From a virus, in IMG/VR virus record IMGVR_UViG_3300008117_000088, positions 32,031 to 96,030 of that record: 64,000 nucleotides of DNA; one strand, 5' to 3'. Made by a program: the position numbers and the translations under genes. Below the pieces are notes generated by a model that made no database searches, was not told where the DNA came from, and saw nothing but the letters and a program-made list of their open reading frames with translations. Each line of letters starts with the position of its first letter. The first letter of the stretch is position 1. Positions 1 to 64,000 of this stretch are shown here, in pieces.

Positions 1-1542
1 TATGCCTCCAGCCTCATTTATGCCCTCTCCATCGATTACTGCGCTTGCTACAGCATTCTTATGCTGAAGCATGTCGTGTTGTCTAACTTCGATTGAGCCG
101 TCTACCAAAAGATCTTGAATAACTATGCTCGGCCATTTTGATGATGCACGCATGATTCTGCCGTTGCGTTGTGTAGCCCCTCCGGATGACCATGGCAAGT
201 CGTAATTGATGAGGAGGTTAGCAGCCGGTAAATCAACGCCATAACCACCAGCGTCTGAAGACACAAGGACACGAATACCAGGATCAGTGTTGAAAGCAAT
301 TTTGTTGTCCTCCTTGGTTTTAGCATCTAGTTTACCTGTGTAAGTTTTTACTCCGTATTCTGAAAGCGCCTCAGATATTTTATCTACCATGTCTACATAC
401 GTGGCAAAAACAACTAATTTGTTTTCGCTGTCCTGTTCCAAAAAGTCTTTGGCGTACTGGATTAATAGTTTTAGTTTAGGAGAGGTATCAACTCCATCTA
501 AATAACCGCCTTCTACCAGGTTATTAGCGTAAGAAGAACCTTCTCCCGAAGAAGTTAAAAACTTAGTGGCACTAGTGCGAAGTAAATCTGGGTGTGAACA
601 AAGCATCTTCAATGCCCCAACTTTAGCCATAATCTTTCCGCGCCACTCATTTTCAGCAGTATTTCCAGAAGACCCTTGCATCCCGTAATGAGCAAAGATA
701 TTAAAGTTTTTACCAAATAAAGCAGTTGCTTCTTCTAAGTCATCTAGTAAATCGCTTTTTATCTTTTCGTAAAGCTTGGCTCCTCTTCTATCGAGCGAGA
801 TGAGAATTGGTTCATTATGTATGGAATCTGGTAGGTGAGGCGCAACGTCTGGATCTTTTTGTGACTTTCTAACACTTGCTTCCTTAAGACGCTCATGAAG
901 AGTAGGCAAATTACGATAACGCTGAACTCCACCCCAATTATTACGAACAATAAATGCTGAGTCAAAGATGTCAAACCTTCCTAGAACGGAATCGTCTACA
1001 AACTGCATGATGCTAAATAACTCTTCTGGTTTTCCGTTCTCTATAGGGGTACCAGTTAGAGCAAACTTAAAGGGCGCGTTAGACATTCGTTTAACGGCTT
1101 TAGATCTTTTTGATCTAAATGATTTGATAGCGGTGGCTTCGTCACAGACAATAAATCCTCTAGGCAATTTTTTTACAAATGCCCAATCGTTTACTACCTG
1201 CTCATAGTTCATGATTACATAATCTACTTTTGTTTCACGCCAGTTATACGCTGATTCGTACTGTTCCTGACGTTTCTTTGGGGTACCGTCTATGACTAAT
1301 GCTTTAGACGTACCGTTAGTAAATTTTTCTATTTGATTAGCCCATTGATATTTAAGGCTGGATAAACAAATGACCATCCCAGGTTCAGTTATTTCTCCTG
1401 AATCCATCAATTGTTCTACCGCTGCAATAGTAAGAACGGTTTTACCTAGCCCAAGATCATAGGCAACAAGAACCTTATGGCGGTCAGTCATTTTCTCAAC
1501 CGCCTCAGGTTGATAAGGTAAAAGCGTCCCCGTAAATGTCAT
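1..1542 (-). CDS. SNF2-family DEAD/DEAH-like helicase (3' end outside window)
   Basis: The reading frame is open from the ATG at 1542 to the window edge, giving 514 residues without a stop, so the C-terminus lies outside. Visible motifs are Walker A DLGLGKT (about residues 29-35), a DEAT box in place of DEAH (134-137), TGTP (motif III) and, near the edge, QRNGRIMR (motif VI). The order and the SSLKYQWANQ segment match SNF2/Rad54-like superfamily 2 ATPases, which use ATP to translocate on double-stranded DNA. In phages such proteins sit in replication or recombination modules, and here it follows the primase/helicase genes. The start overlaps the stop of the upstream kinase gene as ATGA, suggesting translational coupling. 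The exact role (replication restart, recombination, displacement of bound protein) cannot be told from sequence. Confidence 0.9.
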   Translation of the reverse strand, partial: MTFTGTLLPYQPEAVEKMTDRHKVLVAYDLGLGKTVLTIAAVEQLMDSGEITEPGMVICLSSLKYQWANQIEKFTNGTSKALVIDGTPKKRQEQYESAYNWRETKVDYVIMNYEQVVNDWAFVKKLPRGFIVCDEATAIKSFRSKRSKAVKRMSNAPFKFALTGTPIENGKPEELFSIMQFVDDSVLGRFDIFDSAFIVRNNWGGVQRYRNLPTLHERLKEASVRKSQKDPDVAPHLPDSIHNEPILISLDRRGAKLYEKIKSDLLDDLEEATALFGKNFNIFAHYGMQGSSGNTAENEWRGKIMAKVGALKMLCSHPDLLRTSATKFLTSSGEGSSYANNLVEGGYLDGVDTSPKLKLLIQYAKDFLEQDSENKLVVFATYVDMVDKISEALSEYGVKTYTGKLDAKTKEDNKIAFNTDPGIRVLVSSDAGGYGVDLPAANLLINYDLPWSSGGATQRNGRIMRASSKWPSIVIQDLLVDGSIEVRQHDMLQHKNAVASAVIDGEGINEAGGI

Positions 1543-2090
1543 CGATTGACGTTAGCACCGTTGTATAGGTAGGAGTTTATTCCTTTTTTAGCCATAAACT
1601 GAAGTTTGCTTAACGGACCATCGTTATCAATAACGTAATCAAACGGGTACATATCCATTGCAACTTCAGATGCATGTTTATTTATTGGAGCAACCCCCCA
1701 ACGATTAATGCGCCAAACAGCACCGGCTAAATCTCGTATGTAATCAGCTTCGTTTGGAAACCTAACATCAGAAATAACATAATCTTCTGATGGGTCTGCT
1801 CCAGCAAATGCTTGCTCGACCCAGAAGTCTTCGCCAAACATAATGCGAGCGGCCATGCCGGTTTCTTGTAGAAGTCTACGAACTTCTTCTTTTGATTTAG
1901 CAACTTCCCAACCATACATTTGAACAACATCTTGTAACCTAAGTTGACCTTCAATGATTGGGTTAATTTTTAATGTGAACTCTTTAATTGGATCTGCAAA
2001 CGCAAGTCGTTTAAACCCATGCTCTTCTACTAAAAAAGAAGCAACCGTATCTTTACCGCTACGGGCATACCCAGATATTCCAATAATCAC
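1539..2090 (-). CDS. deoxynucleoside monophosphate kinase
   Basis: 183-residue P-loop kinase. The N-terminus carries GYARSGKDT (residues 7-15), a Walker A motif of the NMP-kinase type. VISDVRFPNEAD in the middle is typical of phage dNMP kinases of the T4 gp1/T5 type, with the Asp-Arg-Phe stretch close to the nucleotide site. It would phosphorylate dNMPs to dNDPs to feed replication in the cytoplasm. It sits between primase and SNF2 helicase, overlapping each by 4 nt. It is shorter than T4 gp1 (about 240 residues) but has both ends of the fold. A dephospho-CoA kinase-like protein is the main alternative; genome context favours nucleotide metabolism. Confidence 0.85.
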   Translation of the reverse strand: MIIGISGYARSGKDTVASFLVEEHGFKRLAFADPIKEFTLKINPIIEGQLRLQDVVQMYGWEVAKSKEEVRRLLQETGMAARIMFGEDFWVEQAFAGADPSEDYVISDVRFPNEADYIRDLAGAVWRINRWGVAPINKHASEVAMDMYPFDYVIDNDGPLSKLQFMAKKGINSYLYNGANVNR

Positions 2091-3016
2091 GCTAAGCTCC
2101 TATCTCCGTATAAACAATGTTTTGCTCGATCAAGACCCTGGAGGATCTCGTTCTTGCTCATAGCGCCTATATCTTTCACGTCTACGTGAGAATAGTCAAA
2201 AAGCCAAAACTCCATCCACAGGTCTCGCGCTTTATTGACCAGGTCTAATGAGGTTGCTTTGCCAGCCTCATCATTATCCATAGCAAGAATCACTCGATTA
2301 GCTCCCTTAATAAGCGCAAGTTGGTCCATGGAAACTGAGGTTCCAAAAGTTGCTACGCCACCCGACACCCCAACAGAATCTAGCCTTAATACATCTAACG
2401 GCGACTCAACAACAACCATGGTTCCACCTGTGTATTGGTGATACCCAAATAAAGATTTACTCTTTTGCATGCCTGCTGGGTAATTTCTAAAAAATCTTCC
2501 CCTAACACTTTTTTCTTGCCATCCCAATAATTTTCCAAAAACATCTCGTATTGGAATAATCCATAAGTCTTTTCTGTAATCGTACAAAACTCCATACTTA
2601 ATTGCGGAGTCTGTTGTTATTCCACGACTAAGTAATATCTCCTTTGGTGGAGTGGTGTAAGCAGCCAAGTTTGCTTCTGTTATATCAATCTCTGGTTTCT
2701 CAACAACTTTCTTAGGAGCTAGGGCACGCTCTAAACGTTTAGCAAGATCGCTAGTGGTTGTCTTTACCCACTCTCCAGCTTCTTCCATAGGAATGCCATT
2801 CATGTAAGAAACTAAATACTGAAGGCTTCCTCGAAAGCCACAAGAAAAACAATTGTGTGCTCCGGTATCAGAATTAATAGACCAAGAGGGATTGTTATCG
2901 GGCTTTCCTGTTCTATCTAAATGCCCAGGGCAAAGCGCTTTTACTTCAGAACCGCGAGCGCCGTATGTCTCAATACCGAGACCATGTAAAAAATCTTCCA
3001 TCTCTTCTGGTGTCAT
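2087..3016 (-). CDS. DNA primase (CHC2 zinc finger plus TOPRIM)
   Basis: 309 residues. The N-terminal zinc finger is visible as CPGH (C29, H32) and CFSC (C56, C59), the CHC2 pattern of DnaG-type primases. The TOPRIM half has VVVESPLDVLRL (the conserved glutamate) and ILAMDNDEAG (the DxD metal site). It would synthesise RNA primers for lagging-strand replication, working with the DnaB-type helicase encoded just upstream. It is shorter than bacterial DnaG (about 600 residues) and lacks a separate helicase-interaction domain, as is common for phage primases. Overlaps of 4 nt on both sides place it in one translationally coupled replication operon. Confidence 0.92.
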   Translation of the reverse strand: MTPEEMEDFLHGLGIETYGARGSEVKALCPGHLDRTGKPDNNPSWSINSDTGAHNCFSCGFRGSLQYLVSYMNGIPMEEAGEWVKTTTSDLAKRLERALAPKKVVEKPEIDITEANLAAYTTPPKEILLSRGITTDSAIKYGVLYDYRKDLWIIPIRDVFGKLLGWQEKSVRGRFFRNYPAGMQKSKSLFGYHQYTGGTMVVVESPLDVLRLDSVGVSGGVATFGTSVSMDQLALIKGANRVILAMDNDEAGKATSLDLVNKARDLWMEFWLFDYSHVDVKDIGAMSKNEILQGLDRAKHCLYGDRSLA

Positions 3017-4257
3017 AGGTCTTCACCTGACATCTCACGAAATGTTCCAGAGTCCCAACCCCAAGCAAGGAATGTAGATCCTGGACCAGAATTACGGCTG
3101 GCAAGAATGGAAAGAATGCGAGTTTCATCAACACTATCTTCAGGTTTTTCTAGACCGAAAATAACGTCTGCATCTTGATAGAAAGATGATGAGTAACCAA
3201 TAGAGTTAGCGGTTAGTCGCCCGCCTTTGCCTTTCTTCCAATCAAGAGACTGAGTAGTTATAACAATAGGAAGACTGTACTTCTGCGCCAATCTTTTAAA
3301 TCCACGAGTTAAGTTAGTTAAAGCTTGTGGGGTGTTAGATTCTCCAGTCTGCTCATCAATCATCAAATACATACCGTCAATAAAAAGAATTCCAGGTTGA
3401 TGTGTTTGTAGTTTTGCAGCTACCTGAGAAAGAGTGGCTCCTGAAGATTGATCAACCAACCAAAACTTGTTTTTGTCTTCTCTCATTCGTTCAATAACTA
3501 GGCGAGAATATCTAAGTTCTTCGTCAGGTGTAAGTGTTCCTGTGATTAAACGCTGGTGTGAAACTCTTGCTCTCATTGCATCGTAACGATCTTCTTGCTC
3601 TCTGTTACTCATCTCAAACGAATAGAACATAGGCGTTACATCCGAGTTTACGTGGATGTTAATGGCAATTTGCATAGCAACAGTTGATTTACCTGTTTTA
3701 GGGGTAGCGGTAATAACAATCAATTGTTCTGGTTGAAGACCGTTAGTTACTTTATCAATAGTAGGAAAACCTGTAGGTAGCCCAAGCAAACCGTCTGGTA
3801 TTTCTTTACGGCGTTGATACCGTTCCCAACGTCTATCTAGTTCCGGCTCTTGCGTAATATCTACGTCGTTGCTTTTAGAAAAACCTTGATCGTCCATTTG
3901 GACAATACCGGCTTCAAGAACTCTAACAGCAGCTTCGTGGTCGTTTTCCCTATCTAACTTCTCGATAGCGTCTCTAAGAATATTGGCAGTAGTTATTCTG
4001 CGACGCGAAGAAACTAACGAATCAAGAATGTAATCAATAGAATCAGTTACTGGAGCAAGTTCAAAAGAAGGGTAATTTTCTTTAACAACTTCTAGGCTGG
4101 GGCATTCGCCATATCTGCTGTGGTGTTCTCTTAAAAACACCCAAATCTTTTTATCGTTTTCATCTGAGAACCAAGATTGATTAACCTGACGATCAAATAA
4201 AGGTACAAGGTCACGACTTTCAATCGCCTTACTTAATAAACGTTTTTCGTTATTCAT
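3013..4257 (-). CDS. replicative DNA helicase, DnaB-like
   Basis: 414 residues. An N-terminal helical region with a linker (to about residue 150) precedes a RecA-like core: GLPTGFPTIDKVTNGL, Walker A ATPKTGKST (about 184-192), Walker B ILFIDGMYLM, and an SSFYQDADVIFGL segment near the C-terminus. This is the layout of DnaB/gp41-family hexameric helicases, which unwind the fork 5'-3'. A DnaC/IstB-like loader is encoded upstream at 4970..5653 and the primase directly downstream, a standard helicase-loader-primase set. The P-loop Pro-Lys in ATPKTGKS is slightly unusual for DnaB (usually RPSMGKT), so a RadA/KaiC-like variant is the alternative. Confidence 0.88.
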   Translation of the reverse strand: MNNEKRLLSKAIESRDLVPLFDRQVNQSWFSDENDKKIWVFLREHHSRYGECPSLEVVKENYPSFELAPVTDSIDYILDSLVSSRRRITTANILRDAIEKLDRENDHEAAVRVLEAGIVQMDDQGFSKSNDVDITQEPELDRRWERYQRRKEIPDGLLGLPTGFPTIDKVTNGLQPEQLIVITATPKTGKSTVAMQIAINIHVNSDVTPMFYSFEMSNREQEDRYDAMRARVSHQRLITGTLTPDEELRYSRLVIERMREDKNKFWLVDQSSGATLSQVAAKLQTHQPGILFIDGMYLMIDEQTGESNTPQALTNLTRGFKRLAQKYSLPIVITTQSLDWKKGKGGRLTANSIGYSSSFYQDADVIFGLEKPEDSVDETRILSILASRNSGPGSTFLAWGWDSGTFREMSGEDL

Positions 4258-4664
4258 AACCTCGTTATATCCATTCCCCAGTGCCCGTACCGTAACAGAC
4301 GGCTTGGCATGTCTATGACACCCAAAAGTTCCGGTCTATACGGAAGTTGGCTAACCAAATCTTCCACAGATGTGTAAGCAACGCAATACCTGAAAGGATT
4401 GGTTCCGTACTCATCTAACGTATCAAACAATTTTTGCAGTTCTTCTTGTGACAAGTCAAATGAGGCTAGTTCTATCGTGTAAGGAACTTGCATTCCCCAC
4501 AAGTACAACTTGCTTAAGACTTCTTTTTTAAAAGAAACTTTTTTGCGCGTCTGTTTAAATAATTTATATTTGCGTGGAAGTTTTTCATACTCCAGCAAAA
4601 CAAAAACGTTAGTAGTAACAATTACACGCTTAGGTATATCGTTACTGATATCCCCAAACTGCAT
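4254..4664 (-). CDS. hypothetical protein in replication operon
   Basis: 136 residues, not recognised. Mixed alpha/beta composition with an N-terminal beta-rich stretch (KRVIVTTNVFVLLEYEKL), a basic middle (RKKVSFKKEVLSKLYLWG) and a conserved-looking end (YGHWGMDITRL). No Walker, zinc or membrane motif is visible. It overlaps the DnaB-like gene by 4 nt and abuts the SWIM gene, so it is co-translated with replication proteins and probably acts with them. No function is assigned. Confidence 0.7.
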   Translation of the reverse strand: MQFGDISNDIPKRVIVTTNVFVLLEYEKLPRKYKLFKQTRKKVSFKKEVLSKLYLWGMQVPYTIELASFDLSQEELQKLFDTLDEYGTNPFRYCVAYTSVEDLVSQLPYRPELLGVIDMPSRLLRYGHWGMDITRL

Positions 4665-4973
4665 TTAAAAAACTTCTATCTTTGCAAAACGAATTACAAA
4701 GTCTCTAAATGCTTCTGGAGAAGACTCGGCTACCTTTGCGTCTGTAGGGGTGGCGGACTTTAGTATCTCTAACGGATAAGTTCCACCATTTGACTCAATA
4801 CGAGCTTTTACAAATCGAGTGTGCTTGCAAGTTGACCGTCCGTTAAAACCTGGACAGGTGCAGTACAACTTTCCGTTATTACTGCTAACTTCAAAGATGC
4901 AAGGACCGGGGCTGGCAGCAGGACTTAAGAAGATCTGTATAAGTCGGCTCTGCTCCACTGATGACTCCATCAT
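4665..4973 (-). CDS. small SWIM-type zinc-finger protein
   Basis: 102 residues. The CTCPGFNGRSTCKHTRFV stretch gives C38, C40, C49 and H51, the CxCx(n)CxH signature of SWIM fingers, which bind DNA or protein partners and often accompany SNF2 helicases. A SNF2-family helicase is encoded in the same operon (1..1542), so a partnership is plausible but inferred. Expressed between the DnaC-like loader (4-nt overlap) and an unknown protein. Confidence 0.72.
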   Translation of the reverse strand: MMESSVEQSRLIQIFLSPAASPGPCIFEVSSNNGKLYCTCPGFNGRSTCKHTRFVKARIESNGGTYPLEILKSATPTDAKVAESSPEAFRDFVIRFAKIEVF

Positions 4974-5653
4974 ATTCGTCTGAGGTCTCCCTTCTCCGAT
5001 TTTAGTTCAATATTGGCAAATGCTTCATGGGTAAAGCTACCTGTGGCTTCACCGTACCATTCAGGCCACTTTTCTTGCAAAATATTAGAAGTTACGATGG
5101 TAGGAAGCCCTCTGTTAAAACGGCTTCTCAATACGTGATGCAATAAATTCTTATTCCATCCGCTTCCACTTGGATGCTCACGCCCAACATCATCTAAAAC
5201 CAAAATCTTTATATTTCGGTACTCATCTTTGTGCTCTCCCATAATGCCTGCAAAAAGGTTTTGAGTAGATTCATCTACGTACTCTTCCATGGTTAAACCC
5301 TTTAGATCTACCAAAGATGCGTAAGTTATAAAGTAGCAGGGGCGTGCGTCGTTTAAAGAAAAAACGTCTTGTGAGAAAGTACGCATAGCCTCTTGAATAA
5401 TTGAAGCTGCTAAAGTTGTTTTGCCGTTACCTGGACTTCCGTAAAACGCTAAACCCTTACCGCAAGTTCTTTCTCCAATAGCATCAATAATTTTTCCTGA
5501 CTGAACCTTATGAAGCCAGCCTTTTACAATGCTTAAAGTGTTTTCCGAAACTTCCAAACAATCAGATAATTCCCAACCAATTAAATGAGACGGCAAACCT
5601 GCAGACCTAATCCAAGTATTTCTACGAAGTTTTAAATCGTTTACGTTAAACAA
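4970..5653 (-). CDS. DnaC/IstB-like helicase loader ATPase
   Basis: 227 residues. Walker A GSPGNGKT (72-79), Walker B ILVLDDVG (about 150-157) and the sensor-like IVTSN near residue 195 define an AAA+ ATPase of the DnaC/DnaI/IstB group. Such proteins load replicative helicase onto single-stranded DNA. The genomic neighbours (DnaB-like helicase, primase, winged-helix protein) support loader rather than transposition helper; no transposase is nearby. It overlaps the upstream winged-helix gene by 8 nt. Confidence 0.87.
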   Translation of the reverse strand: MFNVNDLKLRRNTWIRSAGLPSHLIGWELSDCLEVSENTLSIVKGWLHKVQSGKIIDAIGERTCGKGLAFYGSPGNGKTTLAASIIQEAMRTFSQDVFSLNDARPCYFITYASLVDLKGLTMEEYVDESTQNLFAGIMGEHKDEYRNIKILVLDDVGREHPSGSGWNKNLLHHVLRSRFNRGLPTIVTSNILQEKWPEWYGEATGSFTHEAFANIELKSEKGDLRRI

Positions 5654-6569
5654 TGTTTCCGAACTCCCTCATCGCTCTAGCCATTGATTCCTCTGCAACC
5701 TTCTGAGTCTCCTCAGTAACTTGGGACATCTTAACCTCACCAATCAAGGATGCAAACCGACTTATGTAAAGTCTCCAAAGAACCTCAGCGTCTTTGTAAT
5801 CTTTTATGTTTATCTGGCGAAAGAATATATCCATAACAGCAACTTCTAGTTCGCCGTTAGTGCCAAGACGACTACGTAATCCAGCAAGTGCCCCAGAGAA
5901 CTGGCTTTGATTTACTTTCCAAGGTTCGATATGGAAGTGCTGGTCGATGCGATCAGCAAACTCATAACAAACGTCAACCACTCGCCAATCTTCCATCAGG
6001 TTACGCTCTCTAAAAGTCTTGCGTTCACCTTGAAGCTCTCGCCTAGCCTTAGTCTGGTCAGATTTTCTTTTATCGCTGGCCGCCTTTGACTCAGCCTTTT
6101 TAACTTTCTGGTCCTTAACCAGCTCTTCCTTAAGTTCGGCGGTCGGATCGGACGTCGAATCAAATAATCCTCCCCATCCCATATCGCTCACCTCGATTTC
6201 CATAGTCTTGAACTCTTCCTTTGGCTCCGCCAAAGAATGTTTATTACTTATAACAGTAGAATATTTATTATTCTGCTTTATTAGCCTATTCCGTGTAATA
6301 GCAGTCGCATTATGTGACTCCACAAAACGTGGAATCCCAAACATAGACCGCTCTGCTTTTTTGGTTAGTTTAGACGCTGTCACAATTCGGTTTTCAACTC
6401 TAAGCAGGTTTGTTTTTATGTAGTTGTTTTCACGCAACTCTTTCAAACCGCTTAGCGCTGCTCTACGTCCAACGCCAAAGTGATCCATCATGGACTCAGC
6501 TGAGATATTTAACCCATGCTGGTAGATGGCTACCAAAAAGCCGTATGCCTTGGCTGAAATGTCTTTCAC
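5646..6569 (-). CDS. winged-helix replication protein (initiator-like)
   Basis: 307 residues. The N-terminal 80 residues look like a winged helix-turn-helix (AYGFLVAIYQHGLNISAESM then RAALSGLKELRENNYIKT). A charged Lys/Glu linker follows (about 145-200, coiled-coil like), then a helical C-terminal domain. The pattern of wHTH, linker and helical domain resembles DnaD/O-type phage replication initiators that recognise an origin and recruit the loader. Position directly before the DnaC-like gene supports this. No catalytic motif is visible. Initiator function is inferred from architecture and synteny. Confidence 0.65.
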   Translation of the reverse strand: MKDISAKAYGFLVAIYQHGLNISAESMMDHFGVGRRAALSGLKELRENNYIKTNLLRVENRIVTASKLTKKAERSMFGIPRFVESHNATAITRNRLIKQNNKYSTVISNKHSLAEPKEEFKTMEIEVSDMGWGGLFDSTSDPTAELKEELVKDQKVKKAESKAASDKRKSDQTKARRELQGERKTFRERNLMEDWRVVDVCYEFADRIDQHFHIEPWKVNQSQFSGALAGLRSRLGTNGELEVAVMDIFFRQINIKDYKDAEVLWRLYISRFASLIGEVKMSQVTEETQKVAEESMARAMREFGNIV

Positions 6570-7123
6570 TTAATGACCCCTGAGTCCCTTAACTGGGCGA
6601 GGACGATATCAGCAACCTTGACCGCAATGCGAGAGGCTAGGTCGTCTTCCTCAATAACCACCTTTGGGGCTTCTGGGGCGTTTAGAGACGGTGTAATGGC
6701 ATTCCCAGCCGATATCTCTACCAAACCTAGGCAAAGGTCGTAGCAGGGCACAGAAGCCGTTTTAAGGGCTGTTTGTAGTGCGACCGTGTTCGAGTCTTCC
6801 TCAGTCCAAAGCAAAAAGGCTACAGAGCCGTTTTCAGCGGTTCCAGCCAGTTCTACCGTAGCCTGTATTGGATCCGACGAATGGTGCAAATCGGACGTAT
6901 TGAGTCCAATCAACAAAGCGTTCTCTGGAGCAACCACCAAGCTAGGTATCCCTAAGTCATGGGCTAATTGATGAGCCCATATCTGACCCTGACTTGGTCT
7001 ATCGTAAAACGGAAGAACTAATCTGAAGTCCTTGCCATTGCCTCGAAAATAGTCTTCTAAAAGGGCTTCTACGTTTACCCGTGTAGTTTCTTTGTTTCCA
7101 GCAACTATTAAAAATGATCCCAT
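6566..7123 (-). CDS. hypothetical protein, first gene of replication operon
   Basis: 185 residues, not recognised. The first 150 residues alternate short strands and helices (FLIVAGN, FRLVLPFYDRPS, SLVVAPENALLIG, VAFLLWTEED), suggesting a Rossmann-like alpha/beta fold; a linker and short C-terminal helix (DLASRIAVKVADIVLAQL) follow. A strong Shine-Dalgarno (TAGGAGGATCAC-ATG) precedes the start. It is the first gene after the tail module and overlaps the winged-helix gene by 4 nt. An origin-associated role is possible but nothing in the sequence proves it. Confidence 0.7.
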   Translation of the reverse strand: MGSFLIVAGNKETTRVNVEALLEDYFRGNGKDFRLVLPFYDRPSQGQIWAHQLAHDLGIPSLVVAPENALLIGLNTSDLHHSSDPIQATVELAGTAENGSVAFLLWTEEDSNTVALQTALKTASVPCYDLCLGLVEISAGNAITPSLNAPEAPKVVIEEDDLASRIAVKVADIVLAQLRDSGVIK

Positions 7124-7170
7124 GTGATCCTCCTAGGCGGTGGATACTACACAGACTTTTTAACCGGCGT

Positions 7171-9411
7171 CTACTCCTCGGGTTGAGCCAGCCTAATTAC
7201 GAAAGGAGTTCCGTGAACTAGGTAGTTAGGTAATTGAGCAATTAAGCGTAGTTGAGTAGCAACTCTGTTCTTGTAGTAGTGAGATCTAGACTCGTAGGGG
7301 CTACTCTCCCACACAAGGTCTGAAGTTGAGCTGAATCCTGTGCTTCCATCAAAATATGGTTTTGCAATTGTTGAGCGCTCAAACATACAACTGTCTAAAT
7401 GGATAATTTGTCCGTTAAGAGGGTTATCCCAAACAAATTTAATTTTGGCGTAAGCCGCGTTTGTTGGGGAAAGCGCAGAATATGAGTTTCTAACAAAATC
7501 AAGTTTTAAATCTTGAACATATGTTCCTGGATTAACTTCCGTTAAATCAATGTCAGGTCCCGCTGCAACCACTTGAAAGAACCTTCCAGAAACAAATTGA
7601 ACTTCATATTCTCCATCCAAAGAAGGATCATCAAAGTCTAAAAGACGAACGTCTTGACCAGCAACGAGACTTGTTGTTTCTGATGTATATACCGTCAAAA
7701 TACCTTGAGTTCTGTAGTACTCAGTTACATTATAGAACTCGGTTAAGTTTTTAGCGGAATCAGTGCTTGTAGAAATAAGAGTTTGGTTAGAGTCATACCA
7801 AGAAATAACCCAGTTACCTAAACGATCTTCTGCTCTATCTCCTGTAAAACCTGTTCTTATGTAACCACTTGCGCTGTACCAAAATCCTGAAGACACAGGC
7901 ATAAATCTGTTATAAGAAACTTCAACTACGTCATTTGTCGTAGAAGTTAATGCTAAAGAATACGCGCTATTTCTATCCGTATCTTTAATTGTATTTGTTC
8001 TAGTCCCAGTTGCGCCGGTAACAACCCAAGGAGTTATTGTTGTGTCAAACCCAGGGTTTTCAAGTTCGTTGACTCTTGTGGCTTTTAAAGTAATGTTAAT
8101 TCCTCTAGCCTCTTCAAAATCTGTAACGCCAATTGAGCTTTCTTCTACTTGAGCTGCGTCAAAGTAATGAACTTCACTAGCTGCAGATCCTTGAATTCGA
8201 ATTGTTGGAACCATAAAAAAGCAATCAACGGGCGCCGTGTCGGTCACTGAACCACGAGTCCAACCACCGGCTGAATTTGTCCAGTTAGTTTCGCCAGCAC
8301 GAGACAGTTCTTGTCCGTATAGATTAAACCAACGTATATCTAAGTAAATGCCTCTTGTTGTTGAGGCTGCTCTTGAGTAAATAGAGAACGTATAAACAAA
8401 ACCTTCTTTTACAGGTATGCCACGTGTTTTAGGTGCGCTAAGTCCGCAAGCAAACTCTGCGTCACCACCAGAACCACAGGTAACTCTTAGAGCACCAGTA
8501 GCTTTGTTTGGGAAAAGGGAAGGTAATGTAGACTCTACGTACGGAGCAACTACTGCATTGTTAACTCTATCAAGAGTTGCTCTAGCAATTGATGCCCAAC
8601 GACCAACAGACTCTTCAAAAGAAGAATCATTGTAATCAAGCATGATGTTTTTGCTTGGTGTAGTTATTTGATCGTATCCAGTAAAAGCTTTAATAAAATT
8701 TTCAATACCCTCTAAACTACCTTTTGATTTGTCAATATAAGCAACGTTACGCAAAAGAATACGTGACTGTTGTAATCCAAGTTCTGGCTCAAAAGCCAAA
8801 CCAAATTGTTGCATCATTACAGGAATGATTGGGGCGTACGCTACTGAGGTATCGTATGTTTGACGAACAAGGTCTGCGTTAGTCTTGTACAAGTCTAAAG
8901 CAACAGCAAAAATTCTTAAAAAGTCTTCGAGGTCTTCATTTGCCCCAGTATCTGTAATAACCTTTAAGTTATTTGTTCTGTAAATTCCAGGTATGGCGTT
9001 GTATAGATAATCAAAAGTTCCGTAGTCTTTAATAGAAATTGCAAAAGCGTTACCGGCTTTTACCCAAACTTCGTTTTGAGTATCAAAAACAAAAAGACTG
9101 TAGTGATAAGCAATTCCTGGTTTTAAACCAATTTCGTCCGGAATTTGACCAGTGTCATCGTATACACCTACGTCAAAGCTTTTAGGTTCATCGTAAACCA
9201 CAGCACCATCATCCACAGACAAAGGGAATCCATAGGTGTTACGGACTAAACGAATTCTTGACCAGTCTCCAGAAGGAGAGGTCCATTCAAGACGAATTTT
9301 TTGATAGCCGATAGGCGTCGCTGTAAACGGGGATGCGTCAAACTCAACAAAAGAAGTTGAGTCTGATCCGTACGCAACTAAACCGTAGTAATCAACGCCA
9401 TAGCGTGCCAT
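7171..9411 (-). CDS. tail protein I-like baseplate protein with FN3-like and carbohydrate-binding-like modules
   Basis: 746 residues. An N-terminal FN3-like module (about 25-120) is followed by a segment like P2 gpI/tail protein I (about 160-250; DLYKTNADLVRQTYDTS and RNVAYIDKSKGSLEGIENF), which sits at the baseplate-fibre junction. Two beta-sandwich stretches resembling CBM4/9 modules follow (about 265-425 and 445-600), each with an N-terminal Phe/Gly-containing 'ENPGFDT'-like motif and a late Trp/Tyr face. It lies immediately downstream of the J-type wedge gene and a short fibre-like gene, the usual J-I-fibre order. Likely role: connecting receptor-binding parts to the baseplate and binding host glycans. 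The carbohydrate binding is inferred. Confidence 0.75.
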   Translation of the reverse strand: MARYGVDYYGLVAYGSDSTSFVEFDASPFTATPIGYQKIRLEWTSPSGDWSRIRLVRNTYGFPLSVDDGAVVYDEPKSFDVGVYDDTGQIPDEIGLKPGIAYHYSLFVFDTQNEVWVKAGNAFAISIKDYGTFDYLYNAIPGIYRTNNLKVITDTGANEDLEDFLRIFAVALDLYKTNADLVRQTYDTSVAYAPIIPVMMQQFGLAFEPELGLQQSRILLRNVAYIDKSKGSLEGIENFIKAFTGYDQITTPSKNIMLDYNDSSFEESVGRWASIARATLDRVNNAVVAPYVESTLPSLFPNKATGALRVTCGSGGDAEFACGLSAPKTRGIPVKEGFVYTFSIYSRAASTTRGIYLDIRWFNLYGQELSRAGETNWTNSAGGWTRGSVTDTAPVDCFFMVPTIRIQGSAASEVHYFDAAQVEESSIGVTDFEEARGINITLKATRVNELENPGFDTTITPWVVTGATGTRTNTIKDTDRNSAYSLALTSTTNDVVEVSYNRFMPVSSGFWYSASGYIRTGFTGDRAEDRLGNWVISWYDSNQTLISTSTDSAKNLTEFYNVTEYYRTQGILTVYTSETTSLVAGQDVRLLDFDDPSLDGEYEVQFVSGRFFQVVAAGPDIDLTEVNPGTYVQDLKLDFVRNSYSALSPTNAAYAKIKFVWDNPLNGQIIHLDSCMFERSTIAKPYFDGSTGFSSTSDLVWESSPYESRSHYYKNRVATQLRLIAQLPNYLVHGTPFVIRLAQPEE

Positions 9412-9414
9412 TTA

Positions 9415-9891
9415 TTACGACCCTAAAATGCCAAGAAGTAAAGCGTGGTCTGTTTCTGGCGCTGATACAGATGGGACCGACAATACGCCGCTTGCCGAAA
9501 CGCTTGCTAACAAAGTATTAGACGAGTTACGCCATTCCAATAGATTTGCGCTTTGACTGGCCGCCCCTCTAATAACTAATGCTACGTTGGTAGAAGTTCC
9601 GTTAACGATTGTTTCGTTACCTGTTTTTCTAACATACTGCGTATGCACATCCGCGACAATACCGGTTTCAATATTTGCCAATCTTTGTACAAGAGTGGTG
9701 TATTGAGTCGCTGTTGCTGAAAAAGTTCCTGATGGAGAAGGGGCTGTTGAAAGCGCTGGGTTTAAACCAATTGTGCTCTCAATAGCAACAACTTCTTCTT
9801 GTAATGAATTTGGGTGAGCTGCGTCAATAATGTCAACAACGTTTGTTTTGTTAACAAAGGGACGTACCGCACCTGGATAACTGGCTGCCAT
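9415..9891 (-). CDS. short tail-fibre/baseplate protein
   Basis: 158 residues. The N-terminus (YPGAVRPFVNKTNVVDIIDA and HPNSLQEEVVAIESTIG) is a segment often seen at the start of phage fibre proteins; a middle coiled stretch (TTLVQRLANIETGI) and a C-terminal beta-rich repeat (LVIRGAASQSANLLEWRNSS) resemble trimeric fibre proteins. It lies between the J-like and I-like genes and so probably is a baseplate-attached spike or fibre. Substrate not deducible. Confidence 0.6.
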   Translation of the reverse strand: MAASYPGAVRPFVNKTNVVDIIDAAHPNSLQEEVVAIESTIGLNPALSTAPSPSGTFSATATQYTTLVQRLANIETGIVADVHTQYVRKTGNETIVNGTSTNVALVIRGAASQSANLLEWRNSSNTLLASVSASGVLSVPSVSAPETDHALLLGILGS

Positions 9892-9898
9892 ATCTCTC

Positions 9899-11362
9899 CT
9901 AACCTACGATTCCGCCACTGACGGTTACAGTAATTGTCCCCGCTGTTGGAATTTCACTTACAACAAACACAGCATCATTAGTGCCTGATTGAGCACCATC
10001 AGCTCTAGCCAATAAGGTTACGTTTGAATAAGCCACTCCAGGGGCATTTGCCAACGCTTCAATCACATAGTGAAGAGAAATACGATCGGCAAAATTAACA
10101 TTATCAAAAGCCAAAATTTCTTGAAGCGCTCTTTCAGCATTTCTTTTTACTACGCTCTGCTTGTATTGAGCAAGTGCTGTAACGCTAACAGTTATATTTA
10201 CTCCAACAAATGTTGGCGGAAATAGAGTAACGCTAACGTTTGGCGGAGTTTTATCAACAAAGAATCGTTGAATTTCATTACCAAGTTGGTTAAACACCTG
10301 TGTTAAAACTCCACCGTTTTGCCCAGGGTCTCCAAACGGTGCAATATAAAGGTTAACGCTTGTGTAAACCTCTGATGTTGCAACTGCTTTAGCAACACCC
10401 GATACCTGTAAAGCAAGATCTGAATAATCTTTTAGCGACACGGCACGGTTTTGTACTCGGAGGCTGGCTGGAGCATTGACACGTATTGAGTCAGTTGATT
10501 CCGCGTCAGCTCCACCAGAAGCAGCCGCTGCGTTGTTAACAGTTAGTCCAGGAGAGTAGTTTGTAAGAATGTTCTTTAATGTATTGGAGTTTACGTTTCC
10601 AATAGTTCCGCCACCTACTCGATAGGTAACTAAAATTTGAGAGTTTGCTGGAGGAATACGACCGCTTACACCATCACCAAATACAATCTTGGTTACGTCC
10701 TCGGCATCAGTTACGCTGTAGAACACAGCATCTGTTCCAGAGGCGTCAATTAAATACGGGACGCTAATGTAAACAGTATCGTTAACCGTTACAGATATGC
10801 TGTTATTAATAACAGGAGTGTTATCAAGTATGAACTCTTGATCTGAAGTTCCGTTTGAGTCTCCAACATCTTCGTTTACTATTGTTTGACCCTGTGTAGC
10901 GGCTGCGTTTGCCTGACCGCTAGTAGAACCAACCGCAGCTGGCACAGTAACAGCAGAATTTGTTTCAAATATAACTTGAGTGGTAACACCGTTAACAATT
11001 GTTGTAGTTGCTACTTGAGTTAATGCTGGTACGACAATTGCAGCGTTGGTGCTGTTGTAAAAGGTAAGAGTAACTGTTGCTGGAATGCTTCCAGTTGGAG
11101 TGTATCCAAGCAAGTTAGCAATATTTAGAATGCTTTGGCGTTGGCTTGCTGTAGACAAGAACGCCTCATTAGCCGCTCTATCAATGTAATAATTAAGAAG
11201 GTCTCCAAGATAGGAAAACATTTCCAAAAGAATGATTCCAAAGTCAGCGGGGTCACGGGTTGTCCATTGAGGCGCGTATAGAGGAATTAAGTTGACTAGA
11301 TCTTCTCTAATAGAGTCATAATCTCTAGAGGTATAGTCAATCTGAGGTATGAAATTAGCCAT
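9899..11362 (-). CDS. baseplate J-like protein (wedge)
   Basis: 487 residues. N-terminal PQIDYTSRDYDSIREDLVNL and DPADFGIILLEMFSYLGD are the hallmark start of baseplate J-like wedge proteins (P2 gpJ, T4 gp6 family). The centre has GGGTIGNVNSNTL and ASGGADAESTDSIRVNAP, also typical, and the C-terminus is a beta-rich domain. Two copies per wedge normally clamp around the hub and link it to the fibres. It is next to the gp25-containing gene (1-nt overlap), the expected wedge neighbour. Confidence 0.93.
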   Translation of the reverse strand: MANFIPQIDYTSRDYDSIREDLVNLIPLYAPQWTTRDPADFGIILLEMFSYLGDLLNYYIDRAANEAFLSTASQRQSILNIANLLGYTPTGSIPATVTLTFYNSTNAAIVVPALTQVATTTIVNGVTTQVIFETNSAVTVPAAVGSTSGQANAAATQGQTIVNEDVGDSNGTSDQEFILDNTPVINNSISVTVNDTVYISVPYLIDASGTDAVFYSVTDAEDVTKIVFGDGVSGRIPPANSQILVTYRVGGGTIGNVNSNTLKNILTNYSPGLTVNNAAAASGGADAESTDSIRVNAPASLRVQNRAVSLKDYSDLALQVSGVAKAVATSEVYTSVNLYIAPFGDPGQNGGVLTQVFNQLGNEIQRFFVDKTPPNVSVTLFPPTFVGVNITVSVTALAQYKQSVVKRNAERALQEILAFDNVNFADRISLHYVIEALANAPGVAYSNVTLLARADGAQSGTNDAVFVVSEIPTAGTITVTVSGGIVG

Positions 11363-12411
11363 TACTCAATCTCCTCAATTAACTCTCCGGCTCTGGTGAA
11401 AGATCCGATTTTGGTGGTTATGGTGTCCACTTGCTTATTTGGCAACCTATATTCTACCGAAACTGTCAGTACTAGGTCACTTAATCCTTGGTTAGGTTCT
11501 TTTTCAATTTCAACTCTAATGAGCTTTAGTTCAGGCAAAAACTCTCCAAAAGAAGAAGTGATGGTCTGTTGTACAAAATCAATGACCGAGCCTTCCGGTT
11601 CAAACAATGCGTCGGTCGCAATGCTGCCGTAGTTTGGTCTCATTGGTCTTTCCCCAAATCGAGTAAAGATTGCTCCAAATACCCGGTCTGCCCACTGTTT
11701 AGACTCTAGGTTGTTTGTGTTGATGGCACCTGAGGCATTGAAAGAAAAAGGAAGCGATATATCTCCGCCTTCAAACATAGCCCAAGCCGGGGTGTTTGGT
11801 CTCGGTTTATATTTACCAATTAAGCTTACAGTAGCAATAATGCCAGGCGTAGCGGGACCTACCCCTGCGGCATCAGAACTTATAAACGTATTGGTGTTGC
11901 TTGCGGATGCAACAAATTGAATGTAATCCCCGGCGTCTAAATCTAAAATAAGAGCTACGGTCATTGTAATTTCAGAATTGTTTCCAGCTAATGTAATTTT
12001 AGTATTGCTATCAGGAATATCTACACCATTTTTTCTAAACCAAATATTAGCTGTCCCAGAGTTAGCGTTTGTTTTAGTAAGCATAGAAGAAAACTGAACA
12101 AAATAATCTCCAGTTTCTTCCACATATATTTTATCCCCATCTAAATACGTTTTATTTGCGTCTCCCTCAACCCAACTAGTGTTGATTAAGGTAGGGGTAT
12201 TAACCCCAATAGCCTGATCTCCTGTTGTGTAAAAAGTTCCATAAGGGTAGTTAATTTGGTTGATTGCACCACCTACAGGCCAGGCCCATTCGGTCACGGC
12301 TTCGCCAAGCACTTGAGGTATGTAAAGTTTTGCTCTACCTAGGTCTAACGGATCGTCTGCGTCCGCTATTACCCCACGATAGATACCATAAAAACGATTA
12401 TCAGAGGACAT
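11362..12411 (-). CDS. gp25-like baseplate wedge protein fused to OB-fold and C1q/TNF-like insert
   Basis: 349 residues with three parts. The first about 45 residues (FYGIYRGVIADADDPLDLGR, AKLYIPQVLG) match the start of gp5/gpV OB-fold spike domains. Residues about 60-200 look like a C1q/TNF jelly roll: YVEETGDYFVQFSSML, NIWFRKNGVDIPDS, VALILDLDAGDYIQFVA. The final about 115 residues (RFGERPMRPNYGSIA, FEPEGSVIDFVQQTI) are a gp25-like wedge/lysozyme-fold domain. Such a three-part chain is unusual, because OB spike and gp25 are normally separate. The inserted jelly roll would be exposed and could serve trimerisation or binding. Downstream gene is the J-like wedge. Confidence 0.8.
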   Translation of the reverse strand: MSSDNRFYGIYRGVIADADDPLDLGRAKLYIPQVLGEAVTEWAWPVGGAINQINYPYGTFYTTGDQAIGVNTPTLINTSWVEGDANKTYLDGDKIYVEETGDYFVQFSSMLTKTNANSGTANIWFRKNGVDIPDSNTKITLAGNNSEITMTVALILDLDAGDYIQFVASASNTNTFISSDAAGVGPATPGIIATVSLIGKYKPRPNTPAWAMFEGGDISLPFSFNASGAINTNNLESKQWADRVFGAIFTRFGERPMRPNYGSIATDALFEPEGSVIDFVQQTITSSFGEFLPELKLIRVEIEKEPNQGLSDLVLTVSVEYRLPNKQVDTITTKIGSFTRAGELIEEIE

Positions 12412-13666
12412 TTATCCATCTTTGTGCAATTATTGTTTTATTAGCAACCTTAGGTTTAGACCTATTTGTTATGTTACCAAAACCTGTTTGAGACTTAACA
12501 CCAGGATTTTTTGTACCCTTTTTTAATTTACTCTTTGGTTTTTTATTAGTTTGACGAACTCCCTTTTTAATATTTCTTTTTGCTTTGGCTGAAGGTACTT
12601 CTACAAGTCTGTTGTCTTTACCCTGAGTTGCAGTGCCAAGTGAGTCCGTTCCCACAGTTAGGGTTGTTGTGTAAATATAGGAGTTATAAGAATTAGAAAC
12701 AATTTTATGTTTTGCTTTTAGTACTACCCAAAAACCAGAATAAGTATTACCTAATCCGTCAAAGAAAGCCGGCATACCTGGGTATACAGTGGAGTCCCCA
12801 AGAACTTCTGCTTTTGCTCTATAAGGAAATCTAGTTCTTTGGTCTACTGCCTTAGATTCATTGTCAGCCACAGAGTAATCGTTAGCGACTACTCCTGAAG
12901 CAAACCGATCGAAGAACTCAGGCTCAGCCTTTTTTCTTGTTGCCTTTGGTCGTTTTTGATTTGTAAGTTTAATTATTTTTCCAGTAAAAGCATCAACGCC
13001 AGATACGGCAGTTGCTGATTTGTATTCTCCGTCCTCAAACTCAAGGCTTTCTCCAACTAAAGGCTCAAAAGAATAAAGGGTTGATCCCTCAGGTCTAGCT
13101 GCGTCTCGCAAAGTAAAGGTAGGAGCGTTGTCTCTAAACTCTTCATACAATTTAGTCATTGAGTGAAAATAGATTTGAGTATTTGTTACTCTTAAAAAAT
13201 AACCAGATTGTTTTGCTAACTTAACCATGGTCTCCATATCGGTAAGACCGGCTTGAGAAAATTGAGGGTAAACGCGAGGGTGTGCGTCTACGTCGTAAGC
13301 AAAGTTATTTCTTTTAGCAATTGCAGTAACTATGTCTGACGCTGTTTGCTCTACGTACACTTGTTGAGAAGTTTTTTTAAGGAAGTAAGACGCGCCAATA
13401 ACGTGTACTTCAACAAAACGTTTACCGGGCGTAACGTGAGGTTCAATGTGGTGCACGTAACAACTAAGCTCTTGTGTTCCATTTTGTCCGGCAAGGGTTA
13501 TTAAAACAGGTGTGCCGGGGCGAATATCATCGTAATCAACGTCCCAGTCTCTAAATTGAATTGTCCCAAAGTCATGCTTGTATCTTTCCTGCCAAAAGGT
13601 CATAGAATGAACTCGAGCAGGCGGTACCTTTGCATTAGGAAAATCAACACCAACAAAGTTATACAT
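12401..13666 (-). CDS. baseplate hub protein (gp27/gpD-like)
   Basis: 421 residues. The first 200 residues contain the phage late control gene D/gp27-type pattern: RVHSMTFWQERYKHDFGTIQ, GTPVLITLAG, FVEVHVIGASYFLKK, QTASDIVTAIAKRNNF and LAKQSGYFLRVTNTQIYF. The C-terminal 60 residues are strongly basic (KKGVRQTNKKPKSKLKKG), perhaps contacting the tape measure or genome end. It would form the trimeric hub on which the OB spike sits. The neighbours (LysM protein upstream, OB/gp25 fusion downstream with 11-nt overlap) are the normal hub partners. Confidence 0.85.
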   Translation of the reverse strand: MYNFVGVDFPNAKVPPARVHSMTFWQERYKHDFGTIQFRDWDVDYDDIRPGTPVLITLAGQNGTQELSCYVHHIEPHVTPGKRFVEVHVIGASYFLKKTSQQVYVEQTASDIVTAIAKRNNFAYDVDAHPRVYPQFSQAGLTDMETMVKLAKQSGYFLRVTNTQIYFHSMTKLYEEFRDNAPTFTLRDAARPEGSTLYSFEPLVGESLEFEDGEYKSATAVSGVDAFTGKIIKLTNQKRPKATRKKAEPEFFDRFASGVVANDYSVADNESKAVDQRTRFPYRAKAEVLGDSTVYPGMPAFFDGLGNTYSGFWVVLKAKHKIVSNSYNSYIYTTTLTVGTDSLGTATQGKDNRLVEVPSAKAKRNIKKGVRQTNKKPKSKLKKGTKNPGVKSQTGFGNITNRSKPKVANKTIIAQRWINVL

Positions 13667-13940
13667 TAGGAATCCTAATAACAGTTCCCGGCTTTATATT
13701 TGTAGGGTCAACAATTTCTGGGTTTACATCAAGAATAATCCACCAAAGGGCTGGGTCTTGGTAGAAATCAAACGCTATGTTATCTAGGCGCTCGCCTTGT
13801 TTGTAGGTATGTTCTCTGTAAGAAATTGTTCCAATATCCTCAAACTCGTAAAACACAACAGCGTTAGCATCAGAGTCTTCTGCAATAGATATAAAATCAA
13901 CTACCGAAAACTCGTATCTAGATCCTTGGTATATAGACAT
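13659..13940 (-). CDS. LysM-like small tail protein (gpX/gp53-like)
   Basis: 93 residues. The C-terminal half, from YREHTYKQGERLDNIAFDFY to NIKPGTVIRIPNV, is a LysM-type module as found in P2 gpX and T4 gp53, which attach the hub or wedges to the tail tube. Trp-Trp in PALWWIILDVN fits. It overlaps the hub gene by 8 nt. In contractile systems this protein does not need to bind peptidoglycan; a structural role is more likely. Confidence 0.8.
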   Translation of the reverse strand: MSIYQGSRYEFSVVDFISIAEDSDANAVVFYEFEDIGTISYREHTYKQGERLDNIAFDFYQDPALWWIILDVNPEIVDPTNIKPGTVIRIPNV

Positions 13941-13948
13941 ATCTACTC

Positions 13949-15025
13949 CTACTTCGTTGGCGCAATGGCCGCTGCAGTTTTTTCAACAGATGCAATACCA
14001 GCAGAAGCCATAAGGTTCATAGCGATGCTTACGTCTGTTCTAATTGGGGTCATATCTTGAGCAAAAGCAATATGAGTTACGTTTAGGTTGTTTATATACC
14101 CTACGTAAGACAAAGGACCAATATCAACACGCAAAAGCGTTGCAGCTAGGTAACCAATATCTCCAGTAGAACGACCGGTAATACTCTTCCAATCAGGTCC
14201 GTTAACCGCTTTATACAGATACTCTAAATCAGCAACTGTTCCATAGTTAACAAGGTCTAATATTTTGTCAGAAATTTTTCCAGCGTCTGCTTCTGCAAAA
14301 AAGCCAGTTTTGTAAAACTCAGCCATTCTTTCAAACGTTGCTGCAGACCCAGACCTTTGATCTAACTGTAGGTCAAACTCTTTTTGTAGCAAATGTTTCA
14401 TACAAGCAAAATCGTTAGTTCTATCTAAACGCAGCTGTAAAGAAAGAGTTTCCCCGCTTGGGAAGGCTCCGGCTACTGAAGCAAAGATGTCTGCAGGGTG
14501 CGGAGTAACTTCGGTGTTAAGCGCAACAGAAGTGCTAAAGGTGTCTGGGTTCCACATAAATTGAAAACCAATTCTTCTATCTTTACCAGTACTCTGAGTT
14601 TTTTCTTCACCAGTAGCCGTAACGTATGTGTTGTTAGCGTTGTAGTACCACCAGATACGACCGCGTCTGTACTTTTCAGGAACTTCTCCGGGAGGAGTTG
14701 TGTAACCCCATTTGCCCGGCTCTATGTATAGATCTGGTTCAACTATCTTTGGTTTTACAGGCAGGCTCCATTGATGTGGAGGTAAATTCCAGTCATAATC
14801 AATTGGAAGTTTTAACGGCTTTACTTCTTTGTTCTTCTTGTTTTTGTTCTTTGATTTTTTATCTTTCTTTTTCTTTTGTTCTTCAGCCGCACGTACTTTT
14901 TGACCTTCTGTTAGCCTTCTAAAACGTGCTCTTTCAGCCTCATCTTCGGCAGTTGCGTTAGGGTACTGAGTACCATAATTTTGAGGTGCAGTAGTTGTGC
15001 TAAACGTGATACCTTCAATTGGCAT
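13949..15025 (-). CDS. baseplate/tube adaptor protein, CIS Pvc7-like (tentative)
   Basis: 358 residues. N-terminal 80 residues are disordered and Lys-rich (KKKKDKKSKNKNKKNKE). The folded part includes RRIGFQFMWNPDTFSTSV, SLQLRLDRTNDF, RVDIGPLSYVGYINNLNV and TPIRTDVSIAMNLMA. The 'FxxNPxxFS', 'GPLSYVGYI' and 'TPIRTDVSI' stretches resemble the tube-initiating adaptor of contractile injection systems (Pvc7/Afp7) and similar phage proteins. It lies between the tape measure and the LysM/hub genes, where that adaptor is encoded. The assignment rests on these motifs and synteny, not on a search. Confidence 0.55.
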   Translation of the reverse strand: MPIEGITFSTTTAPQNYGTQYPNATAEDEAERARFRRLTEGQKVRAAEEQKKKKDKKSKNKNKKNKEVKPLKLPIDYDWNLPPHQWSLPVKPKIVEPDLYIEPGKWGYTTPPGEVPEKYRRGRIWWYYNANNTYVTATGEEKTQSTGKDRRIGFQFMWNPDTFSTSVALNTEVTPHPADIFASVAGAFPSGETLSLQLRLDRTNDFACMKHLLQKEFDLQLDQRSGSAATFERMAEFYKTGFFAEADAGKISDKILDLVNYGTVADLEYLYKAVNGPDWKSITGRSTGDIGYLAATLLRVDIGPLSYVGYINNLNVTHIAFAQDMTPIRTDVSIAMNLMASAGIASVEKTAAAIAPTK

Positions 15026-17352
15026 TACTTAGACACCGCCTTTTCTCTTATATTGTCCACACTAAGAATCTTTTTAACTTCCCTAGCAATTTCTTTTGCA
15101 TCTGCCGCTGTTTTTTCAGGCATATGGAAGTTTACCGTTACTCCGCCATAATTAACTGTTGCTCCATGGGATTGAGCATTTGTCATTGATCCCATGTCAG
15201 TTGAAGACACAATAGAAGGACCACCAGAACCAATAATTAGACCCGATGGATTTCGGCTCATTACTAGATCTGAACTAGGTGCAGGCTGTGCTCCCTCAAC
15301 AATAGACGGAGTTCCTGCGCCCGCAAGCCATGCGCTTGGATCCATCTTTTGACCATTTTTGCGTACCTCAAAGTGAAGGTGGGCTCCGGTAGATTGTCCA
15401 GAGTTTCCGCTATAACCAACAAGGTCTCCAGCTTTAACACGAGTTCCACCAGTAGCTATCTTGCTACTTAAGTGGCCATAAAATAGTTGTGCCCCATCTT
15501 CTGTAACAAGCTTTATGTAATTTCCAAAACCAGGAGCGTCATAAGGTGTTGCTTCTATAACACCATTAGCGGATGCAAAAACTGGAGTGCCTTCTGGCAA
15601 ACCGTAGTCAATTCCGCCGTGACCTTCTCCGTAGGATGGGCTCTTCTTTCCATTAAACATTAAGTGACGAACTACACCAAACGGACTTGTAATTGAGTAA
15701 TTTCCTTGGAACGGCATTACATAGCCGGAAGCTCCTGCGCCCTCTCCGCCACCTTTACCGCCAGGATTGCTGTTTCTAGCAATTCCAACTCCACCTTGAA
15801 CAGCGCCTACAGCAGTTCCAGCAATTGCTCCAGGAAGACCTCCAGCAACTAATCCAGTAGCTGCGCCTTGTCCAGTATCAAAAGCAAAATTTCCAATATC
15901 TCTAATAAATTCAGGTCCAGCATAATTTTCGTTTAACCAATCCTGGACTTTATCTAGTCCAGCGTAAGCTCCAGCAGCAAGACCAGCTCTTCCTAAACCT
16001 CCCAAGAAACTTTTTGGCATGAACTTGCCAAATTTTCCAAACAAACCGCCCTTGGCTCCACCGGCTGCTGTTGCACCACCGCCACCACCAAATAAATTTT
16101 TAATTCCGCCAAAAGCTTTTCCAGCCATCATTGCGGCGCCACCACCAAGTACTCCAAGGATTCCTGCGCCAGCACCATTACCTGATGCTCCAATTGTGTC
16201 AATAAAACCTTTACCTTCAAGAATTTTACGGAACGCATCTCCCATTAAACCCGCATCTCTTGCTATGTCGGCAACTTTATTGCTTGCCGCTGCAAGAAGA
16301 TCATTAGCAGCTTCAAATCCTTTTAGAACAGATGGGGCAACTGCTTGAGTAGCATTTAACGATGCTGCGTTTTTATCGCTTGTACTTAAAACGGCACTAG
16401 TGGTTGCGCCTTCTTGAGCCAAAGTCGCTTTATTTAGAGAGGATCCTTTACCACCAGTTCCAGCAAGAAGCATAAGTTCTGAAATAACTGATTGACGAAG
16501 GATTGGGTCATTGCCAAAATATTGGTTAAGCATTGAGTCAAGAGCATTACCAGGTTGCAATGAGAACGAAATTTGTTCTTTAGTGATTGCACCTTCGCCA
16601 GTCTTACCTTTGTTAAGTACTTTCCAAAGGTCTTTAGCAATGTCTTGGAATCCACGCATCATTCCATCTGCGCCACGAACGTTAACGCCAATCATGCGAA
16701 GCATGTTTACGTTACGTCCTTGGTTTAACGCAGCTGTAGCCTGCATACCTCCAGATAGACCAACACCTGGCATTAAGTTAGATATTGCTGCTGCGCTTTG
16801 ACCAACTTGATTAAAGTTCTTTAAGCCAGGCATTATGCCCATGCTTGCGCCAAGCATTGTGGCGCGGGCTGCGTCTAAAGTATCAGTAGTAGTTCCTTGA
16901 CGAGCCATTCGCATTTGAGTTGCGTTGGCATTGGCTCCACCATAGAAACCAAAACGGGATCTTAATAAATCTTGTTCAAAAGATTGTTCAACTGTAGGAA
17001 TGCCCTGCAATCCAGCAAGAGCAATTTTGCCAGTTCCTTTTAGTAACGCTGCGCCAGCGCTCTTTAGGAATCCTCCAAAGCCACCGCCTTGGCTTCCATC
17101 ATTTTCTGTAGCAGTTTTTGTTCCCGTGGAAGTTCCCATACTTCCATTGAGAAGATTGCCTGAACCGCCACCAGGGAAAGAGCCTTTTAAGTTTCTAGAT
17201 ATCTCCGCCGATAAATCGCGGGTGCGCTCAAGCTCTTTATTTAACTGTTTAAAGGCAGACGTAAGATCGGCAACAAGTTCGGTTTTGCGACCGAAAATGC
17301 CACCACCGCCACTGGTTCCCATGGCTGTGCCGGTATTTTTTTTAGCCAACAC
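15025..17352 (-). CDS. tail tape measure protein with C-terminal M23 peptidase
   Basis: 775 residues. N-terminal helices (ELVADLTSAFKQLNKELERT) lead into a Gly/Ala-rich helical centre with hydrophobic stretches (GILGVLGGGAAMMAGKAFGG, AATGLVAGGLPGAIAGTAVG), typical of tape measures that thread the tail and can enter membranes. Residues about 545-685 form a LytM/M23 domain: GHGGIDYG supplies the first metal ligands, HLHFEV the last, with FYGHLS in between. It would cut peptide cross-links during DNA entry. The start is GTG at 17352 (or TTG at 17349, better spaced from the AGGAG at 17356-17360); it overlaps the frameshifted chaperone end. By the usual length rule the tail would be about 110-120 nm. 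Confidence 0.9.
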   Translation of the reverse strand: MLAKKNTGTAMGTSGGGGIFGRKTELVADLTSAFKQLNKELERTRDLSAEISRNLKGSFPGGGSGNLLNGSMGTSTGTKTATENDGSQGGGFGGFLKSAGAALLKGTGKIALAGLQGIPTVEQSFEQDLLRSRFGFYGGANANATQMRMARQGTTTDTLDAARATMLGASMGIMPGLKNFNQVGQSAAAISNLMPGVGLSGGMQATAALNQGRNVNMLRMIGVNVRGADGMMRGFQDIAKDLWKVLNKGKTGEGAITKEQISFSLQPGNALDSMLNQYFGNDPILRQSVISELMLLAGTGGKGSSLNKATLAQEGATTSAVLSTSDKNAASLNATQAVAPSVLKGFEAANDLLAAASNKVADIARDAGLMGDAFRKILEGKGFIDTIGASGNGAGAGILGVLGGGAAMMAGKAFGGIKNLFGGGGGATAAGGAKGGLFGKFGKFMPKSFLGGLGRAGLAAGAYAGLDKVQDWLNENYAGPEFIRDIGNFAFDTGQGAATGLVAGGLPGAIAGTAVGAVQGGVGIARNSNPGGKGGGEGAGASGYVMPFQGNYSITSPFGVVRHLMFNGKKSPSYGEGHGGIDYGLPEGTPVFASANGVIEATPYDAPGFGNYIKLVTEDGAQLFYGHLSSKIATGGTRVKAGDLVGYSGNSGQSTGAHLHFEVRKNGQKMDPSAWLAGAGTPSIVEGAQPAPSSDLVMSRNPSGLIIGSGGPSIVSSTDMGSMTNAQSHGATVNYGGVTVNFHMPEKTAADAKEIAREVKKILSVDNIREKAVSK

Positions 17353-17516
17353 TAACTCCTACGTCTGTTAATGGCTCGTTCGAGCCAGTTCTTTCTTTCT
17401 CTGAAAGACAGTGACAGTACATCTGTCAAAGTCCAGCCGGGGTATGCTCGAGTTAGTGCTTCAAATTGGTCCAGTAAGTTTTCGTAATCTTCGTGCTTAT
17501 ATGCGAAACAAAGCAG
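17352..17516 (-). CDS. +1-frame extension of tail assembly chaperone (no start codon)
   Basis: An open frame in +1 relative to the gp26-like gene, running from just after an in-frame TAG (17517-17519) to a TAG at 17352-17354. It has no ATG, GTG or usable TTG near its beginning, yet encodes a clear protein-like tail: HEDYENLLDQFEALTRAYPG then SLSFRERKNWLERAINRRRS. The LSFRERKNWLERA type of ending is characteristic of the downstream part of tail assembly chaperones. A +1 slip at UUU-C (17505-17508) would keep tRNA-Phe pairing perfectly and join it to the upstream gene about three codons before its UAA. Product would be about 50 residues longer than the 264-residue form. Confidence 0.6.
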   Translation of the reverse strand: MLCFAYKHEDYENLLDQFEALTRAYPGWTLTDVLSLSFRERKNWLERAINRRRS

Positions 17517-18291
17517 CTAAGGTCAACGGCATAGGAATATCCTCACCGCATGCCTCGCATGCCTTCTTCACCTCCCCAAGGCGTGGGCCTGGGTTACGTT
17601 CAAGAATCTCTTGGACAATTGCTTCACGGTCTTTCCAACTTAGTTTCAAGACCGTAGATGCTCCGATAGATGGGCTTCCATTTATTGAAGCAACGCAACC
17701 TGCCAAAAGGATTGTGTTTAGTTCAGCTGAGTTCTTGTCGTTGTTTTCAAGCAAACGACGTTGTGTAACTCCCGTAGGAAGTCCAACAACTACTGTTCCC
17801 AACTTAGACTCATATGTCCAGAGTCGATCTTCTTTTGGATCTTTTAGTTCGACAATTGGAATGTCCTTGGTTAGATCCAGAGTTAAAGTTTGCTCTGTTC
17901 TACAGGACGGACAAGTGCCTGTGAAATCAATTGTGTTTCCAAAGGTTGCTCTACGGATTCCAATTAATATCGCATCTCTGTCGCCTGAAAGAAGAGTTTC
18001 TAAGTCTTCCTTAGACGCTTGCTCCATACCTAAACTGACCAGACCTCTTTGAAGCATTGTGTTTAAAGCACGACCAGTAGTTCCTGCTCTAGCAACAGCT
18101 TCTTCGTCTGCGCCGTTTAACTCTCTAACCTCAACATATTTGACCAAGGCGCCTTCCCGATTGATATATCCACCGGGAAGTGCGACCTCGGTATCAGACG
18201 GAGCCTGTGTTTCTACTTTTACAACAGGCTCCGCTGCTAAAGCTTTGACCGCTTGGTTAACGACTTTTGGATCTGAAATTAATTCTGCCAC
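17497..18291 (-). CDS. T4 gp26-like baseplate/tail assembly chaperone
   Basis: 264 residues. The family resemblance is to T4-type baseplate hub assembly proteins (gp26 group): an N-terminal linker, LPGGYINREGALVKYVEVRE, ADEEAVARAGTTG, GDRDAILIGIRRATFGN, then two CxxC pairs (CPSC and CEAC) forming a zinc knuckle. It is encoded immediately before the tape measure, the position of the G/GT chaperone in other phages. It ends at 17497 in the zero frame, but a +1-frame extension follows (see 17352..17516), so two products are likely. Not expected in the finished virion. Confidence 0.75.
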   Translation of the reverse strand: MAELISDPKVVNQAVKALAAEPVVKVETQAPSDTEVALPGGYINREGALVKYVEVRELNGADEEAVARAGTTGRALNTMLQRGLVSLGMEQASKEDLETLLSGDRDAILIGIRRATFGNTIDFTGTCPSCRTEQTLTLDLTKDIPIVELKDPKEDRLWTYESKLGTVVVGLPTGVTQRRLLENNDKNSAELNTILLAGCVASINGSPSIGASTVLKLSWKDREAIVQEILERNPGPRLGEVKKACEACGEDIPMPLTLAALFRI

Positions 18292-18311
18292 GTCTTGTGT
18301 CTCCTAATTGT

Positions 18312-18932
18312 TTAGAGTGCTGCCGGCCTTACTGGGTCGTATCCACCGGTTCCATTGGTAAAGAATACCGAAAGTCCTTCGTGGACAAGTCCAAGGGTTT
18401 CGACCATAAGGTTGTTTCCGCCAGCATCTAGGTCAGAGTAGTTCAAAGTTGAAATCCATGCGTTGTGCACATGGAAGCCCATCTTTGGAGTATTTGATCC
18501 ACCTTCACCGCTTGCGGTTGCTGTTGCGTTACTTGCTGCTGGATGATCAAGAACATAAATCTTGATATCGCAACGGAAGTCTTTACCACTGGTCAAAGCA
18601 ATTCCGTCTCCGGCTGCTGCTGCAAACAGTGTACGCATCCAATCAATAGCCTGGTTGTTACCAAAGATAACTCCACGGTCCATAGTGATTGGGTTGAATG
18701 TTGTCATACCAGGTACCTGGTGAATGGTGGTGTTGTATCCACCTTCGCGGTACGCGATACTTTGTGTGTTAATGCCGAGACCGCTGATTGAACGAAAACC
18801 GCCAGTAAAGCCGGTAATCCGCTTGTCCACCGAAGAACCTTGTTGTGGTGGAAGGAACTCAGCGATAAATCGGAACGAGCGTAACGGATCGGTCGCCACA
18901 CTCGAGAACCGATTAATTGTTGTATCTGCCAT
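18312..18932 (-). CDS. tail tube protein
   Basis: 206 residues. The SVATDPLRSFRFIAEFLP start, GINTQSIAYREGGYNTTIHQ, PGMTTFNPITMDRGVIFGN and the beta-rich end LVHEGLSVFF are the pattern of the T4 gp19-like/contractile injection tube family (single-layer beta barrel hexamers). It lies directly downstream of the sheath gene, as in most myoviruses. It would polymerise around the tape measure to make the inner tube. The Asn/Ala/Gly-rich loop at about residues 133-148 is probably surface exposed. Confidence 0.93.
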   Translation of the reverse strand: MADTTINRFSSVATDPLRSFRFIAEFLPPQQGSSVDKRITGFTGGFRSISGLGINTQSIAYREGGYNTTIHQVPGMTTFNPITMDRGVIFGNNQAIDWMRTLFAAAAGDGIALTSGKDFRCDIKIYVLDHPAASNATATASGEGGSNTPKMGFHVHNAWISTLNYSDLDAGGNNLMVETLGLVHEGLSVFFTNGTGGYDPVRPAAL

Positions 18933-18947
18933 GTTTGGTTATCTCCT

Positions 18948-20444
18948 TTACGCCGTAGTAACGGTGGTGCCACCGTCAAACTGACCGATTTTAATAACTA
19001 CGAACTCGGCTGGGCGTTGTAGAGCCACACCAACTTCGATGTTAACTAATCCAGCGTCAATGGACTGTTGTGGGTTCAATTCAGCGTCACATTTTACATA
19101 AAATGCTTGTGCTGGGATTGAGCCACGTAGACCGCCTGAGCGCCAGAAGTTATTTAAGAAGCCTTCCAAAGTTGCAACAATTCGACGCCAAGTCTTTTCA
19201 TCGTTTGGCTCAAAGATTGCGAACTGGGTTAGCTCTGATAAGGACTTGCGTAGATAGATGAGAGTACGACGAACTGGAACATACTTGTCTACGTATGAAC
19301 CAAGAAGCGTGCGTGAACCCATAACTACAATTCCTGAACCAGGAACAAACTTGATTGCGTTAACTGCAGCCGCGTTGCTGTTCATTCCATCCAACTGAGC
19401 GTTGGTTAGTGGACGAACTGAAACTGCGCCTCCAACTCGAGTGCTGAGACCAGCAGGTGCCTTAAAGACTCCTCGAGCTGCATCGGTTCCTAGGTATAGA
19501 CCAACAATTGCTCCACCTGGTGCTACTTCACGAGTAACTCCTGGGGTTGTAACTGCTGGGTCTTTAATTGTGATTGGTGGGTAGTACACAGCACCGTAAG
19601 AGGTAGCTGTATAAGAATCTGCTCTTGTAATTTGATTATCTACAGATCCAAAAACTGGGTCAATAACAACAAATACGTCTCCGCGGTTTGATGCGTAGGT
19701 AGTCATTGCGTTGACAGCAGCTGCTTCTGTAACTCCAGGAGCGTTTAGAACTAGCGAGTTCAAGACAGTATCAAAACGAACAACTTCGTTAGATATTTCT
19801 ACCTCACTAACAGAACCAGTTCCGTTAGTTCCACCAGCTAATGATTGGTTTGTAGAAACTACTGGTAGTCGGGCTGAGCCGGTAGCAGTAGATCCTTCAT
19901 CAACAGCTGAGATGAACTTAGATTGAGAATTGATGATATCAATCACATAGCGATCGTTACCAGGTGTCATAGAAAGATCTGTGTATCTTTCTACAACATT
20001 GCTATTTGCGGTTCCACCAAACTTTACAGTGATGTCTACATTGTTTGCTGTAGCAGAGTTCGCAATGCTGATATTAATGTCATTTCCCCAAGCACCAGCA
20101 TTCTTTGAATTGATGGTGAGGGTAGCGTCTGCCGTTGGGGTGACGCGGTCATTAAATGTACGGGTAGCAACGTCTGCATCAGCATTTGCTGCACGCAAGA
20201 AGTATGCTTGATTACCACCGTTTGAGAAGAACAACAGCGCTGCAACGTGCAACGGTGAGTCGTTCTCCCAGCCACCATACAGACTGACGTATTGACTCCA
20301 AGATGTGACCAGAGTTGGAACAAGCGGACCACGATCTACGACGCCAACAAATGCAGCGATGGACTGTGAAGTGGCACTTTGAACTGGGGTTACTAAGTTA
20401 AGGGATTCCTCAACATAGACACCAGGCCGAAGGTATACAGCCAT
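18948..20444 (-). CDS. tail sheath protein
   Basis: 498 residues. N-terminal YLRPGVYVEE is the classical sheath start (strand exchanged between subunits). The C-terminal domain has VPVRRTLIYLRKSLSELTQF, TWRRIVATLEGFLNNFWRSG and a final PAEFVVIKIGQF, all diagnostic of phage sheath proteins (T4 gp18 family). The middle is a variable beta-rich protrusion. It contracts to drive the tube through the host envelope. It is followed after 15 nt by the tube gene. Confidence 0.96.
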   Translation of the reverse strand: MAVYLRPGVYVEESLNLVTPVQSATSQSIAAFVGVVDRGPLVPTLVTSWSQYVSLYGGWENDSPLHVAALLFFSNGGNQAYFLRAANADADVATRTFNDRVTPTADATLTINSKNAGAWGNDINISIANSATANNVDITVKFGGTANSNVVERYTDLSMTPGNDRYVIDIINSQSKFISAVDEGSTATGSARLPVVSTNQSLAGGTNGTGSVSEVEISNEVVRFDTVLNSLVLNAPGVTEAAAVNAMTTYASNRGDVFVVIDPVFGSVDNQITRADSYTATSYGAVYYPPITIKDPAVTTPGVTREVAPGGAIVGLYLGTDAARGVFKAPAGLSTRVGGAVSVRPLTNAQLDGMNSNAAAVNAIKFVPGSGIVVMGSRTLLGSYVDKYVPVRRTLIYLRKSLSELTQFAIFEPNDEKTWRRIVATLEGFLNNFWRSGGLRGSIPAQAFYVKCDAELNPQQSIDAGLVNIEVGVALQRPAEFVVIKIGQFDGGTTVTTA

Positions 20445-20449
20445 TATTT

Positions 20450-20480
20450 ATCTCCTTTGATTTTATCTAGTTTGCACATA
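20450..20480 (-). promoter_or_regulatory. possible promoter before sheath/tube genes
   Basis: On the minus strand, TTTAAC lies 16 nt upstream of TAAAAT, shortly before the strong AAGGAGAT ribosome site of the sheath gene. The -35 box is weak and the gap between neck and sheath genes is only 38 nt, so this is a suggestion based on the need for high sheath/tube expression. Confidence 0.25.
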
Positions 20481-20482
20481 TG

Positions 20483-21103
20483 TTAAACCAACTCGAATCC
20501 CGAAGGGGGGTTCCCTGTTGTCATGATGTTTGCCGATTGAATCTGTGGTGTTGGAACAGACGGCGTGTAAGGCGTCATTTCACTTACCACTCTGATACTA
20601 AAGACGTTTCTTAGTAAACGTCTTCCATCCTCAATGGAGTCGCGTTTTACGAATCCCTCGAGAAACATATGCCTAGCAACATAGCCATTGCCATTCGCTT
20701 GCGGAATGATGAGGTGACCATATTTGCCAGGAATTTTTCTATTTAGCATTTCAAAAATTATTGTTCTATCGTGGCGTGGGTGACGAGCAAAAGAACTAAC
20801 TTGATAATAAAGATCGTAGACCACTGGGGCGTAGTAACTGTGTCTAGCGTTGCTTGACGCTTGTTGAGTTCCACGATTGGTGTTATCAATCCAAAAACCA
20901 GAACTTTGACGATCGTTAGCCGGTTGAATGTCAAACAAGTCAATAACCATGTATGGGTATTCTTGAGCTTTTAACTCTACGTCCGGATAACCAAACCATA
21001 CTTTTACAGGTCTTGTGCTGTCTTTTGCATCTTGCACTTGAATGCCTTGAAGATGTGTTTTAAGAGCCTTGTCTTCTGCATACAAAAATGATGTGTCGCT
21101 CAT
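20483..21103 (-). CDS. tail terminator/completion-like protein
   Basis: 206 residues. Contains YPYMVIDLFDIQPANDR, a Tyr-rich VVYDLYYQVSSFARHPRHD and RTIIFEMLNRKIP, a layout similar to tail terminator or tail-completion proteins that cap the tube and sheath and meet the neck. It sits between neck genes and the sheath, with a 4-nt overlap to the upstream gene. Identification is by position and general composition. Confidence 0.6.
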   Translation of the reverse strand: MSDTSFLYAEDKALKTHLQGIQVQDAKDSTRPVKVWFGYPDVELKAQEYPYMVIDLFDIQPANDRQSSGFWIDNTNRGTQQASSNARHSYYAPVVYDLYYQVSSFARHPRHDRTIIFEMLNRKIPGKYGHLIIPQANGNGYVARHMFLEGFVKRDSIEDGRRLLRNVFSIRVVSEMTPYTPSVPTPQIQSANIMTTGNPPSGFELV

Positions 21104-21417
21104 GGCAGAATCCCCTTATCAAATAAGTAATCAAGTGCATCGCCTTCAATCGCTTCTCTAATTGCTACATCTGCTTTAGTCATAAAGGGGCGGATTACTA
21201 CAGTAGGAGGTCTATCCTCAGTTCCGTATTCAAGATTAAATATTTCATCTTCACGGAACTCAAAATACTCAAGTGAAATTACACCCTTATTTTGGGTTAG
21301 TTCAATTGGATTACCCCAGCCAGCATCGGCCGTCGCTTCTTGAAGAAGAGGATCTAACTCCTCAACCAGACTTTCGGCTAAACGCGGGGCACGTGCTTCG
21401 AAGCTATTAGTGTTCAC
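21100..21417 (-). CDS. neck/head-tail connector-like protein
   Basis: 105 residues with an N-terminal amphipathic helix (RLAESLVEELDPLLQEATAD) and a C-terminal helix (DVAIREAIEGDALDYLFDKG). Small helical proteins in this position usually belong to the neck. Overlaps both neighbours by 4 nt. No specific family was recognised. Confidence 0.55.
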   Translation of the reverse strand: MNTNSFEARAPRLAESLVEELDPLLQEATADAGWGNPIELTQNKGVISLEYFEFREDEIFNLEYGTEDRPPTVVIRPFMTKADVAIREAIEGDALDYLFDKGILP

Positions 21418-21578
21418 TTCTTTTTCTTTTTCTTTACCTTCTTGACGCCGTATAGAGCACCAAGTCCGATGGCTGCGTAGGTCATGGCAGATTCTTTTGC
21501 GCCTGGGGCATTTTCAATAATGCCTTTATAGAAATCAACCTCAGTGGGTCTATCTATCCAGTCTTTGTAGCCAGACAT
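21414..21578 (-). CDS. small protein with transmembrane-like segment and poly-Lys tail
   Basis: 54 residues using the ATG at 21578, which has a well-placed GGAG; a longer frame to 21617 starts before that site. It begins GYKDWIDRPTEVDFYKGIIE, has a short hydrophobic segment (MTYAAIGLGALYGV) and ends in KKVKKKKKK. It could be a membrane-associated or DNA-contacting minor protein. It is the first gene after the 21664..21685 terminator. Function unknown. Confidence 0.6.
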   Translation of the reverse strand: MSGYKDWIDRPTEVDFYKGIIENAPGAKESAMTYAAIGLGALYGVKKVKKKKKK

Positions 21579-21629
21579 AGCATGCTCCAATCGGAGTTCG
21601 CAGGTACTCGTACGCAAAAGGGTAAAGCC

Positions 21630-21646
21630 ACTCCCCGCATGGGAGT
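21630..21646. repeat. inverted repeat between terminator and neck genes
   Basis: ACTCCC and GGGAGT form a perfect 6-bp stem with a 5-nt loop. There is no T-run, so it is not a terminator; it lies in the 5' region of the neck/tail operon and could be an RNA processing or protein-binding site. Confidence 0.4.
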
Positions 21647-21663
21647 TACCACTATAGTAAATG

Positions 21664-21685
21664 AAAAAGCCCCCTTGCGGGGGCT
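21664..21685 (-). terminator. rho-independent terminator of small basic gene cluster
   Basis: On the minus strand AGCCCCC pairs with GGGGGCT (7 bp, GCAA loop) and is followed by TTTTT. It ends transcripts from the 22670-21692 gene string and separates it from the neck/tail genes. Confidence 0.88.
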
Positions 21686-21691
21686 AATTCG

Positions 21692-21886
21692 CTATTTCTT
21701 CCGTTTTGCTTTTATGCCTTTAATAATCTTGGCATCAATTTTTCGGTCTTCTTCTAGGGTCTTTGGCTTCTTCTTTTTACCGTGGGCTGTGTCCTTTTTT
21801 TCAAACTCAGCCTTTTCTTTTTTAGACAGCCCTTTTGTCATTTTGGCGTCTTTTTTTTCGTCAGCCTCTTTTGTGTATTTAGCCAT
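21692..21886 (-). CDS. Lys/Glu-rich small basic protein
   Basis: 64 residues, about one third Lys, with no hydrophobic core (GLSKKEKAEFEKKDTAHGKK, IIKGIKAKRKK). Its ATG overlaps the stop of the preceding gene as TAATG. It is the last gene before the terminator. Proteins like this could bind DNA or RNA electrostatically; no family recognised. Confidence 0.65.
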   Translation of the reverse strand: MAKYTKEADEKKDAKMTKGLSKKEKAEFEKKDTAHGKKKKPKTLEEDRKIDAKIIKGIKAKRKK

Positions 21887-22014
21887 TATTTTTTCTTAGC
21901 TTTCTTGTCTTTTGCATTTGCACCCTTCTTTGCAGCAAACTTCTTGTTCGCCGCCTTGAGGGTCTTCATCCCGTGTTTGTCCTTGGGACGGCCACAGCCG
22001 CAGGTCGCGCACAC
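21886..22014 (-). CDS. tiny Cys-knuckle basic protein (paralogue B)
   Basis: 42 residues with a GTG start. The N-terminus reads CATCGCGRPKDKHG and the rest is Ala/Lys-rich (KTLKAANKKFAAKKGA). The first seven residues after the start codon are the same as in the next gene upstream (22014..22154), so the two are tandem paralogues. CxxCxC can bind zinc or another metal. Its start overlaps the upstream stop by one base (TAGTG). The conservation of CATCGCG between two short frames is the main evidence that both are real. Confidence 0.7.
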   Translation of the reverse strand: MCATCGCGRPKDKHGMKTLKAANKKFAAKKGANAKDKKAKKK

Positions 22015-22154
22015 TACTTTTTCTTCTTCTTACGTAGAGCTGCAAAATCAGCCCCATCAAGCTTCTTCTTATCGCCAGCTTTGCCAGCAATTTTCTTTTG
22101 CTTTGGGGAAAGCTTCTTGCTTCCCTTTCCACCGCAACCACATGTAGCACACAT
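22014..22154 (-). CDS. tiny Cys-knuckle basic protein (paralogue A)
   Basis: 46 residues: CATCGCGGKGSKKLSPKQKK, a short Asp-containing middle (DKKKLDGADFAALR) and a poly-Lys end. Shares the CATCGCG head with 21886..22014. The ATG overlaps the previous TAA (TAATG). Possibly a metal-binding, nucleic-acid-binding peptide; function unknown. Confidence 0.7.
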   Translation of the reverse strand: MCATCGCGGKGSKKLSPKQKKIAGKAGDKKKLDGADFAALRKKKKK

Positions 22155-22303
22155 TACTTTTTACCTGCTTTCTGTTTTTTGGGTTTTGCGACCTTGCTCT
22201 TACCGGATCCTTCTGGTACACAGTTAGGAACCTTCTTACCGTTCTTTGTTTTAAAACCTACTTGGACATAGCCGTCCCAGCATGGACCTTGCTTTGCCAT
22301 CAT
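22154..22303 (-). CDS. small protein with CWxGY...VPNCVP motif
   Basis: 49 residues: PCWDGYVQVGFKTKNGKK followed by VPNCVPEG and a Lys-rich tail. The C-W-x-G-Y ... G-K-x-V-P-N-C-V-P motif recurs in phage structural or prohead-associated proteins of marine and freshwater T4-like phages, so it is probably a real, conserved domain with two paired cysteines. Start at 22303 (ATGATG; 22300 also possible) overlapping the preceding TGA. Confidence 0.72.
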   Translation of the reverse strand: MMAKQGPCWDGYVQVGFKTKNGKKVPNCVPEGSGKSKVAKPKKQKAGKK

Positions 22304-22506
22304 TTACCTTTCTTGTGCGGGTTCTTCTTGTGCCAGTCCTTCACGGCTTTTACGCCTTGCTTGACTGTCTTAGACCCACCATTCTTTGTCAAATTAATCT
22401 TATCCCACTTACCGGCTGACTTGCCTTCGTGGTCAACAATGACATCGCCCTTTTTATTCTTTTTAACGGTGTGCTTCATGCCGCCAACTTTAAGAGTTTT
22501 ACCCAT
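22300..22506 (-). CDS. small basic hypothetical protein
   Basis: 68 residues, Lys/Gly-rich with a recognisable folded centre: GGMKHTVKKNKKGDVIVDHE then GKWDKINLTKNGGSKTVKQG. The pattern suggests two beta hairpins, possibly an SH3-like barrel. Part of the coupled string 22670-21692. Not recognised. Confidence 0.65.
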   Translation of the reverse strand: MGKTLKVGGMKHTVKKNKKGDVIVDHEGKSAGKWDKINLTKNGGSKTVKQGVKAVKDWHKKNPHKKGK

Positions 22507-22508
22507 AA

Positions 22509-22670
22509 TTATTTACTCTTATAACGAATAGTTGCTTTAGGGCGTCTAGCAATCCCGCCTTTTTTACGACGAGACTTTGCTCCACCAGAACGATATTTGC
22601 TTTGATCTAACTCAATAGAAATATTCTTAGTTGGGTTTTTACCAACTGTGTCTCCGATACGACGTGGCAT
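22509..22670 (-). CDS. small Arg/Lys-rich hypothetical protein
   Basis: 53 residues from the ATG at 22670, which follows AGGAGACAT; a longer upstream extension to 22718 lacks a site and overlaps the previous gene. PRRIGDTVGKNPTKNISIEL begins it and KSRRKKGGIARRPKATIRYK ends it. Highly basic; first of six tiny genes. Possibly a packaged DNA-binding protein. Confidence 0.62.
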   Translation of the reverse strand: MPRRIGDTVGKNPTKNISIELDQSKYRSGGAKSRRKKGGIARRPKATIRYKSK

Positions 22671-22677
22671 ATGTCTC

Positions 22678-23217
22678 CTAAGAAGCAGGTTGTGCGTAGG
22701 CCTGGAACTGTTCATCATTAACCAGTTCGTCTGGCATCAGCTGAATCATGTTCAGGGTAATAAGTGTACCGCGGTCATCAATGTATCCGTCAGGCTGTGT
22801 GTGGTATGGCCTAAAAACTTGACCTTTCCATACGCAACGGTAACGGTTTGCTTCCTGTAGGCGAGCGCGAAACTCACCGCGCTTGTCAAACAACTGAGGG
22901 CTTACCCTGTACAGGTCATCAATGTTTATAGTTAGGTTTAACGTATCGGCTGCGTAGAAACCTCGTTGATCCATAGGTGACTTACCCATTTGTAAATCAG
23001 CGCTAACAATATGAAGCACTTTTGGACCAACCCAGACACGGCCGCCAGAGATAGACTCAACATCGTAAATAGGGTCGGTAGTAGTAGAAGAAGTGTCGTA
23101 CTCCCACCATTCTGCGTGAGTACCAAATGGGTTAGTTGAATCCCACGTAATGCCGTCTCCGACCTCGTTTAGTTCAAAATCAATGGTGAACCTTCCACCC
23201 GGCTCAAAGGATCTCAT
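22678..23217 (-). CDS. virion structural protein (neck/tail region)
   Basis: 179 residues, beta-rich with many Trp/Tyr (GTHAEWWEYDTSS, GRVWVGPKVLHIVSADLQMG, GTLITLNMIQLMPDELVNDE). Composition and location between fibre and sheath modules suggest a neck, head-completion or collar protein. No catalytic motifs; not recognised as a specific family. Confidence 0.55.
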   Translation of the reverse strand: MRSFEPGGRFTIDFELNEVGDGITWDSTNPFGTHAEWWEYDTSSTTTDPIYDVESISGGRVWVGPKVLHIVSADLQMGKSPMDQRGFYAADTLNLTINIDDLYRVSPQLFDKRGEFRARLQEANRYRCVWKGQVFRPYHTQPDGYIDDRGTLITLNMIQLMPDELVNDEQFQAYAQPAS

Positions 23218-23225
23218 GCCACCCC

Positions 23226-24275
23226 TTATTCACTGTAGAAGACTAGGTTACGCTTTAGGCGCTCGTCTGTAGGGTTTAACTCAACCGCCTTTTCGCCGTA
23301 CTCCTTTGCTTTGTCTGTAAGTCCTAAATGATGTGAGGCAATTGCCGCATAATCGTATGGTGCCGAACCCCATGCAAACTCTTCGCATAAGTACTCAAGT
23401 GGTTTTTCTGTAATACGAAGCGCCTCTTCCGCTACGTCAAGGCAGTCAAACCAACGGTTGTTTTCATAATAAAGTTTGGCTAACTCTACGTAAGCCTCCC
23501 GTCTATCTGGTGCTTCTTCAACGGCTTTTTTAAACCAATCTTCAGCTCCCATAAAATCATCAGACATCTTTGCAATGTAACGCATAGATGCTGCTCTTTC
23601 AGGTTTCCACACTGCCCGTGGTAGAGATAAGTGACGCTTAAACTCTTCTGTTGCTTCTGCAAACTTTCCATAAAAGAATAATTCTCTGGCGTAGTAAAAC
23701 GCGTTCCTATCATCGTGTGGGTCTTCAATTACAGATTGAGCCAATAACGGGAAATACTGAGAGCGTGGTTTAGTGTCGTCTGGGTGATGATGGATCTCAA
23801 GTCCTACCCAATTTTCAATTTGTTGTATTCGATCAGTTACCAATACTTCGTGGACAGGATGCTTCCAACGATAGCCGTGGCGTTTGTGGATCTTGTCTCC
23901 ACCATACTGAAGACCAGGAGACCCGTCGGGGTTCCAGTTCCAGGTGTATTTGTAGCGTGGTCTGGTTGTTTGTGTTGGGACAGCCTCTAGGTGTTTACGC
24001 CATCCTTCAACTAATACCTCATCCATATCCAAAGCAATACAGTAGTCAATATCATTTGGAAGCGCTGCAAGGGATGCATTGCGTGCATCGTCAAACCGCC
24101 AAGGTTTTACAGAAATAGATATAACATTGATACCAAGTTCTTTGGCTAGTTCAACCGTATTGTCTGTAGACCCGGTGTCCGCAATTAATAAGTAGTCAGC
24201 TTCTTTAGCGGACTCATACCACTTATGAACAAATTGTTGTTCATTAAGGGCGATTGTGTAAACCGCTATTTTCAT
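23226..24275 (-). CDS. family 2 glycosyltransferase with TPR repeats
   Basis: 349 residues. The N-terminal GT-A domain shows VYTIALNEQQFVHKWYESAK, LLIADTGSTDNTVELAKELG, a WRFDDARNASLAAL motif and the metal-binding ALDMDEVL, all standard for GT2. The C-terminal half (from about residue 185) is helical TPR (YFYGKFAEATEEFKRHLSLP, AYVELAKLYYENNRWFDCLD, KAKEYGEKAVELNPTDERLK). GT2-TPR fusions transfer sugars to proteins or surface glycans using NDP-sugars. It sits three genes from the collagen-like fibre genes, so fibre glycosylation is a reasonable inference. It ends with YSE just before the neck protein. Confidence 0.88.
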   Translation of the reverse strand: MKIAVYTIALNEQQFVHKWYESAKEADYLLIADTGSTDNTVELAKELGINVISISVKPWRFDDARNASLAALPNDIDYCIALDMDEVLVEGWRKHLEAVPTQTTRPRYKYTWNWNPDGSPGLQYGGDKIHKRHGYRWKHPVHEVLVTDRIQQIENWVGLEIHHHPDDTKPRSQYFPLLAQSVIEDPHDDRNAFYYARELFFYGKFAEATEEFKRHLSLPRAVWKPERAASMRYIAKMSDDFMGAEDWFKKAVEEAPDRREAYVELAKLYYENNRWFDCLDVAEEALRITEKPLEYLCEEFAWGSAPYDYAAIASHHLGLTDKAKEYGEKAVELNPTDERLKRNLVFYSE

Positions 24276-24493
24276 TAGCTAAGGGCTGCTAGTTTTTCCT
24301 TATGAAAAGCCAAAGCGTTTTTTACGCCTTCAACAGCAACTCGGTACTTTTCTGCCGTTTCTTCTTGGTTTTGAGAAACAGAAAATAAGTAGTTAAGCTC
24401 TAAAGAATATCCGTCTTTAGAAAGTTTATTTATTCTTTCAATAAGAACGTCTTTCTTTGTTTCTACGTCTAAACCCCAGTCAATGTCTTCCAT
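24275..24493 (-). CDS. small helical hypothetical protein
   Basis: 72 residues, predicted mostly helical (DVETKKDVLIERINKLSKDG, KYRVAVEGVKNALAFHKEKL). Its stop overlaps the ATG of the glycosyltransferase gene by one base, so the two are probably translationally coupled. Function unknown; could be a chaperone or fibre accessory. Confidence 0.6.
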   Translation of the reverse strand: MEDIDWGLDVETKKDVLIERINKLSKDGYSLELNYLFSVSQNQEETAEKYRVAVEGVKNALAFHKEKLAALS

Positions 24494-24501
24494 GATTCTC
24501 C

Positions 24502-24630
24502 TTATTCTTCGTTTGGTGCCACCATATCATATCCGATTACTTCTCCTGTATCGGCATTCTTGACTTCAAATTTCTCAAAGCCTGAAGCATCTTTTCCAAG
24601 GCTTGTTTTAATTACATTAATAGATGTCAT
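24502..24630 (-). CDS. tiny hypothetical protein between fibre and GT genes
   Basis: 42 residues: SINVIKTSLGKDASGFEKFE, then VKNADTGEVIGYDMVAPNEE. Its ATG overlaps the stop of the collagen-like gene (ATGA). The composition is protein-like and its stop is followed by the GGAG of the next gene. Function unknown. Confidence 0.6.
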   Translation of the reverse strand: MTSINVIKTSLGKDASGFEKFEVKNADTGEVIGYDMVAPNEE

Positions 24631-26351
24631 ATGAACCTCGCCCAATATCCGTTAGATGTGTTGTTAAGTGGTGTGGCTGAAGAGGGTAGATCTGACTGAC
24701 TGTCTAAGTAGCCACGCATGACTGGTGATAGTGCGTTTAAAACCGCTGGTGGGTAACCAAAGGCAAGGTAGCCGGTACCAGGGGTTGTAGCAATAACAAG
24801 GATTGCAAAGCCGTAGCGTTGTCCAGCCTGGAACGTTACAGAAGAACTTAGATTTCTTGTGTAAACAGTGTTACGTGTTCCAAAAATAGTAATGTCGTTT
24901 GCTGTGCTTGCCAACAGTGTGGCTGTAGTCTCATCAAAAGAGTAAACACCCATCTTAATAAGGGTAGCGCCAGTAGTTGCTGTACCAGCAGATGCCACCG
25001 ATACAGTTGATGCGGTATGGGTGTGAAGCGGGCTAAAGAAGCTCCAGTAAACAGTTCCGCTAGTAAACGAGGCAGAACGGTTGTCATAACGAGGGGCTAC
25101 ATCGATGTATGTATCAGACAACTCCATACGAGCCTGCACTCGATTAATAAGAGCTATCTCTCCAGAAGCATTTGGCAACGTAAGTGTACGGTCTGCAGTT
25201 GGGTCTGTTACTTGAAGGGTAGTCTCAAACGCATCTGCGGTTGCTCCTTCAAAAACAATTGAAGATCCAACAGTAAGACCACTAAAGGTTGGGGTTGTAA
25301 TAGTTCCACCTAAAGAAACCGTGTCAGTTCCAATAGTTATAGAGGAGTTCGCTAACTTAACGTTAGTCACATTTCCATCAACTATTTTTGCTGTAGTAAC
25401 AGTGTTGTCGGTTGGGGTACGGGTGTCGGAGAGTCGAGTATCTGTTCCATAAACAACTTCTGTTGCTGAAGCGTTTCCAGTAGCGGGAATGTCTTTTGTA
25501 GATGACGTTCCAAGACCAGTAACTTGAGTGTTTGCAATTGACAATAATGTTTGATCAATACCAATAACTGCAGCAATATTTGTTCCAGTATTTGTTATAG
25601 GACCTGTTACAGATACAACTCCTGTAGCCCCAGTAGGGCCAGTAGGACCGGTTACTGTTGAGTCAGCTCCCGTAGGACCGGTTGGACCAGTAGGTCCTGT
25701 GGGACCAGTAGGACCAGTTACATTAGAGTCTGCGCCTGTTGGACCGGTTGGTCCTGTGGGCCCTGTTGCTCCAACAATTTGACCAGCGCTGTACCAAGTT
25801 GTTCCATCCCAAACGTACACATCTCCATCTGCATCAACAATATACGCATCGTTAATGTCATTTCCTGTTGACGGAAGATCAACAACGTTAGCAACACTAC
25901 CTATTAAAGTAATAGGAACACCTTGAGGACCTTGTGGTCCAGTAGGTCCAGTAGGTCCGGTTGGTCCAGTTACTGTTGAATCTGCGCCGGTTGGTCCAGT
26001 TGAACCCGTAGGACCCGTTGGTCCAGTTGGACCAGTTGGTCCAGTTGGACCCGTTACACCTTGAGGAATTCCAAAATTATAAATTGCCGATGAAGCTGTT
26101 CCAGTATTAGTTACTGTTGCTGATGCTCCAGGACCTAATGTTGTTACTGCACCAATAGTGGCTGTAGAACTTGGACCAGTAGGACCAGTTACACCTGAAG
26201 AGTATTGAAGACCAGACCACGGAGTTGTACCTGTGCCAACTTTAAATCTACCAGTATCAAATTCATAACCAACTTCACCTTGTGAAAGTGTTGGGTTATT
26301 AGTTGTCCAGTTAGCTGCGGTGTCACGTCTGAATTGAATCTTTACAGCCAT
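24627..26351 (-). CDS. collagen-like tail fibre protein
   Basis: 574 residues. The N-terminus (KIQFRRDTAANWTTNNPTLS, QGEVGYEFDTGRFKVG) is the phage fibre N-domain also found in tropism-determinant proteins. Residues about 55-245 are Gly-Pro-Thr triplets, interrupted once by a 55-residue module (VDLPSTGNDINDAYIVDADG, VYVWDGTTWYSAGQIVG). After that come a coiled/beta region (ITIGTDTVSLGGTITTPTFS) and a globular C-terminal head (SFTSGTVYWSFFSPLHTHTA, QRYGFAILVIATTPGTG), likely the receptor-binding tip. Thr in the Y position of each triplet makes it a candidate for O-glycosylation; the hydroxylases and glycosyltransferases in this window may act on it (inference). Confidence 0.88.
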   Translation of the reverse strand: MAVKIQFRRDTAANWTTNNPTLSQGEVGYEFDTGRFKVGTGTTPWSGLQYSSGVTGPTGPSSTATIGAVTTLGPGASATVTNTGTASSAIYNFGIPQGVTGPTGPTGPTGPTGPTGSTGPTGADSTVTGPTGPTGPTGPQGPQGVPITLIGSVANVVDLPSTGNDINDAYIVDADGDVYVWDGTTWYSAGQIVGATGPTGPTGPTGADSNVTGPTGPTGPTGPTGPTGADSTVTGPTGPTGATGVVSVTGPITNTGTNIAAVIGIDQTLLSIANTQVTGLGTSSTKDIPATGNASATEVVYGTDTRLSDTRTPTDNTVTTAKIVDGNVTNVKLANSSITIGTDTVSLGGTITTPTFSGLTVGSSIVFEGATADAFETTLQVTDPTADRTLTLPNASGEIALINRVQARMELSDTYIDVAPRYDNRSASFTSGTVYWSFFSPLHTHTASTVSVASAGTATTGATLIKMGVYSFDETTATLLASTANDITIFGTRNTVYTRNLSSSVTFQAGQRYGFAILVIATTPGTGYLAFGYPPAVLNALSPVMRGYLDSQSDLPSSATPLNNTSNGYWARFI

Positions 26352-26708
26352 TTACACTCCTAATGCATTTCCGCAGTCGATTGTGGGAGTACCACCATAT
26401 ATTGTAGAGGCTTGACCGCCATCTATATTCTGAAAAATAGGACCAGTTGGTCCTGTTGGTCCGGTGGGACCTGTAGGACCAGTAACAGCGGGACCTGTAG
26501 GTCCCAAAGGTCCTGTTGGTCCGGTAGATCCAGTTGGTCCAGTTAAACCTAAAGGTCCAGTCGGACCAGTGGGACCTAAAGGTCCAGTTGGTCCAGTTGC
26601 TCCTTGAGAGTTACTGATACGCCAAACTGATCCATCCCAGTACCAAGTAACATCGCCAACCGTAAACAGTTCGTTTAGCGCAGGGCTATTAGGGAAGTCA
26701 ATTGGCAT
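26352..26708 (-). CDS. short collagen-like fibre protein
   Basis: 118 residues. [20 protein letters not shown] introduces a Gly-Pro-Thr/Leu collagen stretch (about 35-90), then a short end ([20 protein letters not shown]). The single Cys near the end might cross-link subunits. It ends 1 nt before the start of the long collagen-like gene and is probably a partner or a shortened copy of it. Confidence 0.8.
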
Positions 26709-26730
26709 AGGAAAAAGTGTATCTCTTTAC

Positions 26731-27417
26731 TTATTCAAAAGTCTTCTTAACCCACCAGTGCTTTCTATATCCACCAGTTATGTACTTAGATATAGACCAA
26801 ATCTGTTTATCAGCCCAGTCAGGATCGTACTCTGCTACTTCCGATTTCCATCCTTCTCTTTTTATAGGTACCACCTGAATGATTGGAGTGCCTTCAGGGA
26901 TAACTCCTTCAAAACCTTCTTTTAAAAAGAAGGGGATACCCCCACCGGCTGAAAATCCATCAGATTCTACAAAACCATTGGTTGTAGTAAAGGGCAGATC
27001 AAATCTATTAAATGGGTGAGTAAATAAGCAGCTATACCCTTCCGGAACTTCTATTCCCCAAGTTGTGTTCCAAGCATATAGATCGTGATCGTGACCTGCT
27101 GGTCTAGGTAATTCAGTAGCCATGTCTTTTGGACGAACTTCTAACGGAGAAGATATTTGGTTTCTTGCACCATTCCAAGCAAATCCAACCCTACCGTTTT
27201 TTCGTTCTATAAGAACATCCCCGGGCAAGGTAATGCAGTAGCCGGCAGTCATTGCTTCTAAAAATGGAATACAAAGTTTTATGTCTTTGTTTACTCCTCC
27301 ACCTTCAAGAATTTCAGGCTTACCACTACGCCAACGTTTTGATTTTTTGTACCAATCTGGAACAAATGCTCGTGCAGGCTTAGGGGGAGAGTGCAGCTTA
27401 GCCACACTCTCTTCCAT
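26731..27417 (-). CDS. DUF6065-like protein, paralogue 1
   Basis: 228 residues. Clear paralogue of 54135..54872: both have PxWYK near the start, a CIPFLEAMTAGY/CVPFFDAMTSGY motif, WGIEVPEGYSCLFTHPFNRF versus WGVELEPGFSALYTTPFNRF, DLPF, IPFF and GTPIIQVVPIKRE. The family resembles DUF6065, whose sequences suggest a small beta-sandwich/cupin-like fold, but no activity is known to me. It sits directly upstream (in transcription) of the collagen genes; its paralogue lies among the 2OG oxygenases, which suggests a shared job in the same modification pathway (inference). Confidence 0.7.
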   Translation of the reverse strand: MEESVAKLHSPPKPARAFVPDWYKKSKRWRSGKPEILEGGGVNKDIKLCIPFLEAMTAGYCITLPGDVLIERKNGRVGFAWNGARNQISSPLEVRPKDMATELPRPAGHDHDLYAWNTTWGIEVPEGYSCLFTHPFNRFDLPFTTTNGFVESDGFSAGGGIPFFLKEGFEGVIPEGTPIIQVVPIKREGWKSEVAEYDPDWADKQIWSISKYITGGYRKHWWVKKTFE

Positions 27418-27437
27418 AGCTCTAAAAGTTATCTTTT

Positions 27438-28388
27438 TCAGAGGATTCCTCCGTAATATAAAGTAATTCCCATTAAAATTATCGGAATTACTAAAGCAAA
27501 GATGGCTTTGTAGTAGTCCTTAAGAGGAGTTCTAAAGTAACTTTTACCAACTACTAAACATTTATGGGCTGGGGACAGCATGTAGCCAGCGTAGTCAAAA
27601 GCAAAGAATAGTGGCAAAGTTTCAACGCCAAATACCCCTACAGAAAGTACAACAAAACCAGCAAACTTACTACTGCTTCCTAGAGCAAAACTGGCTAGAA
27701 AACCGGTAGCAGCAACTAAAAATAGTAGATTGTGTTGATGAGCGTCTTCTAACCACGCATTAATAGTTTCTATATTTGCTTTAATAATGTTGCTAAGAAC
27801 AATAACAATTGCCGTAAATACCAAAACTCTAGCGTAATCTATTAGCTGTTTACGATCTCGTTTCCAGTCGGCTTCAATTTGCCAAGGCTCTTTGTCTTTC
27901 TTTTTTAAAGGTTTTTCTGGAATTGATATCTCAATATCGTCTTCTTTTAAAACCTTAAATATGTAGAACAAAATAACAATTCCCGCAGTAGCTAATAGCG
28001 GCCATGTTTTACCTAGAAGCTCCCAATAACTAAGGCTGAGAGCTGCCATAGGTAGTAAAACAGTTGCCTCTAGCGGAGACCAAAAATAAAAGTGATGCGT
28101 AGATAGATAATCAATAATTCCGTAGTTCTTACGTTTTTTATAATCATCTGGGGCAATAGTGTCTAGAGCACCTGCCGATACAGCGACGCGACCTGAAATC
28201 GGTAGTACGCCCGAGAACAGAGAGATAAGAGCAACAACTGCTCTTTTTGATTTTATAGTTGTGGCAATCCAAGCATAGAAGGGCATAAATATTTGGCTCT
28301 TCTTTGCCGCAAAGGACAAAGCCATAACTGAAGCAAGAAGTAGAAGGTATTGCTGATTATCCAGCAACAACGAGGATGTAAACTCCAT
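27438..28388 (-). CDS. multi-pass membrane protein, DUF401/permease-like
   Basis: 316 residues with about seven to eight hydrophobic segments (QQYLLLLASVMALSFAA, AVVALISLFSGVLPISG, LLATAGIVILFYIFKVL, ARVLVFTAIVIVLSN, FALVIPIILMGITLYYGG) and a charged cytoplasmic loop at about 145-180. The SPAHKCLVVGKSYF stretch near the end resembles the DUF401 integral membrane/permease family. Membrane transporters are rare in phages. It overlaps the upstream U32-methyltransferase gene by 32 nt, so the two are coupled. Substrate unknown. Confidence 0.7.
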   Translation of the reverse strand: MEFTSSLLLDNQQYLLLLASVMALSFAAKKSQIFMPFYAWIATTIKSKRAVVALISLFSGVLPISGRVAVSAGALDTIAPDDYKKRKNYGIIDYLSTHHFYFWSPLEATVLLPMAALSLSYWELLGKTWPLLATAGIVILFYIFKVLKEDDIEISIPEKPLKKKDKEPWQIEADWKRDRKQLIDYARVLVFTAIVIVLSNIIKANIETINAWLEDAHQHNLLFLVAATGFLASFALGSSSKFAGFVVLSVGVFGVETLPLFFAFDYAGYMLSPAHKCLVVGKSYFRTPLKDYYKAIFALVIPIILMGITLYYGGIL

Positions 28389-30000
28389 TCCACCATAACC
28401 TTTCGTTCTCGATACTGTTAAGTATCTTTTTAGAGTATACGGGTGTAAGACCCGCGGCTTTTACCGCGTCGTCTGCAGCCCGTACCGTATCTGTCCAATT
28501 CGCGTCATCGAACACCAGGATGGCCTGCTTGGCGAAGCAGTCCCTATAACGGGTCACGGTCTTATATATATGCTCGTACTCGTGAGGTCCATCATAGAAA
28601 AATAAATCTACATCTTTGATAGTAGACACATCAACTTCGTGCACATCTTCATTAATAATGTGCACCTTGTTGTTGCCGATATAAGGGGCTATATTCTTTT
28701 CAAATTCATTTTGATCATTTGGAGGCAGCTCGCCGTGTCGCTCTTCTACAGGCTGAAGGTCCTCTTCCCACATATCAATGAAATAGGCTTCGAGGTTATT
28801 GCCCGCTAAAGCAGCCGCACCGGTTGCGCCTAGATACGCTCCAACCTCAAGGTAAACCTTAGATTGTGAGGCTAAACCGTTTAAGAGCTGCTGAACTCTA
28901 CGGCTAGTCAAACCAGGAATGTCGATGTCCAGTTTTCTATTGACAGAGTCAACCAGCTCTCGGGTTACCACTAGGGTCCTGGGTTGGCGCTTATCTCCGT
29001 ACTTAGCTGCAACAATCTTGTCGCAGTATCCGCAGTCCCAGCAGTCAAATTTGCAAGTGCGAATTTTTTTACGCCAGATGTCTATAGGTTTATCTACCAA
29101 GTTAGTCTCTTCAATAAAATCTTTAAAATGGTCAAAAAGTATTTCTTTACCGGCTGCATAGTTTTTGATAATTTGCATAGTCTCTCTGAGACGAGACTTG
29201 GACTCTCTTCCATGCATCTTTATAACGTCTATGCCTAGATCGGTAAAAAAGTACTCCCAATCTTCACGCCATGGTGGGAAATTAGCTGTTTTTAAAGGCA
29301 CTGCTTGATCTTCGTATGTCCACTTCATACATGAAACGTGGCTAACAGGGTCGTGAAAATATTGTGGACCGTCTGTACGAGTGTTGTTAAATTGATAGTG
29401 CTCATCCATCATAGGGCATCCACCAAGACACCCCTCGTTGGCTAAAAGAGATAATTTAACTCCGTACTGTTCTTTAGCCTTTTTAAATCTCAGTAACTTT
29501 TCGTGATCTCTCATTAGATCTCGATCTAAGTTTATATAGTTAAACCCAGCCTTGGCTAAATGAGATATTTCTCTGGGTTCATTTACGTTTCTTAAAATAG
29601 TATTTTTAATAAAAATGCCGGGGAAAGCGTCTTGAATTTGACCCGTAGCTACCCAATGGGTGTGCGGAATAGTTACCGATTGTATGCCGGCATCATACAA
29701 AGGTTTAAAGTTTTGAATAAATAGATCTAAATTTTCTTGAGATGGGCGAACGTAAATATTGTTAAACACAGCAGATGCTGTAACCCCAGTAACTTCTTGT
29801 ATATATAGGGCAAGTTGATTTAGGTAATCCCAGTCTTCTTCACGACCGTTAAATACGTCCCCCATAGCGTCTTGAGTAAAAGGAGGAATGCGACAGGTAA
29901 AATAAAAATCATAAATATAAGGCTTATAGTCAATTAAAAAATTTATAAATTGTTCTGTCTCTGCTTCAGCCAATTTAGGGTTTAACGGAACGGTAAACAA
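28357..30000 (-). CDS. peptidase U32-like protein fused to SAM methyltransferase
   Basis: 547 residues. The N-terminal about 330 residues form a U32-like TIM barrel: IQSVTIPHTHWVA, ANEGCLGGCPMMDEHY, SCMKW and a Cys cluster CKFDCWDCGYC that could hold an Fe-S cluster. U32 proteins are mostly RNA- or cofactor-hydroxylating enzymes rather than proteases. The C-terminal 200 residues are a class I methyltransferase of the CmcI/Methyltransf_24 type: YLEVGAYLGATGAAALAG, YFIDMW, DLFFYDGPHEYEH, ILVFDDANW. The fusion is uncommon. Neighbours are a membrane protein and two unknown genes, all coupled. Confidence 0.75.
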   Translation of the reverse strand: MFTVPLNPKLAEAETEQFINFLIDYKPYIYDFYFTCRIPPFTQDAMGDVFNGREEDWDYLNQLALYIQEVTGVTASAVFNNIYVRPSQENLDLFIQNFKPLYDAGIQSVTIPHTHWVATGQIQDAFPGIFIKNTILRNVNEPREISHLAKAGFNYINLDRDLMRDHEKLLRFKKAKEQYGVKLSLLANEGCLGGCPMMDEHYQFNNTRTDGPQYFHDPVSHVSCMKWTYEDQAVPLKTANFPPWREDWEYFFTDLGIDVIKMHGRESKSRLRETMQIIKNYAAGKEILFDHFKDFIEETNLVDKPIDIWRKKIRTCKFDCWDCGYCDKIVAAKYGDKRQPRTLVVTRELVDSVNRKLDIDIPGLTSRRVQQLLNGLASQSKVYLEVGAYLGATGAAALAGNNLEAYFIDMWEEDLQPVEERHGELPPNDQNEFEKNIAPYIGNNKVHIINEDVHEVDVSTIKDVDLFFYDGPHEYEHIYKTVTRYRDCFAKQAILVFDDANWTDTVRAADDAVKAAGLTPVYSKKILNSIENERLWWNGVYILVVAG

Positions 30001-30002
30001 GT

Positions 30003-30410
30003 TTAATCCTTATAGTAGTCGTTATACGGGACATAGCAGTCTATCTTATTTCTTAAAGAAAGAGCTTTTTCTCTATCTTCAGAAGTAAGGGTGTACTTGT
30101 ACTTTATCACCTCCGGATCAACTTCCCCTGTAGATTTGTTTACTACTTGTGGCACTTTTTCTAAATAGCGGTCTTTTAATTGCTCGTAAACTTCGGTATT
30201 TGGGCGCACAGTTATTTGAGAAACGTTTTCTGGGACCTCTACAAATCTCCAAGCAAATGCTTCTTCTTTAGTCAGTTCAACCCTAGAGCATCTAGCAGGA
30301 TCCACATCAGACTCTACTATGACCGCTAAATATGACCTACCAATTTCTTTAAATTTAAACAGATCTTTATATTTTAAATAATCGTCTAGAAATATAGCAA
30401 AGTACTTCAT
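30003..30410 (-). CDS. hypothetical protein
   Basis: 135 residues, not recognised. Beta-rich start (FAIFLDDYLKYKDLFKFKEI, YLAVIVESDVDPARCSRVEL), helical end (LTSEDREKALSLRNKIDCYV). Two Cys. Overlaps the upstream coiled-coil gene by 4 nt and lies 2 nt before the U32 fusion gene; likely part of that small operon. Confidence 0.6.
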   Translation of the reverse strand: MKYFAIFLDDYLKYKDLFKFKEIGRSYLAVIVESDVDPARCSRVELTKEEAFAWRFVEVPENVSQITVRPNTEVYEQLKDRYLEKVPQVVNKSTGEVDPEVIKYKYTLTSEDREKALSLRNKIDCYVPYNDYYKD

Positions 30411-31189
30411 TCAATTTCCTTTACCGCTTCCTTACGTATTTTGTAAAGGTCTAAAACAGGTAAATCATTTTTAAGAGAAGGTAAAATTGCCTGTTCAATT
30501 CTTCCCATTTCAATTTTCATTTGATTACCGTAACTAATTGCAAGTTGTAAAGTTTCCTTAGCCGCGTTGTTATCCATCTGCAGTATGGCGTCCATATTAC
30601 CTATTCCAATTTGACCATAAGCCATCAAATCTAAAGAGGCCTGTCTTGCTAGTCTTACTATCCAATGATCCCTCTCTAGTTGAGAGTTTAAATACGGGTC
30701 TCTAATTGCGTCTAGTAAATCGGTACCATCTTCTAGATACGCAGATCCATCATCATACATTTCTTGAATCATTCTGAGGTATTGATCACGTTCGTATATT
30801 GTTTGACTCATACGACGCATGATTATAAGTCGTTCACGATCTAAATCTTTTATACGAGTTTTACATAATTTTTTAAACGCTACGGAGTCTGACTCATTTG
30901 CTCGTTCTTGCTCATAGTCTATTTCAGCTAATTTTTCTTCTAACTTTAGGACATGAACTTCTAAAGCCTCTTCACGAGAACGGAGTTCTAAAAGAAATTG
31001 TTTAAACTTTTGATATGGCGTAATCTGAGCATCGCCAACAAAATGCCTAGTTTTAAAATCAGATTGACTGTGCTCATAATTTGTCGCAACTTCAAGCCAC
31101 TTCTGTTGCGTGTCTGTTAAATGTTCTTTATTAGTCCCAATAGGACCAGGCAAAAGTTCTTGTTTTCTTTGCTCCATAGTAATCTCCAA
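30407..31189 (-). CDS. coiled-coil hypothetical protein
   Basis: 260 residues. Long coiled-coil helices (LRSREEALEVHVLKLEEKLA, CKTRIKDLDRERLIIMRRMS) between a Gln-rich N-terminus and a helical C-terminus (ETLQLAISYGNQMKIEMGRI). Overlaps the downstream gene by 4 nt. It follows the propeller-like adhesin gene; may be a scaffold or tail-associated protein. Function unknown. Confidence 0.6.
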   Translation of the reverse strand: MEITMEQRKQELLPGPIGTNKEHLTDTQQKWLEVATNYEHSQSDFKTRHFVGDAQITPYQKFKQFLLELRSREEALEVHVLKLEEKLAEIDYEQERANESDSVAFKKLCKTRIKDLDRERLIIMRRMSQTIYERDQYLRMIQEMYDDGSAYLEDGTDLLDAIRDPYLNSQLERDHWIVRLARQASLDLMAYGQIGIGNMDAILQMDNNAAKETLQLAISYGNQMKIEMGRIEQAILPSLKNDLPVLDLYKIRKEAVKEIE

Positions 31190-31201
31190 TTATAGTATAA
31201 G

Positions 31202-32152
31202 TTAGTCACGCCAAGCACATGCGCCGGAAGAGCGCCCGCTAATACCCGATCCTCTCGGTTGCATTGTAGAACTGCCTTCAAATCCTGAATCTGTGGAATA
31301 GTTCCATCTCCAAGCACGGTTATTTTGAGCTCCGTCAAACATACCTAGCATGTAGGCATGTGCCTGACCCATGTCTAGATTTTCTTCCCCAGAGTTAGCA
31401 ATAGGTTTGCTGTGGTTAGAAACAACACTATCCGTAGCATAGTTCCATTTACGAAACGCGTTTCCTCCGTTATACGATCCCTCGTTGCCGGCCCAACCAA
31501 AACCAATTTTAGAACTATGTCCTTTTTGTTGGTGATGGTTTGCCGCAGAAGCCACGCCAGATTGAGCTTCGGTAGCATAAGTAAACTTTGTTGTTGTCCC
31601 TGAACCATTCCAAACATAGCCGTAGTTTTCACCATAGTGGTGTCCAGCGTTAGAATCGTTTAGCGCAGAGGACCCAATAGTTCCTGCAAAACCCTCAGTA
31701 GCAAGGTTAAACTTTGAAATTGTAGTGCTATTGCCAAATACATACGCCATCATTCCAAAACCGGTAACTGGATCTGAGGACTGCATACCTTCAGAGTCGT
31801 CATAGGTTTGGGGCATAGAGAAATCTCCAGTGTTTACGTTAGTTCTCATGTTGTATGAGGAAGCGGTTGAATAGCCTCCCATACCGCCAGTGTTCCAAAC
31901 AAAGTGACGGTTTGCGTTGTGACTTGACCCAATATACCCTCCAGCAGATGAAATCAAGTTACCCTGATCTACTGCAGAGTCTGTGGAGTGTTGAATATAG
32001 TTAACGTTAGTCCAAGGCTGGCTATTAATATAGCCACCTACAAGATACCCGCGGGTAATCACCTGTCGTAAAAGAAAACTCTTAACGCCTCTTGAACGAC
32101 CGCCAATTACTCCGGTACCACCACCGCGACTAGTAAGGTTAAAAAAGGGCAT
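31202..32152 (-). CDS. repetitive beta-propeller-like adhesin/tail protein
   Basis: 316 residues. Several blocks of about 40-50 residues repeat around Trp/Tyr-Asn-Tyr-Ala-Thr-Asp/Glu motifs: HFVWNTGGMGGYST, ISKFNLATEGFAG, YVWNGSGTTTKFTYATEAQS, FRKWNYATDSVVSN, WRWNYSTDSGFEG. The regular beta-blade spacing suggests a propeller, as in some phage decoration or fibre-tip proteins. The N-terminus (TSRGGGTGVIGGRSRGVKSF) may be its attachment segment. Directly follows the 1200-residue fibre gene, so it is probably its tip. Confidence 0.65.
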   Translation of the reverse strand: MPFFNLTSRGGGTGVIGGRSRGVKSFLLRQVITRGYLVGGYINSQPWTNVNYIQHSTDSAVDQGNLISSAGGYIGSSHNANRHFVWNTGGMGGYSTASSYNMRTNVNTGDFSMPQTYDDSEGMQSSDPVTGFGMMAYVFGNSTTISKFNLATEGFAGTIGSSALNDSNAGHHYGENYGYVWNGSGTTTKFTYATEAQSGVASAANHHQQKGHSSKIGFGWAGNEGSYNGGNAFRKWNYATDSVVSNHSKPIANSGEENLDMGQAHAYMLGMFDGAQNNRAWRWNYSTDSGFEGSSTMQPRGSGISGRSSGACAWRD

Positions 32153-32160
32153 TACTACTC

Positions 32161-35100
32161 CTAGTAGTTGAGGTTAGCTGAACCGAGAACCTGCCACGCT
32201 GATCCTAAACGGAGAAGCGTAAAGTTAAAGATATCAAGTTTGTTTGCGGTAGGTGATGGAGCAGTTCCGCCACCCCATTTAATAGTAACAGCGGATCCAC
32301 CAATCTGGAAGGCGCTTGGGTACCCAGCAGTTCCACCTTGGTTTTGGATAATAGATATTGACATTGTCTTATCATTATCGGTTGGTACGTCTGTCAAGTT
32401 TACTGTGTAGTTTCCAGAAACAGCTGTTCCGTTGTAGAACACGTTTGCTGTGTTATAGCTGATGGTCATAACTCCACCAGATACAGATGCGCTAGATGAA
32501 ATATCTTCACGCATTTCTTGAACGTCAAAGCGACCAGTGATGCGTGAGGTGCTGTTTAGGTTAACCGCTCCGTTAAATGTTGTAGTTCCAGTTACTGTTA
32601 AATCTGCGTTGGCAGTAACGTTTCCTGTAACTCCAAGAGTTCCAGCAATTGTTGTATTACCAGTGGTCTTATCTACGTTAAATTTGTTTGTGTTGACAGC
32701 AAGTGCGCCTGTTACAGCAAGATCGTTGCGTACTGTGGTTGTACCAGAAGTAGCACCCATAGTAATGGTAGTAGCTGCTTGACCTAGATTTAGGGTTGTA
32801 ACAGTTCCGTTTACTAGGTTAAAGGTTACCGCGGAGGTTGTAATATCTCCGCCGTTTACCGCTAGATCTCCCGTAAGAGTTGTGTTTCCAGTAACTCCAA
32901 GAGTTCCAGCTACAAGAGTGTCGCCACTTGATGCGGCTACCGTAAACTTATCGGTATTAACCGCAAAGTTTCCAGTAGAAGCAAGAGTGCCAGCAGCAGA
33001 AATGTTAGCCACTGCCTCAAGGCTTCCAAGCTTCAAGGTGTCGTATGCAATATCTACGCCGTTACCATAAGTATTCTGAGCATAATCAATAGAAGTTGTT
33101 GGCTCAGTGCTGATGTTAGATACTAGCTTCCATATGTTATCTGTGGCGTCTTTAGAGAAGGCACCGAAGCGTGTACGGGTTGCTGAAACTACTTGTGCTG
33201 TAGCCAAAGAACGGTTTACTGTAGCAGTTCCTGTTGGGGATACTGCAGCAGATGTTACGTTTGAGGCTGTCTTAGCGTAGCTAAATGTGTTAGTTGTTAC
33301 GCCAGTGATTGTATATGTTCCGTTAAATGTTGAGTCAACTCCAGTAATTTCTACAATCTCACCAGTTATAAAGTCGTGAGTTGCCGTAGTTGTAAGAGTT
33401 GCCACGTTAGCGGAGAGAATCTTGTTGCTAATGCTGTAGCTTACGTCACCAATTCTTGCGCTTGTAACTTGAGGAGCAGTCAATGCATAGCTAAATGTGG
33501 TCGCTGTGACCGCAGTAATTCCATATGTTCCGTTGAATGTAGCGTCTACTCCAGCAACTACTACTGAATCTCCTACCGCAAAGTTGTGGTTTGCAAAGGT
33601 TGTGAGAGTTGCTACGTTAGATGTTAAAGCTTTGTTTACAACAGACGCAGTTGGAATATTAGTTATTGCATACTTACCCTCTACAACAAGACCTAGGTCG
33701 TTTGTAGAAACTGTTGAATTATCACCAGTAAAGATAAACGGAGCAGTAACAGATAGGTTAGCGGTCGAAACCTGAGTTCCAGAACCACCAAAAGTAATGC
33801 TACCCGCAATATTTACGTCACCGACAATACCTACACCACCAACAACGGTGAGAGCACCAGTAGTTGGGGAAGTAGATGGGGTTGCAATTTCAATGTGTAC
33901 GCTTTGATCTGGCGTAATAATCATTTGAGCATTACCGCTATCAAATCCGCCAGCACCAAAAATAATCTTATTTTCAGAACCGTTTGCGCCAGTAGCAAAT
34001 ACTAGGTTTCCTTGACCGCCAGTGTTAAAGGTTGCGGTTCCAGTTGGAGTTACAGCAGTATTGCTTACGTTTGCGTTAGTCTTTGCATAACTAAAAGTAT
34101 TAGTTCCAGTTGCTGTTACGCGGTATTCTCCATTAAATGTGGCATCTACTCCAGTAACTACAACTTTTGCTCCAGGCTTAATAGAAGCTGGAAGGCTTGA
34201 TACTGTCAAGGTAGCTACGTTAGAAGTGATTGCCTTGCTTGTAATTGTTGCTGTTTCTGGCTTTGGAGCGTCATGGAATATATAAGCATCATTTGCGCCA
34301 GTAAGAGGGAATAGTGGGTCACCAAAATCAGAGCCGGTGATACCAAAGGATGCCCAACCATATTCATCCCAACCGTTGTCAGAGTAAACAATAAGGTCAG
34401 TTGAAGAAGTCTTATCTGCGTTTCTAAACGCAATTTGAGCAAATAGTTCTTGCTCTGTTCCATCATCAAAGTTAAATACTGCTGCAGCGTTTGAATATCC
34501 TAAATCAGTGAGGGCATCTTTTGCATTTTGACCAGCAACTACTTGACCTCCGATAACGGCGCTTTGCGCTACGTTAACGTGTTCTCCAATACCAACACCA
34601 CCATCTACTACAAGCGCACCAGTTGTTGTGCTTGAAGATGGAGTAGCAATATTAATTGAGACAACTTCATTTGGAGTGATTGTCATCTGTGAAGTTCCAG
34701 ACTCAAAACCACCAGCAGCAAATACAATTGCGTTTTGTAGACCAGTCTTATCAGTAGCAAAAACTAAATTGCCGTCACCAGCTGGCTTGTACACAACACC
34801 AAATTGAGATAAATCTTCTTCGCTAAATGGGGTAATTCCAGTTACCGCAAATGATGCAGTTGTAGAACTGACTGCGGTTAGTGTGTAAAGTCCACTAGGA
34901 ATATGGAAGAAATCAGTTTCTTCTCCAATATCCTCCAGCTTAATAACGTTTCCTACAGAGTATCCATGAGCTACTGTGGTAGTAATGGTGCAAGTTGATC
35001 CAATAACTCGAACTTTGCTTACATCTTTAGTATTGATTCGTGGAGCAGACATGAAAATGTATCCGTCATGTGGCCCTGTAATTCCAAAAGTTTCAGCAGA

Positions 35101-35763
35101 GAAGTTGTTGCTTGTAATTCCAAGGTCAATCCAACCAGAGTCGTTTGTTCCATCAGCCGTGTAAACAATTACGTCTGCTGACGCGTTTGCTCCATTGCTT
35201 GGATTTACCATTACTAATTGACCAAAATCAGAGGTACTTCTTGCAAACACAGACGCAACATCTGTAAGTTGTGCGGAAGTTTCAAAGTCTGCTGCAGCTT
35301 GACCTTGAGTAGTTCCCCAGTAACCTTTTGTTAAACGAGTTGTTGCGGTCCATGAGGGACTAGATCCGTTGGTAGTAAGGAGTCTATCAATATTTCCAGA
35401 TTGGTTTGGAAGTCCTTCTTGACCTAGTGCAATTAATTGAAGATTAGCATTTGATGAAGTTGATGGTGTTGCAAGAGAAGTGTGCTGGTTAATTACAATA
35501 AAAGTGCTAGTACCATCGGTAACAATGTCATTTTTATAGTAAAGGGTGTTACCTGTGTAAGTTCCTTCGTAAGAAACTCCTTCAGTTACTAAAACCCAAT
35601 TTGCAGTAGTAGTTGGTACAACACCTGTTGCTGAAGAGTTTGCAGTATAGGCGTATAGGTTAGGGCCATACTTGACTAGATCGTTGTACTCATACTCTGT
35701 CGAGGAGTTATAAACACCAGACCAGTTAAAGCGAATCTTTCCCAAATCAAGAATCTGGGCCAT
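32161..35763 (-). CDS. long tail fibre protein
   Basis: 1200 residues. The start (GKIRFNWSGVYNSSTEYEYN) and the next block (YEGTYTGNTLYYKNDIVTDG) are two CBM5/12-like Trp/Tyr modules. The shaft holds repeats of about 60-70 residues around VDATFNGEYRVTATGTNTFS, VDATFNGTYGITAVTATTFS and VDSTFNGTYTITGVTTNTFS, plus TTGALVVDGGVGI-type linkers seen in fibres of cyanophage-like phages. The C-terminus (TTFNGAVNLNSTSRITGRFD, SGNYTVNLTDVPTDNDKTMS, AWQVLGSANLNY) is the usual trimeric distal end. The likely role is receptor binding. Upstream is the cupredoxin-like gene (1-nt overlap). Confidence 0.85.
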   Translation of the reverse strand: MAQILDLGKIRFNWSGVYNSSTEYEYNDLVKYGPNLYAYTANSSATGVVPTTTANWVLVTEGVSYEGTYTGNTLYYKNDIVTDGTSTFIVINQHTSLATPSTSSNANLQLIALGQEGLPNQSGNIDRLLTTNGSSPSWTATTRLTKGYWGTTQGQAAADFETSAQLTDVASVFARSTSDFGQLVMVNPSNGANASADVIVYTADGTNDSGWIDLGITSNNFSAETFGITGPHDGYIFMSAPRINTKDVSKVRVIGSTCTITTTVAHGYSVGNVIKLEDIGEETDFFHIPSGLYTLTAVSSTTASFAVTGITPFSEEDLSQFGVVYKPAGDGNLVFATDKTGLQNAIVFAAGGFESGTSQMTITPNEVVSINIATPSSSTTTGALVVDGGVGIGEHVNVAQSAVIGGQVVAGQNAKDALTDLGYSNAAAVFNFDDGTEQELFAQIAFRNADKTSSTDLIVYSDNGWDEYGWASFGITGSDFGDPLFPLTGANDAYIFHDAPKPETATITSKAITSNVATLTVSSLPASIKPGAKVVVTGVDATFNGEYRVTATGTNTFSYAKTNANVSNTAVTPTGTATFNTGGQGNLVFATGANGSENKIIFGAGGFDSGNAQMIITPDQSVHIEIATPSTSPTTGALTVVGGVGIVGDVNIAGSITFGGSGTQVSTANLSVTAPFIFTGDNSTVSTNDLGLVVEGKYAITNIPTASVVNKALTSNVATLTTFANHNFAVGDSVVVAGVDATFNGTYGITAVTATTFSYALTAPQVTSARIGDVSYSISNKILSANVATLTTTATHDFITGEIVEITGVDSTFNGTYTITGVTTNTFSYAKTASNVTSAAVSPTGTATVNRSLATAQVVSATRTRFGAFSKDATDNIWKLVSNISTEPTTSIDYAQNTYGNGVDIAYDTLKLGSLEAVANISAAGTLASTGNFAVNTDKFTVAASSGDTLVAGTLGVTGNTTLTGDLAVNGGDITTSAVTFNLVNGTVTTLNLGQAATTITMGATSGTTTVRNDLAVTGALAVNTNKFNVDKTTGNTTIAGTLGVTGNVTANADLTVTGTTTFNGAVNLNSTSRITGRFDVQEMREDISSSASVSGGVMTISYNTANVFYNGTAVSGNYTVNLTDVPTDNDKTMSISIIQNQGGTAGYPSAFQIGGSAVTIKWGGGTAPSPTANKLDIFNFTLLRLGSAWQVLGSANLNY

Positions 35764-36344
35764 TACAATACCTCCATCAACAATCTGCCGGTTGTTGCGT
35801 CGTAGCTATAGACGAACCTATTATAACTCCACATCCAGTTTACGTAATCGTCAGTTCTGGTCGAATACTTATCGGGCAACCGGATTGGATCATCACCGAT
35901 AATTGTGTCAATAGATGCCTTACCTGTCAGGCGATTCTGCTTTAAACCGTAAAAAATCTTATCAACCAAGTCTTCTACTGTAGGCGAGGCTGGGTCTATG
36001 TCAACAAAAGACTGCTGTGACGGGGTATCAATAATGTAAATAACACCAAACATATTTGGGTGGTATTGGCATTGATAGTAAAGGGTGTCTGGAGCGCTTT
36101 CTGGGACATCAAAGGTCAAAGTTCCTACTTGAGTTCCATTCCCAGAAACTCCTGAAGAATAGACCGTAGCTACGTTGTAGCTTCCGCCGGTTGTTTGAAT
36201 GTACATAGGATGCCCAGTAGCATTAATTTGAAAAACATACCGAGATCCTCTTTGTAGGGTTAGATTACTACCCATAAGACCTGAAATTACGTAATTGTTA
36301 CCTGCGTTAGTAACAACGTATGTTTGCGCTACAGCAGATGCCAT
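35763..36344 (-). CDS. cupredoxin-like tail-associated protein
   Basis: 193 residues. Residues about 35-110 form a cupredoxin-like sandwich: GSRYVFQINATGHPMYIQTT followed by TLYYQCQYHPNMFGVIYII. The His, Cys, His and Met are spaced as in blue-copper sites (H-P-M ... Y-Q-C-x-x-H-x-x-M), so copper binding is possible though not shown. The C-terminal 80 residues (LVDKIFYGLKQNRLTGKASI) resemble a fibre-attachment segment. Related phage proteins occur next to long fibres. Overlaps both neighbours by 1 nt. Confidence 0.72.
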   Translation of the reverse strand: MASAVAQTYVVTNAGNNYVISGLMGSNLTLQRGSRYVFQINATGHPMYIQTTGGSYNVATVYSSGVSGNGTQVGTLTFDVPESAPDTLYYQCQYHPNMFGVIYIIDTPSQQSFVDIDPASPTVEDLVDKIFYGLKQNRLTGKASIDTIIGDDPIRLPDKYSTRTDDYVNWMWSYNRFVYSYDATTGRLLMEVL

Positions 36345-36772
36345 TAGTCTATGTTCTCCTTAAGTTCAATAGTAAGTTGAACAGCATTAGCCAGACGAGA
36401 TACGGCGTATAATTTATCGCCTGTTTGTAAAGTAAATTCTGTAGCAATCTTGTTAAAGTCCTGGTCAGAAGGTCCTGAATCTCCAACTCTAGAGTCTCCA
36501 GAAACCAAAGGAAGCACTAAGGCTTTAACTTTAAGCACCCTAGTTCTAGCCACTACTAAAGGTGCGTTTGAACCGCGCTTAACATAAAGTCGTACTGGAA
36601 TAATACCTAAATCTACATTTACTGCAGTTACTGACATAACTCTAGTTTTTGAAGTTGCTGTAAAAATAGAAGAAGCCGTAGATATGTTTGTATCTGATAC
36701 TAAATGATTGATACTTAAGGAATCTCCAGCAGCAACAGTTTCTGCTCCTACGGGATAAGCGTAACCTGGCAT
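36344..36772 (-). CDS. small beta-rich fibre-associated protein
   Basis: 142 residues. Begins ALNHL-type beta sheet: YPVGAETVAAGDSLSINHLV, SKTRVMSVTAVNVDLGIIPV, RLYVKRGSNAPLVVARTRVL and ends NAVQLTIELKENID. Resembles the next gene (36781..37107) and 56945..57280, short beta sandwiches common in fibre clusters. Probably a virion decoration or fibre-linking protein. Confidence 0.6.
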   Translation of the reverse strand: MPGYAYPVGAETVAAGDSLSINHLVSDTNISTASSIFTATSKTRVMSVTAVNVDLGIIPVRLYVKRGSNAPLVVARTRVLKVKALVLPLVSGDSRVGDSGPSDQDFNKIATEFTLQTGDKLYAVSRLANAVQLTIELKENID

Positions 36773-36780
36773 TATGGCTC

Positions 36781-37107
36781 CTATCCTGCCTGTTCAATTC
36801 CTTGAACAAAATATGTGATTCCAGCTGGTCCCGCTATATAAATAGCATCGGTGTTATTTATGCCAAAGCGAAACGTTTCATAGCTATTGTACGCTGGAAG
36901 CGGTAATTTATGGGCTATCAATGCTCCACCAGTTTCACTACCAGTAGAAGTTTTAATTGTTACATAAATTTCAGCATCTAACGCATTTGTATTTGTAGCG
37001 ATAACTGAACAAAGATAATTTGCATCAGACGTCCAAATATTTGTTCCAGATCCAAAAGAAGTAGCTGATGTGGACTTGTGTATTGCTAAATTTTGAATAC
37101 CTGCCAC
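36781..37107 (-). CDS. small beta-rich fibre-associated protein
   Basis: 108 residues. NLAIHKSTSATSFGSGTNIW, NYLCSVIATNTNALDAEIYV, LIAHKLPLPAYNSYETFRFG and AIYIAGPAGITYFVQGIEQA. The same 110-residue pattern (cofactor-free beta sandwich with a 'P-AYxxxE' strand) is found in 56945..57280, so the genome carries a small family. Located directly downstream of the large collagen-like gene. Confidence 0.62.
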   Translation of the reverse strand: MAGIQNLAIHKSTSATSFGSGTNIWTSDANYLCSVIATNTNALDAEIYVTIKTSTGSETGGALIAHKLPLPAYNSYETFRFGINNTDAIYIAGPAGITYFVQGIEQAG

Positions 37108-37108
37108 G

Positions 37109-38616
<1,508 letters not shown>

Positions 38617-38617
<1 letters not shown>

Positions 38618-39678
38618 TAATCCGTAACCTCACGCTCAGTGAATACTTGGCCGCGAATGTATGTTTGCTCAAAATCTGGATCGCTAATAGATGTAGCTTG
38701 AAGGTCCCAAAACGCTCTTACCGGTAAGCGTTGTGTTTGGTCTTTTGTTAAAGATAAACGTAATTTCTTTGAAGACATATCTTCTACGGTAACAGTAAAG
38801 GTTGCCCACAACGAAGGTGAGTTTGGATACGTACGAATCTGTGCTTTAAATGTAAGGTCGTTAAAATTAACATCATTAGGAAAGTCAAAGATTCCGTACC
38901 AAGAGTCGCCTTGGTATAGAACCATATCGTAGGTTCCTACGTTTGATGGGAGAGGGTTCTTGCCCATAACATCTACAGGTAGGTATACGCGGTCCGGTCT
39001 ACGAGCATCATCCACTTCTTGTGGAACATATACAGGAACAAGCTTGTTAGTGATTCTGCTGGTACGACGTAGAGTTCCAACTTCAATACGCCATAGACCA
39101 ATATTAAGAGCGGCGCAAAGTTGCTTGTATTGATCTAAGCGCTGTTGAATAATATTTGATAGCTGATGGAAACGTTCAGAACGCGGAATGGTTACGCCAT
39201 CTGGGGCAAAGATATTAATATCAAATGATGCGTCAGTAGCAAGTACCCAAAGTGCCTCTACTGCTGAAAGAATGACTAGTGGGTATTCCTCAACCGCAGG
39301 TATTTTAGAAACGCTAATAGAACTTCCATATGCATCGCTTCTGTTATGAATGTGTTGAGTAACAGCTATATTTACAAAGTTCTCTAAGTCAGAATCTGTG
39401 AAATATCTGTAGTGAGTTCCCTCTACAGTGATTAAAGCGTTGTTGGCTGGGGCGGTAGTGAATATGACACGCCCATGGTCTTTTTCAAGACGATAGCCAG
39501 AAGGGGTGGGGATTGTTGCCCCGTTAACCTTTACTAAAAGGGTGTTAGGGTCTACGGGCTTTACATCCACGTAGAAAATCTTGTTAGACCCGTCTCCGCG
39601 GTCCTCCCAAGTAAACTGCTTGGGTAGATCTCCGAGTTCTGTACGAACCCTAGAAACAAGGTCAGAAATAGACGCCAC
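38617..39678 (-). CDS. head-tail connector or collar protein with BppU-like C-terminus
   Basis: 353 residues with a GTG start after AAGGAGCAGGT. The first 200 residues ([60 protein letters not shown]) resemble phage connector/adaptor proteins with a helical core. The last 120 residues ([20 protein letters not shown], ARWxxxLS-type strands) look like the BppU N-domain found in fibre-holding proteins. It is the first gene downstream of the capsid operon terminator and starts the fibre operon, so it may anchor collars or fibres at the neck. Tentative. Confidence 0.55.
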
Positions 39679-39709
39679 ACCTGCTCCTTATACCTAGACG
39701 CACGTTAAA

Positions 39710-39738
39710 CATATAATCCCATGCGCTTGTTATTTCAG
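39710..39738 (-). promoter_or_regulatory. candidate promoter for fibre operon
   Basis: Minus strand: CTGAAA, 17-nt spacer, TATATG, lying between the capsid-operon terminator (39754..39775) and the GTG of the connector gene at 39678. Each hexamer matches the sigma-70-type consensus at four of six positions. The position right after a terminator is the best support. Confidence 0.45.
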
Positions 39739-39753
39739 TCCTTATAAACGAAA

Positions 39754-39775
39754 CGACGGGCCCGAAGACCCGTCG
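39754..39775 (-). terminator. UUCG-tetraloop terminator after capsid operon
   Basis: Minus strand: CGACGGGTC, TTCG, GGCCCGTCG gives a 9-bp stem (one G-T pair) closed by a C(UUCG)G tetraloop, followed by TTTCGTTT. It ends transcripts reading through the capsid and 39793..40155 genes. Confidence 0.8.
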
Positions 39776-39792
39776 CTACGTAGAGACTAATC

Positions 39793-40155
39793 TCAGATGA
39801 CTCCTGCTAGATAACCTTTTTCATGTAGGTGTTCCGCAACAGCTTTGGTTACTTTGTACTTCTGACCCGCCTTAAACGAGTAGTAGTTTCCTGCACCAAG
39901 TGTCATAGATTCGATGTCTGTAATAACGCGAATCTCTACGGTCTCTCCTTCTTGATTGCCAACAATCTTAACCTCATCAACAACAATTGCTGGTTGGTTA
40001 GGCTTTGTAGCATCAAGGACTTCGGTCTCTAGTTTAATCTGAGCCTCAGCCGTAGCAAGGGACATTTCTTCTGAACGCTTTTGAATCTCATCAATGTGCT
40101 CTGCAACGAGAGCATCACGCTTACGACCTGTTACGTCGTTAGGGTTTCTGGCCAC
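39793..40155 (-). CDS. small capsid-associated protein
   Basis: 120 residues from the GTG at 40155, which has GGAGG seven bases upstream; a longer ATG frame to 40218 has no such site. Helical start (RDALVAEHIDEIQKRSEEMS) and a beta-rich end with ESMTLGAGNYYSFKAGQKYK and VTKAVAEHLHEKGYL. Located between major capsid and terminator; may be a decoration or head-completion protein. The GAGNYYSFKAGQKYKVTK strand pattern suggests an SH3-like barrel. Confidence 0.6.
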   Translation of the reverse strand: MARNPNDVTGRKRDALVAEHIDEIQKRSEEMSLATAEAQIKLETEVLDATKPNQPAIVVDEVKIVGNQEGETVEIRVITDIESMTLGAGNYYSFKAGQKYKVTKAVAEHLHEKGYLAGVI

Positions 40156-40231
40156 TTTGTATCCTCCGATATATTGACTGTGAAAGTTTGTGTTGGGGGC
40201 GAGCGGACCCGCCCCCAACTTTACTGCTTAA

Positions 40232-41299
40232 TTAGTTGGTTTCTGCAATCACAACAGCCTGGTCAGTGATTAGACCTAGACCGAAGATTGAGTACCAAGC
40301 AAGTGCATGCTCACGACCGAAGTCTAGAATACCGCCATCGCGGAGTTCGACTGGAAGAGAGATTGCGTGACCGAATGCGTTATCTCCAATGAAGATAGCT
40401 GCATAACGATCCTTGTTACCGTTACCCTGCTTTGTAGTTGGGGTTACGTATCCGCCACCAGGTGTGATGGTTGGAGTTACTGCTGAATCAGCTGAGTAAC
40501 CTGAACCTGCACCGTTTGGCACCTTGAGAACCTGAGTGGTCTCAATGAAAACTGTGTCATACAAACGGCCGATTTCGCCGAGCATGAAGTTTCCTGGAGC
40601 TGCGTACTTCGTGACTTCAATAAATTCTGGCATGTCACGGAGCTTACGGCTCTGGTGTGGGTGAACGAATGCCACGTAGGTTTCACCCAACCGTGGAATG
40701 TTCTTGGTTGCAAGGGTCTCTACTGCATCCTTCACGGTACGTGGAGTGAAGTAGTAGGTACCTGTCATAGCTGCACGGTTAGCAGCGGTTGTACCGTCTG
40801 CATACCAGTTGTTAACAGCTGTTAGAGCGCTGCGGTCTTCACCATAGATGGTTGAGGTTGCAGCGTAGAGTGTGTCGCGTGATAGTTGATCTAGATAGAT
40901 CGCCATGTTACGACCAAGCAGACGTGAGGCAGATGCCATTACGTCATCAAATGAAGCGTTGAGTAGCAACTCAGAAACAGCAAGAGCATAACCATGCTCA
41001 GTTACTGTGATTGAGAATTGCTGTGCGGTCAACGCGTTGGTTTGCATACGCACACCTTCGACAAGTGCTGATGCAAAGCCGAGGTTGTTGTAACGCATGA
41101 AGTTAATTTGTAGACCAGGTGCAACACCAAGTTCAGTCTTCTTGACTGCAAATTGCTCGAAGCGAAGGATTGGCAGAGCCTGGAAAAGGATTTCCTTTGA
41201 CCAGATCTGTTGAATCGCCTGAGTTAGCTGGGTGTTGGTACCTGAGTAAGCTGTGGGTGCCGCAGCGAGATTGCCGGTACCCGTGATTCCAGATGCCAT
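40232..41299 (-). CDS. major capsid protein (N4-gp56 family-like)
   Basis: 355 residues. The pattern (TQAIQQIWSKEILFQALPIL, RFEQFAVKKTELGVAPGLQI, then ISLPVELRDGGILDFGREHA, LAWYSIFGLGLITDQAVVIA) matches the N4gp56 branch of HK97-fold capsid proteins. It lies after the scaffold gene and before the head terminator, and it has a well-placed AAGGAG. It forms the icosahedral shell. Family call is from recognisable motifs. Confidence 0.88.
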   Translation of the reverse strand: MASGITGTGNLAAAPTAYSGTNTQLTQAIQQIWSKEILFQALPILRFEQFAVKKTELGVAPGLQINFMRYNNLGFASALVEGVRMQTNALTAQQFSITVTEHGYALAVSELLLNASFDDVMASASRLLGRNMAIYLDQLSRDTLYAATSTIYGEDRSALTAVNNWYADGTTAANRAAMTGTYYFTPRTVKDAVETLATKNIPRLGETYVAFVHPHQSRKLRDMPEFIEVTKYAAPGNFMLGEIGRLYDTVFIETTQVLKVPNGAGSGYSADSAVTPTITPGGGYVTPTTKQGNGNKDRYAAIFIGDNAFGHAISLPVELRDGGILDFGREHALAWYSIFGLGLITDQAVVIAETN

Positions 41300-41339
41300 T
41301 TAGCTATAGCTCCTTAGTTTGGATTTGGGATTGGGTTCT

Positions 41340-42128
41340 TTATCCGAACAGACCCGTTTGTACCCCACGAGCTTGAGGACTCATGAGTTTGTCTCTGTAC
41401 TGTGCGTATTCTTGAACTGACATGGCTGCAATTTCTTGAGCCGTAAAGTTACGTTGCGACGTATTGTTTTCCAATGGTCCGGCTGGAGGCAAGGTTGCCC
41501 TTGTCCCCGTCATATCTCGACGTGTGGCCTGCATTGCTGCCTGCGCTGATTCGAGAATTCTTGATGAGCGTTCTTTCAAGCCTTCGATACTTGCATCAAT
41601 CTCTTCGCGGGTATTACCTGCGATTAGATCCATAAGTTCTGGCATGATATTTTCACGCTCTTGATCTACACGTTGTGCACGGTAGTTCTGGAGGTCAGTA
41701 AATAACCTCTCCTGCTCCAGTAGAGCGAAGGCTCGTTCGCGTTCCTGACGCTCACGCTCCAACTGCTCTTGCCACTCGTTTTCTTTAACTTTAAGAAGTT
41801 CACGAACCTCAAGTTCTGACTCACGTTCTTCTTTAGCCTTAGCTTCAGCAGCGGCTTGTAGTTCCGCCTGCTCTTGTGCTAAACGAGTAGCCTGCTCTTC
41901 TTTTTCACGACGAAGAGAAGCAACTTCATCTTTTAATTGTTCGATCTGTGGATAAAGTTTATCTTTTTCCTGTGAACGAACTTTTGCTAGATCTTCTTCA
42001 GTATAAAACTTTGAGTTAACTGAAGATGTTGTAACAGTAGGCGCGTCAACGCCCGACACATTTACAACTGGAACAGTTCCTGCTTCGGCTGCGAAAGCCT
42101 CTGCAGCATTTTCTGCGACTTCTGACAT
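41340..42128 (-). CDS. capsid scaffold protein
   Basis: 262 residues. Residues about 40-190 form a long charged coiled coil (KLYPQIEQLKDEVASLRREK, RESELEVRELLKVKENEWQE) and the ends are disordered; the C-terminus AQEIAAMSVQEYAQYRDKLM resembles the capsid-binding tail of scaffold proteins. Location directly upstream of the major capsid gene is the standard scaffold position. No protease domain is seen, so a fused maturation protease is unlikely. Confidence 0.82.
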   Translation of the reverse strand: MSEVAENAAEAFAAEAGTVPVVNVSGVDAPTVTTSSVNSKFYTEEDLAKVRSQEKDKLYPQIEQLKDEVASLRREKEEQATRLAQEQAELQAAAEAKAKEERESELEVRELLKVKENEWQEQLERERQERERAFALLEQERLFTDLQNYRAQRVDQERENIMPELMDLIAGNTREEIDASIEGLKERSSRILESAQAAMQATRRDMTGTRATLPPAGPLENNTSQRNFTAQEIAAMSVQEYAQYRDKLMSPQARGVQTGLFG

Positions 42129-42240
42129 GCTTGATTCCTTTACATCCTAGGGGTCGTTATCCGATATGAGAGCACGTATGACCTAACGTTTTGCAGTATT
42201 AATTTTTCTATTAAGTGCGAAAATAATCAGCCTAAACTGG
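42129..42240. other. 112-bp gap between portal and scaffold genes
   Basis: No frame of note. Minus-strand TTAAT and ATTAA (inverted repeat around an A-rich loop) and several T/A-rich six-mers are present, but no convincing -35/-10 pair; the scaffold Shine-Dalgarno AAAGGAAT is at its left end. It may hold a capsid promoter that I cannot pin down. Confidence 0.3.
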
Positions 42241-43956
42241 TTATTTTTCGTACTCTTCTGGTACACGCCTCTGTGGGAGTTGTGTGCCATAAGCTTCGGT
42301 TACTAGGCGGTTTCTTAGGTTCGCCTCTGCGTTCATGGTCATCTGAGAGGCTTCATCTAAGTAAGGGGTAGCCGTATTTGGCTGACCTCCCATTGGGACG
42401 CCATTCTCTGGACTCATGATTGGTTGACCTGCCTGGCCGTCTGGACCTGGCATCATTCCTGTAAGACTCATAATTTCTTGTGCGATGGAGTTCTTAACCA
42501 TCTGTAGGGCGCCATCTGCCTTAGCATCATCAATAAGTTCTTGTCTGATTTCTTGAATCTTCTCTGCTGGGAACTCTTCTCCAAGAGCACGTAAAGCGCC
42601 TTCTTTAGACTCAAGTCCTAATGACATCTTGGTTTGAATTTCGTTAAGAGCAATCAACTTATCTAGTGGCAAAGGCTGAGGGAAATGAACAATAGATCTG
42701 TAGGTAATATCGTCATTTGGATCTAATTGAGGCAACTGACCCGGCTTTAGTGGGGTGCTAGTTGTAGGGTTCCAGGTAAAGGTTTCAGGCTCTTTAATTG
42801 CTAGGTTTAGAAGAATAAGTTCATTTACTCGCTCAAGACCATTTGCGTATTGAATAATCTTTTGATGATAGCGGTTCATCAAAGGCTGGAATTGAATAGA
42901 AAGAGCAACACCAGAGGTGTTTGAAATAGGTTGAGCTTGACCAAGTGCCGTTTCTGGCACACCAATCATTTCGTGCATTGACTTCTTGAGCATTGCCATG
43001 TATTCCATGGCACCCTTTAGTCCTTGCGCCCCACCTTCCAAATTTTCAACACGGGCATCTTTAGGTAGTCCGCCCCAGACTTTATTTGCACCTTTTTCGA
43101 GCTGCGAAGCTTTTGCTCCAATGATAACTGTAACCGGCGCAGCGTGATAATTGATAATGTCAGCCACATCAGTAGCAGTTTCGTTATAAGTCCTGTTAAT
43201 GCTAATAATGTCGTTGCAATCAGATAGACCCCAAGGAGAGCCACTGATGCGAACGTTCGGAATATGTACAACAGGAATAGTGCCAAGCGGATTAGGACGA
43301 GAATCAATAAGTTCATCGTTAATGTACTCTTCAATAACATCGTCCGTAAGAATTTCTGTATATGTAAATACTTGACGAGTTCCTTCCAAAGACGTTCCCC
43401 AGAAGCGGTACTTAAGCTTAAAACGAATAAGGCGTTCACGGTCATGAGGATGAAACTCTGGGAAGCAGAAAGATGAGTTAAGGGGAAGGATACGAACGCG
43501 GCCGGGATGGACCCTACCAGCAGGATCTTTATATTCTTCTTCATAGGCGACCTTGATGAAGCAGTCACCAGAGACCGTACCTTGCTGACCAATTTCCCAA
43601 AGGACTGTTGCTTTATTGTTGTCAACCTCCCATACCCTCTCAAGAAGGTCTGGGACAATTGCCTCAGTTTCCTTCGGGGAGCGGAATTGGACTCCTTTAC
43701 CGAAAGTAAAGTTGATAATAAAATCTGAAAACGCACGATAGTAGTTTAACGCTATCTGAGATTCGCCGGTCTGTCGGCGATAAGAATAGTGATGACCTAG
43801 GTACATTGCCCAGTTCATCGAATAGCGATTTAGTCGCGGACCATGTACTTCAAATTCTTCATCTGCTAGTTCTACTAAACCTAGCGGAGAAATGGAGATA
43901 GTAAGATCGCTAGACGCCGCCCTATAACTGGGTGGTGAAAAGTCAATCGAACTCAC
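42241..43956 (-). CDS. portal protein
   Basis: 571 residues. Contains YRAFSDFIINFTFGKGVQFR, IGQQGTVSGDCFIKVAYEEE, LGTIPVVHIPNVRISGSPWG, SDCNDIISINRTYNETATDV, EMIGVPETALGQAQPIS and NTSGVALSIQFQPLMNRYHQ, the signature stretches of the phage portal (SPP1 gp6-like) family. It forms the dodecameric DNA channel and bears terminase, neck and scaffold contacts. Position between terminase and scaffold genes is standard. The C-terminus (NPTPYLDEASQMTMNAEANL) is disordered. Confidence 0.92.
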   Translation of the reverse strand: MSSIDFSPPSYRAASSDLTISISPLGLVELADEEFEVHGPRLNRYSMNWAMYLGHHYSYRRQTGESQIALNYYRAFSDFIINFTFGKGVQFRSPKETEAIVPDLLERVWEVDNNKATVLWEIGQQGTVSGDCFIKVAYEEEYKDPAGRVHPGRVRILPLNSSFCFPEFHPHDRERLIRFKLKYRFWGTSLEGTRQVFTYTEILTDDVIEEYINDELIDSRPNPLGTIPVVHIPNVRISGSPWGLSDCNDIISINRTYNETATDVADIINYHAAPVTVIIGAKASQLEKGANKVWGGLPKDARVENLEGGAQGLKGAMEYMAMLKKSMHEMIGVPETALGQAQPISNTSGVALSIQFQPLMNRYHQKIIQYANGLERVNELILLNLAIKEPETFTWNPTTSTPLKPGQLPQLDPNDDITYRSIVHFPQPLPLDKLIALNEIQTKMSLGLESKEGALRALGEEFPAEKIQEIRQELIDDAKADGALQMVKNSIAQEIMSLTGMMPGPDGQAGQPIMSPENGVPMGGQPNTATPYLDEASQMTMNAEANLRNRLVTEAYGTQLPQRRVPEEYEK

Positions 43957-43996
43957 TTAGCACTCCTAAACTGATAGGGCGCAATCGTAGCAAAAA

Positions 43997-44308
43997 CTAC
44001 TTTTTGACGCCTTCGCCTTTGATAAGACCGCGACCAACTGGCTTGGTCACTTTCTTCATAACCTTCTTTTTTTCTTTATCTTTCTTTTCCTCCACGTAGT
44101 CTCTCATCCTAGGATCTATGTCCTTCTTTGAGTTGACGTACTTTCCGCCCTTCATTGAGTACTGAGAATGTACCCAGTGAGCAGATGCTGGAGAGGGATA
44201 TTTTGGAAACTTACTTTTAGCCTGAGTAACAATCAAATTATAAAGACGAGGATTAGCAGGAATCTGCTTAGGACCCTGTTGAACTGATTTACCTGAAATT
44301 AGCGCCAT
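43997..44308 (-). CDS. hypothetical protein between portal and terminase
   Basis: 103 residues, strongly basic (KDKEKKKVMKKVTKPVGRGL). The middle, NLIVTQAKSKFPKYPSPASA and HWVHSQYSMKGGKYVNSKKD, looks folded and contains conserved aromatic residues. Could bind DNA or the portal. Function not recognised. Confidence 0.62.
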   Translation of the reverse strand: MALISGKSVQQGPKQIPANPRLYNLIVTQAKSKFPKYPSPASAHWVHSQYSMKGGKYVNSKKDIDPRMRDYVEEKKDKEKKKVMKKVTKPVGRGLIKGEGVKK

Positions 44309-44327
44309 AGCTATCCCTTAATAAGTT

Positions 44328-44380
44328 GTCCTGCCCCGGGTTAATGCTAAGCAAATAACCTATTTAATACGAGGCAGGAC
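44328..44380. repeat. 8-bp inverted repeat around AT-rich loop
   Basis: GTCCTGCC (44328-44335) and GGCAGGAC (44373-44380) flank a 37-nt AT-rich loop, in the gap between the two unknown genes. No T-run follows. It may be an operator or RNA element. Confidence 0.4.
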
Positions 44381-44391
44381 TCCTTAAATTG

Positions 44392-44790
44392 TTAGTCGTT
44401 TACTACCGCAGGATTTTGTTTTTCCTGATGTCCGCCATCACGGAAAACACGCTCGAAGTCGTTCTTGCCATGGTCAGCAAAAGCACCTGTAGAGAATTCT
44501 CCAAGATGATCTGGTGCTGAAACCCATGCAGCTGAACCTACGTGAGCACGCTCACGCATTGTCTCTTCTGCGGTCTTTGTGTGAACTGGGGCATTGCGGT
44601 TAGGGCGACCTGCTGCAGGCTTATATCCCTGCTCTGCTCCCGTAGCAAATTGTGCTGGAACATCTGTGTCAGTTGCGACACCTTCTTCGAAACGAAGTGG
44701 TCCGCGTTGACCTGGTAGTGCGCCCGCCATTTTACGGTCGTAGACGTTGCCAGGACGTTCTGGGAACTTAGGTGATGGTGCGATTGTCAT
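44392..44790 (-). CDS. hypothetical protein between portal and terminase
   Basis: 132 residues, Pro/Gly/Arg-rich and probably extended: PERPGNVYDRKMAGALPGQR, FATGAEQGYKPAAGRPNRNA, then HVGSAAWVSAPDHLGEFSTG. No domain recognised. Encoded just after the large terminase, so it may be a head-completion or DNA-end protein. The AAGGAG before its start is clear. Confidence 0.6.
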   Translation of the reverse strand: MTIAPSPKFPERPGNVYDRKMAGALPGQRGPLRFEEGVATDTDVPAQFATGAEQGYKPAAGRPNRNAPVHTKTAEETMRERAHVGSAAWVSAPDHLGEFSTGAFADHGKNDFERVFRDGGHQEKQNPAVVND

Positions 44791-44870
44791 ATATGACTCC
44801 TTATTGAAGGTTGAGGGCCTCAGGTAAAAGTATCCATCAGTACCAGAGAAATCTCATAGTAAAGTCGGGA

Positions 44871-46451
44871 CTATCTGCCATAAAATGGGGATGAGGACAT
44901 TTCTACTTGGGGCATGGTTAAATCCATAGTTAAGGCACAGGCAATGGCTAGGCTATCTGCATAATCATCATGGGCATGGGCTTCTTCTGGGGCATGTGCC
45001 AAAAAGTTAGGACCTTGAAACTTTGTCTCTAAGTCCGTCATTTGTTGGTAAAAACGCTTCCAAGATCTAAGACGTCTTGTCTTAGCGTGGGCTGGCCAAC
45101 CAACCATTCGCCTATCAATTAACGCCTTTAAGTGTTTCCAACGTTTAGATTGTTCTTGCTGGCTACTGCCAACTGAATGAACTTCTGCTCTTGGTAATAG
45201 TAGTTTTAAACGTTGAGCAACAGCATCTCCGACACCATTTGCGTCAACTCCAACTGCTAGTACATCGTAGTTAGATAAAAAGTTAACTATTTGAAAATAC
45301 TGGTCTTCCCAATCGTCTCCTTGGATTTCTAACCAGTTTAAGACTCTGTGGTCGAAGTATCCGAATTCGTCCGGCCTGTCCCAGTCGACCCATACCACCG
45401 TGACGACCGTTGAGTCCATCTTCCGTGCCGGGTCAACTCCCACCACCACAGGCGTTCTGTGCCAAGCTTTAACAACTTCTTGCGAAGTGTCTCCCAATTC
45501 ATCCATGACTTGGGATGTGACGAACATACCTCTCTCCAACAACCACTTACAGTTGTAAGACATTTGAAATTCATCTGAGTCTTCGCCAATCCTAAGCATT
45601 TCACGTTTAATGAATTTGCCGTAATTAAGGTTTACTTTAGAGACTTCTTTCCAGTCCCACTCAAAATGGTTTTGTTTTGCTCCGCGACTAGTCTGACGTC
45701 TCTTGTTCAATTGTATGCTTTTATAAAAGTTATTTTTGCTTGTAGTAGGGGTGCCGGTCTTAACCATTGTTCCTGAGTAGTATGCCAACATAGGGGAAAT
45801 AGATTTTGAAACCACAAAGTCATCAGCCTCTTGGCACTCATCAATAACTACAAGGTGGAAAGACTTAGACTCAATCTTTGCCCTAGGGTTTGCAGTCATC
45901 ATGGTTAGACTTGACCCAGAGTTCTTTAAGCGTATTTGTCGTGTTACACCTGGAACTTTACCAAGGCTGTCATCAATTTCTGGATCACCAAGAATCTCTA
46001 TTGCACGCTCACTAGTAAGACGATTTACTGATCTACCAAATAGAGTTTCAACCTGACCTTCAACTGGAGCAAACATTCCTATCCAAATTCCATCTTTAAA
46101 CTTACCAAGAAGATCTGGGTACATACGCGCTAGTCGAGGTAGTAAAACCATTAATGTCACTACAGTATTTGCAATTGTTTCTGATTTACCTGATTGACGA
46201 GCTGCAAGCGCTGTTACTTCTTCGCCATCATTAATAAGTACGGACTCAATAATTCTTCGAGCCAAAGGTTTTTGATATGGGTGCAGGTCATGTCCGACTA
46301 ATGCCTCCATAAAGGTCATAGTCTTTTCGATAAGCTTGTCTACAAAGGCTCTCGATAACTCATCTAAACCGTCATCTTCTTCTGGCGGTAGATCGTCTTC
46401 TTCTTCCTCGACAAGGATCTCGTCTTCTTCTACAAATTCAATATCACTCAT
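44871..46451 (-). CDS. terminase large subunit
   Basis: 526 residues. Walker A AARQSGKS (83-90), Walker B FHLVVIDECQEAD (about 190), the coupling motif VKTGTPTT, and the RNase H-like nuclease acidic residues in GVDPARKMDSTVVTV, AVGVDANGVGDAVAQRL and HDDYADSLAIACAL. The acidic N-terminus (EEDEILVEEEEDDLPPEEDD) is unusual and may bind the small subunit or the portal. It packages DNA into the prohead. No small terminase was recognised; candidates are the short genes just upstream (46554..47537). Confidence 0.95.
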   Translation of the reverse strand: MSDIEFVEEDEILVEEEEDDLPPEEDDGLDELSRAFVDKLIEKTMTFMEALVGHDLHPYQKPLARRIIESVLINDGEEVTALAARQSGKSETIANTVVTLMVLLPRLARMYPDLLGKFKDGIWIGMFAPVEGQVETLFGRSVNRLTSERAIEILGDPEIDDSLGKVPGVTRQIRLKNSGSSLTMMTANPRAKIESKSFHLVVIDECQEADDFVVSKSISPMLAYYSGTMVKTGTPTTSKNNFYKSIQLNKRRQTSRGAKQNHFEWDWKEVSKVNLNYGKFIKREMLRIGEDSDEFQMSYNCKWLLERGMFVTSQVMDELGDTSQEVVKAWHRTPVVVGVDPARKMDSTVVTVVWVDWDRPDEFGYFDHRVLNWLEIQGDDWEDQYFQIVNFLSNYDVLAVGVDANGVGDAVAQRLKLLLPRAEVHSVGSSQQEQSKRWKHLKALIDRRMVGWPAHAKTRRLRSWKRFYQQMTDLETKFQGPNFLAHAPEEAHAHDDYADSLAIACALTMDLTMPQVEMSSSPFYGR

Positions 46452-46479
46452 ACTTACCTAAGTCTAGAATAAAACACAA

Positions 46480-46502
46480 AGCCTTGGCTTTTAACCAAGG
46501 CT
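46480..46502 (-). terminator. rho-independent terminator upstream of terminase
   Basis: Minus strand AGCCTTGG/CCAAGGCT stem (8 bp, loop TTAAAAG) followed by TTGTGTTTTATT. It separates the 46554-48567 small-gene string from terL. Confidence 0.78.
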
Positions 46503-46553
46503 GAGTGCTGCCACACGGGGAGAAGGAAGTGAGGTAGGTAAATTATAGAGCAA

Positions 46554-46805
46554 TTAAGAAATCTTGGTCATGCGGGTGTGCAGTTCGTCCACCACGGCAT
46601 GGATAGCCTCGGCCCCAGTCAAGGCTTCTTTAAGGATTTTGGTATCCCGACCTTTTTCAAATTGAGTAAGGCAGCGACCAAGGTCGTACATAGCCTGGTC
46701 CACCCAAAGGATAAGTTCTCCGGTGGGAATCTTTTTTACCCTTTTTACGATTCTTTCATCAAAGGGTTTAGTCAACGGCTCTTTCTTTTTAAAAAGTTTC
46801 ATCAT
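46554..46805 (-). CDS. small basic hypothetical protein (possible packaging helper)
   Basis: 83 residues. Starts KLFKKKEPLTKPFDERIVKR and continues as two helices (GELILWVDQAMYDLGRCLTQ, DTKILKEALTGAEAIHAVVD). The helical, basic N-terminus could suit a small terminase or DNA-binding helper, but no family is recognised. It overlaps the next gene upstream by 17 nt. Confidence 0.6.
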   Translation of the reverse strand: MMKLFKKKEPLTKPFDERIVKRVKKIPTGELILWVDQAMYDLGRCLTQFEKGRDTKILKEALTGAEAIHAVVDELHTRMTKIS

Positions 46806-47082
46806 ATAAACCGTCCTTTGGTGTCCAGGCAGTTCTGCCTTTCATAGCGTTCATCATGATTAGGTCAATATCCTCATCTGTCAAAAGGTGAGGGTCAACA
46901 ACCGTTTTAAACAGGATTCCTAAATAAAAGCTTTTAGTTGTAAAAGGTGCCCTAAACACAAGGCACTTGCCCCTTCTAAAAGGGATTTCAGTCTCTTGGG
47001 TAGTTCCTACCTCAACAATAGGCAAAAGATTTTTATGAGGATACCTAAGAGTTCCAACGTATAGTGGTCCGTAAGTTTTCAT
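46789..47082 (-). CDS. hypothetical protein
   Basis: 97 residues from the ATG at 47082 (an ATGA overlap with the upstream stop). Beta-rich start (KTYGPLYVGTLRYPHKNLLP), then RRGKCLVFRAPFTTKSFYLG and a helical end. Not recognised. Confidence 0.6.
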   Translation of the reverse strand: MKTYGPLYVGTLRYPHKNLLPIVEVGTTQETEIPFRRGKCLVFRAPFTTKSFYLGILFKTVVDPHLLTDEDIDLIMMNAMKGRTAWTPKDGLYDETF

Positions 47083-47537
47083 CAATCGTTAAACATAACC
47101 CTTGTCTCTGCCGGCATCTCCGCGGGGTTAAAGTAACCCCAAGGCTGATCGTCCAGTCCGCTATAGCGCAAGTATAACCCAGTTGAGTTAGATGCTTTCA
47201 AATCGTTCCAGAACTCTACAGGAATGTCATAGTACTCAATCCAAGGTCCGTTGTTTTCAGCGCCTTTTTTGCCTCTGAACTTGACTACAAGCTTTTGAGC
47301 TTCTGCGCTATACGCAATCTTTAGCGCTCGCGGTCTGTCTGGATTAGTGGTGGGGGCATTCATTACCTTAAAGGCTGGCTCAGTCTCTCGTTCTTTTTCA
47401 GGTTCTTGCGTATTAACAATCTGCCAATCGTCAAATACTTTCTCACGACCACGTAAAGAAAGGTTGAGTTTTTTATTCTCAAGGTCCGCCCTAGACTGCC
47501 TGGTGCGTTGGTAATAATTGTCGTTAAATTTAGCCAC
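47082..47537 (-). CDS. KTSC-domain protein
   Basis: 151 residues. The C-terminal 75 residues (ALKIAYSAEAQKLVVKFRGK, PWIEYYDIPVEFWNDLKASN, STGLYLRYSG) match the KTSC fold (Tyr/Ala-rich sheet with 'A-S-N-S-x-G' turn). KTSC proteins are small, of unknown function. The N-terminus is charged and probably disordered. Lies in the small-gene string before terL. Confidence 0.72.
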   Translation of the reverse strand: MAKFNDNYYQRTRQSRADLENKKLNLSLRGREKVFDDWQIVNTQEPEKERETEPAFKVMNAPTTNPDRPRALKIAYSAEAQKLVVKFRGKKGAENNGPWIEYYDIPVEFWNDLKASNSTGLYLRYSGLDDQPWGYFNPAEMPAETRVMFND

Positions 47538-47539
47538 GA

Positions 47540-47800
47540 TTACTCACAGACGTGATCCCCGGTCTTATTCTCAAGAACCCTAGCGTCACATACTTTGCAG
47601 ATCATAATTCTTGGCGCTGTGTAGTTATTCTGCGCTGTTGCCCCTACTGGAAAATTAGATCCGTCTTCTGATGATTCTGGCACGTAATCATCAACAATAG
47701 GTTTTTCATTAAATAACTCTCTAGGGAATGGACCCTGAGGTTCTAATACCTGCTTTGGAACAGGGTGCGCCTGAGGCGCATCAATCCTCGTTACTCTCAT
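47540..47800 (-). CDS. small protein with C-terminal zinc-binding end
   Basis: 86 residues. The last 22 residues include CKVCDARVLENKTGDHVC, a CxxC...HxC pattern. The rest is Pro/Glu-rich and probably disordered. Overlaps the upstream gene by 20 nt. Possibly a regulator or DNA-binding helper. Confidence 0.6.
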   Translation of the reverse strand: MRVTRIDAPQAHPVPKQVLEPQGPFPRELFNEKPIVDDYVPESSEDGSNFPVGATAQNNYTAPRIMICKVCDARVLENKTGDHVCE

Positions 47801-47993
47801 CAGTTGTCTCTGATGGTGCGTCGGCCGCCTTTTTCTTTTTCTTTGGCGTTGTTTGTGTTGGGATGTTTAACTGCCCAGCCTCAGCACGTGGTCTTAGAAA
47901 GGCGGGAAGACACTTATGGCAGTAATAGACAGGACTTACTCCTGGATCTGCTACAACATAAAGTGCTGAGTCTGGACAGTTAAAACATTTCAT
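47781..47993 (-). CDS. zinc-ribbon protein with acidic/basic tail
   Basis: 70 residues. CFNCPDSALYV and YYCHKCLPAFL give CxxC...CxxC, a zinc ribbon typical of small actinophage proteins. The tail (TPKKKKKAADAPSETTDESN) is low complexity. Function unknown; nucleic-acid or protein binding is likely. Confidence 0.68.
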   Translation of the reverse strand: MKCFNCPDSALYVVADPGVSPVYYCHKCLPAFLRPRAEAGQLNIPTQTTPKKKKKAADAPSETTDESNED

Positions 47994-47994
47994 G

Positions 47995-48264
47995 TTACTT
48001 CTTCTTTGCCTTTGCTTCTAACTTCTTAGTTACCTCAGAAGCGAGAGATGTAGCAACTCGACCAAACGCTGGATCTTTCTTATTGAACCAACGAAGTGCA
48101 GTAGGAACAAGAGATGACCACAAAGCGTTTGCTACAAGCAACCACTCCGCAGATCCAAATTCCAATGGACTAGCAATTCCGCTAGTTTGGCTTACGATTA
48201 CAACAGCTCCGATAACTTGACCAAGCAAGTTACGAGCATACGATTCAATCATCGCTTTATTCAT
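47995..48264 (-). CDS. putative holin-like membrane protein
   Basis: 89 residues with two hydrophobic segments (NLLGQVIGAVVIVSQTSG, EWLLVANALWSSLVPTALRW) and a Lys-rich tail (KLEAKAKKK), the layout of class II holins. It is close to the plus-strand muramidase. Could instead be a head-membrane anchor, but the lysis context supports holin. Confidence 0.6.
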   Translation of the reverse strand: MNKAMIESYARNLLGQVIGAVVIVSQTSGIASPLEFGSAEWLLVANALWSSLVPTALRWFNKKDPAFGRVATSLASEVTKKLEAKAKKK

Positions 48265-48280
48265 AGTTCTCCTTGTGTAG

Positions 48281-48293
48281 CGGGCAACGCCCG
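48281..48293. repeat. short hairpin between membrane genes
   Basis: CGGGC-AAC-GCCCG forms a 5-bp stem; without a T-run it is not a terminator and may mark an mRNA processing point. Confidence 0.3.
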
Positions 48294-48306
48294 TCCCACT
48301 AGTGTA

Positions 48307-48567
48307 CTACTTCGAACGCTTGCGGGTCTTGGGCTTATCACCTTCGGTAAGGTGCTGATCGAGACGACCCTTCATCTCGGCTAAATCTGCCTTTATTTCG
48401 GTGAGCATGGGCAGGATTTCTAGTTTGATCTTATCTGAAAGACTTTCTCCGCCGTTTGGCTTTAGCTCTTCTAAGTATGCTTTAATCACCCATCTGCCAA
48501 AAGCTATGAACACTACTGCTGTTGCTGTGAGGGAGGCTGCAACTCCGGACCAATCTAAAAGTGACAT
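48307..48567 (-). CDS. single-pass membrane coiled-coil protein (holin-like)
   Basis: 86 residues from the ATG at 48567; the GTG at 48597 would add ten residues without improving the ribosome site. One N-terminal transmembrane segment (VAASLTATAVVFIAFGRWVI) precedes a coiled coil (IKLEILPMLTEIKADLAEMK) and a basic tail (KPKTRKRSK). The layout is like XhlA/holin or spanin helpers. Lies next to a possible holin and the muramidase. Confidence 0.6.
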   Translation of the reverse strand: MSLLDWSGVAASLTATAVVFIAFGRWVIKAYLEELKPNGGESLSDKIKLEILPMLTEIKADLAEMKGRLDQHLTEGDKPKTRKRSK

Positions 48568-48645
48568 GTATAAATCCCTATCGTTATCTTGAGGCACCGT
48601 ATTATTCTGCGACTATTGTCACATATATAAAAGATTGATTAGTTA

Positions 48646-48675
48646 TTTATACTGTAAATATGTCCGATTTGTCTA
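48646..48675 (-). promoter_or_regulatory. promoter for leftward packaging/capsid operon
   Basis: Minus strand TAGACA, an 18-nt spacer and TATAAA, in the intergenic AT-rich region before the first leftward gene (48567). It matches the sigma-70-type consensus well and would drive the string down to the terminator at 46480..46502. Confidence 0.55.
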
Positions 48676-48709
48676 CATATATACGCGTAAAAATAATATT
48701 TAGTTCGTT

Positions 48710-48740
48710 TTGACTTGGGTTGTAACGCATGTGGTATGGT
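48710..48740 (+). promoter_or_regulatory. promoter for the plus-strand muramidase
   Basis: TTGACT, a 19-nt spacer and TATGGT upstream of the plus-strand gene at 48795. The -35 is a five-of-six match; the -10 is weaker. The spacing is slightly long. It lies back to back with the leftward promoter at 48646..48675. Confidence 0.5.
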
Positions 48741-48752
48741 TAAACCTGATGA

Positions 48753-48780
48753 GCCACCAGTGATGGTGGCTTTTCGCCAC
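48753..48780 (+). promoter_or_regulatory. two mutually exclusive leader hairpins (possible attenuator)
   Basis: Hairpin 1 is GCCACC-AGTGAT-GGTGGC (48753-48770) followed by TTTT, a terminator shape. Hairpin 2 is GTGGC-TTTTC-GCCAC (48766-48780), which uses the same GGTGGC bases. Only one can form at a time. They lie between the promoter at 48710 and the GAGAGGAGC ribosome site of the muramidase gene, so they could switch between early termination and expression. Nothing is known about a ligand. Confidence 0.5.
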
Positions 48781-48794
48781 TGAGAGGAGCAGTA

Positions 48795-49328
48795 ATGCTT
48801 AATATCAGAAAAGTAAAGCGGGAGAAGGCTGCGATACTTTTGATCTACGGCTTTGCGCTTGGGACCATCCCACACGCTGTTGCGGACGATGGTCCAAAAC
48901 AAGAAGTAGTTCAAGAGGTTGTAGTGGTGAACCCTTTAGAGAAGTTTGAGAATGCCAAGGTGTTAACTGAGGCAGATCTTAAAGAGCTTCTTGCAGCGGT
49001 CGGGTTTGAGGGAAAGGCCCTCAGGACCGCTTGGGCTGTTGCCATGAAGGAGTCTAACGGTAGACCACGTGCCCACAACGGGGACTTAAGTACCGGAGAC
49101 AACTCTTACGGAATCTTTCAGATTAATATGCTGGGAGGTTTAGGAGAAGACCGACGTGTCAAGTTCAACCTAGAAACTAACAAGGAACTATTTGATCCTG
49201 TTACCAATGCCAAAATCGCCTTCTTTATGACTGGCGGGGGCGTTGATTGGTCTTCCTGGAAAGTTTATCCGGGAAGCAACAACGGAGAACGATTCGAACA
49301 GTTTTACGCACTGTTCCCAACTATCTAA
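48795..49328 (+). CDS. secreted lysozyme/lytic transglycosylase-like muramidase
   Basis: 177 residues on the plus strand. An N-terminal signal peptide (KREKAAILLIYGFALG, cleavage after HAVA, about residue 30) precedes a lysozyme-like domain. The catalytic Glu is probably E86 in AVAMKESNGRP; NSYGIFQINM is the classical SLT/lysozyme follow-on. The end (DWSSWKVYPGSNNGERFEQF) is the usual closure. It would cut peptidoglycan after export. Being on the opposite strand with its own promoter and leader hairpins suggests separate regulation. Resuscitation-factor-type or endolysin roles are both possible. Confidence 0.85.
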   Translation: MLNIRKVKREKAAILLIYGFALGTIPHAVADDGPKQEVVQEVVVVNPLEKFENAKVLTEADLKELLAAVGFEGKALRTAWAVAMKESNGRPRAHNGDLSTGDNSYGIFQINMLGGLGEDRRVKFNLETNKELFDPVTNAKIAFFMTGGGVDWSSWKVYPGSNNGERFEQFYALFPTI

Positions 49329-49340
49329 CTTACAAATGCC

Positions 49341-49372
49341 AAAGGCCGGGGAGTTTAACTCCACCGGCCTTT
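49341..49372. terminator. bidirectional terminator between convergent genes
   Basis: AAAGGCCGG pairs with CCGGCCTTT, with an inner GGAG/CTCC stem around TTTAA (one unpaired A). TTT on both sides serves the plus-strand muramidase and the minus-strand PASTA gene. Confidence 0.85.
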
Positions 49373-49388
49373 GCGCTATTTAGTTTTA

Positions 49389-49922
49389 TTACGGAGCTAC
49401 GTAAGCGTACTTGACGAGCGCTACTGCATCTCCAAGGTTCTTTACTGCCGCAGCAGCAGGGGTCTGAGTCTTTACTAGACCATCGTTTTCTGCGGTTGCG
49501 CCATCTGCTGTAGTTGTTACAGCGCCCTTTACAAAGCCAGCTGCAACGAGAGCAGTATTAGCTGCAGACTCGCTTAGACCAACTACGTTAGGAACAGCGG
49601 CTTGATCAGTTGTATCCAAGTATGGAGCAACTGCATCGTAATCTGGGTACTTGTTCCAGTTGTTTAGAGCAACGCTGTGGTTGTTCTCAACGCTCTGGGA
49701 AATACCATTGTTAAGTGTCTTGCTGATAGCAGTCTTGGTTAGAGCTGCGCTGTTAACTAGGGTTGTTGCGCCCCAGCCTTTGTCATACGCAACGTCTCCG
49801 GTGCTAATTTGAGTTGCAGTACCAGTACGGTCATCATCTGGCTGCATTGGGAAGTTACCCCATACAAAGTCTACGGCGATATTTCCGCCCGAGACCTGAG
49901 GGTATCCAGTATCTCTTGCCAT
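49389..49922 (-). CDS. virion-type protein with PASTA domain
   Basis: 177 residues. The first 105 residues (IAVDFVWGNFPMQPDDDRTG, GWGATTLVNSAALTKTA) look like a phage decoration or tail-needle domain. Residues about 109-175 (AVPNVVGLSESAANTALVAA, GLVKTQTPAAAAVKNLGDAV) are a PASTA domain: the VPNVVGLSxxxAxxxLxxxGF pattern is unmistakable. PASTA domains bind peptidoglycan stem peptides in Actinobacteria and Firmicutes. It might hold virions on the host wall or act in lysis. Separate gene, bounded by terminator and divergent promoter region. Confidence 0.78.
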   Translation of the reverse strand: MARDTGYPQVSGGNIAVDFVWGNFPMQPDDDRTGTATQISTGDVAYDKGWGATTLVNSAALTKTAISKTLNNGISQSVENNHSVALNNWNKYPDYDAVAPYLDTTDQAAVPNVVGLSESAANTALVAAGFVKGAVTTTADGATAENDGLVKTQTPAAAAVKNLGDAVALVKYAYVAP

Positions 49923-49949
49923 TATTTACCTTTTCTCTAGAGTGGTATA

Positions 49950-49966
49950 GCGCCTGATCGGGGCGC
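49950..49966. repeat. GC-rich inverted repeat in divergent promoter region
   Basis: GCGCC-TGATCGG-GGCGC lies between the leftward PASTA gene and the rightward oxygenase gene. It could be an operator shared by both. Confidence 0.4.
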
Positions 49967-49987
49967 CTTACTATTGTCCAAGAGCCT

Positions 49988-50017
49988 TTGGTCTTTGTCT
50001 TTGCATGCTGGTATACT
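49988..50017 (+). promoter_or_regulatory. promoter of leaderless type for oxygenase gene
   Basis: TTGGTC (49988-49993) and TATACT (50012-50017) with an 18-nt spacer; the -10 is preceded by TGG (extended). Only 7 nt (TTTGAGC) separate the -10 from the ATG at 50025, so the transcript would start at or next to the start codon; no Shine-Dalgarno is present. Leaderless mRNAs are common in Actinobacteria. Confidence 0.6.
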
Positions 50018-50024
50018 TTTGAGC

Positions 50025-50765
50025 ATGAAAGTTACTACTTATGACTCTCCTCACCTTAGGATTATTGAGGATTTTGTCCCTAAGGAAGAGTGCGATTGGT
50101 TTATAGACTACGTAACAGAAAAGAATCTTTGGGCCTTCAATAACGCTAAAAGAGAGGCTTTCCCAGACGGCAGAGACTATGAGCTGGTGTCCAAGCAGTG
50201 GGATAACCGAAAGGTAGAGTTCAACAGTCTCTACAACACTAGAAGCCATCCAGAGCTTTTTAAGAGGGCTTACCCAATCATGAAGTCCGCTAAAGAACAG
50301 GTGGCTGATTTCTTTAATGTAACGCAAGACTCTTTTCAACTAGAGAGTTGGGAAGCGGTTCGTTGGTATCCGCCTTTTCATCAAGGTCCTCATATTGACT
50401 ACATAGACCCAGACTTTGATCGATCCAAACTTCCAGCAGATTTTGATTCTTCCTTCTTTACGGCAGACGAAGAGGCTTTGTACAGACGACATTGCACTAC
50501 AAAAAACTACACTGGCATGATTTACATGAATGATGACTTTGAGGGTGGGGAATTATATTTTCCTTATCACAATAACTTTGAGATTAAACCAAAGCCAGGA
50601 ATGCTTGTAATGTTTAGCGGTCACATTATGAATCCACACGGAATTAGACCAATAACAAGCGGTACTAGGTATGTTCACACCACATTCTGGTGCAAGCGTC
50701 CTCAACCAGGTTGGGAAGTTGGATATCTAGATAATTCTGGAAAACTAGACAAGTTCTGGGAATAG
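50025..50765 (+). CDS. 2OG-Fe(II) oxygenase, prolyl-4-hydroxylase-like (plus strand)
   Basis: 246 residues from the ATG at 50025. Metal ligands are H123 and D125 (GPHIDYIDP) and H205 (NPHGI), with R215 (SGTRY) to hold 2OG. GMIYMNDDFEGGELYFPYHN is the family-defining jelly-roll strand. The extended acidic loop (about 128-160) could be substrate-binding. It would hydroxylate a protein side chain (often Pro) using O2 and 2OG. Three further oxygenases lie at 52741, 53313 and 54860 on the opposite strand; this one has its own leaderless promoter and its end overlaps the convergent fucosyltransferase-like gene by 21 nt. Confidence 0.85.
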   Translation: MKVTTYDSPHLRIIEDFVPKEECDWFIDYVTEKNLWAFNNAKREAFPDGRDYELVSKQWDNRKVEFNSLYNTRSHPELFKRAYPIMKSAKEQVADFFNVTQDSFQLESWEAVRWYPPFHQGPHIDYIDPDFDRSKLPADFDSSFFTADEEALYRRHCTTKNYTGMIYMNDDFEGGELYFPYHNNFEIKPKPGMLVMFSGHIMNPHGIRPITSGTRYVHTTFWCKRPQPGWEVGYLDNSGKLDKFWE

Positions 50766-51818
50766 TTTAGATTCGGGCCATTCCCGCCACCAGTGGACGT
50801 CCCACTCATGCAAAACAGATGTGTAGTTCATCTTTTTGTTTTCTTCTGCTGATCTAAGCTCAGGAAACTTATACCCGTTCCATGTGTATGGACCAGTTTG
50901 CTCATATGGCATCTCTCCAAACAACCTCATGTTTCCCCCTACATGTCGTTGTATATAACCTGTAAACGTACTTCCTTGAGTACCTATAAAGTCTTTTGCA
51001 TGGCACATTACTAGGTTAGATATTAATCCTAAAGTTACTTCGTCTGTAAATTTTAATTCTTGAAACTCTTTAGAAAATTCTTTTTCTATGTAGTTCTCTA
51101 ATACCAATGCTCCGGTGTTTAGCACAGTTTTGCTCCACGGGTCATCTGTAGCCACCACTACTGGATACCCGGGTGTTAAGGTAGCTATGCCTTCCATAAC
51201 CTGTTCTTCAGTAGCGTAATCAAATCTATGGTCTGTTCTTCTTATATGAGCGCCTACAAAGTCTCCTAAGCTGTCAGCAATCATTTTGGCAAACTGTTGA
51301 TACTCCGGCTTAAACTTTGTTAAAGAAAGGGCTTTTTCTACCTCCGGAGTTCGGTTCATAAAAAATACAGAGTACCAACCAAGAGTCCATTTAAAACTAT
51401 AGTGATCTATAAATTCAGGCATAAACTTTCTTTTACCAGCGCAAAACTTATCTTCATTAAAAGCATTGTCAGAAAAATTATAAAAATACTGAGTAAAGAC
51501 ATTTGCTTCTATATTCAACTCTTTATCAAGGTATTCAACTTCTCCATACGGATGTACATCTATTAAATCTGTGATTCTTGGGGTTAAGTCGTTATTTACA
51601 AACTTTCTTTTGTTGTACCAACGATTTGCCGAGTAAATGCCAATACCCTTTTCAATATCAGAACTCCAAGGCTTGTTAAAGATATGATGAATTAAAAGGT
51701 CTTTTTTTAAAAAATGAGAAAGTGCTACAGCATTTTCTATACAAGTTACTTGGTTAAAAAGACCGCAAGGGTTATGCAGTTTAAATACTATCCGGTCTTT
51801 ACTAGGCTTGATATCCAC
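50745..51818 (-). CDS. O-fucosyltransferase-like glycosyltransferase
   Basis: 357 residues. The HIRRTDHRF motif (191-199) is the nucleotide-binding signature of the GDP-fucose transferase superfamily (POFUT/FUT8-like GT-B). The N-terminal GLFNQVTCIENAVALSHFL and late FIGTQGSTFTGYIQRHV also fit. It would transfer a deoxy or epimerised hexose from a GDP-sugar. The next gene encodes a GDP-mannose 3,5-epimerase-like enzyme, which gives GDP-sugars of this class (31-nt overlap). The acceptor is unknown; Thr-rich fibres are candidates. Confidence 0.72.
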   Translation of the reverse strand: MDIKPSKDRIVFKLHNPCGLFNQVTCIENAVALSHFLKKDLLIHHIFNKPWSSDIEKGIGIYSANRWYNKRKFVNNDLTPRITDLIDVHPYGEVEYLDKELNIEANVFTQYFYNFSDNAFNEDKFCAGKRKFMPEFIDHYSFKWTLGWYSVFFMNRTPEVEKALSLTKFKPEYQQFAKMIADSLGDFVGAHIRRTDHRFDYATEEQVMEGIATLTPGYPVVVATDDPWSKTVLNTGALVLENYIEKEFSKEFQELKFTDEVTLGLISNLVMCHAKDFIGTQGSTFTGYIQRHVGGNMRLFGEMPYEQTGPYTWNGYKFPELRSAEENKKMNYTSVLHEWDVHWWREWPESKLFPELV

Positions 51819-52744
51819 CTGTAGGTCTCCTCTAAGCCACCTCTTAAATCCTCTTTAGGAGCCTCACCTAAAATAAACTTAATAAGTTCATTGTCTGAGG
51901 TTCTAGCCCTAACGCCAGTTGGACCCTCTATGTGAACTTTAGATAAGTTTTTTCCAGCAATATCGCAAACAATATCCACCAAAGTGTTAATAGAAACAGT
52001 TTCTGTGGATCCTATGTTTATAGGGTGTAGATAATCTTTTTCTCTGTAAAACTCTTTCGTAAACTTAATGCATTCATCTATGTATAAGAATGAGCGTAGT
52101 TGCTCTCCATCCCCCCATACTTCAATAGACTCAGTTGCTTCCGCTACTTTTCTACAAATAGCTGCGGGAGCTTTTTCTTTGCCTCCACGCCAAGTTCCGT
52201 AAGGACCAAATACATTGTGGTATCTGCCAACTTTGTTTTTCATGCCATAATCTTTATTATAGGAAAGATACAAGCGCTCGCTAAATAATTTTTCCCAACC
52301 GTATTCAGTATCAGGGTTTGCGGGGTATGCTGTAAGTTCTTGGCAAGTAAAGTCATCTAGATTAAGTTGATTGTGCTCTGGGTATACGCAAGCTGATGAA
52401 GAAAAGAAAATACTTTTTATGCCTTTTTGCTCTGCTCTTTTTAAAACATTGATATTTATAAGCGCAGAGTTAGATAGTATAGAAGCGTCGTTATTAGCAC
52501 TAATGTACCCAATACCGCCCATATCAGCAGCTAGTTGATAGACCTCATCAAAAGTTTTATCAATTACTTTATCAACTTGTTCTTGAGACCTTAGATCACC
52601 AATAATAAAATCATCAGCAAAAGTGCTCCAGTGTTCTGGGTAATGAAGGTCTGCTCCTCTAACCCAAAATCCTTCTTCTTTTAAACTCTTTACTAGGTGG
52701 CTTCCAATAAATCCGCCAGCACCCATAACGAGTGCTGTCTTCAT
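51788..52744 (-). CDS. GDP-mannose 3,5-epimerase-like enzyme
   Basis: 318 residues of the extended SDR fold. Rossmann GAGGFIG (8-14), the LAADMGGIGYI motif, SSSACVYPE (115-123), YGWEK (148-152), and GRYHNVFGPYGTWRGGKEK then APAAICRK. Compared with plant GDP-mannose 3,5-epimerase, the catalytic Cys and Lys fall at C119 and K191 (constant offset of 26 from C145/K217). It should convert GDP-mannose to GDP-L-galactose or GDP-L-gulose. Phage versions are uncommon. It overlaps the glycosyltransferase (31 nt) and the upstream oxygenase (4 nt). GDP-fucose synthase is the nearest alternative. Confidence 0.82.
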   Translation of the reverse strand: MKTALVMGAGGFIGSHLVKSLKEEGFWVRGADLHYPEHWSTFADDFIIGDLRSQEQVDKVIDKTFDEVYQLAADMGGIGYISANNDASILSNSALININVLKRAEQKGIKSIFFSSSACVYPEHNQLNLDDFTCQELTAYPANPDTEYGWEKLFSERLYLSYNKDYGMKNKVGRYHNVFGPYGTWRGGKEKAPAAICRKVAEATESIEVWGDGEQLRSFLYIDECIKFTKEFYREKDYLHPINIGSTETVSINTLVDIVCDIAGKNLSKVHIEGPTGVRARTSDNELIKFILGEAPKEDLRGGLEETYRWISSLVKTG

Positions 52745-53325
52745 TGATTTGCTGTGGACTTAGCCCATTGAGCTTCAGACCACTCCCCAGTAACAACCTT
52801 TAAATAATCAGGTCCTTTAGTAAAGTACCAATGATCTGGCTCAGCATAATGAAAGAACACTACGCCAACAAAGTTCTTTTCTGGGTCGGGAAATGGACCA
52901 CGCCAATGCTCTTGATCGTTTCCATAATAAGCAACAGCCTCATTTGGCTCAGTAAAGTATTCAACGTCTTCTACAAAAAGACCCCAGTTAGTATCGTAGT
53001 AAACGCACATATCAATTGTGTAAGTGCAAGCATTGTTATCTTTATGCTTCCAAAGTTTTGCTCCAGCGCCTTCATATCTGCAAAACAAAGTGTAGGTATG
53101 TAGCAATGTTTCGCTGTTAAATGTCTGCCGAGCTAAAGGAACGCTTCTTTCAGCGTACTCGCTAAGGATTGGAGAGTCGTAGTGACTTAGGGCGTATCTT
53201 CCAAAGTCTGGGTGGTTTTGCACGCTGGTATCAACACGCAGCATTGTGTCCCTAAACTTAGCAAATTCCGGATCAGGAAATACATTTCTTAGTATTTGAG
53301 GGGCTGGTCTTACTATCGCATCCAT
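52741..53325 (-). CDS. 2OG-Fe(II) oxygenase-like protein (divergent)
   Basis: 194 residues. H94-x-D96 (LWKHKDN) and H140 (DQEHWRGPF) with R142 give a double-stranded beta helix 2OG site, though in a different sequence frame from its neighbours. FCRYEGAGAKLWKHKD and CVYYDTNWGLFVEDVEYFTE are the beta strands. The VVFFHYAEPDHWYFTKG stretch closes the fold. Fold resemblance is fair; activity is inferred. Overlaps the next oxygenase by 13 nt. Confidence 0.68.
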   Translation of the reverse strand: MDAIVRPAPQILRNVFPDPEFAKFRDTMLRVDTSVQNHPDFGRYALSHYDSPILSEYAERSVPLARQTFNSETLLHTYTLFCRYEGAGAKLWKHKDNNACTYTIDMCVYYDTNWGLFVEDVEYFTEPNEAVAYYGNDQEHWRGPFPDPEKNFVGVVFFHYAEPDHWYFTKGPDYLKVVTGEWSEAQWAKSTANQ

Positions 53326-53924
53326 TGAACCACCGCATATCTTGTACCAGAAGTTACTGGGTACACCTTGTGTGAATAAACATAGGTAGAAGGGAAGAGG
53401 AGAAGATTTCCCTTCTCAGGTTTGATTTTAATATCAAACTGATCAAACTCAATTTCGCCACCCTCATAAGCATCATTTGCGTAATACGTTAATGATACGC
53501 GACGTGGGAAGCGCCAATGATCGTCCATATGACGATCAAACTTTTGTCCAACTCCGTACTTAAGGATTTGATAGGAGTCATAACTTCTAATATCTACGCC
53601 AAAAAAGTTTAAGTACTCTGTTAGAGGGTCATGAAAAGCATCTCTAAAAGTACATCCCAAACCGTACTCCATTAAGAAACGAGAAGATGTGGTTTCTGGG
53701 TCTGGAGCAGGGGAGTCTTTAGGAGGCATAGGCGCACCTAAACTAAAAGTATCTCTAATGTACTTGTTCTCTGATCCATCGTTTTTTGCATCAGCTACCT
53801 GAGCAGATGCCCAAGTTAAAATACCAGACTCTACGGTGTACTCAAGGTCTTGCATGAGAGTTTCACCTTCTGGAAGAACGTTTTCAAATATAACGATTCC
53901 TGGAGCAACAAAATTTAATGCCAT
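53313..53924 (-). CDS. 2OG-Fe(II) oxygenase, prolyl-4-hydroxylase-like
   Basis: 203 residues from the ATG at 53924, which overlaps the upstream stop as TAATG and has GGGAG nearby; the longer frame to 54008 runs into the zinc-protein gene. H132, D134 (DRHMDDHWR), H185 (YSHKVYPV) and R195 (TSGTRY) form the site; YEGGEIEFDQFDIKIKP and GNLLLFPSTYVYSH are the P4H strands. Closely similar to 54860..55408 (YEGGEIVF, LLVFPSNYAYRHEV), so the two are paralogues. Confidence 0.85.
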   Translation of the reverse strand: MALNFVAPGIVIFENVLPEGETLMQDLEYTVESGILTWASAQVADAKNDGSENKYIRDTFSLGAPMPPKDSPAPDPETTSSRFLMEYGLGCTFRDAFHDPLTEYLNFFGVDIRSYDSYQILKYGVGQKFDRHMDDHWRFPRRVSLTYYANDAYEGGEIEFDQFDIKIKPEKGNLLLFPSTYVYSHKVYPVTSGTRYAVVQWMR

Positions 53925-54142
53925 TAGACAGCTCCCCATTTTCCTACCGGACATGATGCCGGTGCTAATTTTGTTTTTAGATGCATAAGGCACCCACACT
54001 TTTTGCATTGCTTTGTGAACTTAATTAAGTGCTCACAGCCAAGGCATATATCCATACGAGACTTTTTTACCTCGTCAGATACGTGCATTACATTGGGGTT
54101 AACTAAATCCCACGGCTTTACCGACCGTTGTTCCTCAGACAT
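53924..54142 (-). CDS. small zinc-ribbon protein (DUF6171-like)
   Basis: 72 residues: CLGCEHLIKFTKQCKKCGCL and, after HLKTKLAPAS, CPVGKWG. The CxxC...CxxCxC...C pattern with a closing CPxGKW is a phage family often encoded beside 2OG oxygenase genes in T4-like phages (DUF6171-like, from memory). Likely a cofactor or metal-handling partner. Overlaps the upstream paralogue gene by 8 nt. Confidence 0.7.
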   Translation of the reverse strand: MSEEQRSVKPWDLVNPNVMHVSDEVKKSRMDICLGCEHLIKFTKQCKKCGCLMHLKTKLAPASCPVGKWGAV

Positions 54143-54872
54143 CTGTTTCTCCTTCAGTTGTCTCTAATTTTACACTATTTTCAATCCTGTACTTTTTACG
54201 CTCCCAAAGATTGTCTCTATAGAAGTCGCTTTTTACAGACCTAAATTTAATCGCTCTTTTGAGGTTTCTTCCAATTTGAGCCTCGTTACCGTAGATAGGG
54301 GTGGCGTTCCAGTCTTCTCTTCGAAACGGCAATACCTGAACGTAAGGGGTTCCCTTAGGCACTAGACCAGAAAAGCCTTTACGAATAAAAAACGGAATCA
54401 TTCCAGGGGTATTCATTTTGTCATTGTCTATCACCCCAGAAGTGACCAGAAACGGCAAGTCAAACCTATTAAAGGGGGTAGTGTAAAGAGCGCTAAAGCC
54501 AGGCTCTAACTCAACTCCCCACTCCGGTAAGAATGAAAAATGATCTTCGTAATAGCCTTCAGGATGATGGAAGTTTGGCAACGGGTCTCTTAGCCCAATA
54601 AAGTCTTGAAAGTTAGGGTCTTCTATCTTTGCCACTATACGATTATCAGCAATATCAAACATAACATCACACGGGGTTTTAAAGATATACCCAGAAGTCA
54701 TGGCATCAAAAAATGGAACACAGTTTCTAAATGTGCTATTCCCATCCTCATGATACCTATTTGTGTCTTTGTACCAGGCCGGCAAAGATTTAGCAGCTAC
54801 CTCAGGAGGATTTCCTACATTTTCCCATCTAGCAGCAACAAAATATATATTTTTCTTATCTAGTTCCACCAC
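54135..54872 (-). CDS. DUF6065-like protein, paralogue 2
   Basis: 245 residues with a GTG start. Paralogue of 26731..27417 (shared motifs: PxWYK, NCVPFFDAMTSGY, PFNRFDLPF, MIPFFIRKGFSGLVPKGTPY). The end is basic (RKKYRIENSVKLETTEGETD). It is placed among oxygenases and a GDP-sugar enzyme. A cupin-like beta sandwich is plausible but unproven. Confidence 0.7.
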   Translation of the reverse strand: MVELDKKNIYFVAARWENVGNPPEVAAKSLPAWYKDTNRYHEDGNSTFRNCVPFFDAMTSGYIFKTPCDVMFDIADNRIVAKIEDPNFQDFIGLRDPLPNFHHPEGYYEDHFSFLPEWGVELEPGFSALYTTPFNRFDLPFLVTSGVIDNDKMNTPGMIPFFIRKGFSGLVPKGTPYVQVLPFRREDWNATPIYGNEAQIGRNLKRAIKFRSVKSDFYRDNLWERKKYRIENSVKLETTEGETDV

Positions 54873-55408
54873 TGCACCATAGCATAACGAGTTCCTGCGG
54901 TTACCGGCTGAACCTCATGCCTGTAGGCGTAGTTAGACGGAAACACTAAAAGTTGATGCGCTTTTGGTTTAACCGCCACATCAAAGTTAGTAAATACTAT
55001 TTCTCCACCCTCGTAATCATCATTCACGTAGTACGAGTAGGAAACTCTTCTAGGTCTACGGGGAGAGTCGTCTATGTGCGGAGTAAAGAACTGACCTATC
55101 CCATACTTTAGTAGTTGCACTCCCTCTTGGGTATGGTCTAAAGATATTCGATAGTAATCACAGTACTCAGAGATTAGTGGGGAAAGGGCCGTTGTAATCT
55201 CGTTGTATAGCGAGTGAACTCTTTTTATAGGGTTAGACGCATCTTCTGGAAGCTCAAAGTTTGGAAGACCGATAAGTTGAACATCCCGGTATTTAGTGTC
55301 TACTAAAGGGCCTTTATCAGTATTTAAAGTGCCTGATCCCCAACGTAGATCGGTGGTTAATGTCTTCTCTTCTAAATCTTTAATAAACTCAGTCGATTGA
55401 GGCCACAC
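54860..55408 (-). CDS. 2OG-Fe(II) oxygenase, prolyl-4-hydroxylase-like
   Basis: 182 residues with a GTG start at 55408, inside the end of the Hint-protein gene. H111, D113 (TPHIDDSPR), H164 (AYRHEVQP) and R174 (AGTRY). YYVNDDYEGGEIVFTNFDVA and LLVFPSNYAYRH are P4H strands, close to 53313..53924. It overlaps the preceding Hint-protein gene by 37 nt and the next by 13 nt. Likely substrates are Pro-Thr or Gly-Pro-Thr repeats encoded nearby (inference). Confidence 0.85.
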   Translation of the reverse strand: MWPQSTEFIKDLEEKTLTTDLRWGSGTLNTDKGPLVDTKYRDVQLIGLPNFELPEDASNPIKRVHSLYNEITTALSPLISEYCDYYRISLDHTQEGVQLLKYGIGQFFTPHIDDSPRRPRRVSYSYYVNDDYEGGEIVFTNFDVAVKPKAHQLLVFPSNYAYRHEVQPVTAGTRYAMVQWWN

Positions 55409-56667
55409 ATCACTGTATAAATGTGAACCAAAGCGGACTCTCCGTCTGCTAGGAACAGGGTGTCTCCCGGAATAAGTGAAGCAACTGTGAAGAACTCGTA
55501 AACGCCATCTCGTAGTGCAAGGATTGGGTGGAACTCAGAGAACTTGTTAGCTACATCAGAGTTGAAGTAGGCAACCTTCTGGTGGACAGACTGAACCTTG
55601 TTTATAACCTTTGCAGTTGCATAAGATTCCATAGTCAAGGTTGAGGTGTTCCACTCGTACAAGTTCCAATCAGGTAGATTTTCATCTAGTTCTGTGAACT
55701 TAGGTACAACTAGCGTGTCGCCAATCTGAACATCACGAGATGCTACCCACGTAATAACTCCGTCTTGGAGTGTTAGTACTGGAGTATCTCCCTGTACGCA
55801 AGGGACTCCAACGCCGTAGTAAGGATCTACGTAACGTACTGGAGTTGGGGTAGGTGTAGGTGTTGGAGCCACAGGTGTAGGTGTAGGTGTAGGTGTAGGC
55901 GTTGATGTACAAGTATTAACAATGTCGTAGTCAGGGCATCCTACGTTAGTGATACAACGTAGTCGGTATCCGCTTTGACCTGCTGGACATGAAGGCTCTG
56001 TAGTTCCATAAACGCAAGTTGAGCAGTCCAAAGTTGGTGTAGGAGTTGGGGTAGGTGTTGGGGTTGGTGTAGGTGTAGGAGTTGGCGTTGGTGTAGGAGC
56101 AACAGGCGTTGGTGTAGGTGAGCAGTTTGTAGACTGGCAAGCAGGGAAATCACCAGATGTAAAGATACATTGACGTGAGTAACCAGTTCCTGACGCGTTG
56201 TCTTGGAATCCTGGAGTTGTGTAAGAACAGTTACCTACACCACCGCATTGATAGCTCTCAGTACACTTCCACTGTGCAGTCGGTGCGACTGGCGTAGGTG
56301 TTGGAGTTGGAGTTGGTGTAGGAGTAGGAGTTGGTGTAGGTGTTACAGTATTTGCAATACAGTCTCCATAGATGTTTGGACATCCTTGTGGAGTAATGCA
56401 ATATGTTCGAGTTCCAGCCGCGCCAGTGCCTGTTGTACAAGCTTCGGTTCCTGATCCGTAAGGGCAACATGATCCATCGCAAGGACCAGACGCTGTAGAA
56501 CAGCCAACTGGAGTTGGTGTAGGAGTAGGAGTTGGCGTTGGAGTTGGGGTAGGTGTTGGAGTTGGAGTTGGTGCTACAGGTGTTGGAGTTGGAGTAAATA
56601 CTGGAGTTGGAGTTGGTGTTGGTGTTGGTGCAACTGGAGTTGGAGTAGGAGTTGCACAGTACGCCAT
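55372..56667 (-). CDS. Pro-Thr repeat/Cys-rich protein with C-terminal Hint domain
   Basis: 431 residues. (PT)n linkers alternate with three Cys-rich modules of about 45-60 residues (CSTASGPCDGSCC..., WKCTESYQCGGVGNCSY..., CSTCVYGTTEPSC...), which look like secreted disulphide-bonded domains. From C290 onward is a Hint fold: CVQGDTPVLTLQDG, ASRDVQIGDTLVVP, then SEFHPILALRDG. The Cys nucleophile, the 'GDTL' turn and the 'FHPI' histidine are the core of inteins, hedgehog proteins and bacterial Hint domains. The usual end motif is not obvious, so the splice or cleavage is uncertain. Start at 56667 after AGGAAACAC. Probably a surface or fibre protein that is processed. Confidence 0.75.
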   Translation of the reverse strand: MAYCATPTPTPVAPTPTPTPTPVFTPTPTPVAPTPTPTPTPTPTPTPTPTPTPVGCSTASGPCDGSCCPYGSGTEACTTGTGAAGTRTYCITPQGCPNIYGDCIANTVTPTPTPTPTPTPTPTPTPVAPTAQWKCTESYQCGGVGNCSYTTPGFQDNASGTGYSRQCIFTSGDFPACQSTNCSPTPTPVAPTPTPTPTPTPTPTPTPTPTPTLDCSTCVYGTTEPSCPAGQSGYRLRCITNVGCPDYDIVNTCTSTPTPTPTPTPVAPTPTPTPTPVRYVDPYYGVGVPCVQGDTPVLTLQDGVITWVASRDVQIGDTLVVPKFTELDENLPDWNLYEWNTSTLTMESYATAKVINKVQSVHQKVAYFNSDVANKFSEFHPILALRDGVYEFFTVASLIPGDTLFLADGESALVHIYTVMCGLNRLSLLKI

Positions 56668-56798
56668 GTGTTTCCTATTTTTACGTAAGAGTTAGTGACG
56701 GTACGCCAAGTATTGCCTATCTTGACTTGACCGCAATCATTAGCTTGATCAGCTGTTACGGTACGCCAAGTGCCGTCAACTTTTACGTATAACGCCAT
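56574..56798 (-). CDS. small (V/K)xGxTWRTV-repeat protein, overlapping the Hint gene frame
   Basis: 74 residues. The first 48 residues carry three copies of a VKVDGTWRTV, VKIGNTWRTV, YVKIGNTWRTV unit, also seen in phage tail proteins. The frame then runs into the Pro-Thr repeat DNA in another frame, giving a Leu/Gln-rich tail (LLLQLQLHQHQH) that is unlikely to be functional. The next gene begins 131 nt into this one. An undetected frameshift could join the WRTV repeats to the Hint protein. It is directly coupled to the 47-residue gene upstream. Confidence 0.5.
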   Translation of the reverse strand: MALYVKVDGTWRTVTADQANDCGQVKIGNTWRTVTNSYVKIGNTWRTVQLLLQLQLHQHQHQLQLQYLLQLQHL

Positions 56799-56801
56799 GG
56801 C

Positions 56802-56945
56802 TTACGAATATTTCAGCCAGATATCTCCGTTTTTACCAGATCCGCTTGGGGGTGTCGAGGTTGAAATAAAAATTTCTCGATCCTTGCTACCGGCAGTATC
56901 GGAGATTACTTGAGCACCAATTACTCTAATTGATTCCCTCGACAT
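56802..56945 (-). CDS. tiny fibre-associated hypothetical protein
   Basis: 47 residues: SRESIRVIGAQVISDTAGSK, then EIFISTSTPPSGSGKNGDIW and LKYS. The 'NGDIWLKYS' ending is typical of short phage tail-decoration or fibre proteins. Its ATG overlaps the upstream TAA (TAATG). Confidence 0.62.
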   Translation of the reverse strand: MSRESIRVIGAQVISDTAGSKDREIFISTSTPPSGSGKNGDIWLKYS

Positions 56946-57280
56946 TAGGAAGCCTCATATCCGCTTACTGTCAGATTAATTGTTGAAGAAGTTCCAGCAA
57001 GAGCAAAGAGTTGATCTCCTGCTGTCATAACTTGGGCTAAATCAATAGCAAGTGTTGAGTATGCTGGAACTGGAATTAAACAAAAAATTTGATTTGAAGT
57101 GGTTGTTGTTCCTCCGTTTGGGACAAGGTGCAAGGAGAAAGTAGATGATGAGGCAGTGCAGTTAGTGGCTAGAACCTGTTTTACCACTGCGGTAATGCCT
57201 GATCCAACCGTGTATACGCTGGTTGCTGACGTACTCAATTGAGTAGGGCTCGTCATTCGCTTTAAATTATAGGCTGGCAC
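56945..57280 (-). CDS. small beta-rich fibre-associated protein
   Basis: 111 residues with a GTG start after AAGGAAGAAC. PAYNLKRMTSPTQLSTSATS, VKQVLATNCTASSSTFSLHL, IPVPAYSTLAIDLAQVMTAG and STINLTVSGYEAS. Same pattern as 36781..37107 (beta sandwich with a central P-AYSTxxxD strand), so it is a third member of that family. Presumably virion-associated. Confidence 0.65.
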   Translation of the reverse strand: MPAYNLKRMTSPTQLSTSATSVYTVGSGITAVVKQVLATNCTASSSTFSLHLVPNGGTTTTSNQIFCLIPVPAYSTLAIDLAQVMTAGDQLFALAGTSSTINLTVSGYEAS

Positions 57281-57297
57281 GTTCTTCCTTTCACTTT

Positions 57298-57315
57298 GCT
57301 ATCTCCAAGGATAGC
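57298..57315. repeat. 6-bp hairpin upstream of fibre-associated gene
   Basis: GCTATC-TCCAAG-GATAGC lies between two small genes, without a T-run. Possibly an mRNA-stability element. Confidence 0.3.
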
Positions 57316-57338
57316 CCAGAATGCTCCTCTAAGGATTG

Positions 57339-57515
57339 TTATCTATAAGTCCAGTTAGTTCTACCTGGATTAGCATAGGAGAAAATGGTCGATTCATCCT
57401 GCTTATTCTGGTAAAACTTCCTAATCCCAAACCTAGAGTCTTTGATTGTTATAGGTTTGTGTTGGGACGAGGATTTAAACTCAGCCTTTTTACTCACGGA
57501 GTAAATCGATCCCAT
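57339..57515 (-). CDS. small hypothetical protein
   Basis: 58 residues: GSIYSVSKKAEFKSSSQHKP, ITIKDSRFGIRKFYQNKQDE, STIFSYANPGRTNWTYR. Protein-like composition, with a weak GAGG before the start. Overlaps the 32-residue frame by 22 nt. Not recognised. Confidence 0.55.
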   Translation of the reverse strand: MGSIYSVSKKAEFKSSSQHKPITIKDSRFGIRKFYQNKQDESTIFSYANPGRTNWTYR

Positions 57516-57592
57516 TGCTTAGCCTCTGTCTCCATGCCTTTTACTGCTCCGGAAGCTCGAGTAAGCGCGTCTCTAAATTCTCTGTCTCTCAT
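57494..57592 (-). CDS. very small helical peptide
   Basis: 32 residues: RDREFRDALTRASGAVKGME then TEAKQWDRFTP. Its ATG overlaps the upstream stop (ATGA), which is the main support. Amphipathic; may be real or chance. Confidence 0.42.
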   Translation of the reverse strand: MRDREFRDALTRASGAVKGMETEAKQWDRFTP

Positions 57593-58098
57593 TTGTAGTC
57601 CGTCAAATCTACAGGAGGAGGATTAAATTGTTGTCCTGCTGATGGGGTATCCCAGATTGCAGCGGTTTCCCTACCCTCAGAACCTTTAGGACCTGTGAAC
57701 TTTTTACCTTTTGCTTTGCCATCGTTAGCTGCAGCATTAGCCGCATACTTCTTTGAGTAGGTTGTGCTTAATCCCATGTCTTTGCCCCACTCACCGCCAG
57801 TAGCCTCTTCTGGAGTAATGAATCCTCCAGCAACGGCTTTTTCTACATCTGCTGTAGTGGCGTTACGGGCCTTTTGTTTTTTAGGCTTTGTAGGAGTTCC
57901 ATCGGTTTCTTGTGTACCTGGATCTTCAGCCTTTGTTTTGCCTGGCTTAGGTTTTACAGTTCCAACGCCTTCTTTAAATTTCTTAGCAAATTGTTTTCCA
58001 AGAGTCACCGTGTAACTAGATGCTCCTGGGATATTAGAAAATCCAGCGGCACTACCGCTTGCTACTTTTACTCCAAAGGAGCCTTTAAGTTTAGCCAT
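57589..58098 (-). CDS. basic hypothetical protein
   Basis: 169 residues from the ATG at 58098. Two parts: a beta-like N-terminus (KLKGSFGVKVASGSAAGFSN, SSYTVTLGKQFAKKFKEGVG) and a Lys/Thr-rich linker with a C-terminal helical part (TTADVEKAVAGGFITPEEAT, GRETAAIWDTPSAGQ). Not recognised. The start has no Shine-Dalgarno; GATAAT lies 6 nt before the ATG, so the mRNA may be leaderless. Confidence 0.55.
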   Translation of the reverse strand: MAKLKGSFGVKVASGSAAGFSNIPGASSYTVTLGKQFAKKFKEGVGTVKPKPGKTKAEDPGTQETDGTPTKPKKQKARNATTADVEKAVAGGFITPEEATGGEWGKDMGLSTTYSKKYAANAAANDGKAKGKKFTGPKGSEGRETAAIWDTPSAGQQFNPPPVDLTDYK

Positions 58099-58177
58099 GT
58101 TGTTATTATCCAATATTGAGATGGGATAAACCTGATAAAAGTGGTGAGCAGTTTAACGACATGCTCAGGTCGAGGTC

Positions 58178-58684
58178 TTACTTGACCTTGATTACTTTGG
58201 GCTTTTCCTCTTCGGGAACTTCACGTTCCACCTTGATGGTCAATAGCCCGTCTTTAAGGGTAGCCTCTTTAACTTCCATCCACTCCCCAAGCACGAACCT
58301 TTGAGTCCATAGACGCTTGGCGATTCCTTGATGAAGAACCTCTTCGCCTTTGTCCTCTTCTTTTTCAACGCTTTTAACGATGAGCAGGTCTTTTTCTACA
58401 GTTACTTCAATGTCTTCTTTCTTGTACCCAGCCAGGGCGATTTCCACTGTGTAATGGTCATCATCCACTTTGATTAGGTTGTAGGGTGGAAAGGTCGTTG
58501 TCTTATATGAGGTCAACGTGTTCCAACGATTGATTTGATCTTGAAACCCTAAGAAGAATTGAGCGCTGAGTAAATCAGCAAGGGTTTGAGGTTTTACTGT
58601 AGTTGTTGGGAGTTTCGAGTATTCGTACTTATCCCATTGCTTGTGCTTATGTGGTTCCCAAGAATTTGGGTAGCCTGATGCCAT
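58178..58684 (-). CDS. small heat-shock protein (Hsp20/alpha-crystallin)
   Basis: 168 residues from the ATG at 58684 with AAGGAGTG upstream. The alpha-crystallin domain spans about residues 68-160: NLIKVDDDHYTVEIALAGYK, KEDIEVTVEKDLLIVKS, KRLWTQRFVLGEWMEVKEAT and LKDGLLTIKVEREVPE. It ends KPKVIKVK (I-x-V-like motif for oligomer docking). Hsp20 is known in cyanophages and may help folding of virion proteins. Host-derived IbpA-type genes are the alternative origin. Confidence 0.9.
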   Translation of the reverse strand: MASGYPNSWEPHKHKQWDKYEYSKLPTTTVKPQTLADLLSAQFFLGFQDQINRWNTLTSYKTTTFPPYNLIKVDDDHYTVEIALAGYKKEDIEVTVEKDLLIVKSVEKEEDKGEEVLHQGIAKRLWTQRFVLGEWMEVKEATLKDGLLTIKVEREVPEEEKPKVIKVK

Positions 58685-58715
58685 AATAATCACTCCTTAG
58701 ACATGATTAGTTAAT

Positions 58716-58734
58716 GAGTCCCGGTTGGCGACTC
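58716..58734. repeat. hairpin between CHAP and Hsp20 genes
   Basis: GAGTC-CCGGTTGGC-GACTC (5 bp, extendable with GG/CC). On the minus strand it is followed by ATTAACTAATC rather than a T-run, so it is at best a weak terminator. Confidence 0.35.
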
Positions 58735-58747
58735 GTGATTATTATAA

Positions 58748-59326
58748 CTATTTTTTAATTGTTTGACCGCAAGTAGGGCATGTTTCTACTTGACTGGTTG
58801 GAGCGCTGGCTGATGAGGCGCCTGCCCCTTTAAACTTAGGACGTCCAAAACCTACGATAGAGATTTGAACTCCGGCTTTGTTCTTTTTGTAGGCACGAAG
58901 TTGTTTGCAAACTTCTCCGCCATTTCGTTGGCTACCAGACTTTTTAGATGAAGTATTGCCTTCAATGCACCAAACAGTTCCGTCTTCGTTATCTTTGATA
59001 ACAATTCCTACGTGAGAAATTCTATCGACCCCATCTGCTGGGAAATCAAAATAGGCGATATCTCCTGGCTCTGGATCGGCCACATCTCCGTCAATCCATG
59101 CGCCCTTTTTCTTAAATGCTGCCGCACCGCCAGGGGTGTAAACAGTATTAGGAACTTTTACTCCGGCTTCGTTAGCGCACCACATAACGAAACTTCCGCA
59201 CCAAGGTTGGAAATTTGCTTTTGTGTAAGCGCCGTATTTAGTCTCGTTGTCTTTAGGACCTTCGATAGTTCCTATTTCACCTTTAGCAACTTCAATAAGA
59301 CGAGCTGCTGTTCCCTGTTCTGCCAT
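58748..59326 (-). CDS. CHAP-domain endolysin (amidase/endopeptidase)
   Basis: 192 residues. CHAP domain with C43 (PWCGSFVMWCANEAG) and H105 (RISHVGIVI), and the DIAYFDFPADG segment. The C-terminal CPTCGQTIKK is a half zinc ribbon. No signal peptide, so a holin is needed for release; 59326..59736 and 59914..60084 are candidates. It would cleave peptidoglycan at an amide or cross-bridge bond. This is the second wall hydrolase after the plus-strand muramidase. Confidence 0.88.
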   Translation of the reverse strand: MAEQGTAARLIEVAKGEIGTIEGPKDNETKYGAYTKANFQPWCGSFVMWCANEAGVKVPNTVYTPGGAAAFKKKGAWIDGDVADPEPGDIAYFDFPADGVDRISHVGIVIKDNEDGTVWCIEGNTSSKKSGSQRNGGEVCKQLRAYKKNKAGVQISIVGFGRPKFKGAGASSASAPTSQVETCPTCGQTIKK

Positions 59327-59736
59327 TAATCTTTATCCCAATCTAAATCAACTGGTTGCTCTTCTGGCATTTGACCATCAGGCTTTGCTGCTAGACGTGC
59401 AGCTGTGGCATCAATCTCTGCTTCAAGTTTTTTGTCCGCTTGTGTGTTTTTAGCGTCCATCTCTTTGTTTGCTAATTGTGCGGCCATAATATCTTTAGCG
59501 CCAGACTGTCCAATTAGAAGACCGGCAAGAGTTCCGGTAATGAATGTAGCTACGCTACCAAGTACGTTAAAGAACATTTTGTCATTTTCTGACTGTGCCC
59601 CAATAGGTTGGGTTACAAATAAAAGACCATAAAGAATACCGATTGCGGTAAAAAATAAAATTGAACCTAAAGTAATACCAAGAATAAACTTTAATCTGGC
59701 GTCTAGTTCTTGCGGTGTTAGTCGTTCTTTAGCCAT
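59326..59736 (-). CDS. two-helix membrane protein, holin-like
   Basis: 136 residues from the ATG at 59736 (GGAACATCAA before it). Two membrane segments (FILGITLGSILFFTAIGILY, NVLGSVATFITGTLAGLLIG) then a coiled-coil tail (NKEMDAKNTQADKKLEAEID) and an acidic end. Sits directly upstream of the CHAP endolysin with a 1-nt overlap, which fits a holin. Alternative: a virion membrane protein. Confidence 0.65.
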   Translation of the reverse strand: MAKERLTPQELDARLKFILGITLGSILFFTAIGILYGLLFVTQPIGAQSENDKMFFNVLGSVATFITGTLAGLLIGQSGAKDIMAAQLANKEMDAKNTQADKKLEAEIDATAARLAAKPDGQMPEEQPVDLDWDKD

Positions 59737-59917
59737 TTGATGTTCCTTCTTCAAAGTTAGGCACTAAGTCTACAGGACAGGTACCACTTGCTGTACAAAC
59801 AGGTGGTTTACATTCCGCTTTTTCCCAATTAGCTGGGTCTTGACATGGGTAACGGTAGTGACCGTCGTATCCACATCCAGTTAGAAGCAGTAGTCCTGCT
59901 AGTAGTAGTTTTTTCAT
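59729..59917 (-). CDS. small lipoprotein
   Basis: 62 residues from the ATG at 59917; KKLLLAGLLLLTGC is a signal peptide ending in a lipobox (LLTG-C). The mature part is Cys-rich (RYPCQDPANWEKAECKPPVC, ASGTCPVDL), suggesting two or more disulphides. Lipoproteins of this type occur in lysis cassettes (spanin-like) and in phage superinfection control. Overlaps both neighbours. Confidence 0.75.
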   Translation of the reverse strand: MKKLLLAGLLLLTGCGYDGHYRYPCQDPANWEKAECKPPVCTASGTCPVDLVPNFEEGTSNG

Positions 59918-60084
59918 TCCTCGTCCTTGGGGTTGCGAAGTGGGTAAGTCACCGCCCATGCTAAGGTCGTAGCGATAATTGCGTATCCAACAACCGTTCT
60001 AGCACTTCCGTCGAGGACCACCCAGGCTACAAACATACCTAATAGGGTCCATAACTGCTCGACAAAGTCTCTTAATATCTTCAT
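59914..60084 (-). CDS. small two-helix membrane protein (holin candidate)
   Basis: 56 residues: KILRDFVEQLWTLLGMFVAW, VVLDGSARTVVGYAIIATTL and AWAVTYPLRNPKDEE. Two transmembrane helices separated by a short turn, like class II/III holins. Its stop overlaps the lipoprotein start (ATGA). Confidence 0.68.
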   Translation of the reverse strand: MKILRDFVEQLWTLLGMFVAWVVLDGSARTVVGYAIIATTLAWAVTYPLRNPKDEE

Positions 60085-62618
60085 GGTTTCCTTCTCCTAA
60101 CTGCTTTTGCGTCTCCTGTAGGCGCTCCGCCCCCAGATCCACCGGTGTTACCGGTAGAAGATTGTGTGGCTGCTAGAGCGGCCGATGCGGCTGCTTGAAC
60201 AGCAATTTGACCAACTATTACCGATGCAACAATGACTTTCTCAGACTCTTCACGTTCTGCTTCAGTCATATCTGCGCCTATGTTAGATAGCGCAGTTAAT
60301 ACCTGTCCGGGATCCGAAAATAGTTCACCGAGTAGTTCTGCCGGGTTATCAAGCAAAACTAGTGCAGCAGCAACCTCTGCAGTAATAATAACTGCATTTC
60401 CTTCTTCATCAGTCCTAACCTCAACAGGGGTCTCTGGTGGAAGATCTTCATATGACAAACCTGCTTCCGCTATTGCTTCTGCAGTAACTGGTTCTCCGTC
60501 AGATTGTTCAAGTAGTTGGCTAACCAATTCTTCTTTAGGTGTATTATCTGGGGATGATTCTTCCAACTGATTTTGTGGCTCTTGTGTGTCTGGTTGTTGC
60601 TGTTCTGATTCTTCAAAAGGGGGTTCAGCCGAAGACTCGTCGCTTTCGTCAGTTCCTTCGTTCTCTGTGGGTTGTGACGTCTCTTCTGTGGGCTGTTGCT
60701 CTTCTTCTGTGGGTGAATCAGTAGATGAGTCTGTCGGTTGATCTGTGGAAGCTTCGTCAGGATCTTGAGGACTCTCTGGCTCGACTGGAGTGTCTGAAGG
60801 AGTGTCATCTGCAGGAACGTCCTGGGATTCTTCTTCCGAGTTTTGTGAATCCTCTTGAGCAGGTTCTTCAACAGGCTCTTGAGGAGATTCCGTTTCTTCA
60901 GAAGGGTTTTCAGGAAGAGGTTCGACCGGCGGTTCAACAGGCGATTCAGGCAATGATGGAGGATCCACAGGTGCAGGTTCTGATGGAGCGCTTGGCTCAG
61001 GCTGAGGCTGAGGAGCGGGCTCAGGAGTTGGATTGGTTGGCGCAGGGTCGACTGACGGATTTGTAGGAGTTACAGGTGAAGGTTCGGGTTGTGGTTCTGG
61101 CTGTGGTTGCGGCTGTGGTGTTGGCTCTGGTTGCGGTGCGGGAGTTGGCTCAGGCGTTGGAGTCGGCTGAGGTTGAGGCTGAGGAGTAGGTTCAGGTGTC
61201 GGAGTTGGTTCTGGGGTTGGTGTTGGGGTTGGTTCTGGCTGCGGTGCTGGTGTTGGTTCTGGTGTGGGCTGTGGTTCGGGCGTGGGAGTCGGAGTGGGCT
61301 CAGGTGTTGGGGCAGGTGAAGGCTCAGGAGTTGGCTGAGGAGTGGGAGTTGGCTCAGGTTGAGGAGTAGGCTCTGGCGTTGGAGTTGGTTCTGGAGCAGG
61401 TGGTGGAGTAGGTTCTACAACTGGTTCAGGAGTTAACTCAATAGGAGCCGTAACTTGAGTAACGCCAGCTTGTTCAAGAGTAACAATAGATCCGTCTTGT
61501 AGTCGCGCTCCGGTGCGCTCGTTACCAGCTAAAGGTCCATCTACAGAGTATGTGTAAGAGACAGTTCCATCTGTAAGAATTTGTCCAGTAATAACAATTG
61601 TCGTAGTGTCGCCAGTCATAACTCCATAAGGGCGATAGGAGCCATCTACTTGAAAGCCTCCATCGCTGGTTCTAATGATGAAGTGCGTATCTGGCATGTG
61701 ATTAGGAAGTGCCCACCAGTCTTTAGACTCAATAGAGATAGACGGAGTGTTTGGATAAGTCCAATAAGTTCCATCAGGATTACCGAAGGTGATTACTGAA
61801 TTGGTTGTAGCATATACATCTGCATACGTCACTCCGTTAAACACGACAGTGGTTGTAAGTGGAATTCTATAAGACATGTCGTCTCCGCCTGGAGTTACTG
61901 TTTCAGTAACAACTGGCGCTGGTTCAGGTGTGGAGGTAGTTAATGCTGGAGTCTGTGTGGGAGATGTTGTTGTACTTGTTTGCGTTTCTGTCTGGGTGGA
62001 TTGTTGGTTGGATCCAGACTCGGGAGCCGTTGTTACGGAAGGTGAAGGCTCTGGAGTCGGTGTTGAACTTGGACTCGGTTCAGAAGATGGAGCGGATTCT
62101 GATGTTGGAAGAGGAGTTGCGCTGGTCGAAGGCGAAGGTTCAGGCGCAGCAGTCGGACTTGGATCGGATGCAGAAGAAGTTGTTGGTTGGGGGGATGGAG
62201 GCGCCTCAGTGGAATATGTCGTATTGGAAGATTGAGGGTCCGAAGTTGCAGCAGAAGGTTCTGCAGTTGGAGTCGGAGTTGGAGTCGCTTCGCTCGAAGA
62301 CTCTGTGGAAGGAGTAGGTGATGGAGCAGGCGCTGTGGTTTCTGTTTGGTTTGGGGTTGGGGTTGGCTCTGGACTTTGTGTTGGTGAAGGTGATGCTTCG
62401 ACCGGTGCTGGAGAGGTTGAAGGCTCTGGAGTCGGAGAAGTAGATGGCTCTGGATTTTGTGTGGTCTGCTGGCTTGTTTCTGATGTGGTTGTTGACGCTT
62501 CCCCTTCAGCGTAAGCAGGGGAAATCACAAGAAGAACATAAATAAGGCAGAAACCTGCAACGAAGTAAAGTTTATTTATTAAACCAGATAGTGCTGCGAA
62601 TGTACGCAGTATTGGCAT
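60081..62618 (-). CDS. large secreted Pro/Thr/Glu-rich surface protein
   Basis: 845 residues. An N-terminal signal peptide (LYFVAGFCLIYVLLVISPAYA, about residues 17-37) leads a Ser/Thr/Pro-rich stretch (to about 245). A globular beta-rich domain follows (about 248-385; SYRIPLTTTVVFNGVTYADV, WWALPNHMPDTHFIIRTSDG, SVDGPLAGNERTGAR). Then come Pro-Glu/Pro-Thr repeats (about 395-560), an acidic Pro/Glu/Ser linker (about 560-695) and a hydrophobic helical end (EVAAALVLLDNPAELLGELF, VIVASVIVGQIAVQAAASAA). The linkers look like cell-wall spanning stalks. No enzyme motif is seen. It is the longest non-structural gene here; it may alter the host surface (superinfection block) or be part of a wall-anchored lysis device. 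Confidence 0.75.
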   Translation of the reverse strand: MPILRTFAALSGLINKLYFVAGFCLIYVLLVISPAYAEGEASTTTSETSQQTTQNPEPSTSPTPEPSTSPAPVEASPSPTQSPEPTPTPNQTETTAPAPSPTPSTESSSEATPTPTPTAEPSAATSDPQSSNTTYSTEAPPSPQPTTSSASDPSPTAAPEPSPSTSATPLPTSESAPSSEPSPSSTPTPEPSPSVTTAPESGSNQQSTQTETQTSTTTSPTQTPALTTSTPEPAPVVTETVTPGGDDMSYRIPLTTTVVFNGVTYADVYATTNSVITFGNPDGTYWTYPNTPSISIESKDWWALPNHMPDTHFIIRTSDGGFQVDGSYRPYGVMTGDTTTIVITGQILTDGTVSYTYSVDGPLAGNERTGARLQDGSIVTLEQAGVTQVTAPIELTPEPVVEPTPPPAPEPTPTPEPTPQPEPTPTPQPTPEPSPAPTPEPTPTPTPEPQPTPEPTPAPQPEPTPTPTPEPTPTPEPTPQPQPQPTPTPEPTPAPQPEPTPQPQPQPEPQPEPSPVTPTNPSVDPAPTNPTPEPAPQPQPEPSAPSEPAPVDPPSLPESPVEPPVEPLPENPSEETESPQEPVEEPAQEDSQNSEEESQDVPADDTPSDTPVEPESPQDPDEASTDQPTDSSTDSPTEEEQQPTEETSQPTENEGTDESDESSAEPPFEESEQQQPDTQEPQNQLEESSPDNTPKEELVSQLLEQSDGEPVTAEAIAEAGLSYEDLPPETPVEVRTDEEGNAVIITAEVAAALVLLDNPAELLGELFSDPGQVLTALSNIGADMTEAEREESEKVIVASVIVGQIAVQAAASAALAATQSSTGNTGGSGGGAPTGDAKAVRRRKP

Positions 62619-62626
62619 ATGCCAAT
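62611..62626. repeat. perfect 16-bp palindrome over the start codon of 60081..62618
   Basis: ATTGGCATATGCCAAT reads the same on both strands and includes the ATG. The gene has no Shine-Dalgarno. On the minus strand TAAACT lies 7 nt before the ATG, the same spacing as at 50012-50025, so this may be a leaderless promoter with an operator palindrome. Confidence 0.5.
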
Positions 62627-62633
62627 CAGTTTA

Positions 62634-62822
62634 CTAAATTAAAACGTTATCTGGATCGTAAACTTCCATTGATGTATTAAACAAAGAAGTTTTAAATTCT
62701 TTTGCGTGATGACCGCAAAACATTAATTCACCATTTAAAAATGTAGCTACAACTTTTGCTGCAGCACTGCACTTATCACATCTATCTTCTGCTGTTAACT
62801 TTCGATCAACAGTAGTTATCAT
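62634..62822 (-). CDS. small zinc protein, DUF7455-like
   Basis: 62 residues. DRCDKCSAAAKVVATFLNGE followed by LMFCGHHAKEF: CxxC plus CGHH, a zinc site. This C-D-x-C-x-A-A...L-x-F-C-G-H-H-A pattern is a hallmark of a family abundant in Actinobacteria and actinophages (DUF7455-like, from memory). Function unknown. It is the best single host clue in the window. Confidence 0.78.
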   Translation of the reverse strand: MITTVDRKLTAEDRCDKCSAAAKVVATFLNGELMFCGHHAKEFKTSLFNTSMEVYDPDNVLI

Positions 62823-62824
62823 GA

Positions 62825-63007
62825 TTACCTGTTCTTTAAGTAGTTATCGGCTGCTAAATCAAACTTGTGTGAGGCTATAGCGTGCTCTTTAGCTGCTTTA
62901 GCCCAACCAGAGAACAATCCTCCCTGACTGATTACATTATCAAAGTCTTTTGTATCAGGGCAACCTGGGCAACTGTGATCGTCAAACTGACCTTTTGCTG
63001 GTTTCAT
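62825..63007 (-). CDS. small hypothetical protein with CPGC motif
   Basis: 60 residues: KPAKGQFDDHSCPGCPDTKD, FDNVISQGGLFSGWAKAAKE, HAIASHKFDLAADNYLKNR. HxCxxC and the later HAIASH could make a zinc finger. Overlaps the next gene by 1 nt. Confidence 0.65.
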   Translation of the reverse strand: MKPAKGQFDDHSCPGCPDTKDFDNVISQGGLFSGWAKAAKEHAIASHKFDLAADNYLKNR

Positions 63008-63147
63008 TACTCGCTCCTAACCTCTAGTCGTTTGGTTTCGCATTCAAAGCATAGCCAACTAACTTCTTTTTTATCAACAGGTAAGTGTTTAAAAGGAGCA
63101 GGTCCTTGAGCACATTGATCACAGATACGAGATGCTGTATCGCTCAC
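63007..63147 (-). CDS. tiny zinc-ribbon protein
   Basis: 46 residues, GTG start: ICDQCAQGPAPFKHLPVDKK followed by WLCFECETKRLEV. CxxC...CxxC knuckle. GTGA overlap with the HNH gene stop; same coupled string. Confidence 0.68.
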   Translation of the reverse strand: MSDTASRICDQCAQGPAPFKHLPVDKKEVSWLCFECETKRLEVRSE

Positions 63148-63437
63148 TTCTCGTTCTCCTTCTTTCCTGCACGGCGTTTGTTCTCTTTGGCAGTGTTCTT
63201 GCTTCTAGATAGCACTCTTAAATTACCTTTAGAGTCATTATTGTGGTTATTGTCTTTGTGGTCAACAGTTTTGTTCTTGTCGCCAATTTTGCCGTTTTTA
63301 GACTCGTAATCTGCACGTGCTTTATTCTTAGAGGTAGTAACCCACTTGCCGTCTACTTTCTTCTTATAGACGTAAATAGGACGACCGCCATTAGCTTTAG
63401 ATCCTTTATAAGGACCAAACTTTTTAGTTTCAGCCAT
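63144..63437 (-). CDS. HNH endonuclease-like protein
   Basis: 97 residues. VDHKDNNHNNDSKGNLRVLS (about 58-77) is the HNH core: the D-H pair, the N-H-x-x-D stretch and the N-L-R-V-L turn. An AP2-like N-terminal region (PIYVYKKKVDGKWVTTSKNK) and a basic tail complete it. Such small HNH proteins are homing endonucleases or packaging nucleases; there is no intron boundary seen nearby, so it may be a free-standing homing gene. Confidence 0.75.
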   Translation of the reverse strand: MAETKKFGPYKGSKANGGRPIYVYKKKVDGKWVTTSKNKARADYESKNGKIGDKNKTVDHKDNNHNNDSKGNLRVLSRSKNTAKENKRRAGKKENEK

Positions 63438-63567
63438 TTCTCTTCACCCTTGGATATGGTTCTAATCTTGCTTTAATAGTTCCATCTTTACGCAAGCGAA
63501 CAATCCAGCCATCTTTAATTTGGGTTTTATTGAAGCCATGATGTTTCTTAAATGAGCCAGAACTCAT
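63430..63567 (-). CDS. tiny basic hypothetical protein
   Basis: 45 residues: SSGSFKKHHGFNKTQIKDGW, IVRLRKDGTIKARLEPYPRV. A two-strand beta hairpin (IVRLRKDGTIKARLEP) is visible. ATGA overlap with the gene before it. Not recognised. Confidence 0.6.
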   Translation of the reverse strand: MSSGSFKKHHGFNKTQIKDGWIVRLRKDGTIKARLEPYPRVKRNG

Positions 63568-63719
63568 ATGCTCCACCACCCTTCATATTTAGCGTTTGGG
63601 TTCGCTTCTTTCCACTCTCTCATGAGCTTGTGCTGTAAGTCCCAGTCTATCCTATGAGTATATTTTCCACATAGGGGACAGGTGTCAACACCCATGTCTT
63701 TGTAGACATGTTCACACAT
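63564..63719 (-). CDS. tiny zinc-finger protein
   Basis: 51 residues: CEHVYKDMGVDTCPLCGKYT, HRIDWDLQHKLMREWKEANP. CxH...CPxCG gives a possible zinc site; the second half is a helix. TAATG overlap with 63719..63997. Confidence 0.66.
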   Translation of the reverse strand: MCEHVYKDMGVDTCPLCGKYTHRIDWDLQHKLMREWKEANPNAKYEGWWSI

Positions 63720-63997
63720 TAGCAATCCCAGGCGCGAAGTGATTTATTAATGCGACTGTTTGGATCACGAGCAGTTTTGGCAGATGTATTCTGCTTCTTC
63801 ATGCCTTCCATACGGGCGCAAAAAGATTTGCGTCTAGCAGCTGACTTAGGGCTTTTCTTTGCTTGTTCGCGCTTGACGGGTGGCTTAAGATCGCTTCCCG
63901 GATTTGCACGTTCATAAGACTTACGTCCTTTTTCATTTAGACCGCCTTTTTGATTTTTTCCTTCTTTGCGGGTCCATGCAGCAGTTTTAGTAGCCAT
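63719..63997 (-). CDS. conserved phage basic protein (DUF6321-like)
   Basis: 92 residues, complete. TAAWTRKEGKNQKGGLNEKG, RKSYERANPGSDLKPPVKRE, SARRKSFCARMEGMKKQNT and DPNSRINKSLRAWDC. These blocks are those of DUF6321, a small basic protein common in tailed phages of aquatic bacteria; its function is unknown, with nucleic-acid binding likely from the charge. The ATG is 3 nt from the window edge, so any ribosome site is outside. Confidence 0.85.
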   Translation of the reverse strand: MATKTAAWTRKEGKNQKGGLNEKGRKSYERANPGSDLKPPVKREQAKKSPKSAARRKSFCARMEGMKKQNTSAKTARDPNSRINKSLRAWDC

Positions 63998-64000
63998 TAG

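Follow-up and report, generated by a model that had tools for sequence, protein, structure and literature searches.

A predicted self-processing Hint domain at the C-terminus of a putative virion stalk protein in uncultured phages

The features used to classify bacterial intein-like (BIL) domains are summarised in a review (PMC7765530), which describes A-type BILs as unable to ligate their flanks, although a paper cited there is titled as showing splicing. Among phage tail-fibre proteins, the S74 autopeptidases act by Ser/Lys chemistry (PMC7824862). A literature search, with most subscription journals outside its reach, did not turn up any publication describing C-terminal Hints of phage tails. 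Here we describe a gene in a 64,000-nucleotide stretch of viral DNA (the window; positions 32,031 to 96,030 of IMG/VR record IMGVR_UViG_3300008117_000088). In its intact form, this gene probably encodes a virion-associated, tail-fibre-like stalk, the last ~160 residues of which form a mini-intein-like Hint, similar to A-type BILs, that would process and detach itself.

The window copy and the intact gene

A previous sequence-only reading had assigned a Cys-rich, Pro-Thr-linked protein with a C-terminal Hint domain to ORF 55372-56667 (-). This ORF exists and encodes 431 aa with Cys at residue 290. Its translation confirmed the GDT and FHPI motifs (as GDTP/IGDTL and FHPIL) and the three Cys-rich modules (aa 55-103, 133-182, and 214-253) with Pro-Thr linkers between them, P or T making up 36% of its residues. 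However, its coordinates do not bound the gene. The sole near-identical contig found, IMGVR_UViG_3300031857_011529 (L001), matches the window at 99.9% identity across 6,050 bp and, past a 149-bp gap, at 99.1% across 4,184 bp. At the same place, L001 has a single 505-aa gene in one frame (L001:2780-4297; MALYVKVDGTWRTV...VKIGNTWRTVCEPVPTPTP), which was overlooked in the earlier reading. This gene runs from three (V)KxGxTWRTV repeats through a Pro-Thr stalk and three Cys modules to a complete C-terminal Hint, the C-terminal end of which reads ...DAYNFSVENIDLVVAGRYVTHNK before the stop codon and closes as ...VVIESINWVNGVTDAYNFSVENIDLVVAGRYVTHNK-stop.

The window differs from L001 by three gaps. 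A 25-bp gap near 56655, where the Pro-Thr tract begins, separates the N-terminus from the rest, and the ATG of the L001 gene is in the window the start of a separate 74-aa frame (56574-56798). The 149-bp gap, with its junction at ~55425, takes out intein blocks F and G together with the terminal His-Asn and the beginning of the next gene, leaving the window Hint without the last quarter of the domain. The third gap is 6 bp and in-frame. The features of the locus are as follows.

56656..56798 (-): true N-terminus, ATG plus three (V)KxGxTWRTV repeats, from the L001 frame; cut off by the 25-bp gap, the window frame continuing as 56574-56798
55909..56655 (-): Pro-Thr stalk with three Cys-rich modules (56359-56505, 56122-56271, and 55909-56028), from the translation
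55426..55800 (-): Hint remnant from Cys290 (block A) to residue 414, with block B SEFH (His380) and without blocks F and G, from alignment to L001 and the family
55798..55800 (-): codon of Cys290 (Cys344 in the intact protein), the predicted nucleophile of an N-S acyl shift; 10 of 13 clusters have Cys here
55375..55425 (-): 17 out-of-frame residues (415-431) after the 149-bp gap, where L001 instead runs on as PVVIESINWVNGVTDAYNFSVENIDLVVAGRYVTHNK-stop
54860..55408 (-): 2OG-Fe(II) oxygenase, the next gene, with its ATG and first codons inside the 149-bp gap; it encodes 206 aa in L001 and, from a GTG start, 182 aa in the window

The C-terminal 142 residues of the window ORF, which had been proposed as the Hint to express in a cleavage assay, are therefore not the whole domain. 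Blocks F and G and His-Asn are deleted, out-of-frame residues stand in their place, and the segment is a broken test construct, because the C-terminal catalytic half is missing from the window copy. The junction sequence of the 149-bp deletion had no match in the other viral contigs searched, and the intact sequence across this site was matched in one viral contig, namely that of L001. The broken copy may have arisen naturally or through misassembly; provided that its two gaps are real, the protein it encodes should be inactive. A single metagenome contig may present a broken copy as if it were the gene.

Hint fold, catalytic residues, and selection

The window protein gave zero matches to Pfam profiles, and searches with the window ORF alone against Pfam, PHROG, and PDB sequences returned chance or marginal matches only (metallo-beta-lactamase IMP, E1-E2 ATPase, Sdh5, and a baseplate-hub PHROG, all discarded). 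A Hint_2 search over the window's own record also found none. Comparison with Hint profiles, a check suggested earlier, thus missed the window protein itself in Pfam and succeeded for its family. A profile of the phage family matched the PDB sequences of BIL2 (6.7e-9, the best E) and the C. thermocellum BIL (2e-8), and six of eight members matched Pfam Intein_splicing, three Pfam Hint, and four the intein C-terminus TIGR01443; Pfam cut-offs miss most of these phage C-terminal Hints. Structure prediction, the other check suggested, divided in the same way. The intact L001 Hint, modelled by AF2 with eight family members, had a pLDDT of 83.5 and a pTM of 0.80, and Foldseek against the PDB returned Hint proteins throughout the 50 matches listed, with BIL2 of Tetrahymena BUBL1, the C. 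thermocellum BIL, inteins, and hedgehog (1at0) as best matches (probability 1.00). By contrast, the truncated window Hint, with more homologues supplied, reached a pLDDT of 56.9 and a pTM of 0.46 and did not give a confident Hint fold. Foldseek against a viral library matched uncultured-phage proteins with FnIII or Hint names, and such proteins are therefore already present in databases. We conclude that the C-terminal part of the window protein is a true Hint relative and not a chance resemblance.

A first profile scan, built from jumbo-phage sequences, found three loci only, and TerL-based retrieval was used instead; alignment A3 was too divergent for use as a scan profile. C-terminal Hints were located by a Hint profile in many contigs of the window's phage group. 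At a 60% identity cut-off, the domains form 13 divergent clusters; nine belong to the window's group of uncultured, presumably freshwater myoviruses and the other four to jumbo phages. Ten of the 13 clusters have Cys1, 12 have the block-B His, all 13 have the block-F Asp, and the penultimate (G-block) His and the Asn each occur in 12. The earlier placement of C290 at the nucleophile position was borne out: Cys344 and His434 of L001, the nucleophile and block-B His, correspond to Cys290 and His380 in the window. The terminal His-Asn of L001 (H503-N504) was lost from the window copy with the deletion.

These domains could be functionless today, as dead intein remnants or selfish modules that a hypervariable phage gene has acquired at its end. 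Changed or lost catalytic residues in three members are consistent with such decay and count against an A-type-BIL-like activity. NCTB_135 (BN7874_135; L002:8465-8947), a stand-alone Hint-like protein that adjoins an intact Hint protein, has lost Cys1 and block-B His; in L110:4094-5068, where an (FFPP)n linker precedes the domain, Ser1 and a terminal His-Asp-Ser replace Cys and His-Asn; and in the L023 Hint the Cys is shifted and YN stands at the end. The broken window copy and several Hint-less sister stalks at the equivalent position point the same way. However, the catalytic residues are retained across clusters that are only about 20-30% identical. Moreover, in one well-sampled subgroup, Ka/Ks was 0.03-0.11 for the Hint and 0.18-0.38 for the attached stalk (near-identical pair L050/L106 excluded), a contrast that is more trustworthy than its values because synonymous sites are near saturation in most pairs. 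These ratios indicate strong purifying selection on the Hint domain in relatives, and we regard a dead remnant as very unlikely. In the Hint of L031:2954-3937, the block-B region has given way to a 49-bp stretch identical to the N-terminal repeat of that gene (IKENGSWRIAAKRVPN), by recombination or misassembly.

The sequence after His-Asn is 1-11 aa long in all 13 clusters. The sequence-only reading had also likened the protein to polymorphic toxins, in which a pre-toxin Hint frees a C-terminal toxin. The NCTB Hint does match PT-HINT weakly (E 1.3e-4, under the cut-off), but every member carries only the short tail after its Hint, and the next genes are metabolic or glycosyltransferase-like. 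This anatomy contradicts a toxin reading, which we find scarcely credible and have dropped.

Tails begin with K, F, L, Y, or A in 11 of the 13 clusters and with Cys in none; the Erwinia/Dickeya cluster begins with Thr and the L110 cluster with Ser. Tails observed after HN include K, FKL, FKM, IKLAAI, LR.., YK.., and YR.. (L018, L044, L069, L076, L091, L092, L094, and others). Of the 12 tails tabulated from the window's phage group, 11 have Lys or Arg at position +1 or +2, which suggests selection on the tail itself. Such selection would fit a reaction in which the short tail (K, FKL, YRPP...) is freed as the Asn cyclises and the tail amine then attacks the Cys1 thioester, joining stalk and tail. 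A-type BILs have been reported to splice without a +1 nucleophile, and His-Asn is kept almost everywhere. However, the benefit of 1-11 added residues is obscure, flank ligation by A-type BILs is denied in PMC7765530, basic C-termini are commonplace, and the clusters share common ancestry. We consider such splicing quite improbable.

Stalks, genomic slot, and neighbouring genes

By its terminase, the window falls in a large group of uncultured phages with Streptomyces phage BRock as a distant relative (terminase 54%), and relatives such as BRock suggest that this is a freshwater group with actinobacterial hosts. No Hint was found in the 62.6-112.5 kb region of BRock, and tblastn confirmed no relatives of the L018 Hint in bacterial or archaeal genome contigs. 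The Hint genes of this group share a single hypervariable slot, flanked on one side by a short tail-like gene (g111 or g158) and on the other by a cassette comprising sugar, 2OG-oxygenase, and CxxC genes; in many relatives the tail-fibre-like gene g158 lies directly upstream. The stalks vary, with VKVNGVWK repeats, FnIII, several kinds of Pro-rich linker, and Cys modules. One Hint subgroup occurs on both VKVNG (L018/L091) and FnIII-like (L092/L094) stalks; therefore, the Hint is a shuffled module. In L016, L045, L046, L070, L071, L074, L086, and L088, the same slot holds a similar stalk that ends without a Hint, and the linkers and Cys modules of these sister stalks are of the same kind as in the window stalk. 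The jumbo phages NCTB, Erwinia, and Dickeya have an equivalent arrangement on collagen-like tail proteins, and these homologues carry tail-protein annotations. PHROG 38766 ("virion structural protein") was assigned to seven of eight Hint members. Thus, annotation and gene order point to a virion-associated stalk protein, a context that upholds this much of the surface protein proposed earlier; the lipid or glycan attachment proposed with it is possible but unsupported.

Several other genes of the window were noted. An Hsp20-like small heat-shock protein gene lies at 58178-58693, with homologues in the same relative place in L018 and L091. The ORF at 60081-62618 encodes a Pro/Thr/Ser/Glu-rich protein of 845 aa that is hydrophobic in an N-terminal segment and basic at its C-terminus. 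At 28357-30000, a 547-aa protein has a mid-protein Cys-rich stretch (CKFDCWDCGYC) and a methyltransferase-like C-terminal part, and its gene adjoins that of a membrane protein (27438-28388). The cassette itself (49974-55408) holds several 2OG-Fe(II) oxygenase genes, an O-FucT-like gene (50745-51818), an NAD epimerase gene (51788-52744), and a gene for a small CxxC protein.

Modification of the stalk by this cassette, as hydroxyproline or O-glycan, is conceivable beside a (PT)n protein. The specific link between hydroxylases and Hint that had been drawn earlier was dropped: 2OG-oxygenase genes adjoin 7 of the 13 Hint-encoding loci, and the other six, some on short contigs, show none. The 2OG and fucosyltransferase-like neighbours belong to the cassette and not to the Hint. 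This inconsistent linkage also weighs against a hedgehog-like conjugation, in which an external nucleophile (a virion protein amine or hydroxyl, a glycan, or a lipid) would attack the Cys1 thioester, so that the stalk becomes attached and the Hint leaves. Thioester formation is a general ability of Hint domains, the residues before Cys1 are Gly-rich and unhindered in several clusters (GGGC), the top structural matches are BIL2 of the BUBL1 locus with hedgehog 1at0 also listed, and the window cassette has the O-FucT-like protein (E 1.5e-5, under the Pfam cut-off) and the epimerase. On the other side, a sterol-recognition-like extension after the Hint is absent, and His-Asn is retained, in contrast to hedgehog. 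We hold conjugation to be unlikely, and give a slim chance to its fuller form, in which a Cys-rich, possibly hydroxylated and fucosylated stalk is joined covalently through its thioester to a virion or host-surface molecule as a phage analogue of hedgehog lipidation.

Predicted processing and comparison with known systems

We favour a self-detaching Hint as the more probable account. Once folding is done, Cys1 would attack the preceding peptide bond in an N-S acyl shift assisted by block-B His. Resolution of the thioester, most simply by water, would then release the Hint and leave the stalk with a new free C-terminus; alternatively, the domain may activate the C-terminus of the stalk. Cyclisation of Asn504 could free the 1-11-residue tail. 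Splicing of a real C-extein is ruled out because there is no C-extein, and retention of His-Asn by such a C-terminal Hint is hard to explain by N-cleavage alone. Intein-derived, presumably autoprocessing domains are recurrent, optional, and selected C-terminal tips on stalk proteins of this abundant uncultured phage group. The novelty lies in this setting, an optional self-processing tip of phage stalks, and not in the domain.

By its sequence, the L001 domain has the testable features of an A-type BIL (PMC7765530). It shares with A-type BILs (2lwy and 6y75) the fold, Cys1, block-B His, C-terminal His-Asn, a non-Cys +1 residue, and hypervariable, non-conserved hosts. It differs in that it sits strictly at the C-terminus of phage stalks, followed by no more than 11 aa. 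Phage mini-inteins (gp41-1 and the Jerseyvirus helicase inteins, the latter ~33% identical to the L018 Hint) resemble it in the order of blocks A, B, F, and G and in length. In contrast to inteins, which have two exteins and a +1 nucleophile, the stalk Hint lies at the C-terminus with no C-extein beyond its short tail, lacks a +1 Cys (Ser or Thr in two clusters only), and is not hosted by a conserved enzyme. The NCTB and Erwinia/Dickeya tail proteins, like the L001 protein, are modular and repeat-rich virion proteins that end in a Hint and, past HN, a short tail; the former are collagen-like or long tail proteins as against Pro-Thr/Cys/FnIII stalks, and their domains are 22-31% identical to that of L001. 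The hedgehog Hog domain (1at0) shares the C-terminal position and the fold, whereas the phage proteins stop 1-11 aa past HN, have no sterol-recognition-like region, and keep the Asn. PT-HINT proteins have a toxin domain C-terminal to the Hint, where the phage proteins have only the short tail.

The proposed likeness to the S74 autopeptidase tail-fibre chaperones (PMC7824862) is that of a self-removing C-terminal domain on low-complexity tail proteins, through unrelated chemistry. The Hint may play a similar role, as a disposable tip that matures a low-complexity stalk or times its assembly. If it cleaves, it would provide a second chemistry for self-removing phage tail tips beside S74, and possibly a natural protein-conjugation tool.
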